DNA of 64,000 nucleotides from Lindgomyces ingoldianus (Eukaryota > Ascomycota > Dothideomycetes > Pleosporales > Lindgomycetaceae), in assembly GCF_010093535.1 (NCBI RefSeq), contig NW_022985169.1, forward strand, positions 351,660 through 415,659, given 5' to 3'. Both the position numbers and the translations under genes were made by a program. Of this stretch, positions 1 through 64,000 are shown one piece after another. Position 1 is the first letter of the stretch. Each line of letters begins with the position of its first letter. A model generated the notes under the pieces. The model did no database searches. It was not told the DNA's origin and worked only from the letters and a program-made list of their open reading frames with translations.

Positions 1-160
1 TGCTGCAATTTGCTGCAACATGCTGTAAAATGCTGCAATTTGCTGCAACATGCTGCAAAATGCTGCAATTTGCTGCAACATGCTGCAAAATTCTGCAATT
101 TGCTGCAACATGCTGCAAAATGCTGCAAAATGCTGCAAAATGCTGCAATTTGCAGCAACA
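1..160. repeat. 30-bp tandem repeat built of 10-bp subunits
   Basis: About five copies of a 30-bp unit are present. Each unit is three 10-mers of the form TGCTGCAAxx ending in TT, CA or AA in a fixed order. The order breaks down after about 120, where the AA-type 10-mer is repeated, and the array ends near 160. It begins at the window edge, so the real array is probably longer. All frames stay open through it, giving Cys/Leu/Gln-rich shadow peptides; I see no sign that it codes for protein. Confidence 0.85.
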
Positions 161-1487
161 TACTGTTCGAGCTTATTGCTCGTACTATGTAGCAGCTTTC
201 GTCAAACGTTCCTCCTGTCTTGACAGTAGGTGCGCATATCTGACAATTACACAAGTCCCTTAGACAGCTAATAAGAGAAACGCTGGCTACAGGGGCTAGA
301 AACTGCTGGCCCCTAGGCTATACTCTCTTTAAAGTAGCACTATGCATGGTGGTTTGTGCTTCCTCGGTTCTCTCATCACCCCAGCTGAGCTAGCTGAGCT
401 AATGCTGATCCTTTAATCTTCTGGCACCTCCACCTCGACGCTTCACCCTTCACTTCCATCTAAATGAACCATCCACCGGCCACCTCGAACTATCTTCACC
501 CGCTCATCATCTTCTTTGGAATGAATATGTAGCCTCCTCTCAGCCTGATGGTTTCAAAGCCTCACCTCGACGTCATCCATTTGATCTCTCCGCTTCGAAG
601 AGGAATATGTATCCTGTTCGACCCTTAAATTGCGATACCTCAAGCCGGTACGCCGCAGACCGCGGAAAAGTTTCAATACAAATAGGATGCATGAGGCGAC
701 CTTGCTGAGCACAGGGCCAATTTCGCACGCGGGGACTTGGCAGGGTAGAAAAAGCAATTATATATCCATCGCGCGTTGCTTGCCCAGGCAGCACTCTCCA
801 ACAAAGAGGCTTCTCCGAGCCTTTGAGACTTATACTATCCGAACACCCTGTACGATGCTGCCTAGACGACGAATTTTTGCCTTCTTTTGGAGGACACAAG
901 GCTGAGGCGTAGGAGATTGTTACCCGCCAATAGCGACGCCTCAAAAGTCATTTCGGCGTTTCTTTCTGCCAAAACTTTACTTTCGGTGCTTCCATTTGCG
1001 CTGACATATCAATCCAGTTTGTCAAAGGTGGTGAGACTGCCTTGAACGGACTCTGCGCTAAGAGGGAGCGCACTCACTGTTATTTAATATCGTTCCATCC
1101 GCCTTTGGCGGGCTGTGTAGCAATTCATTGGTAGTGCATTTCATGAAGTCTTTGATCAGCCTGCATTTTGCAGTGAGGCGTACGGGAGTCGGGTCGCACT
1201 CCAGTCGAGAGTCATACATTTGCGCAAGTCATGCGGCTGTAGAGGGCGATGCCTCCGCCTCCATCGCCCTTTGCGGCTCCCCATTCCAGGCTATCTATGT
1301 ATATCAGTCGTCCCTCCCTAGCATTCTCTAGCTTTGAACACACGCAGACTGTGCAATACTGGGCCAAACCTTCGAGATTGTTGGGAATTATCTGGTAGCT
1401 ATAAACATTCATCCAGGAGACCTACTTGACACCATAGGCTAAAGGCTACAGTATCAACTCACAGCCCGCTCACGTGCTCTCATCGCC
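161..1487. other. intergenic, no supported gene
   Basis: Only short overlapping open frames with no recognisable protein character were seen. The last 100-200 bases are pyrimidine-rich and probably serve as promoter and 5' leader of the gene starting at 1488. Confidence 0.5.
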
Positions 1488-2027
1488 ATGCCTTGGTCCA
1501 GCCAAGGCCCTCAGCCTTACGGCAACGGAGTCAACTCTAATTATCCTAATTCCGGTTACAACGGCTACGGCTCCTCTGCACCCTACAGCAATAACTCCTA
1601 TGGCCAACAACCTCAGCCTTGTTACGATCAATACGGCAATCAGATCAACAACAATGCGTACAACGCGCAACCTCCTCGACCTGTATATGACCCACAGCCA
1701 CCTCGCCCTTCCTATGACTCGCAAAACTCAAGCCAAGCCCTCCTGACTCCTCCTGCTGAACCCCAGCTCCGAAGGAAAAGGAGTAAGAGGGAGATGGTAG
1801 GAAAGGCTGCAGATACACTGGGTAAGGCTATGATAGGTGCGGGAGCTTTAGCTACGCCTTTCGCTGTGATCGACCCCTTCGTTACACCTATCGTGGCAGG
1901 TAGTGTTATTGCAGCGGGTACCGCACTCCGGACGGTTGTCTACGCCTGCAAGAAGTGCGGTAAAAAGTTTAGGGACTCGGCGGAGACCGTGCCAAGAAGG
2001 ATAGAGCTTTGTAGCGGTTGTTATTGA
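1488..2027 (+). CDS. low-complexity protein with C-terminal Cys cluster (179 aa)
   Basis: Single-exon gene starting at ATG 1488. Residues 1-90 are rich in Asn, Pro, Gln, Tyr and Gly and probably disordered. A basic patch (RRKRSKR) follows, then a small/hydrophobic stretch at about 110-150 (GAGALATPFAVIDPFVTP) that could be a membrane hairpin. The C-terminus carries CKKCGKKF and LCSGC, two CxxC pairs able to bind one zinc. I do not recognise the family. The arrangement of disordered head, hydrophobic centre and treble-clef-like tail occurs in uncharacterised fungal proteins. Codon flow and clean ends support a real gene; the function is unknown. Confidence 0.7.
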   Translation: MPWSSQGPQPYGNGVNSNYPNSGYNGYGSSAPYSNNSYGQQPQPCYDQYGNQINNNAYNAQPPRPVYDPQPPRPSYDSQNSSQALLTPPAEPQLRRKRSKREMVGKAADTLGKAMIGAGALATPFAVIDPFVTPIVAGSVIAAGTALRTVVYACKKCGKKFRDSAETVPRRIELCSGCY

Positions 2028-2364
2028 CAGTTTTGAATTTCCTGTCCGGCTTTGTCATATATTTCGGTTTCTCATTATGTGGGCTGGGACAGTTTACCTC
2101 TAGGAGCGAATCTTAGGTCTGATGCGCTTCCTTGACTCACTTCGTTGTCGCTCATCTACTTTAATATCTCGAATACCGGTGATCATAAGCCAATGGAAGC
2201 TCCTGCTGCATGTGGGTACCGCAAATTTTCTCATTAGCTGCTTCCTCACCGCCCACTCCTTAACATCACCACCGTTTCTCTCAAAAGATTTAAAAAATCC
2301 TTTTGCTCTTTAGTTTATATACAAAATAATTTAAATATTTCCTATCAACCAATCAGAATCAAAT
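2028..2364. other. intergenic upstream of tRNA
   Basis: No gene seen. The stretch just before the tRNA (about 2285-2345) is AT-rich (TTTATATAC, AATTTAAATA), as is common upstream of fungal Pol III genes. Confidence 0.4.
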
Positions 2365-2395
2365 GGTGAGATGGCCGAGTTGGTTATGGCGCCAG

Positions 2396-2445
2396 GGATG
2401 TCTCAGTCACGTGATGTTCTGAATCCACAAGCTAATACCTCCCAG
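2396..2445 (+). other. intron-like insertion in tRNA anticodon stem
   Basis: Fifty bases separate the 5' anticodon strand from the anticodon loop. CCAGG flanks both ends (2392-2396 and 2442-2446), so the boundary can slide by up to five bases. In the register ending with AG the element runs GGATGT...GCTAATACCTCCCAG. That is a branch-like CTAAT 11 bases before an AG acceptor, with a donor one base away from GTATGT (GG in place of GT). Confidence 0.7.
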
Positions 2446-2452
2446 GTTAAGG

Positions 2453-2469
2453 TCGCACCTTAGCAGATT
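2453..2469 (+). other. canonical tRNA intron (position 37/38)
   Basis: Seventeen bases sit one nucleotide 3' of the anticodon, the normal place for eukaryotic tRNA introns cut by the SEN endonuclease. The intron contains CCTT (2458-2461), complementary to anticodon plus base 37 (AAGG), as expected for the pre-tRNA fold. It could be shifted by one T. Confidence 0.8.
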
Positions 2470-2498
2470 TCCTGGTCACGTAAGTGGCGTGGGTTCGA

Positions 2499-2546
2499 GT
2501 GAGTTCGCTGTCACTGATTTCATACAGTCGTTCTAATTCAGTTCAG
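2499..2546 (+). other. GT-AG intron-like insertion in tRNA T-loop
   Basis: Forty-eight bases begin GTGAGT and end TTCAG, with TTCTAAT 10-16 bases before the end, so donor, branch and acceptor all match fungal spliceosomal signals. Exact removal joins GGTTCGA to GTCCCAC, restoring T-loop TTCGAGT and box B consensus GGTTCGANTCC. The insertion lies between tRNA positions 58 and 59. Confidence 0.75.
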
Positions 2547-2563
2547 GTCCCACTCTCATCAGA

Positions 2564-2579
2564 TTTTTTTTTTTTTTTT
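2564..2579 (+). terminator. RNA polymerase III terminator
   Basis: Sixteen consecutive T's start two bases after the discriminator base of the tRNA-Leu gene; Pol III needs only four or five. Confidence 0.85.
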
Positions 2580-3215
2580 GGCTATTGGATATGACTGCCT
2601 CGTGCAGGGTATTTTGTTTGTCCGAATTGATCATTCCAGAGAGCTCTAAAGCAGGATCACATCAATACTGAAGGAATTCGCACAACTTCGGCACTGCTAG
2701 CCTGATTGAGAAGCGGTGCGGCAGAATCTTTCTAATTGGTTGCGCGGCTGAGAGTCCTTGAGCACGACAAACTTACGCAGCTTTCTTTCTAGCAATAGCA
2801 TAACAACACAAAAGACGCTCTTGGTTGAGCGGAAATATCTATTGTTCTGTCGTCCTCTGCATCTCCTCGATGTCTCCTTAAAGCTTAATCTCTTGTTGTT
2901 GCTTTGATATTGTAAGTTTTTCTAACTTACGCTACTAGTACCTGGGTTCTGCGAATTCCTACGGCGTTCCGACCAGATTCCAGGACGCATCACTCTAAAT
3001 CGGCAAGGCAATCGGACTTAGTACGCAATTCGCTTGGGTGATTGCAGTGGGAACCACTACAAGCGCGGCAGTCTCGTTGGTTCTCTCACCATCACTGCAT
3101 CATGGTATCACAGTCTTGGCTTGAAACCCCCCACTCTCCTTTCACAACTCCATCATCCCCACGCCGCTGAGCCACCAATATCTTTTTTCGAATCGAGCTC
3201 TTCTGCGCTTCTATA
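2580..3215. other. intergenic, no supported gene
   Basis: No coding or RNA feature was recognised between the tRNA terminator and the gene at 3216. The last part may be 5' leader. Confidence 0.4.
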
Positions 3216-4013
3216 ATGCCTTCACTCCTCAACCAAATGGGCATCTTTGCGGGGTTGGACAACATTGAGAGAACGAATAAAGGTGTGACCGCTATGGTGA
3301 AGGGTCTCGCCGTGTCGAAGGTGAAGGAAGCCAATATCGAAGCAAAGGTTGCCGACCCCAAAGCAAAACTCCGCCCTGTTCTGCATCCCGCGGTGCATGT
3401 CGCAAGACAGAAAATTAAGACACTCAAGGCCTTAAGCCAGTTTAGCTCCACAATCAGCCTCGAGGCTCGAACCTTCTTCTACGCTAATACTTGGTTCAGG
3501 GTCGTGCGACGTCACGACAGCTACATACCCTTGTCGGCGAAGTTCCTCTTAGCTATTCGACAGGAAGGCCGTGCATCTCTCACAAAGCTAGAGCTACGTG
3601 GCGACGACTTCCGGAGTAAACCACGAACGGTCAAGCAATTCCTTAGCATCCTTACAAAGTGTACCAACTTACGCCAGCTAAAGATGGACATGGACTACGA
3701 ACAGGTTTTCATCAATCCCCTACCATCTATCCGCGCCCTCCTGAGTGGGACTCAGCCTTTCGGCCCCGGCGACTCCAAGGAATTTCTCGCCGTATTCGCG
3801 AGCATGTCAAACCTTGAGTGTCTGTGCTTGCGGGTCGTCCTCGGTAAGAGAGAATGGCCTCTAATGGGCTACTTGATACGCACCGTAACATACCGAGGAA
3901 ATAACCTTCTGGCAGAAAAGATGAAGTGGGAATTCGAGAGCGCTCTTCCGGATGTCTTCCATAAGCGGAACAAAAAAATTGTGATCGTTGCGATGCCTTT
4001 TCTTACGAAGTAA
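3216..4013 (+). CDS. LRR-like orphan protein (265 aa)
   Basis: Single exon from ATG 3216 to TAA. After a basic Lys/Ala-rich N-terminus (1-75), residues 80-240 carry leucine-patterned segments (LTKLELRGDD, CTNLRQLKMDMDYE, MSNLECLCLRV) separated by about 45-50 residues. That is the spacing expected of irregular leucine-rich or F-box-associated repeats. No N-terminal F-box is obvious. No signal peptide or membrane segment is seen. I read it as a lineage-restricted fungal family related to F-box/LRR proteins; function unknown. Confidence 0.65.
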   Translation: MPSLLNQMGIFAGLDNIERTNKGVTAMVKGLAVSKVKEANIEAKVADPKAKLRPVLHPAVHVARQKIKTLKALSQFSSTISLEARTFFYANTWFRVVRRHDSYIPLSAKFLLAIRQEGRASLTKLELRGDDFRSKPRTVKQFLSILTKCTNLRQLKMDMDYEQVFINPLPSIRALLSGTQPFGPGDSKEFLAVFASMSNLECLCLRVVLGKREWPLMGYLIRTVTYRGNNLLAEKMKWEFESALPDVFHKRNKKIVIVAMPFLTK

Positions 4014-5083
4014 GACGGGAGTCCAGCATTCAAGCAGTCAGATTTTCCTAATCCTAAAGGGGTTATGAAAACCCTCCCGCTTTCTTGCTTGAACCTGGAT
4101 ACCCCATAATTATATGCCCTCTTGGCTCTTCCCCTGGATCCAGTTTATGAGAGCCCAAGGATTTTTCTCATATTTGTAATATAATAAATACCTTCTGTGA
4201 AGCTATGTGAAGCACCAGAGGCATGAGGAACTGGATTGAATTCATTGCTAGAGGAGTCCTTTGTAGGAGTCTATATACATGCGAAATAAGTGGGTGAGTC
4301 TTGGCAACAGGCCATGGTGAGACTATGGTGACGACGCATCCGATCATGGCGACGACGCATCCGATCATGGTGACGACCCATCCGACCATGATGACGACCC
4401 ATCCGACTATCGTGTGATTACTGCAAACACCTTCCCATTCACTTCTGTTGTCTAATCCGAAAACTGCGCAATCTTCCCATTCCCATGACCTACAAAATGT
4501 TATGCCATGCTGTGGAACATAACTAGAGTGGAGTTTATCTGTTAGTCATCTTGTTAAATTAAAGTATTCGGTTAGTAGGAAGAAGGTATGAATTTTTGAA
4601 TTCCCTTGATATGTTCTAAGTTAGGTCATTGCGAAGATGCTGTACAACCGCATCACCCTTGGAAATTCCTTAAAAGCGGCTATCTACAGCATGTTACTAC
4701 ATAACTTGGATCGTGACCAGGGTAGAGTCTAGCTATTGAATCTCTTGCTGGCACTGGGGAGAAGGCTAACAGAGTGCAAATTCCTCTCCTGGGTTACCCC
4801 CATCATGTTTACGAGCGCTGTTCTGGGCCATCGTATCCACCTAATCCAGATCTTTTGAAAGCGCGCAGCTTCCCCACATTCGGCTTCAGCTGTCGGAAAT
4901 TCTATTGCTAGCCCCACCAGGGTGATGTCGGGAACGGGGCTTACGCCAAGGCGCCTTGAAGACCTCTTTCGGTAAACGCTGACACGACATCAACTTTATC
5001 GGAAGCTTATAGATTGAAGACTGTAAAGTCCTTACGTCTTGTGGCCACAGCTTCGTCTTTGATTCTCACTTCACAACGGCACA
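4014..5083. other. intergenic with one short tandem repeat
   Basis: Apart from the 21-bp repeat at 4325-4408 no feature was recognised. Bases upstream of 5084 are presumably the P450 promoter and leader. Confidence 0.4.
4325..4408. repeat. 21-bp tandem repeat, four copies
   Basis: Four adjacent 21-mers of the form ATGrtGACGACsCATCCGAyy start at 4325, 4346, 4367 and 4388, each differing at one to four bases. Being a multiple of three, the array stays open on both strands, which explains a short Val/Met/Ile repeat peptide on the minus strand. I do not think it is translated. Confidence 0.8.
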
Positions 5084-6879
5084 ATGGAAGGTGTGGTAAC
5101 ATCAGGATTGTTCTCTCAGCTCGTGAAGCTCTGCTTCTATCTATTGGCACTTCGGGTATGTATCGGCTATTTCTTCTAATGATTTGTCTTCTTTTCGTGG
5201 AATAGCTATCGTAGGCCTACTTCGTTACATAACACGCTAACTCTCCGGAGCAGGGTCTAGTTGTATATACATACCGATGGCTTATAAGCCCTCTCTCGCA
5301 CATCCCCGGGCCTTTCCCGGCAAAGTTCAGTGATTGGTATGGCGCATACTACAGCGCCCTGGGTAGCCTCCATCTGCGGACTCTCGAAGCCCATGAGCGC
5401 TATGGTCTGAATCCTCCGACCTCGAGAATAAGATTGCATGGCTTACATATTCGTAGGCTCTGTTGTTCGAATCGGACCCAATAAAATCTCTTTCAACACT
5501 ATTAGCGCGTTGCACAGTAAGTCTAATTTCGAAAGCGGAGCCTGTTTTCAATTTAACATTTAACAGCAATATACTCTGCTAGAACTCTGCAGAAAACCGA
5601 AGGCTATGTGGCCATGCTTCCATCCCCACGGGTGTATAACGTTCACAACGTAATTGACAAAGACGTCCACCGATTCAAACGGAAGATTATAAACCAAGGA
5701 CTCTCCGAGCAAAGGATGCGTGACTTCGAACCTGCCATGAATAATCAAATAGACATATTCATCCAGAACATCAGGAGAGCCTGCAAGGAGTCGGAAGATG
5801 AGTGGTCGGAACCCATAAACATGACTACTCCCTGCAAATACCTGGGTTACGATATCATGGGACAGTTTGGATTCGGGCAATCATTCCAGCTGCAGATCAA
5901 GCCAGATAACCGCTTCTTAGTCGAGTCGATCAATCTTTCTGCAATTCTCCTAGGTGTTTATTTTCAGTTCGCCGATTTGGTGAAAGCGCGGCTACATGTC
6001 GTCTTTGCATCCCGCGCCTTGAAACTCCGGAAGGAATTGCAAGCGTTGATGGAAAGGATCGTCTCTGAGCGAGTCACGGCTGAGAAACATTCACAGCATG
6101 ACCTTTTCTCCTTTGTCATCGATGCCAAAGATCCGGAGTCAGGCCGAGGATTTTCATTCACAGAGCTTTGGGCTGAGGGAAGGCTGCTTTTGATTGCCGG
6201 CTCTGATACATCATCCACTACCATTACGTCCTTATTTTTCTATTTATCGAGGTATCCAGAGTGCTACAAGAAGCTGGCATCTGAGATTCGTGGTTCATTC
6301 GACCATGCGAGCGACATCCACTCTAGTATGCAAATGGTGGAGTGTATTTACCTTCGAGCATGCATAGACGAAACGCTACGTATGTCCCCACCTGTGGGTG
6401 GTACCATGTGGCGAAAAGCTTGCCCAGGAAGCGGGGGAATAGTCATTGATGGCCAATGTATCCCCGAAGGCGTCGAATTAGGTTGCTCGGCGTACGCACT
6501 CCACCACAACGAGGAATATTTCCCGGATTCCTTTACATTCAAGCCAGAGCGATGGATCGTATCTACAGATACTTCGAAAGAAAGCGTAGATCTAGCAAGG
6601 CGAGCTTTTGCACCTTTCTCATTAGGAACGAGAGGCTGTGCAGGAAGAACGATGGCGTATATGGAGACGAGCAATGTGATCGCGAAGACGATATGGTACT
6701 TCGATTTCACTGTGGCAGGCGGTCATTTTGGTACGATTGGCGAGGGGAGTTCCGACGGGCCAGAGGGGAGGAAGCGAATGAAGGAGTTCCAGCTTGAGGA
6801 TCATTTTACGAGTACTCATGAGGGACCGTATCTGCAATTCAAGCTCCGCAAGGAAGTCGCGGATCAGCTACCAAGATAA
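5084..6879 (+). CDS. cytochrome P450 monooxygenase (531 aa)
   Basis: Four exons: 5084-5155, 5254-5404, 5457-5516 and 5567-6879. The first three were placed from splice signals and the P450 N-terminal pattern. The N-terminus is a hydrophobic ER anchor followed by the proline hinge HIPGPFPAKFSDW. Family signatures are the I-helix oxygen-binding motif AGSDTSSTT (about residue 305), the K-helix ExxR as ETLR (about 362), and the heme loop FSLGTRGCAG with the thiolate Cys near 451. Length and pattern fit the fungal benzoate-hydroxylase/isotrichodermin-hydroxylase-like P450s, so an ER heme monooxygenase acting on a small hydrophobic metabolite is likely. The substrate cannot be read from sequence, and no polyketide or terpene synthase lies nearby. 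The second intron has a weak GTCTGA donor. It converges with the next gene, 130 bp apart. Confidence 0.9.
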
Positions 6880-7009
6880 TAACTTGGTCAACATCTAAGG
6901 TTGGGAAATGTAAGGCATTTCGTGCTTGCATTCTATGTTGGACTAAGCAGAAATACAGATGATTCTGGACAGCTACGCGCTCGATCCCACTAAAATTCCT
7001 GAGAACTTG

Positions 7010-9753
7010 TTAGTAAAGCTGATGAAAAGAGACAATCAGCATACCTAAACCAGAAAATACCGTCCAAACTGTTGTGATTACGCCCCATTTTGGCGGGCAA
7101 TATCTGCAGACGAACTTGAGCTTCAGCTCATTCAGATCGGGGGAAGAACTTACGTGTCTCCTGCAACCTGTATGAATCCAGCCCACCAGATCCACTGACA
7201 GATCCACCCAAGTAGCAGCGCGAAGAACGTAATAAAGCTAATTTGGGGAAGGCGTTTCAATTCCAGCTTCTCCTGGCGGTCGATTTGAGATCTCCATCCC
7301 GCTTCTACTTTGATCCACTCCCTTTCTTGGTTGGTTATCTCTTGGTGCAAAATCCTGAGTATGTTTCTTTTCACGCCTAGATCGTCCGCGACGATCTTAC
7401 TCCGTCTCCACCGTGAAGCTATTCCTCCACTTGTATTCTCCTGTCCACAGTCTCCAACTAGATGAGAGATATCTTGCACAATTGCAGCGTAGTCTGAAGG
7501 TCTGTCTTCCTGAAGCTGCTGAATCCGCCACGCTTCGTCATTGCCGAGTGATCTTATCAAAGGCGCCCTCCCCATCGCTTCTTTCTGATACCGAGGAAAA
7601 TCTCGAGGAAGTTGCTGCATAAGTGATGATGATTGGGCGTGTGCCTGAGCTTGCTCTATCAAGAATTCGATTTCGCAGTCCAAAAATGCCAGCTGTTTCG
7701 TCCACTCTCCCAACTCCCGAGACGCATTTTCCCACCGTCTCTCTATTTGATTGAGCTGTAGGCAAATAGAGCTAGCGCAAATTTTAACCGCAGCAGCATT
7801 CTCTTGTGCTTTCCGTTCGCGAGCTGTAGGTATAGAATTAGCACTCTCAGTTAAGGTTGATTCTGCATTCTCCGCAACCACCGCTCGGATATACATTTCG
7901 CTCGATTCATGTTGCCGTCGTCGCATTCTGTCATTTTGTCTACTCGCCGCGCGCAGGGCCAAAGAGTGCCTATTCAAGTAGCCATGTAGCTGCTCCCATT
8001 CTTTGGCAAGGGAAGACCACTGGTTGGCGATGGTCTGAACCGACGTGCAGTGTAGTTGTGGAAAGTTCGTGCTCAAATCGGTGTCCGTCATTTTGAGTTT
8101 CACAGCTGATACCGCCTTTGTGCAAGACTTCTTTCCTGACCGAGCCTTTCGTTTGGGGCGAAGTTGACTGATGGTGGAAATTCGATCGTTAATACCAGCA
8201 ACAGACCAAAGGAGAGGTAGAAAGCCCACCACAGCGAAAATAAGCCAGACTAAAGGACCTCGATACATGAGTAAAGCGGCGTCCCGAAAGGGGAATCCCT
8301 GAAAAGCCTTCGTGTTTGTGTAAACCTTGTGTGTTTTGCGTCCATAGTCAACAACACGTCCCATGGTATAAGCTCCCAGGACTTGTAGTCCGAATTCGGT
8401 TGCGAGTGTAGAGGCAACGCAGCTAAAGTACATCTGCTTTTCTGCTTGAAATGGAAGAGCGAGAATTATGGACCAGGCAAACCGGGGCCGCGAACACCAC
8501 AATAGGAACAGTTCCCTGGTATTCGTGTCAGAGTACCCTGGAACTCTGCGAACAAGAACAGCGTTGATCAAGTTACTAGCAATGTTGAGGATGATCATTA
8601 TGGGTGCAGTGAAAAGAAACCCACGCGAATGAGGGTTGCCGAAGAAACTGCAGGTAATTTTCTTGAGCACTGTACGTCGCCCAAAAAGGGGAACTAGTAG
8701 TGCAACTATGACGTTGTTGATTGCGAAAGCCCCCAACTTCTTGGATGCGGACGGGCATTGATAGCCTGGCTTCGGAACGGTATAGTAACTTCCACTGCAT
8801 AGATCGGTTTTCTGAGTGCCCGGTCGCAGCTCCCATCTGAATGGTGTGACATTGAAGTATTGGATGCCAAGTTGCTCTTTCCATTCAGTAGACAAGATGT
8901 CACTTCCACCGTAGTGCTCACAGGTTGCCTGTACCCAGTCCCCCAGCGCCGATCTCTCCCATGGGCCAATGCTGTTGTCTCGAAGGACAAGCTGCCGTGG
9001 GTCAAAGAGATTCTGATTCATGCCTGGAGGCCGGCATAAGCATTCCATGTCGATTCCAAAAGAAGTATAGCATCCGAACGCACTGCCCGGGCAGCCTGGT
9101 ATCCAATTTCGTGTGCAATTAGTCACTGCTGAGTTGAGAAATGACATCCATGGACTTGCATCCAGGCAAGTTGGCCAGAAGAAGCTTTGAACCGTTGAAT
9201 CGTTCTTATCGTCCTTAATCTTGGTAATAGCCAGGCTGTTCTTCCAGTCCACTGGCATGCCAAACCCACAATATCTAGTGCATGTCCGATTGACCCATTG
9301 AAGAAGGTCGTTATTTTCCTCGAGTTCTGAACAGCTGCTCTCACAAGAATTGTGGATGTCTGTAAAGGAAGCGGTGCAAAATTTCGATCGATCTAGGACC
9401 AGGTCGGTATCACCCAAAGACAGGTTGGCTTTAATTTCGGAGGACAATTTTTTCGTATCCAGCACGGAATCAAACCAGCGAGTGGAAAAGGCTTTGCATG
9501 CTTCTTCTGCCTTCTCTTCCATGCAAATAGGAGGCTCTGCGCCATCCATCCAGTTGTTCTGGGAGCTGTTGGACCTGGAGTGTCCAACGAGAGGGTATAG
9601 CTCAGCGGCCGTGTTTTTGCAACCTACTAAGGATCTTCGGGGAATCTCAGTATGGTTGTTTTGCGGTTGAGCTTGGCGGAGGTCTCTGGCGGTTGCAGAA
9701 AAGGACAGTAAGAATACTACCGCAACGATGGTAGGACATCGCTTAGGGTCCAT
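7010..9753 (-). CDS. large Cys-rich multi-pass membrane protein (897 aa)
   Basis: Two exons on the minus strand: 9753-7154 and 7103-7010, joined across a 50-nt GTAAGT...CAG intron. Starts at ATG 9753 with a signal peptide (about 1-22). Residues 25-350 form an extracytoplasmic region with more than twenty cysteines and many N-glycosylation sequons. Four to five hydrophobic segments follow between about 355 and 530. Next comes a hydrophilic, Glu/Arg-rich, partly coiled-coil region of about 300 residues. Two hydrophobic segments lie near the C-terminus, the last contributed largely by exon 2. I do not recognise the family. The layout of Cys-rich ectodomain plus several spans plus a long cytoplasmic segment would suit a surface receptor or sensor, but that is inference only. 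Confidence 0.8.
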
Positions 9754-10357
9754 TACAATCCTGAGGATCTCAGTTGAACCGCATCAGATTGTCGTAATCG
9801 AAAGAGTGCTGAGTGGAACGCGAATAGACTTAAAGCATGGCAGCTTTGGTCTAGGTGCACGCCTAGAGAAACTGACCACTCTAGCTGAGGGCCAAGGTGT
9901 CAGTGATGATTAATTTAATATGGCATGCTAAAAAAAAAGAGTCGGTTTTGTAAAGATGTCGAATCTGAATCCCTGAAACTTTATTCTTTGAGGGCGCTGA
10001 CCCTAAGGTTGAACTTAAGCCCTTCGTTAAGTTTCCGACGCTGCAGCCGGAGCAATCGGTTTGTGATGTTGCTGCAGCATACACAATCCTCAAAAAGCAC
10101 CCAACCACGGTGACCCATTTTCGCTAGGCGAAACGCCACATCCAAGGCACGGCACCTCAATTAGGAACATATATCCTTCAGCGGATGTATCTTGCGAGGT
10201 AGAATTTCACACCATAAGGGCGTAATCCTCGCCCACGAATTTATCTAAGCTAGGGCTCTTTTAAGAGCGTTGGTAAGTCGCCCGCTTGCGCACAAACATT
10301 TTCGAAGTATCCTCAACCTCGGAGGACTTCGCAACGGTTCTGCTTAAAGATATCAGG
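9754..10357. other. intergenic, no complete gene
   Basis: This should contain the promoter of the minus-strand gene ending at 9753 and, if it still exists, the missing 5' part of the gene at 10358. A GGTAAGT donor-like site near 10272 and an AG at 10356-10357 could bound an intron, but no ATG-led exon precedes it. Confidence 0.4.
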
Positions 10358-10888
10358 ATGACATCTACGCTAGTAGCAAATGGACCACTTGAGCTAAGAG
10401 ACGTAACGGGTCCATATGTAGGTCTCCTTGAAAGCTTGAGGATGAGTCCGCTCACCCTTCGAAAGGCTTCGGCAGTCTCCAGCGGGATAGCCACATACAT
10501 AACTCACCTCACAGCGCAACCCCAGCACACTTCTGTGCTAAACCTCTTAGCCACTGGAGTCGATCCTCGCGTCCTCTCGTCTATTGCTGGGGATCCATCT
10601 GCATTGATTGTGGCAACAACGACACCAGCGTGGTTCGACAAGCTTCCGCCGGCAGCTCAGAGCTATTTCAAGAGTGTTGGAGCAGCGGAGGCCAGCATTT
10701 CCGAGAGCATCGTCAGCTCCTTATCATCCATGTCGGAAGCTGCGGGGAAGGCAACTGGGGCTCCAACTTTCCGCCCTGTTGCCTCTGTGGGGAGGAAAGA
10801 ACGTGAGGTTGGGATATCGTTTGGAAGTGGAAGCGTGCGTTATGGAGCTCTGTGCTTCGTCTCCCTCGTTTTCTTGTTGGTCTTGTAG
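10358..10888 (+). CDS. GPI-anchor-type surface protein, N-terminus missing (176 aa)
   Basis: The open frame from ATG 10358 gives a Ser/Thr/Ala-rich protein. Its central motif (WFDKLPPAAQSYFKSV, then AAEASI) occurs in small fungal wall/GPI proteins. The C-terminus has a Ser-rich linker and a terminal hydrophobic tail (CFVSLVFLLVL), as needed for GPI transfer. Such proteins normally start with a signal peptide, and none is present: the frame begins inside the mature domain, and continues upstream only to a TTG at 10286. Either a 5' exon was missed or the gene has lost its start. I lean towards a decayed gene. Confidence 0.5.
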   Translation: MTSTLVANGPLELRDVTGPYVGLLESLRMSPLTLRKASAVSSGIATYITHLTAQPQHTSVLNLLATGVDPRVLSSIAGDPSALIVATTTPAWFDKLPPAAQSYFKSVGAAEASISESIVSSLSSMSEAAGKATGAPTFRPVASVGRKEREVGISFGSGSVRYGALCFVSLVFLLVL

Positions 10889-11350
10889 CATACTTTCAAC
10901 ATAAGGCTGTGTTAAAATGTATGCTACTCATTCGAATACAAAACCCTGAAGATCTGATTACGTTCATGAGGAACGGCGCACCTCGGTCGCCCCATTTTGC
11001 ACATTAGAATGATAGCTGGGGATAACGGAGCAGATAGCGAGTATTCGTTGGTTAGGAGTTTCGGAGGATACAAGACTGATCTTCTGCTCATGCATAGCTG
11101 GAACATGAGAGTCAATTACCGCAAATTTCGTTTGGCCTCATGCTTGGAGATATGCAGCGTCACGGGAAGGCTCAAAGTACCAATCGCAAGGTTCCGAAGA
11201 GTGCATCTCGATACATTCCTTGAGAGATATAATACAAATAGATTTGTCGGCTTCCAGGCCTATTGAAAGAAGTGAGAAGCCATTAAAATGGTAAGTCTTG
11301 TTGCTCATTTATGTATCATACTTTTGTTGGTCCTTGAGTGAGTCTTCCAT
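10889..11350. other. intergenic, nothing recognised
   Basis: Short spacer between the surface-protein gene and the 3' end of the thioesterase gene. No supported feature. Confidence 0.4.
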
Positions 11351-12537
11351 CTATAATTTCGTCCCAGGTTTAAATCTAATCAGACCGTCTTGTATTGTGC
11401 TGGCAATGTGTATTCCTCTTTCGTAATCCCAAAGGCGACTCATATGCAGTCCCCTTCCGCCTCCTGCTCTTGTCACCCACGACTCTTGCACAAACCACTT
11501 CCGTCCGTCCTTATCTCCATCCGAGTGGCCTTCTAGATTGCATACGGAGAGTGAGTCTTCATCGAATAGTGTCGGGTCAGCGTTTGGATGGTTGATATGA
11601 GGCTCCGGCGGGAGAACGAGGTCTTTAATTCCCACGTGGAAAATCACGGTGTGTGAAAGGGAAGCCATTCGAGTGTATTCTTTGCCGAGAGACAGGTGAT
11701 TAGGAATAATAAAGAGGGAATTTCGGTCTGAGGCATACAGATGTGCGCATGCGTGAAGATTTGCTTCTCTTGTTGGGGAAGCTGCTGACTTCGAGCTAGA
11801 TTCTAGCGGGTACGGAGCGGTCGGTAACGGCAAAGAACCTCGAAGGGAATAGAATGTGAGTTGTCTCCGATCAATCGTTGTACGCGTATAGTTATACTTT
11901 CTCATATCTACTTTACGAAGATGCAGGCCTGGTATCGGATTGAAATGGTCCGGATGTTCTCTCAGAAATGTCTCACGAAACCATTCAGAGTCCTGACTTG
12001 GTGCAGCAGGATGCTCTATTGGTTCGCCTTCCTTGCCTTCAACCACGTCACGAAACCTCTCTTTTAAGTTAACTTTATCTTGGTACTCGAACGGTGACCC
12101 TTCCTCGCGTTTGAAGGAGCATGTGCATGTGAACATAGTGCCTTTTTCTGCAGCTTGAATGACTGTTACGGAACGCGTGCAGTAGTTGTAGCCATCCCTT
12201 ACGTTGTGGACGGTGTAGACGAAATGCTCGTTTGGTCTGCCGCCTAGTATAAACCAGCCAGTGATGTTCTATAGTATCAATTAACCAGGTTCATAGATCG
12301 TTATGACCATGGCTAGGTGGAGCTTACATGAATCAAGAAACCCTCATCGACGGTCTGCGCTGCTGCCCATGCTGCTTGCGCGTAAACATGGCCGCCGTAA
12401 GTCCCGTTTTCTCCTCCCGTGGGCGAGTATGCCTTTACTATAGATCGGAATGTACAATCATCGATTCTTTCTAGCTGCAAGACCTTGTCAAAGGGAAGAA
12501 CGCGACCATGCTCATCAAAGTAGGGCCGAGGTGTCAT
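11351..12537 (-). CDS. acyl-CoA thioesterase II family protein (375 aa)
   Basis: Two minus-strand exons: 12537-12328 (ATG at 12537) and 12268-11351, with a 59-nt phase-0 intron. Residues 15-130 match the N-terminal hot-dog domain of TesB/ACOT8-type thioesterases: LERIDDCTFRS, then GGENGTYGGHVYAQAAWAA, then FILGGRPNEHFVYTVHNVRDG with the RPNEHF segment where family members have a similar loop, then a YCTRSVTVIQ strand. A second hot-dog domain follows, ending in ESWVTRAGGGRGLHMSRLWDYERG. These enzymes hydrolyse acyl-CoA to free acid and CoA, usually in peroxisomes. The C-terminal PGTKL is not a perfect PTS1 tripeptide, so location is uncertain. Length is usual for the family. Confidence 0.85.
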
Positions 12538-15018
12538 TATGTCATAGAAGGGATGTAGAAAGAAGAAGAAAGCAATTTCAGTTTTCTTCGAGGTGGATTT
12601 GACAGATGCATGATGGCCGAATAGCGAGCCGTGGGTGGGATGTTAAGCAGAACGGGAAATTACCTCGGTACTTGGCACGGGCGGGGTTTCTACATTCGAC
12701 AAGATACTGACTCAGTCTTCAACCTCATTTATCCACTGGGTCATGAATAGTATGTGGATTTCCCTTCGGAATATTGACAGCAATTCCGTGCTGGTACAGC
12801 AGAAGTAACTCCAAGGGTGATGTTTATTTCGATTATTTTCTTGTTTTTAAACACCTCTCATTAGGCAGCGACTTGGCGTCGACTTTGGGCTTGACATGCC
12901 AACTACTGGGACATCTTTTCTTTCATTAAATCTCACCGTTAGCTCGCTGCACTGTATCGGTTGTGTTGGTTCAAACAATCTGTACTGCGATTCCTATATG
13001 CGTGTGTATAGTGCTCATGATGTTTCCCGTGCACGGTGTTGAGAAGTAGGGTTCGAATGGTTCCTACGAATACCTCCTTTAAGCACTGAAAGTGCGGCAG
13101 GCTCACCACAAACAAGGCTTCGCAGCAGAACCTAGTACTCCGAACAAGGGATCTTCTTTCAGGGCGGTCCATGAGCGCAAGGTCATGGATCTTTACGGAG
13201 CGGAAGATCTCAGACTAGATGCGCACATCACAGCACAATTATCGGGGAAGTCGATGCCCTTTTCCGCACTCGCCGATCAACACGTTTTCAAAGGAAACAA
13301 TTAACGTGCACCCACGCATAACGGGACAACTGCTGTGACGGAACAAATCATAGGTAATTTTACTTTAAAGCGATAGAAACTTATCCCTACGTCCTAAATT
13401 TAACTATACTTAACTTATGTTAGACTCTAAGACTATTTCTTGAGTGCTATTATGCTGCTTACTAAAAAGTTACGCTTGCGTTAAAGTGCAACTGCATAAT
13501 TTGCAAAGAGTCTCCTGTTAAGTGAAAACTAGCCTTCTGCGCTAGAATATTATAATCAAGCTTGCATTACTTTTGTAACCCTTAAGTGTCTCTTTTAAAT
13601 CTAGAGAACTCTACAGCACTATTAAGAAGTAATAATTAGCTATAAGGCTGCAAGGCGCTCTTAATTTATGCAGGCACATTGCTCCGAGCTGTAAATAGAG
13701 AAAGGGAAGAAGCGCACGACTTATGATTGTACACTGATGACACGGTTTGCGGGTCGATATATGTGCTTCCCCTAATAACTCCCCGTGGAGGAGGGTGCAA
13801 GATGCGGCTTCACGGTAATTTATTCTCCAGTGAGGCCTTTGGAGAGGCTTATAGGTGTAATCAGGTTGTACGATCATTGGGAGAGTTTACGGTCGTTTCC
13901 TCTTGGTGAAAGGGAGAGGATTTGCGTAGAGGCAAAGAGGAAAAAGAGAAGCAGACGGAGACAGGGCTAGCAGAGTTGAAGAAATTGTACCGACGCTAGG
14001 GCAGTTCATTATCACTAAGAGGCAGAGAACCCTAGGAAGACAAAGGCACTGAAGACGTCGCTGGGGTGAGGCTGCCAAAGAAGACAAGGGTAACTCAACC
14101 CAACCTCAATCCGTTTCACCCTAATCAACGAAGATCTGGCGAGGCGAGTACTTGCCGTAAGCTGGATTGAACGAAAGCGAATTCCAACCCCATGGCATTC
14201 AGCCTTCGACAGTGCGTCCTGCCTGCCCTTATGCAAAATATTTGCATTAGCGCCTTGCAGGTCTGACCGAGGTGAACTATGTCTTTGGACGTGGAATTGA
14301 GAACAATCTTCTCTAATATGCCATATTAGGTGATAGCCAAGAGGCAGCGCCCTCGGTTCAGCCATCGGCATCAGCTTCCGGCATCAGAACGTAGACATTC
14401 TTATTTTCGCCCAGCTCCTTCCCTTAAAGCGCGATTTCCACGTGTGTAGGATTGCGAGCCTCGCCACGCTAGGTTGCCTCCACTATTAGAGGGCCATCCA
14501 GCGACATCGAACTATCCAAATCGAGGAGGGCCATGGTTAGCGTTTGAGATCCAAGATCCATAGTAGAAGAAATGAAATGGTGGATGAAATACGAGTTCCT
14601 AAATTCGGAGACCCATTCTCCTGCTCTTTCGTTGACAAGGCCAGTCGTATGGGGCAATATTGGACGAATAGATGAGGCTTCAGGAGCCCTTTGCACTCAC
14701 AATACGCAAGAAAATTGAGGTCTAAGGTTACATTGTACATTTTTTGTTGCATGACTACTTGCCTCAAGAGAACTTAGAGGCTCAAAAAAGGACAAGGACT
14801 AGACGAAAATCTGAGTCGGGAAGGGAAAAAAAAATGAACGCGCTATTCTACATTGTAAGGTACAGAAGGGGAGAGAACTTGCTTCTACCAGTCCCAAAAT
14901 CCACGCCTAAGTACGCCGGATCTGAATTCATTGCTCTCAGGAGGCGTGGATATCCATATATAGTATCCATAATCCATCGTGTTCGTCGTCAGTTATCATG
15001 TTAGAGTCATCGATAGAT
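12538..15018. other. 2.5-kb gene-free tract, partly AT-rich
   Basis: No convincing gene. About 13,340-13,640 is strongly AT-rich with many TA dinucleotides and stops in all frames, as left by repeat-induced point mutation of an old mobile element. No element ends or transposase fragments can be recognised. The remaining open frames are short and lack protein character. Confidence 0.45.
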
Positions 15019-16200
15019 TCAAGCCTTAGTTGCCCCATCCTGGCGCTCTACGATATTTGCCCCCACTTCCCCCCAGCACCAGAGGCATAGAACGCGGGGT
15101 TCTCCGTCTATATTTCCGCCACACGTGCATTTCTTTAGGTATACGGACGCATAATCAGCGGAATGGTATACTTTGAGACCATGCGGAAACGTCTTGATAA
15201 ATCGTTCCTCGCGCTGGTAGCACTTCAAACACAACCAACGATCGAGGAAACGAGATCGGAATGTGCAACAGCACGGCTTGGGGGGAACGTATTCATCTGG
15301 GAGGTGGTGCTCGAAGCATTCTTTGCACAATATTCGCTTTCGTCGTTCAGAAAGTTCCCAGAAAGCCTGAATAACGGCGGAGGGATGTGGTGAGTCTGAA
15401 GAATCGGTGCCTTTTAACTCTCCTTTTCCCAAATTCGTGTCGATGATGTCGTCGATTAGTTCAATGCCTGAGAAAGCCCCAGAGTCTAAGGGCGAATCCA
15501 AAAACCCCTCGTCATGATGTGGCAAACTGGTGGAGGACGTCCAAGACCCTGTTTCGCCAAGGTGTTCAGGGCTGAGGATCGACATCTCGTGCTCGCTGAG
15601 AAGAACATGGCCACTGTAATTTGGTAATTCATCCTCTTCATCTGCAGGTTGGTAGCAGTTCTGGTAGACGCAATGCGTTCGACACTATGCCAAGCTCAGC
15701 TAATCATTTTATAAATTTAGGCATAGTCTAGATATTACCTCCTGACAAGTTTTAACGCCACATGAGATGCATGGATGAGACGCGACGGGCCAATTCTTCT
15801 CGTCCGTACCACACCTAGTGTTCTCCAGACAGTCAAAGTCATGAAAGAACCTTGACTTTTGGTGAAAGGTTCGGCGAATTCGAACACCCGAGCCATCGCA
15901 CGATGCCTTCTTCAAGAGGTTAAATGTGCTTTCGCGACTGCGTAACATTGCTTGGTGAGCGGCTCGTGACGTGGACGCCAATGATAAGAGATCCTTAGCA
16001 AACAAGTGAGCAGCTAAGCATTCGAGGGTACTGTATTGTGTTAGGAGATGAAGGAGCTGAGGAGTTTCGTTTGGTTGGTTGCCGGCTGTCTCGGAATTTG
16101 TGTTGATAGGACTTGCTGGGTACATGGCCAGTTTCCTTTCCGGGGATAACTCAGGTTGAGAGCCATCTGAGTCCCCGCAAAGGCTTCTCCTTCGCTTCAT
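15019..16200 (-). CDS. F-box-like protein with Cys-rich C-terminus, copy A (375 aa)
   Basis: Two minus-strand exons: 16200-15739 (ATG 16200) and 15684-15019, joined in phase 0 across a 54-nt intron. Residues about 55-100 (TLECLAAHLFAKDLLSLAST) resemble an F-box helix set. Downstream are CISCGVKTCQECRTHC across the splice junction, CKECFEHH, CCCTF, a conserved FLDRWLCLKCY and a final CTCGG...CLWCW, enough for two or more zinc sites. A paralogue lies at 18894-19964 in the same orientation. Such families are expanded and poorly conserved in Leotiomycetes and Sordariomycetes. Recruitment to an SCF ubiquitin ligase is possible but not shown. Confidence 0.75.
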
Positions 16201-16871
16201 TGTGTCGATTTGATATCCACCACCCACTTTTTTTTAGTCCTCGAGCCCCTCTAGCGGGGTCAAGTCCAATGAGGCAGGAGGGAACAAAGGGCAGCCTAGA
16301 CAATATGGAAGTCTGACCCTGACGGTTGTGTAGACGATTGTGTATATAGGTAAGGACTCTTTGCAAATGTCAACTAGAGTGATGCTGTTGCCGGAGACGA
16401 TGGAATTGTAGTGATGGTGGACCTGAGTGATAACCAAGCCTAACCAACCCAGAAAGGAAACGCTCGAATGCAGATTAACCATTGGAGTCCTTCACTCAGG
16501 CTCAGTGTATTCGAGTGATGCTAGCGCGCTAATTTGCAAAACATGGTATCATGTTTTCGTGGGGTCTGGGGACAGTAAAGAAGATAGCGGTGAATAGATA
16601 GCACTGAGTGACGATCTTCTATTCCTACCCTCGAACGACCTGAGCCAAAATGAGGGATTTAAAGGTAGGAGATTGGATGCATCTCAGAGCTGTTCAAAAT
16701 GGGCTACTTCAAAGAGCGACAAAATAGAAGGTTTTGTTTTACTTCTAGAAGTACATCTATCGTGTATGCTGACACTGCTGGAACTGAAAGCGATGGAATC
16801 CGAGTGATGGTAATGGGTGGGAGTATGCACACATGGAAAGAGATTTTTTACCACTCACCCGGCTGAGGATG
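16201..16871. other. intergenic, promoter side of copy A
   Basis: No coding feature recognised. It presumably carries the promoter of the minus-strand gene starting at 16200. Confidence 0.4.
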
Positions 16872-17399
16872 TTACCAAGTGGCGCTCACGAATCTAAGCC
16901 GCCTGACTAAGAGCACTTTGTGCGAAGCTGAGATCTGGATCCATGTTGGGGAAACCCCAATGCGCCGTGAATCTTCGGGTAGACTCGGAGGAGACAGCCT
17001 CGTGATCCGAGGAAGATCGGTGAGACGGCAGCTCGAACGGCTGCGCAGCTGGGAATGCACTAGTGCGATTTTTTTATGCTCCTCAAAGACGATGTCTCGA
17101 CGTTCGTGACGATTCGAGGGGCGGAGCGACGATGACTCTGTCTTTTTTTCGTCGGAGAGTTTCTCGGTGTGGTTCAGATTAACTCGCTTAGTCATGTCCG
17201 GCAAGGACCTCGGCTTCACACTCCACCCCTGCACTTCGGACGTGGTGCCATGCAATGTCATTCGATACTTCACCGACGACAGGACGAGTTGCTCCCACAG
17301 CGTGTAACTTCTTTCGAGATGGTAAAAGCCATCTGGCAGCTTCGAGAGAACATTGCGTGCGAGCTGCTCGATGTCCTCAGCCCTGTGGTCCGAAAACAT
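16872..17399 (-). CDS. uncertain hypothetical protein (175 aa)
   Basis: Open frame from ATG 17399. The first 85 residues look like protein (AEDIEQLARNVLSKLPDGF, then YHLERSYTLWEQL) and could be a helical fragment. The second half is Arg/Ser-rich and resembles an antisense shadow. No domain recognised. It may be the remnant of a longer gene whose last part is not coding. Confidence 0.3.
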   Translation of the reverse strand: MFSDHRAEDIEQLARNVLSKLPDGFYHLERSYTLWEQLVLSSVKYRMTLHGTTSEVQGWSVKPRSLPDMTKRVNLNHTEKLSDEKKTESSSLRPSNRHERRDIVFEEHKKIALVHSQLRSRSSCRLTDLPRITRLSPPSLPEDSRRIGVSPTWIQISASHKVLLVRRLRFVSATW

Positions 17400-17631
17400 T
17401 AGAGTTCAACTGGAGGATGGTAATACGGAACTCCGTGGTCTAGTCATCGTATTTATGGACTTTACTACAAAATAGGAGGCTTAATAGCAAGAGCTAAAAA
17501 GTTCGCGCCCCAAACTTGCGGGCCCCCAAACTGACTCACGTCCTTCCTTGCAACCACAACCCGCACTCAAATTATTGTCGCCACAAGTTTAACTACCTCA
17601 GTTCAGAGACCGCTCCAATCTTCACATCTCC

Positions 17632-17850
17632 CTACTCCTTCTCCGGTATATCATAACAGCAACCAATATCCTGGACATTGTAGAACGTGCAGTCGCGCTG
17701 GACGTAAAACCCACCCAACTTGTAGCAAGAATCCTTCGTATAGCAGCGGCCTGATGGTGTGGACCGGCCGCATGGCGCTGGATAAGGGTCCGCTGGGATG
17801 GCACCGCCTAACACGAATGGTAGGATAGCGGTGATGAGGAGGAGCTTCAT
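17632..17850 (-). CDS. small secreted Cys-rich protein (72 aa)
   Basis: Single exon from ATG 17850 (an in-frame upstream start at 17883 would put charged residues before the signal peptide). Residues 1-18 (MKLLLITAILPFVLGGA) form a clear signal peptide. The mature part of about 53 residues has six cysteines in the order C-x7-C-x5-C-x11-C-x9-CC, a spacing compatible with three disulfides in a compact knottin-like fold. Small secreted six-Cys proteins in plant-associated fungi are often effector or antimicrobial candidates. I cannot assign a family, and no toxin identity is claimed. Confidence 0.7.
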   Translation of the reverse strand: MKLLLITAILPFVLGGAIPADPYPAPCGRSTPSGRCYTKDSCYKLGGFYVQRDCTFYNVQDIGCCYDIPEKE

Positions 17851-18893
17851 AATTGTGGATGTGGCTGCGTGGAAGAACAGCAAAGCGCGCGCTGAAGAGA
17901 CGACGTTCGATAGGATGCAGCAAGGGATTCTAATGTCCTTAGATTACCTGCGAGGGATGCGAGAGGGACCTGATCGCCTTGGTAATGGAAGTTGCTCAAG
18001 AAAGAGACGGTTGGTTTGAAGAGCTTTCGTGTGATGAGTATGAGGATATGAGTTTAGAATTAGGCAGAACTGAGAACGTTGGCCGTGATTTCAGGTGGAT
18101 GCGATTGAGGTCTTGATCTTCTCAGCCATGAACTTCTAGTTTATATATCCAGGATTTCTCGTATCGAACTCTGCATCGATAGCATTCATTCTCTCCTCCT
18201 TCCACACTAAGTACCGTAGCCAATCTCTAAACATCGCTCAAATTCCCAACCGGCGGATCTATTCTACCTAAACGTCCAATCATTGAGCCTCCACGCGAAT
18301 AATTCAGTATGTAGATGCTCGTATTCACAACAACAATTTTCTGCCGTTGATACAAGCTTTGGTTAATAGCCACTGTCGGCTTCGCAAATCGCATCTCCAC
18401 ATTAAATGCAATATATACAGATAGCTATGACATCATTAAGTGCAGGAATGCAATATCGGGTTCCTGGAATGACGATGGAGATCAGGCGGCTTGTCGATAA
18501 ACCTGTTCGTCGTCTTTCTTCCATATTAGACGACCTCGTATTACCTAGTCACGTGAGATGTTCTGGAACGACACCCTGAATGGCAAGCATTTGCTTGAGT
18601 TGCGTGGTGTGAGATTTGAGTTGTACATGGCTTTGAGTTTTTGAAGGATATCGATAGTACTAGGTTAATATTTGCAGCTAGTTTCTTTGGGTTTTTGAAA
18701 GTCCCGCTTCAATTATGTGTGATTTGTCAGAAAACCACAACAGTAGAGGGAGAAGGGCTTCAGGCTTCAACCACATTAGGATGGGGGTACAGAGCAGGTA
18801 AAATCAAGACTTTTGGAATGATATACTATGTTCAGATGAAAATTGGAGAGGAAAAACATAAAAGAATAGAAAGTTCGATAAAAGCTTTACGAA
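17851..18893. other. intergenic, nothing recognised
   Basis: No supported gene or RNA. The 17,851-18,150 part should carry the promoter of the small secreted protein. Confidence 0.4.
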
Positions 18894-19964
18894 CTAGGTA
18901 ATAGCGCGAGGAAAGCTACTAAATAGAAAGAAAACATTAAACGTAACGCAAAGAAAAATGATTAGGAAAGAACACCGAGAAATATTTATCCATGTACTTT
19001 TCGTCCTTCTCATTGTCAATGGATAGCATCGATGACACAACCATCGGTCGAGATAGTGTTTCTTAAATGTGCAGTGACAATAGAACTTTCCTGGTTCTTT
19101 CCCATTCCTAGTGGTGATGGCGGCTTCTTTCATTCCCGGTCCATTGTTGTGAAAGCACTCTACGCACATGTAGCGCTGACGAAGATTGGCTTCCAGTAGC
19201 CATGCGCGTAGATAGACTCGTCTGAGGGAATCTATTCCCAAATCGGTCGATATTATGTCCTCCGTGTCCGGTTGATCACCACTGACTTCGAAATCGCGAA
19301 TGTCGTCCACTGCCTTGCACACAGCTCCTTTATCATGCAGATCAGGTGCAGAACCATATATATAAGTCGGCCGCGGATCTATGGATACCGTATCGTCGAG
19401 ATCAAGGAATACATTTACAGCACAATATGCGTGCAGCCGAGATGGGTGATCGTAAAAGTCGGCGCGGTAGAGGCAATAGATTCAGAAATTGTCGCATACC
19501 ATACTCTTGCAAGATACACAAAGCTTTGAATCCATGCTCTCATTTGGATCCCCGCCACAAACAGCAGCGATAGAAGGATCATACACGAGATTACCGATGG
19601 AGACCTCGCAGTAGATATCCTGTTTCCGATAACGTACCCCGAAGCCGCAGCAGCGGTTCCGGTCAGTGAGATTCTGCCAGCGTTCATCTGTCTTACGAAT
19701 CGATCTCCAAGCAGTCTTTGACGCCCAGGCTATGCGAAACAGATCAATCGAAGTTGAATGACGAGCGATCCGCTGGAGGATATCATATTGGGTGAGGCAG
19801 AATTCAAGCTTTGAGCTCATGGGCTTATGCGTTGCAGGGGCTACTTCTTCGTTCGCCTTTTCGCCGATTTTGAATCTGTGGACGCTGGACATGGCGTCAG
19901 GCTCCTCTCGTCGCCGCTTTTTTGCTGGTTCTGGTGAGCCACTAGATAGCCGCTTCCCCATCAT
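18894..19964 (-). CDS. F-box-like Cys-rich protein, copy B, probably C-terminally frameshifted (314 aa)
   Basis: Minus-strand exons 19964-19505 (MMGKR start) and 19378-18894, joined across a 126-nt GTATGG...TAG intron in phase 1. Same plan as copy A: basic head, F-box-like helices around residue 55-100, a Cys pair (CVSC) before the intron, CVECFHN, then CHCTFKKHYLDRWLCHRCY, which matches copy A's CCCTFRSRFLDRWLCLKCY. Right after CY the frame turns into a Phe/Ile/Leu-rich tail unlike copy A. A neighbouring frame at that point reads DNEKDEKYMDKYFS, resembling copy A's REERFIKTFPHG. I infer a small indel near 19,010-19,025, so this copy may be truncated or a young pseudogene. Function unknown. 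Confidence 0.6.
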
Positions 19965-20634
19965 TAATTACGACAAGCGAGTAATTCCATTGCGACATGT
20001 GTTTTAAAGAAGTCTTCCTGAGGAGGAGTGAAGACAGGTTAGGTGAGTGAGGGGTAGGAGAGCTGTAGAGTGAAGGGGGACAGAATCTTAGCTAGAGCGA
20101 GGTGGTGGGCTTATGTTCTTCTGTTAAGATACAGAGACACAGGAGGGAGTGAAAGGATATCGCCAGACATTGTCCGGGCTCAAGCGATTCTCAAGCTAAC
20201 CATAACAGGATACACCTTACCTACAGCGTAAATCCTTTCTTTCGATGCTATTTGAGATTTCTTCTTACTACTTCCTTAATTTTAATACAAACCTGTATTC
20301 TGCACTGGTTGCCTGTGGCAACCTTTGCAATGAGGTCTCTAATTGAGCAGTCCGCCCAGGGCTTCGCCTACTAGTAGCACTAAGTATAGAGGCAGCCAGC
20401 TAGGCTATTAGGAATCGGACGGTATTCCCAGGCTTACTGACTTGTAAACCCAGTATACCTTCGACGAACTCATCATTAGTATCGACCTGTGGGTGACCCC
20501 TCCTTCTCCAACAGATGCCAATCTTTTTCCCTTCATGACAATCCTCGTCCAGAACATCTTCCATTCCAATCGAGATGAAACCCAATGTTACAAATTCTCT
20601 TAATTTCAATATCTTAACTCCCTATAAATCTCCC
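19965..20634. other. intergenic, AT-rich patch
   Basis: No gene seen. About 20,215-20,350 is AT-rich, and the palindrome-like TTGCCTGTGGCAA lies at about 20,310; no mobile-element ends could be identified. Confidence 0.35.
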
Positions 20635-21330
20635 CTACTCGCCACGAGCAGAAAGGCATAGATTGTCGACGCCTTGAAAGTTGGCTCCCCACGCACAGTT
20701 GTCCGGAGTCCCCACAAGCAGGTACAGAGGGCTCTCAATGCAGATTTTCAGGTAGTTGTAGAACTCCCTCTCCGGGCACTCTTGAATGTGGTATAGCATA
20801 CACAGCCATCCATCGAGGGATGTATTGAGCAATCCTTGCACATTAATGGCCGCCGCATGTAGGAAAGCGAATGTATGAACTGGGCCCCAGAGCATCACCG
20901 ATTGATCTCTGGCCCTTAACCTATACAATCGCTCCTACGAGCAGTTCGTAATTTAAATCTACTCTCATTCAATACTGTCTACGATGGAATGGGCCCTCCA
21001 TTCTAGGACCCCCAGCCTCAACACCTTTCCTAAGTTCGCGTTGATAATGTCTTGAACAGAAATCGGACCGATGTTGAAAGAACCCGGATCACACAGGGAA
21101 TTTTGAGAAAATTATGCGGTCATCGGTCTTGGTTACCAACTATTGGGTCCCAGGTTCGTCTTGGTATAATTTAGAATGGAACTGAAAAGGGTGGGCATTG
21201 GTGAAAACATACCCTGTTCATATGAACACGCGACGGCCTCCCGAACGATGAACACGGTTACCGTACGCAGGTGACAGGGCTTGCAAATAAACTGCCCTTT
21301 CCGCAAGTTTAGGTTCGGTCTCGCCCTCAT
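20635..21330 (-). pseudogene. fragments of a decayed or mis-spliced gene
   Basis: On the minus strand three coding-like blocks occur in order. The first, from ATG about 21330, has FICKPCHL and ends at a GTATGT donor near 21,213. The second, about 21,085-20,990, reads ISVQDIINANLGKVLRLGVL. The third, about 20,937-20,635, reads MLWGPVHTFAFLHAAAINVQ and further to a stop at 20,635. Blocks two and three join cleanly across a GTAGAC...TAG intron, but block one cannot be joined to block two without crossing an in-frame stop. I therefore call it probable remains of one gene of unknown family. Confidence 0.35.
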
Positions 21331-22205
21331 CACCACCCCACTCCGACTTGCTAGTCGAAAAGACGCCGTATCTGTTCGGCTCCGAATCTATTTCATCTTA
21401 AAGCCGTACCATTTGCCTTTTGGTGTACAAACTCTTCATCGCTTTTGGCTTCCAAATATTTCAACTCATGCCGCCTTTGAAGTCTTGGTGGGTGGAACAA
21501 ATCGACCGAGGTTAGAGAGAGCGCGGTTCTTTGGAGGTGGTCATACTGGTAGTGCACTTCTCAAAAGCGGCGAGCGTTCGTACGGGCTCTAGACCCATTC
21601 TAATGATTTTCATACACCATGTCGTGGAGCACTCACTTGGTAGATAACAGGTTAAGGGGGGTGCGAAGTACTCTAACACATTCAGGGGATGGCGCCAATT
21701 TCACACCATTTCAGGACAAACCCTTGCATCCACTCGACTTCCACAGATTTCAGGAACAGTTTGAGAATATCAAAAATTCTCGCATAAATTTCCAGGAGTC
21801 GCGTTCAGAAGCAGTGCCTCTGGGTGAAGGGGAGGAGTAACGGTTCATATTAAACTTGACTATCCCTGTTCGAGGTGAGCATGTAATTTATACTATTAAT
21901 TGAGGTCTCATTCAAAATCTCTAAATTAAGTACTAAAACTAGAGCTACTGTTTAAAGGGGGCTTCCTATGATATGCGCTGAGCAAAGGATGTGAAGCGTT
22001 CAGGCCTAGAGGACAGTACACGGCAGTGCAGTGTGTCTAGGCTTAATCCTTAAAGAAAATACACGGCGAGAAGTCACTTTCCTCGGGAAGTTACAGCAAC
22101 TGGATATCGATATCGATATCGGAAACGTAGGTTTTGGCCCATGCGCCTAGTATACTTCCAAGGTTTCATCATCATAGTGTCTTCGACGCTGCCACTCCCC
22201 TCTCC
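21331..22205. other. intergenic, partly AT-rich
   Basis: Open frames here are short. About 21,840-21,960 is AT-rich. A short GATATC-type palindromic run lies at about 22,105-22,120. No gene supported. Confidence 0.35.
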
Positions 22206-22214
22206 ATATATAAA
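22206..22214 (+). promoter_or_regulatory. TATA box
   Basis: TATATAAAG about 80 bases before ATG 22291, followed by a pyrimidine-rich leader. This is a typical strong fungal core promoter, consistent with a once highly expressed secreted-protein gene. Confidence 0.55.
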
Positions 22215-22290
22215 GGCTTAATCCCTTCCTCTTCCCCGCCCGTTTCCGCCTCCGCTACTTTCCTTCTCGTCCCACTACCAACCAACCACT

Positions 22291-22651
22291 ATGAAGTTCA
22301 CCGTTCTCCTTCAGGTTCCCTCTCTGGCCACGCTTGCGACCTCGATGTCTATCGAGCCTCCGAAGATTACTACTAATCAACTTGTAGGATATGATTTTAT
22401 GCCTTAGAAAGATGCATAGATCGCGAGCAAGTGAACTGTCCGTCATCTTTTCTTCCACACGGTCAGCATACTAATCTACTTCAGCGTCCGGGTTTCGAGG
22501 TCGAGTGTACGAGCCGAGTCTGCAAGCAGTGAGTGGTAAATTCGTAATGCTGTTATCCTGATTGTAGGGGTGCAATTGTGGTAAGTTCGAATGCCTCGGA
22601 CCTGACAATCGCGACGAACCAATGGTCTTCTCAACTTCGAGGAATTGTTAG
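22291..22651 (+). pseudogene. relic of a small secreted Cys-rich protein gene
   Basis: ATG 22291 opens MKFTVLLQVPSLATLATSMS, a signal-peptide-like start. Further on, ECTSRVCK is read just before a GTGAGT donor (about 22,532), and GCNCGKFECLG appears after the TTGTAG acceptor, continuing to ...SRNC and TAG at 22,649-22,651. Branch-like CTAAT sites precede plausible acceptors near 22,387 and 22,484. The pieces clearly once made a Cys-rich secreted peptide. With the splice sites I can see, the last exon is one base out of frame, so I call it decayed, though a missed intron is possible. No sequence repair is attempted. Confidence 0.45.
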
Positions 22652-22882
22652 TTGAGTGGGAGACCGAAGACCCTCTTTGCGACACTGGGCTCCTTCTCGA
22701 CAAATCTAGGCGGCTGGTATACATATCCTTCACTCTCGATTTCAAGGTCCGAAAGACGCCTCTAGGTGCTCAACAGAACGGACAGGATTAGTACTACTTA
22801 CGCGAACACATATTCACCAAACTAGAGGGAGAATCGGTACATGGATCCCCCAGATACATCAGCTCATTATAAATCTCACTTT

Positions 22883-24097
22883 TTACTCGAAGTGAGCCAT
22901 TACATCGTAATTTCTGTTTGGGTTAATAACTAAACCGCGATATCTGAATTGCTTTCCTGCCCAAAGCGATGTACTTGTGGTGCTTCTTAGGAAAATTACC
23001 ACGGTGCTCCCGAAAATGGCTATTAATATAAGTAGATCACACTGAAAGAGACTTCTATCGAAGGCAAGGCCCATAAACTTAGGTGTGCATTACTAATCTC
23101 GATCGGTATCAGGAGTAGTAAGCATTACCTGACCAAAGAAAAAGAAGAAAATCGACAAGACAGCAACAATGCTGAACGTCACAGCAACCTAGTGTCATCC
23201 GTTAGATCAAAGCTTCCTAGTGTTTCTAGGACGGGTTATGTACTTTCGAATTCTCATTCCACCAATCTTCGTTATCCAACCGCGTCGTTGCACTCCAAAC
23301 ATGCAAAAACATGCCCACAATCATACAAAACGCTGCAGTCGTAAGGAACATTACCGGCATCTGCCAGGTCCATATATGAAGCGGGCTTGGTAATCGGCGC
23401 CGTGTGCGATTCGAGAATCTGCGGTTGCTATTTTCCTTTGCTAGGAGATTCCGGATGTTTTTCCAGCCGTCTCGGTGGGAGGATAGCCGGTGTAAACGAA
23501 TTGTTTGATCTGCGGCCGTGAGAATAGAGAATAAGGATAGGACAATTCCACAGTAGAAAGATGCACGAATTCTCCATGGTGATTCCATGCCGTTTGGGAG
23601 GATGTTTGGCCAAGACCCTGTAGAAGTCAAAACTCCTGCGAGAAGCGCTGACTAGATATTTCGTCATTATTCGCATTCAAGGCCATCTCTCAATGCACAG
23701 GCGAAAATTTACCCCTTTTGGAAGGCTGTCCGCAGCAAGTCAATCACGTGGAGACGTGGAAACTTTCCAAGAATAGAACTCTAGTCATCGCCCCCAGAGC
23801 CCTTGGGCATGATAAAGAAGAACTTACCACTATGCCAACGAAGCTCAATTCACTCAGCCTATTATCTCTCCATATTTGAGTAAGCCTGTCCTGCTCCTCT
23901 TGGTCCTCTTCATTAAGCAAAATCTCAATTGGATCATGCACGGACGCGCCCGGCGCGTAAATGCCACCACCGAAGAAATGGAGGAATCGGAAAAAGGCCC
24001 ATGCTCTTTTCCTCTTCGAACCAGGTAGCGGGCTATTATACGACGTCGATGAGCTGCGCTCGATGAGAGGTCGTTCAGCCTCGAAGTTGTACGTCAT
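22883..24097 (-). CDS. four-span membrane protein (310 aa)
   Basis: Four minus-strand exons: 24097-23828, 23651-23244, 23188-23129 and 23077-22883. All junctions are phase 0 with GT...AG introns. The N-terminal 85 residues are hydrophilic (MTYNFEAERPLIERSSS). Hydrophobic segments follow: FVGIV-SALLAGVL spanning the first junction, FYCGIVLSLFSILTA, MPVMFLTTAAFCMIVGMFL, TFSIVAVLSIFFFFFGQ spanning exon 3, and LLILIAIFGSTVVIFL. The C-terminus reads FRYRGLVINPN. Continuity of the hydrophobic pattern across exons supports the model. It resembles uncharacterised fungal membrane proteins; transport or signalling roles cannot be assigned. Confidence 0.7.
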
Positions 24098-24609
24098 AAT
24101 TCGGGAGGATTGCCGGAGAGCTTGGATCGAAGAGTGCGCGCATTAACTTAGAAGTTTTATGGAAAGGGGGGAACTTTATCTGAAGGAGCAATTCCCCGGA
24201 AGTTTGCAAAGTATCGTCCTACTATTTGTTTCCAGGGATGGGTTCCAGGTTTGTGCAAGATGTGCGAGCGTGACCTCTGACGAGTGTCCGCAGGCACCTG
24301 CTTGGCAGGCAGCTAGCTCAAGGAGCCTTAAGACAGAACCTTATTGGTGTCACCCGTGGACTGAAGCCAACAGTCAGCCACACAAGATGTCTTCGAAACA
24401 AAATTGCAGCCACCACCCAAGCGATGGTGGCCAGACAATGGCGCGGCCCTTGTTCGGAAGTGGCTAGGCTAAGCTGCATCGTGCATACGGCCTTTTGGAA
24501 AGGCTCCACAAAAACATGACGTACATATCGATTATCCACAGTCCCTTCGGAACTTAACCAATCTCTTTCAGCGACTTTTAAGATGCCTTGTGGAGTTTCT
24601 ATTACCAAA
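24098..24609. other. divergent intergenic region
   Basis: Lies between the start of the minus-strand membrane protein (24097) and the start of the plus-strand glucosidase (24610), so it holds both promoters. No other feature seen. Confidence 0.4.
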
Positions 24610-26719
<2,110 letters not shown>

Positions 26720-26947
26720 GCGGGTAGGAGGGCTAGTAAGGTGATCGTGGAATACTTAGTAGTGCAAAATTGTGGCTTGAAGATTCTGAATGTATTACTA
26801 AAGGTAGATAGAAAGAGAGAGATGCTACAATGATTGTAGTTTACAAGAATTCATTCTACTATCTCCAGGATATTAGCAAGTAATTTTCCTTACACCCCTA
26901 TTATTACACGCACCCCAAATTCCCCGGAGTACCCCCACTGTTAGCAA

Positions 26948-28250
26948 CTACCTGCCGCCAGTGATCTTCTCCATTATGACAGCCGGGTCGGTGCGCCGAC
27001 CAGTCTTGTCAAAAAACCGGTCCGCGACCCTCTGCCAAAGCCGGCGGGCATCATGATCCATGATCTGCCCAATCAATCTCAACTCCCGCTCTGAGAAATC
27101 CTCATCTGGGTGCAACATTATAAAGCACTCCACACCAGGCTGATTTCCTCCCCCTCCCCCTCCTCCACCACCTTCACCACCATTCCCATCACCACCATTC
27201 CCATCACCGCCTTCACCACCATTCCCACCGCCACCTACACCAGCTTCACTACCCCTTTTAACACCATCGCCATCGCCATCACCGCCTCCGAACCCGACAC
27301 CGAAGCCACCCCAGACGTCTTCGTCCTTCTTCGCCTCCTTTCCTTTCTCGCCTCCCGCCTGCTCATTTGCCTCCTCTTCCTTCTTCCCACGACGCTTGTC
27401 TTTTTGGCCGCCCTTTTCACGGGCATTTGGCTTCCAATTTGCCGGCTTTATAGTCTTGAAGCGCTCGCGACACGCATGCTGGTCTTTTCCGAGCGCCTCA
27501 GTAATCTGGTTCCAAGTTGCATTCTCGCTCTTCAAGCGCATGAGCTCGGCGTCTTGCTCGGCGGTGAAGGCGTCGTCAGATTCGTTACCATTTTCGTTGC
27601 AATTGGGATTGGGATTGGGATTGGCATCCCCGTTGTCTTTAGCATCGCCATTGACATTAGGGCTAGCTTTAGCATTGGTAACGGAAGCGGCGACTTCACC
27701 GTCGGCAGGAGGAGCGGATGGACCGTGTTCATTTGCAACGATACCCCAGGGTTCATCGACGGCCGGCTCAGCTACGGCCATGGTTCCGGCGGCTACGGCT
27801 GGGGGAGATGTAGCAGCTACCTGGGTGGCTGGGGCGGCATGTACAGCGGGAGTAATTCCAGCGGCGGCAGCTTGGGCGACCGTGGAGGGAGTCTTCTTGG
27901 AGAGAGCGACAGACGGGACTTTGGCGAGATTTTTGACCGTTAGAGGGGTGGCTGGCTTAGTGTAGGCATTCTTGCGGCCGTCGGACGCGAGCCATTCGAG
28001 CACAGCGCCAGGCTGTTGGAGCTATTGGTGGGTTCAGCATCGTCACAAGTTCAGTAGTACGGTAAGGATCGGAGACAATGGTAGCACTGACGAGTTCCTT
28101 GTACGGAGACGGACGGACTGGACGCCTAGGAGATTTCTCAGGAGTCTTTGGTTTTGGCTTCTCGTACGGAGTGTCCTGCAAGCCGAGGATATACCTAGTC
28201 GTTGCCCGGTTGCTAAACTTCGGCGGGATGTTCTCAGCGTTCTTGGTCAT
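26948..28250 (-). CDS. Myb/SANT-like domain protein (410 aa)
   Basis: Two minus-strand exons: 28250-28092 (ATG 28250) and 28021-26948. The intron is 70 nt with a GTCAGT donor and joins in phase 0. Residues 1-53 are basic/Pro-rich (PEKSPRRPVRPSPYKEL). A long Ala/Pro/Asn-rich linker follows. Around residue 200-240, FTAEQDAELMRLKSENATW and then QITEALGKDQHACRERF form a Myb/SANT-like helix set with the expected Trp spacing. Next come a Lys/Glu-rich tract, a Gly/Asp-rich low-complexity run (about 310-345), and a conserved-looking C-terminal helical block (DEDFSERELRLIGQIMDHDA). Probably nuclear. DNA or histone binding is inferred from the fold only. Confidence 0.75.
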
Positions 28251-29328
28251 AGTGGACAGTTCTCAATGTTACGGCTGGAAGTGACGTGATGAAGAAGTGG
28301 TTCTTAAAGGCAAAGACAGATGAATAGGTAGGATGATGCCGCAATGAGATTGGAGTTGAGTGAGGTGCAGCTGGGCAACTATGAGGCTGCGTAGTAATTC
28401 ACATGACAGTGTACAGAAAGGTAGAGTGTCAAGGGTTTTTTTCTGCCGGAATGTTTACGTGACAAGAGACTGTCGGTGTGTTTACGACATGAAGAAGTTC
28501 TGTCGGTGTGTTTATACGACGAAGAGGTTGGATGGTATTGTCTTGGCGACATGAAAAGTCGGTGGCCCCTGTGGCAGCGACGAACGAAGGGAAGCGGCGG
28601 GTTTACGCGCCTTCACATTCTGGCGGCTATGTACAAGGTTAACTAGAATACTCTCCTGGGTGAGGAAAGAACCGTGGGAGCCCACATCTTAAACAGTTTC
28701 ACAACAAATAGAGAGGACAATTAGCGTTCACACTCAAGTAAGATCTTTGCAACATGGAAAGAGAAGAAAGAAGAGTAAGACGGCAGCCGTATACATAACC
28801 CAAGTGCCAGACTAAGAGCATGAATGAAGCCCATGCATTTACGTTCACTGCTTGAAGTTCGAGCTGAATGGAATAACAAGGCAAGGACATGCTCTTAAAC
28901 AGCGCATCGAATGGACGGTAGTTCCAAAGAAATTCCCACTTCGGGAATATGTGTCTCCAACACGTTACCCGGCAATGTCCAGAGGTCCTTTACCACGAAT
29001 TTTACTGGTTCTCTCAAATCAGGAATGCACAGAAAAGCCATCGTCAAGACCCAGGGTTCGATAGTAGTCATGGGCAGTGGCGCGAAACAATTATGGGTAA
29101 ACTCCTGGACACGGATGACAATATATCACGCAATAGCGGGACGCATGCCAAGTGCGATGATGATGTTGATGATCACAGACAACATGTGGTGAAAGCACGA
29201 AATGCGGGCGTATAGTTTTTCCGTGCCGAGCCGAAAGCTGGCAACAACCTCCTAAACCCTTGCAGACGTTAAGAAAAGAAAGCCATCCCTCACAACCAGT
29301 CCAGAAGAGCACCACGCCAATCGAAGAG
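28251..29328. other. intergenic, no supported gene
   Basis: A roughly 30-bp imperfect direct repeat (CTGTCGGTGTGTTTAyGACr) occurs twice near 28,470 and 28,501. Hydrophobic short frames on the minus strand at 28,700-29,200 could be remnants of a membrane protein, but no start or splice pattern holds them together. Confidence 0.4.
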
Positions 29329-30119
29329 ATGCTGCTTCCATCTTTCAGCCTCCTTGCCACAGTGAGCACCCTGCTCTCACTGGGTGCCACCCACAACATC
29401 CAAATGAAGGCGTACATGCGCGAATGCTTCCACGAGCAGCTGCATAAGGACGACAAGATGACGGTCACGTTCCAGGTCGGTGACCGGGAATTTGGAGGCA
29501 GCGGAAACCTGGAGATTGACTTCTGGGTACGTCAATTGAGATCCTGGGTACCCGTGCCCGCGTCACGGCTAACACAGGTCCAGATTCAAGCTCCCTCTGG
29601 CTCCAACCAAATCCACGAACGTGGCGTATCCTCGGGCGACCACTCCTTCGTCGCACAAGAAGATGGGAAATATACATACTGCTTCAACAACGAGCATTGG
29701 GGTGCAAACACCAAGGAAGTCTCGTTCAATGTACACGGCATCGTATATGTTCCTGAATCAGAGGCACCCCAGGATCCGTTGGAGAAGGAGGGTAAGCGGA
29801 TTAGCAAGATTTACCTCTGGGCATTGTGCTAACGGATTGCCAGTTCGTACTTTAACGGAGCTCATTTCTCAGGTCAAGGACGAGCAGGGCTATATCGTAG
29901 TTCGAGAAAGGACACACAGGAACACGGCTGAGAGCACTAACGCTCGTGTCAAGTGGTGGAGCATATTCCAGCTGTTTGTTTTGGGTGGCGAGGGAATTTT
30001 CCAGGTGTGGTGGTTGAAGAGGTTCTTTGAGGTGAGGTCCTCCATTTTCGAGAGTCCCAAGCGCGCCTCTGGCCCTTGTTCTTACTAACTGTTCCTCACA
30101 GGTCAAGCGAGTAGTGTAA
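29329..30119 (+). CDS. erv25: p24/emp24 family cargo receptor Erv25 (205 aa)
   Basis: Four exons: 29329-29526, 29578-29791, 29844-30031 and 30102-30119. The signal peptide (about 1-20) is followed by a GOLD domain containing the two conserved cysteines (RECFHEQL and YTYCFNNEHW). A coiled-coil region (LTELISQVKDEQGYIVVRER) comes next. One transmembrane segment follows (about 178-198), and the cytosolic tail is KRFFEVKRVV. This tail, with a Phe pair for COPII and a basic motif for COPI, identifies the p24-delta member Erv25. It cycles between ER and Golgi and helps select cargo, including GPI-anchored proteins. The tiny last exon encodes only VKRVV and the stop, a split conserved in many filamentous fungi. 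Confidence 0.92.
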
Positions 30120-30754
30120 AACACTTCTCTAATATTATATCTTATCATTGGGATCTGGATCTTCATTGGCTGTATCCACAGGTGCGCCATGTTAGACCCT
30201 TAAGTTGTAGCATTTTGGCTTCTCGGCGTTCATACGCATGCTGGGTAGGTATGCAGGAGGGAAAGAGCACCTGCATGGAGTAAAGGCGGTGGTTGCCACG
30301 ATAATCAGGACAGTTTCAACGGAGCACAATCAAGTCTTCACTTCATAGCTTCATTTCACGTGTTGTGGTTGTTGTTGTTCTTCTTCATTTCCGCCGATTC
30401 ATTATCGTTGAGTCATAATTGACCTCTCAGGACAGGTAGGCTGTGAGTAGGTAGCCAGCAGGCCAAGACCTCAATCACCACGACCCACCGCTACTTCCTA
30501 AAACGGAAACCGTGAGAGAGTTTCCGACACGCCACCGCTGCATCTGTTGCGCCGCGTCTGTTGCCGGGGACTTGTATATAAACACGGCGTCACTATGGTA
30601 CAAGGGCAAAGCACGACTACCCTACGGCGCCCGCATCGGCATCTGCACATGCACCTGCACCTGCACGTTGCGATCAGGCATCGAGTCAGACCCACCCCAC
30701 TTAACATTCGATCTTGCTTTCACATCGGCAGTGCTCTTTCCACTGAAGGGCGTT
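30120..30754. other. intergenic and probable 5' leader
   Basis: The upstream frame stays open from 30,512, but only from a GTG, so I treat 30,512-30,754 as leader of the next gene. A short CA/TGCACC-rich run lies near 30,640-30,665. Confidence 0.4.
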
Positions 30755-31072
30755 ATGGAGCGTTCAAGTCAGCCCGTGACATCTCCCCAGATAGGCACGA
30801 ACGACGACAGACGGCCGCAATTGGGAAGCGCACATCTGCCATTTTTGACCGCTTCTCCTCCGGCCAGTCACAGTATAATCGCTCCATACGCTAGGTACGC
30901 TCCAGTTACATCTCACCCTACCCCTCCAGACTACCCCGCGGTCCCATCGAATTACGCGGCTGTTCCTTCCTCCAATGCCGGTCAACCGCCAACTCCCAGC
31001 TCCACACCGAATCTGTCCGGAAGCACCGAGGGGGACTTCAACCCGCTCGTCGACTGGTGGGCCCAAGAGAAC

Positions 31073-31103
<31 letters not shown>

Positions 31104-32560
31104 TTCTTGTTCATGGTTATCCGGCATACTTTGGTTATACCAATCCACCCCCACAACAGCAATTTATTTCCCCTGTGAGCCCTCAAGGACCGAGCAATCA
31201 TGCCTACCGGCAGCATCTGACTAGATTTGCTCCATATGCCCAGCCCCAGAAACCACCTCAAGGATATTACCAAGCTCCAAATCGATCCGCATGGACACAG
31301 CAGCCACAGCAATTGGCCACATATCAACTGAACAGTGGCTTCGCCGGAAGAGATTCATCTGGTTACCACTCTCAGCCGACCACTCAGGCAATGTCCACGA
31401 GAGCGCCAAATCAGCTCTATCAACTTTATCAATCGCCATTCGGTGACCGCGCACCTTTCACAGGCAGCTGTGGTCATATACCCGGCCCCATGATTCCGTA
31501 CGCATCTACAACCACCCATGCCTGGCCGGATGCACCGTTTGTGAGTTCTACCTTCAGTATCAATGATAACTTCAAGCAACCTCCAGCCCAAGCCAAAAAG
31601 CGCGCCAGAGGGCCTGATGCGGAACCCAGAGCTAAGCCTAAACGCGCACGTCTTGGCAAAGTGCAGCAGCAGAAGCAACAGCAGGAGAGAGAGATGGCAG
31701 CAACAATATCCTTCCAACCCGCTATGACGCTCCCAACCCGCACCCCCTACACCTCACCATACCATCAACACCGCTCTCTTCCTCCACCTGCCCCCCGTCC
31801 GCCACCCGACTACGACAAGCTCCCTCAACCCATCGTCCTCGACTACGCCAACTACAAATGGACCATAAAACTCTACTGTCTAGCCGCCAAAACCAGCACT
31901 ACGGTCGCGCATGCCTTCCTCTCAACCTTTCTCTCTCAGCCCCCATTCCCACAATCCCACAAATCCTTCTCGCACGCCACCTACGGGTTCATTCCTTCCG
32001 GCACACCATCTACATTCCTCGTCTTGCATAACGCTACCGACCCCTTTGACGACGGCGTTCTGGACTCCAGTTCCACAACCCTGGGCTTCTGTAGCGAGTC
32101 GCAATTCGCTCATTCTGAGATCAGCTGGACGACATACACCCCGGGTCTTGGGAACTTGGTCGCGAGTTTGCTAACGGATGGGTGGGTTGAGGAAGTAGCG
32201 GCATGGGCGTTTAACGATACTTCATCGTTCCAGAGGCGGTGGCATAAGGCTTATTGGCTTGCAGCAAACCGGATGGATTATAGCACTTTGTTGACGCGAG
32301 GGACGCCCGCGGGTAGTGAGGCTGGGGAGGGGAGTCCGGTGGAGGTTGATGGTCGTGGCGATGGTGATGACGTGGAGGGCGAGAGCAATGATGACAAAAT
32401 GAGGCTTGAAGACGTGGTACTTAAGCTTCGTGGTCCAAAACGTGCTGTTGATATTGAGACACATGAGGCAGAGAGGATTTGGGAGGAGTGTTGTAAGGTT
32501 GAGAATGATGGGCCGCCGACGGAGTTACTCTTTATAGATATGGGGACGACAGAGAAGTGA
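30755..32560 (+). CDS. Pro/Gln-rich probable nuclear protein (601 aa)
   Basis: Single exon from ATG 30755. Residues 1-330 are low-complexity (Pro, Ser, Gln, Tyr), including nine consecutive Gln near residue 110 coded mainly by CAG. A bipartite nuclear localisation-type cluster (AKKRARGPDAEPRAKPKRAR) lies near 280-300. The C-terminal third (about 360-500) has a folded-looking block, IVLDYANYKWTIKLYCLAAK to SSFQRRWHKAYWLAANRMDY, then an acidic tail. I do not know the family. A transcriptional or chromatin role would fit the composition but is inference. Confidence 0.75.
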
Positions 32561-32979
32561 TCGATCGGGTACCTTCGTACGTGTCGATGCCCTTGCCTTC
32601 TCTTACCCTACCACACCTTGCCTACTTTGGCACTGCCTTTCCTCTCTTTTCTTTTAGGGTGTGGTTGGCGGGTGAATGGCGTCTTTAGTATAGTACATGG
32701 GTACAAATGCGATACATTAAGTTTTTCTTATATTGTAGGATACGATGTTATTTTACAGTAAGTGGGTAGCTTTTGGTTGCTCTCATATCCGTTGGCCTCA
32801 TATCCGTTGGCCACATTAGTATCTTGCTGAGTTTATGTATGTCAAAATTAGGATCGGCCTCTCTTACAGCAAGTAGCGTAAATTCTAACAGACACATACA
32901 TAGGCCTGTTGCAAAGGCACTAGGAAGCAGATAACAGCCTCTTCAAACCCTTCCTACCCCCCTCCACCCACTAAACCCA
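32561..32979. other. intergenic between convergent genes
   Basis: Shared 3' flank of two tail-to-tail genes. It contains a 17-bp direct repeat (CTCATATCCGTTGGCC) at about 32,780-32,812. Nothing else recognised. Confidence 0.4.
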
Positions 32980-35561
32980 TTACTCAACCTCCTCCTCCCC
33001 TAAATCCTCCACACTCAGCGTGCCCACACTTCCCTCCAACCCTGTACTCTCCTCTCTCAACAAACCCGCAGCTTTCTTCCCCTTCCCTTTCTTCTTCCCT
33101 TTCTTCGCACCACCCCCACTCTCACTCGCCAATGGCGCATCCCTCACCCACCGACTAATCGCCTCAGCCCGTTCTGTAGAAATGGGGTATTCACGCCCAT
33201 CGTCCTGGGCCCAGCGTTTCGGCGGCGGGGCTGGGGCTGGGGCTGGGGACGGGGAGTGTGGGGATTTGGGCGTACCATTCCCACTAACGCTCACACCCCC
33301 ACTCATGCCCCCATTCACGCCCGTACTCGCATTCGCGGCGGAAGAGATCAAGTCAAAGGGATTATGAGAGTTCCCATTCCTAGCCCTCAATTCTGCAACC
33401 TTCTCAGCCTCTTCATCCTCGCGAAACCTGCGTTCGCGCGCTCTGACAGCACGTTGAAACGACTCCTCATCAACGACGCGCTCATCTGCCAGAGCTTCGA
33501 GAATCGCTTCGTGTTTCTGGCGCTCGCGTTTTTGGGTTGGAGATTCTTGTCTACTACCACCGCCACCACCACCACCTGCGCCTCCACCTCCACTCCCATC
33601 GCCGGTTTTACTCAGCGCATCAGAGCCGGTTTTCACATGCCCAGGTAGCGGTGCGGGACGACACAGGTTTTCCCACGCGGTAGATAGGTTAATCCAATTC
33701 CCAGCGCGACGCAGGACTTCGATCCAATCTGCACGGGCGGGGGAACGAGCAGCCAGGAAGATAGGATAGCCATCGCAGACACGGGCGAGACGTGCAGCGT
33801 TGTGGGCGTGGCGAAGGAGTTCTTTTGCGGGGGTTTGGATGAGGGCGTGGCAGAGGAGAAGGGAGTGGAGGGCATCCGTGAGGAGCGGGTGGTAGGTGAT
33901 GCTTTCGTGGGAGTCGGCGAAGGCGGTTGCGGCGGCCGAGGCGGCGGAAGCTGCGGGGGTTGGAGTTGGGTGTGGGTATGGCGGGAGGGAGGATGGCGGA
34001 GTTGCAGAGAAGAGCTGGGAGACTTGGAAGATTTCGGGAGGTGGGAGTTTGGGCCAGGATGTGCGATCGCTGTTGTGGGAGTGGGGACGGCGGTGGGGGA
34101 CGAGGGCTTCGGAGATGGGGGAGGAGGATGGGCTTGAGGGGGAGTCGAGGAGGCGATTGGTCGGCGTTGGCTTGCTGTCCTTGGAGTAGCCGTTTGTTGC
34201 GTTTCCAATACGGCGGATGAACTCCTCGGCGATTTCAGGAGAGATGCCAGGGGTGTAGTCGAAGTGGGACAAGAAGGCAATGTAGTCACGAAGAGCACGC
34301 TTAGCATTCATTCTCACCTGCTTGCGGGCTTCGAAGCGCCGACGATGGCCTTCCTTTTCTTCGGCCGATATGGGTGTTGGTTCGGCCCCATCAGCGCTGC
34401 CAGCCTCTCTTTTAGCCTTTGCTTCCTCCTCCTCTTTCAACCCATCGAGAGCGGTGTGAACGTGCTGGCAGGCAATGGTAAAATAGACTCCAGCTCGATG
34501 GAAAAGAAGCTGTGTTTCCAAGGAGTTCGGCTGGTCTTCTTCAGGGATCTTGACTTCCTGTCTCCAATCCCGACCGGACGGCTCCTGCATGGACTTGGCC
34601 AGAACCAGCTGGTCCTTGCCCGCGCGGTGTTGTGCCAGCATGTACCGAGCAAGCACTAATCCTTCTGACAGGTCCTTTGCAGAGTTTACATAGTCTTCCT
34701 TGAATATCCGTGTCAAAGCCCGGGTTCTGAGGGGCGAGCCGTCGTTCGGGCGGTCCAAGATGATCTCATTGAGGGAGGTAAGTGGGGTACATTGGGCCAT
34801 CATGCGCGACGGAATCTTCTCGTGGAAGAAGTGCACGTATTTGGCGTCCACATCCCCGGGACTCCTCTGCAAGACCAGCTGCGCAACATCTTCCAGCGTC
34901 GACGCCGACTGCATCGTAGCCACGCTCGCCGCAATCTCATCCAGATGGTAAGCCTGACTCAGCTTAGCCGTCGCCAGCTCCCGCATACGATGCTTGCGCT
35001 CCCTGCTCAGCTTTGCGTTCCCGCCGCTGCCTCCATAGCCAATTCCCAGGGAAGCGGCACTCCCCAGCATGCCATTTCCGGCATTGAGGGAGTTGCTGAG
35101 GGCAGCCGAGGTCAGGCCGCTGGTGGCGCGGACAGCGAGATTAGTGGCCTCGTCAACGGCCTTGCGGATCTTGACGAGGTCGTAGAAGACGGCGGGGTCG
35201 ATGGGGTGGGGGCGGGGGGAGAGGTAGTTGCTGTGGGCGAGCGACTCGAGCACTTCGGGGGGGAGCTGCAACCACGGCCCGTGGAAGGAAGAGATGTAGC
35301 GCCAATGCCTGCAGGGATGGAGTTAGCAGAGAGAGCAATGCAGGTGAAAGAACTGCCAGAGAACAATCCGCGACGTGCCTGCATAGGGACCTACTTGTTG
35401 CGACAGATGATCAGGGCCGATGTCGAGGGCTCGTTCGCGGGCTTCTTAGTCGATGCGGAGCCATTAGCTGGCCGTGGTGGCGGCCCGTTGCCGTTGCTGT
35501 TGCCGTGGCCGAGGCCGTCAGCGGGCGCGTCAGTCTGCTGGCTCTTCTTCTTGCGAGCCAT
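32980..35561 (-). CDS. conserved fungal hypothetical, TPR-like (831 aa)
   Basis: Two minus-strand exons: 35561-35395 (MARKKKSQQTD start) and 35308-32980, with an 86-nt intron. The short basic, low-complexity head is followed by ICRNKHWRYISSFHGPWLQL across the junction. Then comes an all-helical body with repeated helix pairs (AYVNSAKDLSEGLVLARYML-like, LLFHRAGVYFTIACQHVHTA, MNAKRALRDYIAFLSHFDY). The pattern suggests TPR-like scaffolding up to about residue 420. The rest alternates Pro/Ser linkers with helices (HPLLTDALHSLLLCHAL) and ends in a Lys-rich then acidic tail. Length and single large exon are typical for a conserved Pezizomycotina gene. No enzymatic motif seen; function unknown. Confidence 0.8.
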
Positions 35562-36979
35562 TCCAGAGCGCGAGAAAAAAAGAGAGAACAGCAATGGGCC
35601 AGTGTCGTTGAGCCGTGCAGCGGGTGCATACACAATAAATTTCGAGGGGCCAGCCTTGGCACTGCAGAGCTAGTGTCATCCATCTGCATCCATGTCGGAG
35701 AGACTTCCACCCAACACCGAGCTTATATCCTTTTCGCCGTTGTATTTTAGAAGGTCAATGGGCGGTAAGTTTGTAATTCCAATTCCTTTGCCAATATCGT
35801 TCAGCCTTCCCTCCCCGTCGTTGACATGCCCGTCCCAATCTTTCCAGGGCTCGACTCCGATTGCGCAGTATATGTCGCCGTCACGGGGGTGACACACCAG
35901 GAACCCGATGCAACGACGCGACGTCTTGACTCGGAGATTTAATCGAGTCGTTCTGTATCGCCTCCTGTTGTCCCTTCCCAACCGAAGCGCCACCTCTCAG
36001 TTACGGAGAGCCCCCTCGTAGTCATCATGTCCATGTCCGATTGCACATGGTCAATTCTGATGACCGTCACCATGAAATATTGTCTGTCGGGCGTGGATTT
36101 TACTTTGTATTCCTTTTGCTTTGCGTCCAAGTACACCAGCCCCATTCCGGAGGAAATCTCCATCGAGAAACACTGCCAAAAAAAGATCTCGATCTGCTCG
36201 GCTAAACTTGCCCCTGCCCTTCAACGTCCCCGCTTATCCTTCTGCCTCCATGTGACTTTCCAGCAAACCTCCAATAGATCATGTATTTCTTATATCTGGA
36301 ACCCCGGTATGTTTTGGGTGATTGTTGTATTCCTCTCTTAGCTCTTTATTTGCTTCATTTTTTTCTTTGTTTCTTGTGTTCCTTCTCCATGTCAGTCCTG
36401 CTTCTCCCGTTACTTTCTCAATGGAACTATACCGGAGGACTTGGAGGAAAACGGCCCGTCCGTCAAGAAGATTGTGGATGTTGGCTTCGATCCTGATCCT
36501 TGAGAAGACTGTTGGAGGCGCGTTGGCCGGGGTAAGAGCGCCATTGGCCATTAGCCGTTACTGAAAGAAGCGGGTTAGGAGAAACATTTGAGGACTCTAT
36601 TTGGCAGCATGGGTGATAGAAGCCGCTGCCGTAGTATCTCGATCCCCGCCCCCATTGGGCCCATCCATCAATTTCCTCCTCTGCAGCCGCAATGTAGAGT
36701 GCGGCTTCAGACCTGCAGCTCCGCCACCTCTTGGTCCACAGACCGTAACCCTCCTCGGCGGTCATCCGGAGGCCACAATATCGAATTCAATCTCAGATCA
36801 ACGGTATCGAATTCAAGCCTGCAGGTAGGGCAGGCCATCCTCCGACTCCTGTTTGAAACACGACTTCTGACGTTGCCACCCATCCGTATCAGCCAGGTTC
36901 CTCTGACAGTACCTAGATTTGGCTCGCGCGTCAATCGGGGCAAGCGAAATCTGGAATTTTGTCAGCGGCTGCAGCTGCT
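35562..36979. other. intergenic with a weak minus-strand coding signal
   Basis: Between 35,676 and 36,163 two overlapping minus-strand frames (MEISSGMGLVYLDAKQKEY upstream, FLVCHPRDGDIYCAIGVEPW downstream) have protein-like composition, and a poly-pyrimidine/CAG acceptor precedes the first. I could not find splice sites joining them into one model, so no gene is called. The rest shows nothing. Confidence 0.3.
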
Positions 36980-37633
36980 TTACTTCTGCGGGCGCATCCT
37001 CTTCCTTTCTCCGTCCATGCCATCTCCCGTCTCCTCTTCGTCATCACCATCCTCGACAACACACTCATTAAGACCTCCCTCCTCAGCAGCAGCTTCTTCA
37101 TATTCAACATCCTGTACTAACATCTCCCTCTCTAACCTGGACCTCCCATACCTAAAACCCCCATTCTTTACTCTTTTCTTATCCCGAAACAGAATAAAAT
37201 GCCGCCATCCATACCCCTCATCCCTGTTCCTCAAATCTTCCCATCGCCGGTGACAAAGCACACAATGTGTCCTGCCGTTATAATAGCGCTCACAGCCACC
37301 GCAACCCCATTGGACGCCGTAAAAATCCCGTGCTAGATCTAGACTTGAGGGTTCAGAGACATCCTCCGCCATCTCTATGCCAGCATCTTCTAGACCAGAG
37401 GGTGGCGGGGAGGGAGATGGGGACCGGAAGGCAGATAAAGACAGAGATAGAGAGCTAGGGGGGGGTAGAGACCAGGAAGCAGCCGGAGAGGATAAGGAGG
37501 AGATATTAGGCGGCCGCAGATCCTCGGGTAGCCCTTGGATATCCGTATCGGTCGCGGTGCCATTTTTCACGGCCTCGATGATAGACTCGTAGATTTCGCC
37601 CATTTCGTCGTATTCGGCGTTTAGGAAGTCCAT
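36980..37633 (-). CDS. zinc-ribbon-like hypothetical protein (217 aa)
   Basis: Single exon from ATG 37633. The acidic N-terminus (MDFLNAEYDEMGEIYESIIE) is followed by a Ser/Pro-rich linker. At about residues 108-135, WGCGGCERYYNGRTHCVLC provides two CxxC pairs separated by 10 residues, a good single-zinc ribbon. The next block (WRHFILFRDKKRVKNGGFRY) is basic, then the tail is very acidic and ends basic. I do not recognise a named family; RNA or protein binding through the ribbon is plausible only by analogy. Confidence 0.65.
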   Translation of the reverse strand: MDFLNAEYDEMGEIYESIIEAVKNGTATDTDIQGLPEDLRPPNISSLSSPAASWSLPPPSSLSLSLSAFRSPSPSPPPSGLEDAGIEMAEDVSEPSSLDLARDFYGVQWGCGGCERYYNGRTHCVLCHRRWEDLRNRDEGYGWRHFILFRDKKRVKNGGFRYGRSRLEREMLVQDVEYEEAAAEEGGLNECVVEDGDDEEETGDGMDGERKRMRPQK

Positions 37634-38766
37634 TTTGGCCCCTTTTAAAGGCCGAGGAGGTTTACAGAAGGTGGGTTTTTTTTACAGATTTAGAGATCTT
37701 AATAATGGGTATGGAGTCAGGGTAGGTGATCACAGTGAAGGTGCCAGATAATAAGGCTGGCAGGAGGGTGGTGGTCGGTTGGTGGTCAGTTTGAGGGTGG
37801 ATTTGGGACGGCCCCCATGAACAATTTTGCTGATCTTAAAAGCTAGGTAGGCAATTCTTGCAAGCTGCCCCCATGACGAATGCTGTACGGAGTGGCTAGT
37901 TAGCAGAGGCCTGGTGTTGGGGTATATTTTGGTAGTACTTCATGTTATCTGATGTTGATGTCGATAGCGTGTGTCTGTTTATCTGTCTATGTCTATGTCT
38001 GAAGGAAGCGAAGATAAAACGGGCAGGATAAGGCATTTTCCCTCTCAAAACCTTGATGCCACCGTGGTGAGATCTCGTTCCACGGCTCGTATGTCATCCT
38101 TATCATGAATATTACTCCATGATTTTCCTTGGCGCTGACCTGGACAGCGTGTTTCAATATTTTCATGGCATTCTTATTTTTATTTTTATTTTAGGAACGG
38201 GGAACCTGGAGCTTGCGGGGTAAGCGAGGGTTGGTTCCATGGTCGAAGTGTGGCGTTTGGTGTTGTTTTTCAGTTGAGGTACAGGTCATTGAGAAAATTT
38301 CTCAATACAGGTAGGACATATGCATACATCATTTCCCTACATTTCAAATAGCTCACTATCTATGCAAAGGGAAGCTGGAATACTAAACTGACTTCAATTT
38401 TCTAGTCGTAAATCCCATGGGTATACCATATCCAAAAAATGCAAATCTAACACTGAAACCATATCAAACCAAACTGCCTCAACGCCATTGCGGCCATATC
38501 ATTGCTATTTCCATAAACACCCTTCCAAAAAGACTAAAAGAATAATTTTGCATCCTTTGTACAACTCAATATCCAGAAATTGTACCCAGGGAGTGAAGAG
38601 AGACGGATCTTGGAAATAAAGATGCGCAGTCAACAGCCTAGGCATTCTGCGGAATCGTGAATTTTCTAAAGCCTTCCCTCTTCTTTTGCCAGAGCTCGGG
38701 TACAACCATCCCAACAGTCCTCAAAGCCGATAATCAGGACCGCAATAGGAGCCAAACCCATCCTCT
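37634..38766. other. intergenic, no supported gene
   Basis: Contains simple TTTTTA runs near 38,165-38,195. The minus strand at about 38,640-38,730 has a short protein-like end (MVVPELWQKKREGFRKF), discussed with the next candidate gene; otherwise nothing recognised. Confidence 0.35.
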
Positions 38767-39210
38767 CTATTCGGTATCATCCACATTATCATTTTCACCC
38801 AAATTTACCAATTCTTGCAGCGCTTTCGTCCACATCTCAGACCCCAATCGACCCGGCCTAGCATCCGCATGGAAAATTTACCCTTCTCACTCATGACTTC
38901 GTCGGAGCCTTGCTCCCCTAGGGGATCAGTTACTAGTTTAATACGGATTTTCTATAAAACGGAAAAAGCGAGGTCCAGACTGGCCGCGTACAGCTTCTGC
39001 CAATGGATCCTGCGAGGAATCCAAGTTGGTGGCCTGAATGGCTGGATTGGGAGACTGGGTGATGTGAAGATCAATTGGGCGCTGAAGAGAAGATGGAGGC
39101 AAGCCGGGAGCAGCTGCCTAGTCTATGGCCAGTTTGCAATAGTCTTCCTTTGCCTATCTGTCCACTCCCACTTTTGTTCTTTCATCACAACTAAAAGGTT
39201 CCTTCTCCAT
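38767..39210 (-). CDS. candidate three-exon small protein (100 aa)
   Basis: Tentative model: exons 39210-39172, 39117-38945 and 38857-38767 on the minus strand. Introns have GTGGGA...TAG and GTATTA...TAG ends, and phases agree. The centre (DPLAEAVRGQSGPRFFRFIE) and the end (SEMWTKALQELVNLGENDN, stopping after DDTE) look like real protein although they lie in different frames of the genomic sequence; the second intron puts them in register. The first donor is weak, and the start could lie further upstream. Family unknown. Confidence 0.3.
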
Positions 39211-40199
39211 CTTCTATCTCAAGACCATTTATCCCAGGTCTCCGTCACACTCACAAAAATACACTAAAAAATGCGAAACCTAAGATCGATTTTCAGCGGG
39301 CTAGAAACGATGAATTAGACTTATTCAAGGAGAGAAAAAAACGTACTTGAGAATTATGGGGAAACGTCTTAATCCGGAATCAAAACAACGTCTCAGTAGG
39401 GAGTAGGTATAATAGACTCGTAGTCCACCCTGCCGTTATTGATCATTAAAGAATTGTTAGAAGTTATATGCTATATGTGAGGGATGTTAAAGGAGTTAGA
39501 GATGAAAATGCAAAGAGCAGGAGAGGTGTGGTGTGTGCCTCAGATACTTGATCTTCACTCTGATGCTGGTGTGGGTAAAAATCTGAGGTAGTCGGCTGTC
39601 ACTTGAGCGCAATCAGTCACCGTTTCAGGCCCGATCGTTTCCCGTTCACTGACCGGTTACTACCACGATCACTTTCCAATGGTGGTGGCCACCTCCTCGT
39701 TGAGGACAAATTAGCGACCTGTGGCGAACTTCGTCGTCAGGTCAACTAAGGGCTGCTAAGCAAGTAGAGCTGCCATGAAAACATTGACCATTTGTCGTCC
39801 GGTCACCTCAGGATAGATATCTGCCACAAGAGTGTCAGAAACGAGAATGCATCTTCCGTGGCAGAATACACCCTCACACTGAGACCTTCTGCATCTACAG
39901 ACAAGTTTCGTACGCATCCACATTCAACATCTATCTCTCCAGAAAACTCTATTATACACGCACACACATACAACGTCTACCTCTCCAGCACATCCTCTCG
40001 CACCAAGCACTTCTGCACTTTCAAGACCATTCTCTACGTCCAACACTCCCTCAAATCAAGCCCTTCTGGGCCTCCAGATTGTTCTCTACACGTCCACACA
40101 AATCACACCATCTTCAATTCTTTCAGGGCTCCTCAACATCGGTCAATTCCCCAACTATATCCATAGCTTCCCATACACGACCTCTCATCATCGTTCGTA
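39211..40199. other. intergenic and 5' leader
   Basis: No gene supported. The last 300 bases are CA/CT-rich, with ACACGCACACACA near 39,957, and look like promoter and leader of the gene at 40200. Confidence 0.4.
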
Positions 40200-40983
40200 A
40201 TGTCTCATCGTAGCTCCCAAGTTTGCACCCGCTGGGATGACGACGAAGATGACGACTTCTCCATAGGCGAATACCTGAAAGAGCACGGAGAGGTGACGCC
40301 CCCATCGATTGAAGAGCTTGGTCCACTTGCAGCGACCCAAACAGAATGACCCTACAGTCGATACCACTTATATGGCTACCGAGATCATCACGCTCGGCTC
40401 CCATGAAGATTCGACCAGCGAAGACAAATACGAAGAGTCAATCTCAATTTCAACCCCTCTGACGATTGCTCCTCCACCAGGCCCAAATCCAAGCATTCCA
40501 TTGACCACCATCGCAGCCGCTAATGGCTCCGCCGTCACCATCCCAAACCGGCGGCCGTCGACATACCAGGACTGGGTGCAGTTGAAGTTGTGGTTAGGCT
40601 ATCCAATCGATGGACACTTTGTGTGGCCTTCCAGATTGCGACATCAGATACAATCCCCAGGGACAGAGGCTGGAGACGGTAGCAGCAGCGCCAGCGAGAA
40701 TATTGGTGGAGGGTTTAGCTCATCGGACTCTAAAACTTCAGGTTCTACCCGGGCCTCCTCTCCTACATCTGAGGAGATTGTTGAGGCAACTAAAGAAGAA
40801 CCAGCTGGTAGCATCCGACCCAAACATCCTCGCTACAATCACACTATCACTGGTCTAGCCACTGCATCAAAATGGGCATATAGCAACCCGGCTGCCTTCC
40901 GCATCACTCGTTGCCGCCAAAAGAATCATGAAATCTACTCCAAATCAGTGATTCTCAAGGCACTAGAGTCAAGCCGACGTTGA
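40200..40983 (+). CDS. hypothetical protein with acidic N-terminus (247 aa)
   Basis: Two exons: 40200-40292 and 40333-40983, with a 40-nt phase-0 intron (GTGACG...GCAG), at the short end of fungal introns. Exon 1 is WDDDEDDDFSIGEYLKEHGE. Exon 2 continues RPKQNDPTVDTTYMATE and a Ser/Thr/Pro-rich stretch. A block with aromatic residues (YQDWVQLKLWLGYPIDGHFV) lies near residue 120, followed by another Ser-rich linker. The C-terminal block is basic (AFRITRCRQKNHEIYSKSVI). If the intron is not removed, exon 1 ends at a TGA 56 bases into or past it. Family and function unknown. Confidence 0.6.
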
Positions 40984-41058
40984 AATTCCCGCCAAGCCAC
41001 CATAATTCTCCAAAGCATTCTACATGACTCGCGCATCGGAAATAAACCGATAAACCGA

Positions 41059-42421
41059 ATGCCCTCCTCCGAAGCCACCCCTCCATCTCCACATTTGCTC
41101 TATTTCCGCAACCCGCAGGTACATTCAGACTCTCCCACCTATTTATCTACAACCCAATTGACCACCCCGTTTCCGAATTTCAATCGTATGAATCTCCTTT
41201 CACGCAACACAACCCTCCACACCTCTTCCGCCCTCGCCTTCGTCAGAGCTTCGATCCTCGGCCGACCCCACCACCACCCCTCCTCCATATTGCGCAATCC
41301 CCCCCAATTCTTCCGCCTGCACTCCCACTACCAACACACCGCAAAAATGTCGTCCATGGCCCAACGACTAAAAGGCAAAACTATCGTGATTACAGGCGCA
41401 TCCTCTGGAATCGGGAAATCCTGTGCTCTAGAATTCGCGCGCACCAGTCCCGAGGACTTGAAGATTGTTCTGACAGCGCGGAGGATCGATACATTGAAAG
41501 AGGTTGCAAAGGAGATAGAAGGATTTGCGAAGGGCGTGAAGGTGTTGCCGGTGAAGCTAGATGTTAGTAGGCCCGAGGAAGTGAGTGGGTTTGTGGAGGG
41601 ACTGCCCGAGGAGTTTAGGGGCGTCGATGTGTTGGTTAATAATGCGTATGTTCTGTTCACACGAGTTTTATTTTTATTTTTTGCCCAAATGGTGGGCAGG
41701 TCAGGGCGTTTTTATATGCGATTGGACGCCTGTCTGCACATGTTCATGCCTTTACTAACTCGGAGTCGTTCAGAGGACTGGTTAAAGGCATGGCTCAAGC
41801 CCCTGACATCCTCCCCGCCGACATCGACACCATGTTTTCCACCAATGTAACCGGCCTAATAAACATGACCCAAGCCATCCTACCTATCTACAAGTCCCGC
41901 CCCGACGGTGGCAGCGGCGACATCATCAACATTGGGTCGATCGCAGGCCGGGAACCCTACCAAGGTGGTTCTATCTACTGCGCTACAAAAGCTGCCGTCC
42001 GCTCATTCACAGACGCCCTGCGCCGTGAGCTCATATCCACACGGATCCGCGTTATGGAGATTGATCCTGGGCAGGTGGAGACGGAGTTTAGCGTGGTGAG
42101 GTTTTATGGGGATAAGGAGAAGGCGAGGAAGGTGTATGAGGGGGTGCAGCCGTTGACACCAGAGGATATTGCCGAGGTGGTGGTGTTTGCGGCGGGTAGG
42201 AGGGAGAATGTTGTGCTTGCTGATACGTTGGTTTTTCCGAATCATCAGGTACGTGAATCCGAATTTGCTTGTCGTGTAGATGGACCTGGACTGATTAGGG
42301 TAGGCGGCTGCGACGGTTATGTATAGAAAGTCTGCACAGTGAGGAGTATGTGCTGACGAGCAATTACTAGGCTGGGACGGGAGGCGCTATGTACAAAAAG
42401 CTACTAAGGGAGAAGTTATAG
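41059..42421 (+). CDS. short-chain dehydrogenase/reductase, YMR226C-like (370 aa)
   Basis: Three exons: 41059-41645, 41774-42248 and 42371-42421. A leader of about 95 residues rich in Arg, Ser and Pro precedes the enzyme and could be a mitochondrial presequence; starts at 41191 or 41347 would shorten it. The Rossmann signature TGASSGIG begins near residue 112, NNAG spans the first junction, and the catalytic YCATK has Tyr264 and Lys268. The order and the SRPEEVSGF and VVFAAGRRENVVLADTLVFP segments match the NADP-dependent 3-hydroxy acid dehydrogenase group (yeast YMR226C, bacterial YdfG). These oxidise serine, allo-threonine and related hydroxy acids. The last exon encodes AGTGGAMYKKL, a usual C-terminus. 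Confidence 0.88.
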
Positions 42422-42646
42422 ACAGAGGGGGAGAATCACAAGACAGCGGAAGACAACCAGAATTCTTGGGGACATGTTGACACGCATCGCATAGCACCAA
42501 CGTCAACAGACTAACAAACAATTCATCTGCCATCGCGGCAATACCATGCGCATAGTACATTATGTAATGTCACACATCCCAACTCTTCCGAACCCCAAGA
42601 TGCCCCGCTTCTCCCTATATGTATGCTCCCATAAGTTCCCGAGTAT

Positions 42647-43215
42647 CTATTTCTTCCCCTTCCTAGCCAAATAATCCTCCTCCTCCTCCCTCAACTCCTG
42701 ATCAATTTTCGCACCCTTACTCGGCTCATTTCCATGTGCTCTTGCCTTCAGTCGATGAATTAGCCTCAGTTCCTCTAATCAAGCCAACCTAGAAAGACAA
42801 GAGAAGACAAGGCATATATACCGGCAACGTTGCATCCCGCTCATAACGCTCTTGTTCGATATCTTTCTGTTCCGGCTCTCGAGCACGCTGTTCTTCCCGC
42901 GCGAGCTTGTTGGCAATAGTACGCTCGTCTTTGGAGTCGTTGGCCAGATGGCTATTAGGTTTGCCTTCGTGAAAGCGAGATACTGTGTCGAGCTCCGAGT
43001 CTTTGTAGTTCCTCTGAAGGTTGTGAATTAACATTAAAGTCACATCTGGGGCCTGGGCTAAGTGGAAGAAGTAGAGGAACAAGTTATGAGTTGTGTTGGA
43101 TTGAGTGAGTGGAGGAAGTAGAAGGACAAGTTATGGACTAGGTTGGATTGGGTGAGCGTACTTGGTCTCCTGCCTCATATACACCTGGGCCGCCGACGTT
43201 GGAGGTTCCGGACAT
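42647..43215 (-). CDS. small conserved fungal protein (114 aa)
   Basis: Three minus-strand exons: 43215-43162 (MSGTSNVGGPGVYEAGDQ), 43013-42822 and 42745-42647, with introns of 148 and 76 nt in phase 0. A GCTAAT branch site sits shortly before the second acceptor. The protein is hydrophilic and helical, very rich in Glu, Arg and Lys (LAREEQRAREPEQKDIEQER), ending EEEEDYLARKGKK. Its size, strong charge and intron-rich structure resemble a small conserved hypothetical found across Pezizomycotina. No signal peptide, membrane segment or enzymatic motif. Confidence 0.75.
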
Positions 43216-43889
43216 AGTGGATGGATTGGGATTGGGTTTGTGAGGTTTGGGGAGATGGGTGGGCTAAGAGGCTGAGGACGATTCTTGAAGGTTCCAAAGA
43301 CGTTGTAAGGCAATGATCTTTTCAAGTGTAGTTGCGGTTGCGGTTGTATTGAGTTTTAAGCTGGTAAGAAATCGTCTAGACACCGATGACGTCGTGATGA
43401 ACGCATATTATATGTGGGTCAACACCATGCACTACTCCTGCACTGTCTGGACGAATTGCGAGGAATGAAGCTGGAGGACAGCCCAGTTTTCAACAGATGT
43501 TGCGCGTGGTGTTCTCTGCTTTGAAATTTCAGGCACGCTTGGTGTTGTACCACGGCTCCAGAAAGAACTTACCCAGCAACTCCATACACTCACCTGCGAC
43601 AATGCTTGAAGAGTGACACTACCAATCTAGTTCGATTTTAACACCCCTAAGAGCAAGTAATATACGTTGGTAAAAATCCGCCAGAGTTTCATTCCGGAAG
43701 TGAATCCTTCTATTTCTATATATTCATAATAAGAAGGGGTAACTGGGTATCATAACACCTTCGTCTATCATCTATCATATATTCGCTCAAACACCAAAGT
43801 ACCAATCTACCGTTTGCCAGCATCTGTACATCATCTCCTGTTGCTTTTATTGCATATGGCTCGTTCTGTCACAGTAGACTGACACCTGT
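43216..43889. other. intergenic, nothing recognised
   Basis: Contains the promoter of the minus-strand small protein and the 3' flank of gua1. No feature supported. Confidence 0.4.
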
Positions 43890-45585
43890 CTACTCCATCT
43901 CGATAGTGCCAGGAGGCTTGCTGGTAACTAGTAGGCGGTAATTAGTTTCTCTCTCTTCACTTAGGGAATAGATGATGGGCGAACTTACTGTCATAGACAA
44001 CCCGACAAACGCCCTCAACCTCATTAACAATCCTGCGACTAACCTTCTTCAAGAAAGCACCATCAAACGGATACCAATCCGCCGTCATGAAATCACTCGT
44101 CTCGACCGCCCGAAGCGCGATAACTTGATCATGAACTCTCTTATCGCCCATAACACCCACAGCCTTCACCGGCAACAGCGCCGCAAATGCTTGGCTGATC
44201 TTCCTGTACAATCCCGCCGCCCTAATCTCCTCAATGAAGATATAGTCCGCTTCCCGCGCAATGCGGACTTGTTCCGGAGTGACTTCGCCCAGGATACGGA
44301 TAGCAATACCCGGACCCGGGAACGGGTGTCGCCAGACCAGATCTTCAGGGATGCCGAGATTCGTGCCGAGTTCGCGGACCTCGTCTTTGAAGAGCTCGCG
44401 TAGGGGCTCGATGAGTTTGAGGTGCATACCTTCGAGGAGGCCGCCGACGTTGTGGTGGGTTTTGATGGTTGCGGATGGGCCTTTGAAAGAGATGCTTTCG
44501 ATGACGTCTGGGTAGAGGGTGCCTTGGAGCAGCCATTCGATTTCACCAGCGCGGGAGGAGCCTTGGGATTCGGCAGCAATTTTTTTGGCTGTTTCTTGGA
44601 ATACTTCGATGAAGGTGTTGCCGATGATTTTGCGTTTCTTTTCGGGGTCGTCGGTGACGCCCTTTAGTCGGCCGAGGAAACGATCGGAGGCATCCACGAC
44701 GGTGAGATTGATGCCGAGGCCTTTCGTCAGCGTCTCTTTGACCTGCTTTGCCTCGTCCAGCCTCAACACGCCGTTGTCGACTAGCACAGCGTGGAAGCGC
44801 TCGCCAATGGCCTCTTGCATCAACTTCGCCGCGACGGTCGAATCGACACCCCCACTGACAGCTCCAATGACTTGTCCCTTGTCGCCAACCAAAGCTCTGA
44901 TCCTCGCAAGCTCTTGATCCACAAACTTGCCCATAGTCCAGTCCGTCTTAGCCTGGCAGATGTCGACAGCAAAGTTCTTCAGCAACTCCTTGCCCCTTGG
45001 GGTATGCGTGACTTCAGGATGGAACTGAATGCCATACAACATCTTATGTCTATGCGCTATGCCGGCGAATGGGGCATTACTGGTCGTGGCAGTCGTGACA
45101 AAGTCATCTGGCAAATGACTCAGCTTGTCGCCATGGCTCATCCACACCTCCATATCACCCTCCAGCCCCTTGAACAGCTTATCCACATGGCCGCCCATCT
45201 CCGCATCGCCGTGACTCTCCACTTTCAAATATGCATGTCCATACTCCCTCTTCTCGCCTGCCAGCACATTCTTCCCGAAATGCCACGCGATCTCCTGCAG
45301 CCCGTAACATATCCCCAACATGGGGACGCCGAGGGAAAACACGGCGGGGTCGACGTGCGGGGCATCGTCCCAGTATACGGAATATGGACCGCCGGAGAGA
45401 ATGACGCCCTTAGGGGTCCAGGATAGCTCGGCGAGCTTTTGTGTGCACGGCAGCATTTCGGAGTAGACATTGAGTTCGCGAAGACGGCGGGTGATGAGGT
45501 GGGAGTATTGGGAGCCGAAGTCGAGGACGAGGATGGTGTCGAAGGTTTTGTTGGGTGGGATGGGATCAATGGCGTTGGTTGCCAT
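43890..45585 (-). CDS. gua1: GMP synthase (glutamine-hydrolysing) (544 aa)
   Basis: Two minus-strand exons: 45585-43989 and 43927-43890. The last exon supplies [12 protein letters not shown], the conserved C-terminus. The frame stays open to 45831, but ATG 45585 ([20 protein letters not shown]) matches fungal orthologues. Domains: class I glutamine amidotransferase with nucleophile Cys93 in GICYGLQ and His189/Glu191 in FHPEVTH; ATP pyrophosphatase with P-loop SGGVDS at 244-249; C-terminal dimerisation domain. It converts XMP to GMP using glutamine and ATP, the last step of cytosolic guanine nucleotide synthesis. It is divergent with bcp1, start codons 227 bp apart. Confidence 0.96.
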
Positions 45586-45812
45586 CGTGAAAGCGGGTGC
45601 ACGATAGGTGCAATTGGGGAAGGAGAGGGCACAGAGGGGAGGGTACAGCGGGGAGAGAGTGGGAAGCTGGGAGGGAAGCGCGAGGGAAGGACTGGATGGA
45701 AGAAGGAAGGAAATTTTTTGGTGGGGGGGACTGCAGGGGTCTGTGGGCCACGCTCCCAAAATTTCATGTTCTGCTTCGGACGTCCAGCCTTGAATTGTGC
45801 ACGCAGCCCACA
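45586..45812. promoter_or_regulatory. shared gua1-bcp1 promoter region
   Basis: Only 227 bp separate two divergent ATGs. The gua1-proximal side is strongly purine-rich on the plus strand (GGGAGAGAGTGGGAAG), i.e. a pyrimidine-rich leader for gua1. No TATA box seen, as usual for housekeeping genes. Confidence 0.6.
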
Positions 45813-46853
45813 ATGCCGAAACGAAAACCAAGAAAAGACCCAGAAGACCTGCCAGATGCGCCGGAAGGCAAGGGGAAGAGGAAGAATGAGGACTCGGATA
45901 GCGACGAGGTAGGCACGACCCTCGCGACCCTCACAGCCCCGCCATGCACCCAGTCTTCGATCCTAGAGCTTATGATGGATGCGCTTAGGATATGGATATG
46001 GTGAATGTCGACTTCGAATGGTTTGACCCCCAGCCTGCCGTCGACTTCCACGGCCTCAAAACCCTCCTGCGCCAGCTCCTTGACGTCGACGCCCAGCTCT
46101 TCGACCTCTCTGCGCTTGCCGACCTCATCCTCTCGCAGCCGTTACTCGGCAGCACCGTGAAGGTCGATGGCAATGAAAGCGACCCCTACGCCTTCCTCAC
46201 CGTGCTGAATCTCTCAACCCATAAAGTGACTATGCGCCTCTCCCTACCTCTTCTAGCCCGCCCTTTAACACTCCTCGCAGGACAACAAAGTCATAAAAGA
46301 CCTCACCACCTACCTCACCAAAAAAGCATCCTCCACCCCGTCCCTCGCACCCCTGTCTTCCCTCCTCTCCCAGCCCTCTCCCTCCCAAATCGGCCTCATC
46401 CTAACCGAACGCTTCATCAACATGCCCCACGAAACTGTACCACCCATGTACACCATGCTGCTAGAAGAAATCGCGTGGGCGCTGTCGGAAAAAGAACCAT
46501 ATGCCTTCACCCACTATCTCATTCTCTCGAAAACCTACGCCGAGGTCGCTTCGTCGCTGTCGTCGCCCGACCCACCACCACCTAGCAAGAAGAAGAAAGG
46601 AGGGGCAGCAGGAGGAAAGGGTAAGGAGGAAGAGACGTTTTACTTCCACCCGGAAGATGAGGTGTTGCAGAAGTATAGTCTGGGTTGGGGGAGCTTTGAG
46701 TATGATACTGAGGTGGATGAGGGGGCGAGTGACAGCAAGAGGGCATTCCAAGAGCTGGGGGTTAAGCCGAAGGGGCATTTGGTTTTGATTGAGGGGAAGA
46801 GGTTTGAGGAAGCCGTGAATGCAGTTAAGGAGTTCTTGGGCAGTGGGCAGTGA
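45813..46853 (+). CDS. bcp1: BCP1 family protein (301 aa)
   Basis: Three exons: 45813-45908, 45989-46225 and 46281-46853, all phase 0. The N-terminus is basic then acidic ([20 protein letters not shown]), followed by [20 protein letters not shown] across the first junction, the hallmark of BCP1/BCCIP proteins. Downstream are [40 protein letters not shown] and [14 protein letters not shown], in family order. A Lys/Gly-rich insert ([16 protein letters not shown]) interrupts the last third. Yeast Bcp1 acts in nuclear export of Mss4 and as chaperone of ribosomal protein Rpl23; the same nuclear role is inferred here. Confidence 0.93.
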
Positions 46854-46939
46854 GATGGGGGATACGAGCAGGGAAAGTAGTGGATTCCGTACGGATATGG
46901 TGTCGGAGTAGCCTTCATTCAGGTGTCAGAAACTTATGT

Positions 46940-47107
46940 ACAGGCAGGAGCACTGGGGAATACACAGGCAAGAGCACTGGGGAATGCACAGGCAGGAGCA
47001 TTGGGGAATGTACAGGCAGGAGCATTGGGGAATGTACAGGCAGGAGCATTGGGGAATTGACAGGCAGGAGCACTGGGGAATGCACAGGAAGGAGCATTGG
47101 AGAACGC
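46940..47107. repeat. 24-bp minisatellite, seven copies
   Basis: Seven head-to-tail 24-mers start at 46940 and every 24 bases to 47084. The consensus is ACAGGCAGGAGCATTGGGGA plus four more bases; copies 3 and 4 are identical and the last is the most divergent. The array sits 86 bp past the bcp1 stop, between the convergent bcp1 and Rieske genes. It stays open in several frames because the unit is a multiple of three; translation is unlikely. Confidence 0.9.
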
Positions 47108-47369
47108 AAATGGGCGAATATAGGAAGCGGGTATGGTGAAGACTTCGCCTGATATAGACTCACAATTCTCACGTCCATGTCCTCGGCGGTGAAGGACTCT
47201 AAGCAATACATTCCTACCACACAATCCAGATCTATGAATCGCAGAGACAGAAAACATGTGATGGCTTCGCCTATCAACACAGTGCCACACCAAGCCTGCC
47301 ATGCCCATTCCAGCTCAACCTCTCTTCCATTCTCGGATGATATTTTCTAATTTACACATAGCGAACTCT

Positions 47370-48411
47370 CTATCCGATAATTACCTTTCCATCCTCTGGG
47401 AATTCGTATGCGGGTACTTCAAGGTTGAGAGGTGCAGGACCCTTTCTTATGCGGCCGGAGATGTCGTAGTGGGAACCGTGGCACGGGCAGAACCAGCCGC
47501 CGAAGTCGCCGGCTTCGCCGATGGGGACGCAGCCAAGATGGGTGCAGACGCCTGAATGTATTAGTACGTTGTTCGCGTGCTCTAGGAAGCGAAGGGTAGC
47601 GAGGCGGAATAGGTATTGCCCTGCCGTGCGTGCGAAGGCTTAGACTTGTCCACATACCAAGCATGATCAACCACTCCGGCTTCTTCACACGTTCAGAATC
47701 CGGTTCCGGGTCTCGTAGACTCTCCCATTTTGTATCTTCAGCCTCCTTGATCTCATCCTCGGTGCGGTGTCGAATGAAGACAGGCTTGCCTCGCCATTTG
47801 ATGATGACCTGCAATTCGATCAGCTTCCCTCCATCCGGAAATCCTCAATTAGCAGCAGCGGGGATGCGTACATTCTTGCCCTCGGGAATGGCAGCGAGGT
47901 CGATTTCAACCTTGGCTTGGGCGAGCACATCGGCGGATGCAGACATGTTGACGAGGAAGTCTGTTGCGGGATTTGTTAGCGCTGTCTTGTTCATCACACC
48001 ATATCCCTAAACCGCCGTCCTAGCAGCCAATTGCACTTCCACATCTCAAAACTCCTCCATTATACCATTTCCAGTGCATTCCAGGGCTCGAGCAGTGATG
48101 ATAGAGCAGTACCCACCTTGCACAGTCGCCTTCGCGCCCAAAGCCGACAACGCGCCCATCGTCCCCACCATGAAATAACTAAACACCTTCGGCCCGGTCT
48201 CACCCCCGCTCTTATTCCGATAGGCAGCGAAACTGGGGATCTTGGTCGAGGATCCGGAGCCCTTGAACGGGCTGTCGAAGGACGAGGTGCTGGATACCTC
48301 GGACACGGAGCGGGTCTGCTGGACGGCGGCGGTGCAGGCGCGCGCTGCGGGCAATTGGTGGGCGGTCCATGTGCGGGCGAGCGCACGCGTTGTGGTAGTG
48401 AGGGCGGGCAT
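47370..48411 (-). CDS. rip1: Rieske iron-sulfur subunit of complex III (238 aa)
   Basis: Four minus-strand exons: 48411-48117, 47960-47872, 47808-47658 and 47551-47370. The N-terminus ([20 protein letters not shown]) is a mitochondrial presequence. [20 protein letters not shown], about residues 75-95, is the single membrane anchor. The C-terminal domain holds CTHLGC (181-186) and CPCHGS (200-205): Cys181, His183, Cys200 and His203 bind the 2Fe-2S cluster, and Cys186 and Cys202 form the disulfide. It transfers electrons from ubiquinol to cytochrome c1 in the inner mitochondrial membrane. The frame is open upstream to 48606, but the start chosen gives a normal presequence. It converges with bcp1. 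Confidence 0.96.
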
Positions 48412-49230
48412 CGTGGCGGATGCGTGGGTGGAAGGATAAGGGGAAGAGAGAGCTGCGACGGCGGGCGTTGATGAGGTAGTGAGGTGAAGTTTGGAAAAGA
48501 CGAAGAGGGATCGGGAAGGCGTTGATTGGTCGGAATTCGCCGGGCCGCTCGTTGGCCAAGAAGGAGCCGCAGACTTTGGTACAAACACTGTGTGCATCGT
48601 CATCATGGATGGAGGTTCGATTCATATTTTTACGCCTTGAAAACTTCGCACTGGCTATAGACTCTGTTCTACCTTGTATAACATGTGCGTTTACGGGGAT
48701 TGAAACGGGCTCCAATCCATAACAGACCAACAAACTCCAAAGGTTAGCAAACTCTCTCGAACTCTCTCAAAATCACAGGCAGCCCGGAACTTGGAATGAC
48801 CTCCTATTTGTTTGGTACGGTTTATACCAATCAGATGTGGCACCTCTTAGGCGGCGTCACTGAGTCGGATATTGCTTCCGTCAACGCTTGGCTTCTGCCT
48901 GCTGAACCTGCGAACTGAACCTTTGAATTGTCTTTAAAGCAGCCTGCGATCATCAATAGATCTCCCCCAGCAGGAATTGAGGACACTTACTGGCGAGTAC
49001 TTGCTACTCAACTCAACCTCAGCAGATATCACACAGGGTTCACAGATAAGGCTGCATCCGCAAGTTCCTCTATTGCCTGCAAGGTCGACCTTTTATTTGA
49101 CTCATAACACTTACTACCAGACCTTCGGACTACTTACACGCTCGTCCTCAAATTCTCGCCCAGACTTCTGAATAGAGCCTCAACTGCGAGTCTCCCTAAC
49201 CCTCGAGACCACTCTCAACACCCCACAGCC
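48412..49230. other. divergent intergenic region
   Basis: Promoters of the Rieske gene (minus) and the POA1-like gene (plus). No other feature recognised. Confidence 0.4.
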
Positions 49231-49899
49231 ATGCCATCACCAATCCCAGAACCCTCAAACCCCCTCCCCACCAAACGCAAGCAACCCGCCTCATCCCCCA
49301 ACCCCGAATCCAGTGAACCCAACGAATCCAAACGCACCGAACCCAAACGTTCCAAGCCCACCGCTCCAACCCTCACTTTAACAAACCACACAGGCGACAT
49401 CTTCTCCGCACCCCCAAACACCCTCCTCATCCACGCGTGCAACACGCAAGGCTCCTGGGGCGCCGGCATCGCGGCCGCCTTTCGCGACCGCTACCCCAAC
49501 GCCTACCTTCAATACCGGTCCCACTGCCTCAAAGCCCACGACCCGAGGGCTAATCCAGTGCCAACGGGTTCTTGTCTCCTGATTCCGCCTTGTGAGACGG
49601 GGGATGTGCCGAGGCATTGGATTGGGTGTTTGTTTACCAGTGCAAAGTATGGGAGGGCGAAGGACAGGCCGGATGTTATTCTAACAAATACCGGGCCGGC
49701 AATGAGAGATTTATTGGAGGAGGTTAGGGCGAGGGAGATGGGGACCGAAGGAGAGGGGGAGGTGGTGAGTGGGATAAGGATGTGTAAGATTAATTCCGCA
49801 AGATTTGGGGTGCCGTGGCATAGGACGGTGGAGGTGTTGGAAGGAATTGTTGTTGAGGAAGGCTGGAAGGGGGATGCGGAGGTTTGGTCTATTGATTAG
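49231..49899 (+). CDS. poa1: ADP-ribose 1''-phosphate phosphatase, macro domain (222 aa)
   Basis: Single exon from ATG 49231. Residues 1-45 are a Pro/Ser/Lys-rich linker with possible nuclear signals. The macro domain starts near 48 (LTLTNHTGDIFSAPPNTLLI). HACNTQGSWGAGIAAAFRDR contains the ADP-ribose-binding Asn and the Gly-rich loop with Trp typical of POA1, and IGCLFTSAKYGRAKD and the GIRMCKINSARFGVPW segment complete the fold. POA1 removes the 1''-phosphate from ADP-ribose 1''-phosphate, a by-product of tRNA splicing. That is a noteworthy link given the split tRNA gene in this window, though nothing in the sequence connects the two. Confidence 0.9.
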   Translation: MPSPIPEPSNPLPTKRKQPASSPNPESSEPNESKRTEPKRSKPTAPTLTLTNHTGDIFSAPPNTLLIHACNTQGSWGAGIAAAFRDRYPNAYLQYRSHCLKAHDPRANPVPTGSCLLIPPCETGDVPRHWIGCLFTSAKYGRAKDRPDVILTNTGPAMRDLLEEVRAREMGTEGEGEVVSGIRMCKINSARFGVPWHRTVEVLEGIVVEEGWKGDAEVWSID

Positions 49900-50186
49900 T
49901 GAGAGGGGCTAAAGGGACTTGTTGATTTGGGGAGTCCGGTTTGAAAAGACGTTGGTTTGTGAGGTTGTGGGTATGGCATTTGGGTTCAATTGCGTATAAT
50001 TTTTTGCTGGAGACATGAGAGTACTAGTTATTTTGGTATCGTACCTGCATTCATGCCGTGATTGTTCGGAATAGAGTTCGTCTTTCCTTCAAAGAATCAG
50101 TCTGCCCCAAACGCCAGACTTTATGTTCCCTTAACTCCATGCGCCATGCGAGTACCGACGGAAAGACTCTCTCAAATACAGCCCCG

Positions 50187-51140
50187 TTACCTCGTCCCAT
50201 TAATAGCCGTGAAGCCACTCGGACGTCGCGTCGTCGGACTCGATCCATTTGCCTTCGGGCCGCGCATCTCCATCTCAATCTGCTTAGCTGCAGGATCCTC
50301 TTCCTCTTCCTCCTGCGCAGACATCGTCTCATCACGATCCACGTCCATCAACTCCGGAGCCTGTTCATTACCCATCTCCTCCTCTTCCTCTTCCTCCGCC
50401 ACTTTCTCCTCCACATGCCCATTCTGCACCGGCCCATTAGCATTCACCCCATTCCCAGCCCCAGCCCCAGCCCCAGTCCCATTCACAGTGCTTGGCCCCG
50501 CATCCACCCCATTCAACACGGCTTGAATTCCGGGCTCCTTCGCCTTCCCACTCTCCTCTCTCCTCTTCTTATATTCCTTATACGTAACGGTTCTCGGTAC
50601 CACATCGACCAAAAACTCCAGATTATCCGTCTTAGCGACCGCAGACGAAACGTCGCGGTATTGGATATTCCGACGCGGTTTCCGCTCCGCTTTGACGACG
50701 TTGTGGGTAGTGGTTGCTAGGTGTTGGATGAACATCTCTGTGGCTAGTGCGATGGCGAAGGAGGCATTCTTGGAGACATGGGTGCGGTCGGGATCTGCGG
50801 CGATGATTTTTTGGACTCGGGCGACTGAGGTAGCGGGGCCGTTAGTCCGGTATTTATACGACATGGTCAATATGTGAATGGGAAAGATATTTTTGTGATT
50901 GGGTATGGAATGGGCGTGTACGAGGGAGTATATTCAGTCGGTGAGGCTCCTCTGATGCCCAGCGCACGTGGAAGTCTGGGGAAGGCATGATCCACGGTGT
51001 GCCTGATCGTGGCGCACGATTGAGAACAATGGAGGAAGAACAAGGTGAAAATATGTAAAGAAGAAGGGGAACTTACGAGGCAGCGATACTTGGCCACTGA
51101 CTTCTCGGGGAGGAGCGATTGGGGTGTTGTTGTACGGCAT
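50187..51140 (-). CDS. dpb3: histone-fold protein, DNA polymerase epsilon subunit C-like (233 aa)
   Basis: Two minus-strand exons: 51140-51077 (MPYNNTPIAPPREVSGQVSL) and 50824-50187, with a long 252-nt intron. The junction makes SLPLARVQKIIAADPD, the usual start of the CBF/NF-Y-type histone fold, followed by NASFAIALATEMFIQHLATT and RRNIQYRDVSSAVAKTDNLE. The C-terminal half is a long acidic, low-complexity tail. Such proteins are annotated as Dpb3/CHRAC-like subunits acting in replication and chromatin assembly. An alternative ATG inside the intron (50864) continues in frame into exon 2 and would give a different N-terminus. The gene symbol is by similarity of type, not proven orthology. Confidence 0.82.
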
Positions 51141-51688
51141 CGTGGAAGGAGCTTTCCCCGAACTTCGCGCGCAGCCTTGAAGTTGGAGCCGTGTAGAGTT
51201 GAATTGAGGGTGTTTAGATTCTCACAACAGATTAGCTGGAATATATATGGGAGTCCAATACGTTTCGCGATTGGTTTGACGCGGTATTTGCGGGTAGAAA
51301 GGTAAATGTCGTGGGTGAGACGCGTGGGCTGTGGGCGAGGAGGTTCACTTGACCATTCTCACAAAAGTTGAAGTGTTTGCACAGTTGTCAAACTTGTGGC
51401 GCGTGAGCGTCCAGCCACAAGGACTCGATCCGTAAGAATGGTCAGCACCGTCATGGAAGTCTGGCTGGTGTTTCAGGCAATCATCAACACAAACACAATC
51501 CGTATTTCATCGATTAGGACTTCATCATTAAGCAAGAAATATCTCCTCCAGATCCCAGGAGCTCTTCGTTAGCCGACCAAATCCATCCTCAGAAGCATTG
51601 CATTCCTTTGCCCAATGAATTGCGTCTGTGGCGCTTCAGTCATCACCATCAAGACATACACAAAGCTTAGTTGAGGGCAATTGGAACA
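51141..51688. other. divergent intergenic region
   Basis: Promoters of the histone-fold gene (minus) and the carboxypeptidase gene (plus). Nothing else recognised. Confidence 0.4.
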
Positions 51689-53215
51689 ATGAAGTTCTTC
51701 CAGTCCATTTCTCTTCTTTTTGCGGGGTCCCATCTGACGTTCTCGTCTCAAATCCCCCTCCAAGAGTCGACCGAGGAGCAAGAAGTCAACGCATTTCAAG
51801 TCTACCGAAGCCAGTACTCTGAGCATTCAATTCGCATCAAACAGCAACAAAATGAAACCCTCTGCAATGCCCATTCGAAGCAATACACCGGCTGGCTCGA
51901 TGTTGGATCAAAGCATCTCTTCTTCTGGTACTTTGAATCTCAGTCTTCTCCCTCAGAAGACCCACTCCTCCTCTGGCTCACCGGTGGGCCTGGCGGCTCT
52001 TCGATGATTGGAATGCTGCAGGAGATGGGTCCTTGCGTAATCAATGAGCATGGCAATGGCACTAAGTATAACGAATATGGTTGGAGCAGGAACGCGAATC
52101 TCATCTTTGTGGATCAGCCCGCTGGAGTAGGCTTTTCGTATATCGATAAGGGGATGCCTGTTCCTGCGACTAGCTTCACGGCTGCGGAAGATATGCATCA
52201 CTTTCTGCAGCTGTTTGTCAGCGAAGTCTTCCCTGATTTGTTAGGGCGGGACTTCCATATCTCAGGAGAAAGTTATGCAGTAAGATTACCCTAACCACAA
52301 AATTAATCTATCTAATCATACAATCAGGGCCACTACGTCCCAATTCTCGGAGCTCAAATCGTTTCCCAAAACCTCTTGTACCCGCACCGCCCTCAGGTCA
52401 ACTTAGCTTCCATCCTCGTAGGCAACGGCTACGTCTCACCCCTGGACACAGCCTTTGGCTACTGGGAAACCCTCTGCACCACGAACCCCGGCATCAAATC
52501 GCCCATCTTCAATAGCACACGCTGTGACATCATGGCCTCCAATCTCCCCCGCTGCATGAATCTCGCCCAGGTCTGCTACCAGCACCCGGACCCTGCAATC
52601 TGCGCCGCCGCTAGCACAATATGCTGGAACGGCGTAATCTCACATTACGACAGTGAATCCGGCCCCGGCGGTCGCAATCGCTTTGACATCACCACTCCAT
52701 GTAAGACGAAAGACGAACTCTGCTACCCCGAAATCCCACATATCCAGGAATATCTGAACCTACCATGGGTGTGGGAGGCTTTGCAGGTCCCCAAGGCGCT
52801 CCACAACTACTCCATTTTGTCGGAGGAAGTCGCTATTGCTTTCACGCTAACGAACGACGAAGGCATCAGCACACAACCCCAAGTCTTGTATCTCCTTGAA
52901 AATGAAATCGATGTGTTGTTCTACCAGGGGAATCTCGACCTCGCGTGTAATACCGCGGGAAATATACGCTGGGCGAGTAACATGCTGTGGAGTGGACAGC
53001 CGGCGTTTGTAGCGCAGGCGCCGCGTGCATGGAAGGATGGAAAGAGGGATGTAGGGTGGTTTAAGGAGGTTAAGGTGAAGATGGGAGGGGGTGAGAGGGA
53101 GACGACGTTTGCTTTTAGTACGGTGGATGGGGCAGGCCATTTGGTGCCGTATGATAAACCGAAGGAGGCTTTTGCGTTGGTGTCAAGGTGGCTGGGGGAT
53201 AGAAGCTTTGCTTAG
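51689..53215 (+). CDS. serine carboxypeptidase, peptidase family S10 (492 aa)
   Basis: Two exons: 51689-52279 and 52328-53215, with a 48-nt phase-0 intron splitting the active-site motif. Residues 1-20 are a signal peptide ([20 protein letters not shown]). Family motifs: [13 protein letters not shown] (oxyanion region), GESYA-GHYVP with Ser195, GNLDLACNT with Asp401, and GAGHLVPYD with His468, which complete the catalytic triad. Several N-glycosylation sites and about ten cysteines fit a secreted or vacuolar enzyme. It removes C-terminal amino acids from peptides at acid pH. It is closer in type to CPY/CPVL-like enzymes than to KEX1, since there is no C-terminal membrane anchor. Confidence 0.93.
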
Positions 53216-54085
53216 CTGGAGGGTTTGTGGAGTGGATGGAAGAAAAAGGAGGTGGATCTAGTAATGTAGAGTGAGGATGGAAATGGGGGAGATTTTGCGG
53301 TTTCTAACTTGTATATTAGGAATATGAACTATGGGGATTAGCAAAGAAATGGTAAAGATAAATAAATGGATAGTATATTCGGAACTTGAACTGAGGGACT
53401 AGACAGAGAAAAGGCTTCGATAAATAAACGGATACCTAGTATCATCGCCGCTGCCACAGAATATACGCTAGAACTATATAACTCGTTGGCGTTAATGCCA
53501 ACTTAGGTTAGAGTGTTAAAGGATGTCACTTTCTAATTATATTGGAACCTACCATGTTCGCTCCTAACAGTATTTCGCCATCTATCAACCCGGTGAGACG
53601 CAAGTTGCAGGGTAAGTTTAGTGCATGAAGACTGCACTTTATTCTCTTGTGAAGGGTACTATCCAGATAATAGTCTGTTGTATGCGTATTCACCTAATAT
53701 GATAGCACAAGTTAGTAAGAGGCTTTTTCTGAGATAGTTTTGCTGAGATTCGGTCTGCTTCATTGTGTTTAGCCGTTGCTTTCAGGACCGAAACTCCAAA
53801 TACGCGATAAGGAAGAAGCTCCTACAATTCCTAGAACTAAGCACCTTTCCATAGCGATCCTAGGTACTATGAAGCTATTTTTAATTCTCATCTTGGCAAG
53901 ATAATTATTGCCATTGTGTGCTGATGTTCAAGACTATCAATCTCTTCATCGATATCGAAGTTGTGGCGCAGTCAAGCTACGACCTGCGACCAGCCTCAAC
54001 CTCAGCCTCTCAAAGACCTCAAGCTCTAGCTCGCAAGCTGCCCAACGTTCCACATATCCCATGCCCTCGACGACCTCACGATGAG
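53216..54085. other. intergenic, no supported gene
   Basis: The 53,300-53,900 stretch is AT-rich with no open frame of note. The frame of the next gene is open upstream from 53,918, but only from a CTG-type start. Confidence 0.4.
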
Positions 54086-56938
54086 ATGAATCGCCGCTCC
54101 GGATCCACCTCTGAGACGCGCCAAACCCAAACCCAAACCCGACACCAACCTACACACTCTTCGTCCTTCACGCCCTCGCTCCGCCGCCGCAACACCTCCG
54201 TCTCTCTCCGCTCCGATCCCGAGCAAGCCAACGCCGAAGCTACTGCCGCCAGCGCGGAACATGTCATACATGAGGAGATCGCGGAGATCAAGAGATACGA
54301 GGACTTCACAACAATAGACTGGGTGCAGGATGCAGCACGAGAGCAGTTGCGTCGACGCGCAAGGAGGAAGGAAAGAGCGGGGGTTTGGGAGCGGGCGGAT
54401 GGCCGAGGGCTATCTTGGAGGGGGAAGGTTAGCGAAGCTTATGACGCGGGACAGGCTTGGATAGTGGTGACTCTGGTGGGAGCTGCGATTGGGTTGAACG
54501 CTGCTTTTTTGAATATCGTGACTGAGTGGTTGAGTGATATTAAGTTGGGGCACTGTACCACGGCGTTTTATCTGAATGAGAATTTTTGCTGTTGGGGTGC
54601 TGAGAGTGGTAGGTTTGGACATTGGGCCCTGCATACCGTGCTGGGATTGGCATTTGAGAGGAAGGGCTAATCTTTGAATAGGCTGTCCTGAATGGAAACG
54701 TTGGAGTGGGTTCTGGCCCATAAACTACGTTTTCTACATACTATTCGCCGCGCTGTTTTCTTTGACGGCTGCTACGCTCGTCAAGTCGTTCGCTCCCTAC
54801 GCTGCGGGATCAGGGATATCGGAGATCAAATGCATTATAGCGGGGTTTGTGATGAAAGGGTTTTTGGGAGCTTGGACGCTGGTGATTAAGTCGATCGGGT
54901 TGCCTCTGGCGATTGCTTCGGGGCTTTCGGTGGGAAAAGAAGGACCCAGCGTACATTATGCTGTATGCACTGGGAACGTGATATCACGGTTCTTCGACAA
55001 ATACCGACGGAATGCTGCGAAGACGCGAGAAATCCTAAGCGCGAGTGCTGCGGCAGGCGTTGGGGTTGCGTTCGGCAGTCCCATAGGTGGGGTGCTGTTC
55101 TCTTTGGAAGAGATGTCGAACTACTTCCCACTGAAGACGATGTGGAGGAGCTACTTCTGCGCCCTGGTAGCCACGGCTGTCTTAGCCGTAAGACTGACCT
55201 TCCTAGAATCTACTCTAAAGCTCACAGAGTATAGGCAATGAACCCTTTCCGGACTGGCCAGTTGGTCATGTTCCAAGTCAAATACGATCGATCCTGGCAT
55301 TTCTTCGAGATCCTCTTCTACTTGATCATCGGAGCATTTGGCGGTCTCTACGGAGCCTTCGTGATCAAGTGGAATCTGCGGGTGCAGGCGTTTAGGAAGA
55401 AATACCTGGCAAAGTATCCGATTTTGGAATCGGTTACTTTGGCTGTTATTACGGCTATGATTTGCTACCCGAACATGTTTCTCAGGATCGATATGACTGA
55501 GAGTATGGAGATCCTGTTTCTGGAATGTGAGGGTGGTCATGACTATGATGAGCTCTGCGAGTAAGTCGGTTCCTAGAGACTGTCATTCTGGAATCATGTT
55601 CTAAACTGCGTAGCCACCAAAATCGTTGGCACATGATCATCTCACTCGCGATTGCAACTGTTGTTCGAACTTTGCTCGTCATTATTTCTTTTGGTTGCAA
55701 AGTCCCGGCGGGTATTTTCGTACCCTCGATGGCTATTGGGGCCTCCTTTGGTCGAATGGTGGGCATATTCGTTCAACATTTACATGAGTCCTTCCCAAGC
55801 TCCGCATTCTTCGCCGCTTGTGAGCCAGATGGACCATGTATTACACCCGGGACGTATGCATTTCTAGGTGCTGCAGCTGCGCTTAGCGGGATCATGCATA
55901 TCACAGTGTCTGTTGTGGTCATTATGTTCGAGCTCACTGGAGCTTTGACATATATTCTTCCGACTATGGTACGTCACTTGAATAGCCATCCATATCCTGC
56001 ACGTACTGACACCTTCATAGATCGTGGTCGGCGTCACAAAAGCCGTCGGGGAGCGCTTCGGCCACGGCGGCATCGCCGACCGCACCATCTGGTTCAACGG
56101 CTTCCCCTTCCTCGACAACAAAGAAGAACACACCTTTGGCGTCCCCGTATCCCAGGTCATGGCGTCTCACATAATTTCCCTTCCAGCCACCGGCCTCGAG
56201 CTCCGCGCGCTAGAATGCATCGTAAATGAAAACCAATACCAAGGCTACCCTATCGTTGAAGACGCCAACTCTAAGACTCTCATTGGCTACATTGGTCGAA
56301 CTGAGCTTCGCTACGCTATCGATCGCGCAAAACGTGACCAGCTCGCCCCCGGACACGCGAAATGCTACTTCACCGCCTCAGGAACTGGGGTTGATAGTCG
56401 TACATTGTCGTCTTCAATCCCCGCAGTCACGTTCGACACGATGTCCGCAACATCCTCCAGCCTCCGCATCGACCTCTCCAAATTCATTGATCCAACCCCA
56501 CTCACCGTGCACCCCCGCCTCCCGCTCGAAACAGTCATGGAGCTCTTTAAAAAAATGGGACCGAGAGTCATTCTCATCGAGTACCGCGGAAGACTAACGG
56601 GACTCGTGACGGTTAAAGATTGCTTAAAATACCAGTTCAAGGTTGAGGCGCATGAGAATCCGCAACAGGGGAGTGGATTGTTGGATGAAAGGCAGGAGAT
56701 GGTTTGGAGTGTTATTAGAAAGACGGCGGGGTGGGTGGATGGGAAGTTGAATTGGGTGAGGAAGAGACTCAGGATTGGAGGCGGAGATATTAGGTTGTTG
56801 AGTCCGGTTAGTCCGGGGAGTGGTGCTGAGGATGGGGGAAGGGATGCTGGGCTGGGGAGAGGGAGGGATAGTGATGAGGGGGTGGATGTGGATGTAGAGG
56901 TGGAGTTGGAGGAGAGGGGAAGGAGAGGAGGCAGATAG
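54086..56938 (+). CDS. CLC-type chloride channel/transporter with CBS domains (875 aa)
   Basis: Five exons: 54086-54608, 54682-55187, 55235-55560, 55614-55968 and 56021-56938. The hydrophilic Arg-rich head (1-125) is followed by about ten to twelve membrane helices. Selectivity motifs are GSGIS (from about 217), GKEGP (about 259; its Glu is the gating/proton glutamate) and GIFVP (about 484). The C-terminal part carries a CBS pair: [20 protein letters not shown] to [13 protein letters not shown], and [20 protein letters not shown] to [15 protein letters not shown]. An acidic/Gly-rich tail follows. With the gating Glu it is likely a Cl-/H+ antiporter of endosome, Golgi or vacuole, as for yeast Gef1. 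That location is inference. Confidence 0.93.
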
Positions 56939-57671
56939 GTTGTTGTTAGGAATTGCATCTTTTGTTAATATAGGTATGGTGTTGCGGTATTGGCTGTGAC
57001 AAATGTGTATGATGCCTGTCTGCGGTAAATATTCGCGTGGTCTGCCGGACTTCGGGAGTTTATATGATTATGGTTCGTCCACGTCATGTCAGATTTATAC
57101 TCAAGAGTTCCATGTTGACAGCTCGCATGCGTTTGGAGACGGGTTCAGCCGAACCTGGTCGTCCATGCAGGAGCATGCAGACGATTTGGCCGGGGGGTGA
57201 ACCGGCCCTCAGACATTCACGTGATGTAGCGTTGTCGTGACTTCCCGGTTTGGGATTCAGCGACTCCATAGATGAACTTCACTGGAAAGAAGGGTTGTTT
57301 CCCGCCATTAAAACACACCAACTCGATCACTACCGTCAGCTGAGCAGCACGCCACGCCCGAACTCTTCTCGAAGCAGCTCTTTTCGTTTCAGATCGATTT
57401 GTTATTGGTGTTCCGATCGGACCGTTCCCCTGTGGCTGTTGCCAAGAGTGCGGGAAGCCATTTGGACCAGCCGACCGTGCGCGTCCACCCAGATCGCGTC
57501 AAGACATTATTTTGAGACCCTGAACCGTCAACATTCACCCCCATCATCACCCGGACTTGCGTGCCCCGTCCCGTGCCGATTCTCACCTTTACCCCATCTC
57601 GCTTTCCTGCACCACCCGTCGGAAGCAGCGAAACACATGTCTTCTCCCCCGAATCTCCCTTAAACGACAGC
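56939..57671. other. intergenic and dynein 5' leader
   Basis: Promoter region of the dynein gene. The last 150 bases are C-rich and ATG-poor. A short frame ending 9 bases before the dynein ATG could be an upstream ORF, but I have no evidence that it is used. Confidence 0.4.
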
Positions 57672-60600
57672 ATGGAGGGACCGCTGGCTCCAGGGGCGGC
57701 CAACGGCAACATCCGATCACCAAGCCCAACGACACCGGCGATAGACCCCCAGATCATCGTCGATTATCTCGAGAGGGTCCTCGATGTCAATCTCGGCGCT
57801 TCAGAGCAAGACCTCCGCGCTCCGGGCAGTCTCCTGTCACCCTCCAGAATACACGACACCCTTCAGCGATGCACCCGGTTCGCACTTGAGACGCAGACGG
57901 TCATATACGTCATCAAGGACAGAGTTGATGAGACTCACAAAGATGGGCTGGAGCCAAATGGCAAGCAGCATGTTGGCGATGAGGGAGCGTCACCACTGAC
58001 TAGAGACACAGGTGTTTCAGCACACTATACCTATACCGTTTCCTCAGACCTTTTGCCTTCTCCTACCTGCGCAACGTACATGGTCATTACGAAGCAACCG
58101 ATACCTATAGACCCTACGATACCCATCAGCCAACAGGTGCTGATTAATACTCTCCCTGGCTTTACCCTTCGCAATAATAATGCTTCTTCGCAAGAGTTGT
58201 CCCCTTACGCACCCTTATCTTCACTTCTTCAACACGCGGTTGAGCCGTATTTTGATGCATACACCAAAGACCAGCGCAGCCGGACGGGGTATAGCAAGGG
58301 TGACAATGACGCAAGGACGGGTATTTCGGCCACTAAGAAGAAGCTGGCGGAGCTGGCGCTGAGTCTGCAGCACCTGCAGCAGAATGTTGAGATTCCAGAA
58401 CTGCTCCTACCTTTGCACCCTATCATCCAGAATGCGCTGGAGAGCGCCGAAGAACGCAACGTCAAGCCTGTCCCGGAGCTGCTGCCTGCCGCCGTACTCA
58501 CCGACAGCAGCTTTCTCAACGGGCTTCAAGCGACGGTGAACGGATGGATTAAGTCAATTCAGAATATCACCAGGACTTCGCGAGATGCACAAACTGGAAC
58601 GGCAACGCAAGAGATTAATTTCTGGCTTTCTATGGAATCCAGGTTGGAGGACATTGAGGCCCAGCTCAGTAGCCCTGGTGTGAAGTTGACACTGGATGTA
58701 TTGAAGAATGCAAAGCGATTCCAGGCCACAGTCAGTTTCAGCGCCGACACTGGATTGAAAGAGACGACAGATCTTGTCCAAAAATACAATCAGTTGATGC
58801 GAGACTTTCCCTTGGATGAGTTGCTGTCGGCTACTTCCCTTCAGAAGGTCCAGGAGGCAATCCAGCAGATCTTTAGTCACATGAACAAGAAGCTCCGCAT
58901 CTGTCCTTATCCCGTTCGGCGAGCCCTCCCTCTGGTGGAAGCCATTTCAGGTGATCTGCAAGACCGGCTGAAGAAGTTGTTGAACGGCAAAGTCCTCATG
59001 TCCATGGAGTATCCGGAGTTCCAAGCCATTATGGGCACGGCCGAAGGAATATGGCGCGCCTGGGAGGAGAACGTCAAGGAGTTTACCAACGTTGCCCGCG
59101 AGGTGACGAGGCGAAGGAACGAGAAATTCATCCCCATCAAAATTGCAGCTCGTCACAAGGAAATCGAGGAGCGACTTCGGTACATTACAACTTTCAGAAA
59201 GAACCACGAGCAGCTGCAGCGAACAATTGTCGATGTTCTTGGCTCGCAGTCGTCTCTCCCATCTGCCTCCGACGGATCACCTACTAGGGAAGCCGTCATT
59301 GTCGAAGAAATTGGTGACGTGGACGCCGTTGAGGAAGTTGCCCAAGCTTATGGCTTCCTAAAGGAGGTTGATGTGATGGAGGTTAACGAGGCCGGCACTG
59401 CATTATTTGAGCAGGCTGAGCAAAAGTACAACGAGCGGACCTCCCGAGTAGAGAACTCTATCATTGCGAGGTTGAGGGATCGCCTTGGAACCGCCAAGTC
59501 GGCCAGCGAGATGTTTCGCGTTTTCTCAAAGTTTAATCCTCTCTTTGTGCGACCAAAGATTCGAGGAGCTATTTCTGAGTACCAGACTCAACTTATCGAA
59601 AATGTCAAGGAGGACATCTCGGCGCTCCATGAGAGGTTTAAGCGGCAATATGGAAACTCCGAGGCACACGCGATGGCCCAACTTCGCGACTTCCCTCCTG
59701 TTTCTGGTGCCGTCATCTGGGCTCGACAGATTGAGACTCAGCTGGAGAACTACATGGGTAAAGTCGAAGACATTTTGGGTAAAGAATGGGCCCTCCACGC
59801 AGAAGGCCAAAAGCTTCAAGCGGAGACTAGCATGTTTAAGAAAAAGCTCGATACCCGACCGATTTTTGAGTCCTGGCTGCAAGAAGTTGCTCGACGAAAA
59901 CTATCAATATCTGGACGACTCTTCCTGATTAGCAAGAATCGTGCAGCCGGCAACATACTTGAGCTGAACGTGAACTTCGACGCACAGGTAATCGCTCTCT
60001 TCAAAGAAGTTCGAAACTTGACATGGCGCGGCTACCAAGTACCCCACGGAATCAACAACATCTCCAAGGAGGCGAAACGAGTATACCCATATGCTGTCAG
60101 CCTGATGGAGAGCGTGCGAACTTACACCCAGACCGTACGATCCATTGGGGAGATGACTGGAGTCGCGTTACTTTTGAACGGTTACCTTAACGATGTTCAA
60201 GGCTTAGTTGGCAAGGGCGTTCCCCTTAAATGGGAATCATTCGTCCACGCTTATGATCTCCACATCCGACAAACTAACTTCCCTCCTGGAACATCCGGTG
60301 CTGTTCGAAGCGAGAGCAAGCATGTTCAATTCGTCCGTGAATTTGCTGCAGCCACATCCTTGTTGCAGGCGAAAGTAGCAACGCTACTGTCAATCAATGT
60401 GACTGTTGAGAAGGCTCTAAAGGACCTGGAAATATGCCCCTACAATACGGAGTCTTTCAGACAGAATCTGGAGACAATTCAACGTTCTGTCGATCAACTT
60501 AACCTGGAGAATTATTCGAACCTGGCCTCATGGGTCTCGGAGATGAATGCACGAATAGAGTCTATCTTGCTGGTACGGCTGAGCCGGGCGATCACAGAGT

Positions 60601-63600
60601 GGATCGAAGTGTTCAACAACGTCGAAGATCAAGATCATAGACCCATTAGCCAACCCGCGGTGTCTGAGACGACGGACGAGAAACCAAGGCTCACAAAGCT
60701 CGTTCACGAGATCACAATGCGGAATCAAGTCATCTACCTCGACCCGCCACTTGAATTCGCCCGCGCTAGCTGGCTAGAACAACTCCAGCAATGGCTCGCT
60801 GTGATATGTACTCTGCAGAAGGTGAAAGCCTCGCGATACGAGATGCGCTTGGAAGCTGTCGACGACACCGCGATGAACCAATTCGTGGACCTTCCAAGCC
60901 GCTGCACAGACTCCTTGATGCAGGTATACGGCGCTATTGAGGGCAAGCTTCGCGACATATCTTCCTACGTCGATGAGTGGCTACAGTTCCAGTCATTATG
61001 GGATCTCCAGTCGGAATATGTCTACGATGTTCTGGGAGAGGCTCTCTCGCGATGGCTACAGCTCCTCCAGGAAATCCGAAAGACGCGTGCTACGTTCGAC
61101 ACCTCGGAGGTCAGTCGATCCTTCGGATACGTCACTGTCGACTATGACCAGGTTCAAGTCAAAGTCAATGCCAAGTACGATCAATGGCAGCACGAGATCT
61201 TGATGAAGTTTGCAAGTAGACTTGGGCAACGTATGAGTGAGGTGTACGCCGAAATTGAGAGGGCTCGTAAAGACTTGGAGAGCCAGTCGCTCGAAGCATC
61301 CTCCACTGCACAAGCAGTCTCATTCATTACCACTGTTCAGCAGTGTAAGAGGAAAGTCCAGGTCTGGGGACCAGAGGTGGAAGTTTTCCGTCAGGGCCAG
61401 ATCGCGCTCAACCGCCAACGCTATCAGTTTCCACCTGATTGGTTACCTATGGAGCAGATTGACCATGAGTGGCAGACTCTCAACGATGTCTTGGAAAGGA
61501 AGACGAAGATTGCAAATGACCAGGCCGATGGTCTTCGAGCAAAGATCATTGCAGAGGACAGAGTTATCAATCAGAAGATTGCGGATATAACGGCACAATG
61601 GGCTGAGGAGAAGCCTGTGTCTGGGAACATTCCCCCAGCAGACGCGTCGGCGACACTTTCGACGTTCGATCACAAACTCAACCAATTGCGTACGGAGTCT
61701 GAGAACATTTCTAAAGCTAAGGATGCCCTGAATCTTCCTTCATCACCAGACAACATTCTTTCGTCGCTGCTCGAGGAAGTCCAGGATTTCAAGTCGGTTT
61801 GGGCTTCGTTGGGCACGATTTGGAGCAGTATTGATGAGCTCCGTGAGACCCTTTGGAATAGCATCCAGCCTCGTAAGCTTCGCAACAATCTCGACAATCT
61901 CGTGAAGATGACCAAAGATATGCCGAGCCGAATGCGACAGTATGCAGCGTTCGAGTATGTTCAGAACAACTTGAAGCAGCTTCTGAAAGTCAACTCCCTT
62001 CTCAGCGAGATGCGTTCAGACGCTGTTAGGGAGCGACATTGGGCCAAGATTTTCAAGCAACTGAGACCCCAGAAGCGATACTCTGCTGTGTCTATGACTC
62101 TTGGTGACGTCTGGGACCTACAGCTTGGTCCGAGTGAGAAGATTATTCGGGATGTCATCACGCAGGCTCAAGGAGAGATGGCTCTTGAAGAATTCCTGAA
62201 GCAAGTCCGTGAGACTTGGCAAAACTACTCCCTGGAACTTGTCAACTACCAGAACAAGTGTCGTCTTATCCGCGGTTGGGACGATCTTTTCGCTAAGTGC
62301 AGTGAGAATTTGAATTCGCTGCAAGCTATGAGACATTCTCCATATTACAAAGAGTTTGAAGAGGATGCATCGGCCTGGGAAGAGAAGCTTAACCGTGTAC
62401 ATGTCCTCTTCGATGTCTGGATCGATGTCCAGCGCCAATGGGTGTATCTCGAAGGAGTCTTTACTGGCAATGCCGATATCAAACACCTACTCCCAATGGA
62501 GTCATCACGTTTCCAGAACATTAACTCCGAGTTCTTGTCCGTCATGAAGAAAGTCTCTCGGTCACCATTCGTTCTTGATGTTCTGGGCATCTCTGGTGTG
62601 CAAAAGTCTCTCGAACGTCTAGCCGAGCTTTTAAATAAGATCCAGAAAGCGTTGGGAGAGTACCTTGAGCGTGAACGCGTATCATTCCCTCGATTCTACT
62701 TTGTCGGTGATGAAGATCTTCTTGAAATCATTGGCAACAGCAACGATACCCTCCGCATAGCCAAACATTTGAGGAAGATGTTTGCTGGTATCTCAGGTCT
62801 CGTTACGGACGAAAACTCAACAATCCTAGGATTTACCTCAAAGGAGGGCGAGGAGGTTATGCTTCGAAAGGAAATATCTTTGGCGAAAACACCTCGAATC
62901 AACGAATGGCTTGGAGCGCTCGAATTGAATATGAAGAGCACCCTTGCGGAGTTAACTATAGAGGCCTTCCAAGAGTTCGAGGCGCTTTCGGCTGCTGATG
63001 CCATGGATCCCGAGGCTTTCGATGCCTACATCGCTAAATACCCCGCGCAAGTTGTCGTCCTTGGAACCCAAGTCGCCTGGACTACAGCCGTAGAGAGGTC
63101 TCTTACTGAAGAAGGAGTTAGCCTGCCCCAACTGTATGATAAGCAAGTCAATATCCTGAAGTTGCTTGCAACCTCCGTCCTTGGCGACCTCGAACCCATC
63201 CAACGGAGGAAATGCGAGCATCTAATCACAGAGTTCGTCCACCAGCGCGATGTCATCCACAAGCTGCAAAAAGTTGGCGCGCGCTCACCTACCCACCACA
63301 TGTGGCTGCTTTCCATGCGCTACGTCTATGAGCCTGAGAGAGACTTGTTACAGCGACTCAAAATCAAGATGGCCAATGCTGTTCTCGATTATGGCTTTGA
63401 ATACCTCGGTGTAGCAGAGCGCCTCGTTCGGACACCACTTACTGATCGATGTTTCCTCACCCTCACCCAAGCCTTGTGCCAGCGGCTTGGTGGATCTCCT
63501 TATGGACCAGCAGGCACTGGAAAGACTGAATCAGTTAAGGCGTTGGGTGTGCAGCTCGGTCGATTCACTCTGGTCTTCTGCTGTGACGATACGTTCGACT

Positions 63601-64000
63601 TCCAGGCTATGGGCCGTATCTTCCTCGGTATTTGCCAAGTAGGTGCCTGGGGCTGCTTCGACGAGTTCAATCGTTTGGAAGAGCGAATCCTATCTGCTGT
63701 GTCCCAGCAAGTACAAAACATCCAGCTCGGACTTCGGAAAGGAGCCGAAGACGAGAAGTCGTCTCAGATTGAGTTGATTGGCCGCCAATTGAAAGTCAAT
63801 TCTCAAACCGGCATCTTCATCACCATGAACCCAGGTTATGCAGGCCGTTCCAATCTTCCGGACAATTTGAAGAAACTCTTCCGAAGCGTCGCTATGTCTA
63901 AACCTGACAAGGAACTTATTGCCGAAGTTATGCTTTACTCTCAAGGTTTCTCTCGTGCGAAGGAATTATCTAAGCAGGTGGTACCTTTCTTCGACACCTG
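57672..64000 (+). CDS. nudA: cytoplasmic dynein 1 heavy chain, 5' part (2109 codons in window)
   Basis: Starts at ATG 57672 ([20 protein letters not shown]) and stays open in one frame to the window edge, so the C-terminal half is missing. The N-terminal tail domain (DHC_N1) covers roughly residues 200-800. The linker (DHC_N2) lies around 1,280-1,690 and includes [20 protein letters not shown] and [23 protein letters not shown]1 follows with [15 protein letters not shown], the Walker A loop GPAGTGKT from residue 1945, and Walker B in [11 protein letters not shown] near 1995. It is the ATP-driven minus-end microtubule motor needed for nuclear migration in hyphae (nudA in Aspergillus, ro-1 in Neurospora). 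No intron is needed in the 6.3 kb present, and no frameshift was noticed. Confidence 0.96.

Follow-up and report, generated by a model that had tools for sequence, protein, structure and literature searches.

Spliceosomal-type inserts in a tRNA-Leu(AAG) gene and in other tRNA genes of Lindgomyces ingoldianus

The 64,000-nucleotide stretch of the Lindgomyces ingoldianus genome analysed here (the window, on contig C8) contains a tRNA-Leu(AAG) gene interrupted by three separate segments, and the question is what these segments are and which machinery could remove them from the transcript. In the textbook account, tRNA splicing by a protein endonuclease and a ligase is separate from mRNA splicing by the spliceosome. 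The coordinates and lengths given for the segments in the preliminary description (50, 17 and 48 bases, within 2365..2561) proved exact. The raw window yields no tRNA by ARAGORN, and none by Rfam at the gathering threshold; once the 50- and 48-base segments had been deleted by script, ARAGORN called a tRNA-Leu(AAG) with a 17-base intron, and removal of all three inserts leaves the 82-base class II tRNA that had been foreseen. The claimed terminator of 16 T residues is likewise present 3' of the gene (Table 1).

Table 1. Features of the window tRNA-Leu(AAG) gene (window coordinates), followed by the sites of inserts in the interrupted tRNA genes (tRNA numbering of the 12 sites, assigned by hand)
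Feature	Position	Strand	Basis or remark
tRNA-Leu(AAG) gene, 197 bases, three inserts	2365..2561	+	sequence, spliced-form tRNA search
TATATA upstream element, ~45 bases 5' of gene; putative Pol III upstream promoter	2316..2321	+	sequence; function inferred
A box / D arm TGGCCGAGTTGG, not interrupted	2372..2383	+	sequence
Exon 1, 3' end CCAG	2365..2395	+	
Insert 1, 50 bases, tRNA position 30/31, GGATGT...CTAAT...CAG; spliceosomal-type intron without GT start	2396..2445	+	C62 copy has GT-AG intron at same site
Insert 1 branch-site match CTAAT	2432..2436	+	
Exon 2, GTTAAGG, contains anticodon AAG	2446..2452	+	
Insert 2, 17 bases, 37/38, canonical tRNA intron	2453..2469	+	ARAGORN i(40,17)
Exon 3: anticodon stem, variable arm, T stem, TTCGA	2470..2498	+	
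GTAAGT within variable arm, possible competing 5' splice site; GAAAGT in C62 copy	2480..2485	+	sequence; function inferred
Insert 3, 48 bases, T-loop position 58/59 after TTCGA, GTGAGT...CTAAT...TTCAG; spliceosomal-type intron	2499..2546	+	
Insert 3 branch-site match CTAAT	2533..2537	+	
Exon 4, T arm 3' half and acceptor strand	2547..2561	+	
T16 run, presumed Pol III terminator	2564..2579	+	sequence
Gly inserts, C15	19/20 and 61/62		
Gly insert, C7	61/62		
Arg insert	24/25		
Ile-AAT inserts, both copies	25/26		
Leu-AAG inserts, both copies	30/31		
Ser insert	variable arm		
Met insert	45/46		
Asp insert	~52/53		
Inserts of both His genes and Thr	53/54		
Asn insert	54/55		
Leu-TAG insert	55/56		
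Inserts of window Leu, Glu, Ile-TAT, Lys and Leu-CAG	58/59		

Insert 2 is an ordinary tRNA intron of the kind cut by tRNA endonuclease; it holds CCTTA, which is complementary to the anticodon region (pairing judged by eye). The other two lie away from the canonical 37/38 site, as had been recognised from the start. Judged by its signals, insert 3 is a textbook spliceosomal intron. In insert 1 the A of the CTAAT motif stands ten bases before the CAG end, and GT..AG occurs in none of the six equivalent registers in which the insert can be placed.

The 68.4-Mb genome (99 contigs) was searched using the window gene as query, and one other tRNA-Leu(AAG) gene was found, on contig C62 (locus L002). 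It bears a 49-base insert, GTAATT...CTAAT...TTCTAG, at the same site as window insert 1, together with a diverged 18-base intron at 37/38; its T loop is unbroken, and thus reveals precisely the sequence split by window insert 3. The spliced window and C62 tRNAs are identical at 81 of 82 positions, the sole difference being a T in the window copy and an A in the C62 copy within the loop of the variable arm, a change that retains a GNRA-like loop. The GGATGT with which window insert 1 opens is one base, the second, away from GTATGT, which would be a good 5' splice site, and on the simplest reading of this comparison the insert would formerly have begun with GT and then lost the T; there may also be a sequence error at 2397.

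Because insert 1 lacks a GT start, maturation of the window copy is uncertain, and the C62 copy is the likelier of the two to be the working Leu-AAG gene. There is about an even chance that the window copy is decaying, unspliceable at 30/31 and yielding no tRNA, in a family that does have spliceosomal introns, a reading compatible with a spliceosomal explanation for the family as a whole. The defective GGATGT, at the place where C62 has GTAATT, speaks for such decay, as does the exonic GTAAGT of the variable arm, which could divert splicing; against it stand the exons, matching C62 but for the one change that preserves the loop, and the T16 run and TATA element, both still in place. Any loss would be very recent. 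The earlier proposal that the gene is still processed remains plausible for the tRNA family, and is doubtful for the window copy.

Elsewhere in the genome the pattern recurs: 19 interrupted tRNA genes were found, of 15 anticodons, with 21 spliceosomal-type inserts at 12 cloverleaf sites. Leu-AAG, His, Gly-GCC and Ile-AAT are each represented by two such genes, and Leu-CAG, Leu-TAG, Ser-GCT, Thr-TGT, Asn, Asp, Ile-TAT, Glu-TTC, elongator Met, Lys-CTT and Arg-TCT by one. In searches that were not exhaustive, every copy found was interrupted for His, Leu-AAG, Leu-CAG, Leu-TAG, Glu-TTC, elongator Met, Thr-TGT, Arg-TCT and Ile-TAT; uninterrupted copies are also present for Gly-GCC, Asp, Lys-CTT, Asn and Ser-GCT, and 34 further tRNA genes (29 + 5) were read as free of such inserts. 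The Rfam tRNA model contributed 37 matches, from the 63 scored out of 3779 first-look candidates, and more loci came from DNA queries, four D-arm patterns and one pattern combining T loop and splice site. The Rfam pass overlooked, for example, uninterrupted Pro and Val-AAC genes, which the D-arm patterns recovered. These patterns gave 75 hits, 33 of them at known genes, and inspection of the other 42 by eye distinguished six interrupted genes, five uninterrupted genes, four doubtful loci (L077, L089, L107 and L108) and 27 loci that are not tRNA genes. The nine hits of the T-loop pattern fell at five tRNA genes (four already known, and Leu-CAG at L121) and at four loci of other kinds. Inserts were initially picked partly by eye, and anticodons were called with ARAGORN or by eye, those of Thr-TGT (Lys according to ARAGORN) and one Ile-AAT (Thr according to ARAGORN) being set by the aligned anticodon loop. 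The spliced T stem of the Asp gene (L068) has one mismatch, as judged by eye. Genes for Phe, Tyr, Cys, Gln-CTG, Arg-ACG, Gly-TCC and Glu-CTC were not found, sequence queries returning little or nothing, so the tRNA set is incomplete.

Seven loci were put aside as decayed or unclear. L034 (G000:C95:14176), L037 and L069 are truncated or decayed copies of Lys, Ser and initiator Met tRNAs. L107 (G000:C1:3081276, minus strand) is a third Ile-AAT gene, with no insert and with a T loop short of two bases, which may reflect decay or imprecise loss of an intron. L077 (C6:146294, minus strand) and L089 (C7:1700304, plus strand) have tRNA-like ends and paired acceptor strands with 70 or more extra bases inside, which no single GT-AG removal resolves convincingly; they are possibly two-intron genes or relics. 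Automatic splice trials gave no tRNA at L089, at L069 or at L108, the last of the seven, and at L077 each of four constructs gave a different anticodon, a result regarded as untrustworthy. L086, L092, L096 and L104 (on C4, C9, C28 and C70) have near-identical starts, GTTGTATT(G/A)GCGCAGTGGTAC after gattattcgca, and form a repeated tRNA-like family, perhaps a Pol III SINE or a transposon end; L104, one of the D-arm pattern loci inspected, runs into N.

The inserts carry the signals of mRNA introns. GT..AG is present in 20 of the 21, where shuffled sequences lead one to expect 0.08, the exception being window insert 1, and 17 of them begin with GTNNGT. YTRAY occurs in all 21, its A 9-14 bases from the end, against 2.0 expected from shuffles within 8-16 bases. 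Lengths range from 48 to 61 bases, with one His insert of 86, and the median is 51. Eight inserts permit only a single register, and all eight are GT..AG; the same ends were seen in none of the 13 ordinary 37/38 introns examined. When spliced, the Gly-GCC genes at C7:109k and on C15 match, at 71 of 71 positions, the Gly-GCC gene at C7:148k, which has no insert. Coding introns of the window, predicted by frame bridging, look alike (lengths of, for example, 48, 52 and 73 bases): the one at 52280-52327, between two Peptidase_S10 segments, has 48 bases, GTAAGA at its start, and a CTAAT whose A is 12 bases from the end. This inferred intron belongs to a serine carboxypeptidase (S10) gene (51671-53215, plus strand); the window also contains a cytochrome P450 gene (5557-6879, plus strand) and a GMP synthase gene (43957-45930, minus strand), open through one frame, whose aligned part is 100% identical to a Lindgomyces ingoldianus protein. 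Short T runs in the inserts (longest, 4) were considered as a mark of selection by Pol III and set aside, since coding-intron candidates, a noisy set of 37, are alike in this respect.

Might removal of intron-like segments create a tRNA from arbitrary DNA? Segments of 45-89 bases with a GT..G start, a branch site and AG were cut, singly or in pairs and on both strands, from 592 overlapping chunks of the window. No tRNA appeared in any of 486 constructs across the whole window, nor in 204 single removals; once ARAGORN was run without its intron limit, a single chunk produced hits, and it was the one holding the window tRNA gene. The same automatic removal yielded a tRNA at 17 of the 19 interrupted genes, the two Leu-AAG genes being missed because their 30/31 inserts lack a GTNNG start. 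In the Gly gene on C15 it cut one of the two inserts and gave a wrong anticodon, and cutting both restores Gly-GCC; Thr-TGT and one Ile-AAT copy were misnamed, and two of the 17 (Ser-GCT and one Ile-AAT) gave some ARAGORN tRNA even unspliced. An assembly artefact or a chance fold, for which the single odd base of insert 1 was the only support found, is scarcely credible given this control and a recurrence in 19 genes over many contigs.

It is also very improbable that all three inserts are introns of endonuclease type, cut at bulge-helix-bulge motifs in the manner of archaeal and Cyanidioschyzon merolae tRNA introns. Those organisms do carry multiple ectopic tRNA introns, 11-69 bases long (PMC3978253), and insert 2 is itself of endonuclease type. 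However, a central helix of 4 base pairs between two three-base bulges was found in none of the 21 inserts, in any register or either orientation, in a test confined to the strict form of the motif; the GT-AG ends and branch sites would moreover be left unexplained. The initial comparison with archaeal and algal tRNA introns thus gives way: the two extra inserts look spliceosomal instead, and their like recur in many tRNA genes of the genome. From the anatomy of the gene, the splice and branch signals, the exact restoration of tRNAs and the recurrence of the pattern, all directly observed, we infer that RNA is actually spliced at these sites. Inserts 1 and 3 are, we are confident, spliceosomal introns (U2-type, mRNA-like) in a Pol III tRNA gene, part of a genome-wide set, whose pre-tRNA would be spliced by the spliceosome. 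Points that count against this reading are the missing GT..AG of window insert 1, the lack of an intron in the best U6 copies, the B boxes divided by several inserts, the T-stem mismatch of the Asp gene, the initial choice of inserts partly by eye, and the 34 tRNA genes free of such inserts.

The distribution of the inserts bears on the internal promoter. No insert among the 21 lies 5' of the GG that ends the A box, so that the A box precedes every one of them, and several split the B box. In the His and Thr genes the AG of the intron joins TTCRA to give AGTTCRA, a match of 9-10 of 11 positions to the B-box consensus; the genes with inserts at 58/59 retain GGTTCGA, with the rest split off, and score 9 of 11 (the Arg and Leu-CAG inserts were excluded from this comparison). 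The B box of the Asn gene (L067; G000:C1, minus strand, near 1963966) is split by an insert that itself contains GGTTCAACCCG, which matches the consensus at 10 of 11 positions and is suggestive, though only that, of an intronic B box. Fission yeast U6 introns also hold a B box. Of 17 genes, 13 have the letters TATA in the interval 36-60 bases upstream, in flanks that are AT-rich, and all 17 are followed by a run of 5-16 T residues. It would appear that the internal promoter limits where inserts can lie, and that in several genes the AG of an intron, or a motif within it, replaces part of a split B box.

For three of the four same-anticodon pairs of genes with a common site, the two inserts are not clearly similar (Gly-GCC, z 1.4; Ile-AAT, z 0.2; His, z 1.3), and the Leu-AAG pair at 30/31 is weakly alike (z 2.4), so common ancestry of same-site inserts was considered and rejected. 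The exons of the Leu-AAG copies are nevertheless nearly identical, and those of the Gly-GCC copies fully so. From this mismatch the inserts appear to be old rather than recent, or parallel gains, which gives no support to the recent insertion first proposed. A mobile element (an introner or MITE) or SINE-like debris, rather than introns, is a highly unlikely source. Introners do occur in other Dothideomycetes, and window insert 1 is flanked by CCAGG repeats; but each of the 19 inserts searched (those of Arg and Leu-CAG were omitted) had no match elsewhere in the 68-Mb genome within the sensitivity of the search, a target-site duplication is absent in eight of the 21, and the highest z in 171 pairwise comparisons of 19 inserts, 3.5 for Glu with Gly, is near chance for that number. 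As for spliceosomal introns, the fungal U6 intron adjoins catalytic bases of U6, itself a part of the spliceosome, and reverse splicing has been proposed from that; by analogy, an origin of the tRNA inserts by reverse splicing is possible.

The scheme that we favour would run as follows. Spliceosomal introns would have come to occupy numerous cloverleaf positions, in numerous tRNA genes of the host; the Pol III pre-tRNA would be spliced by the spliceosome via GT, branch A and AG, the 37/38 intron would be taken out by endonuclease and ligase, and the cloverleaf would fold after both routes. A need for splicing is suggested because all copies found of nine anticodons or isotypes are interrupted. 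It is rather likely that His, the Leu CUN box, Glu GAA, elongator Met, Thr ACA, Arg AGA and Ile can be read only by way of Pol III transcripts that depend on the spliceosome, and in several cases on the endonuclease as well, so that the spliceosome would be an essential tRNA-processing enzyme; the insert sites would be limited by the promoter. A single gene here appears to need both splicing machines and, if this is true, tRNA supply is tied to the spliceosome. The set would offer a natural system for studying the access of the spliceosome to Pol III transcripts and the spread of introns into non-coding genes, and it would explain how tRNAs in such genomes can escape the search programs, as the window gene escapes ARAGORN and Rfam. 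No description of spliceosomal introns in tRNA genes was found in the open-access literature searched; one may exist elsewhere.

Insert 2 is an instance of the canonical eukaryotic tRNA intron, from which inserts 1 and 3 differ both in site and in having branch-site and 3' splice signals, with a GT in insert 3 as well. Several introns per tRNA gene, at sites in the D, anticodon, variable and T arms, are likewise described for C. merolae and archaea in PMC3978253; those introns use a bulge-helix-bulge and the endonuclease, whereas the host inserts lack the strict helix. Among RNAs made by Pol III, fungal U6 and U3 contain spliceosomal introns (for U3, PMC5832005), a precedent that supports a spliceosomal reading of the tRNA inserts. 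U6 genes of Schizosaccharomyces pombe and other species resemble the tRNA set in having short mRNA-type introns in fungal, non-coding genes transcribed by Pol III, with several independent insertions. U6, however, is a component of the spliceosome and tRNA has no such role, and the host tRNA inserts, unlike those of U6, hit many genes and sites, in transcripts that may also depend on the endonuclease. The best U6 copies of the host genome, unlike those of S. pombe, match over their full length within ~100 bases and so have no intron, and Pol III genes are thus not generally interrupted here. Fungal U3 snoRNA genes, as described in PMC5832005, share with the tRNA inserts canonical, closely spaced splice and branch sites, and paralogs within one species may differ in the presence of an intron; the U3 introns described there belong to one gene family and lie almost always in the 5' stem-loop, whereas the inserts described here occupy 12 sites of the tRNA.
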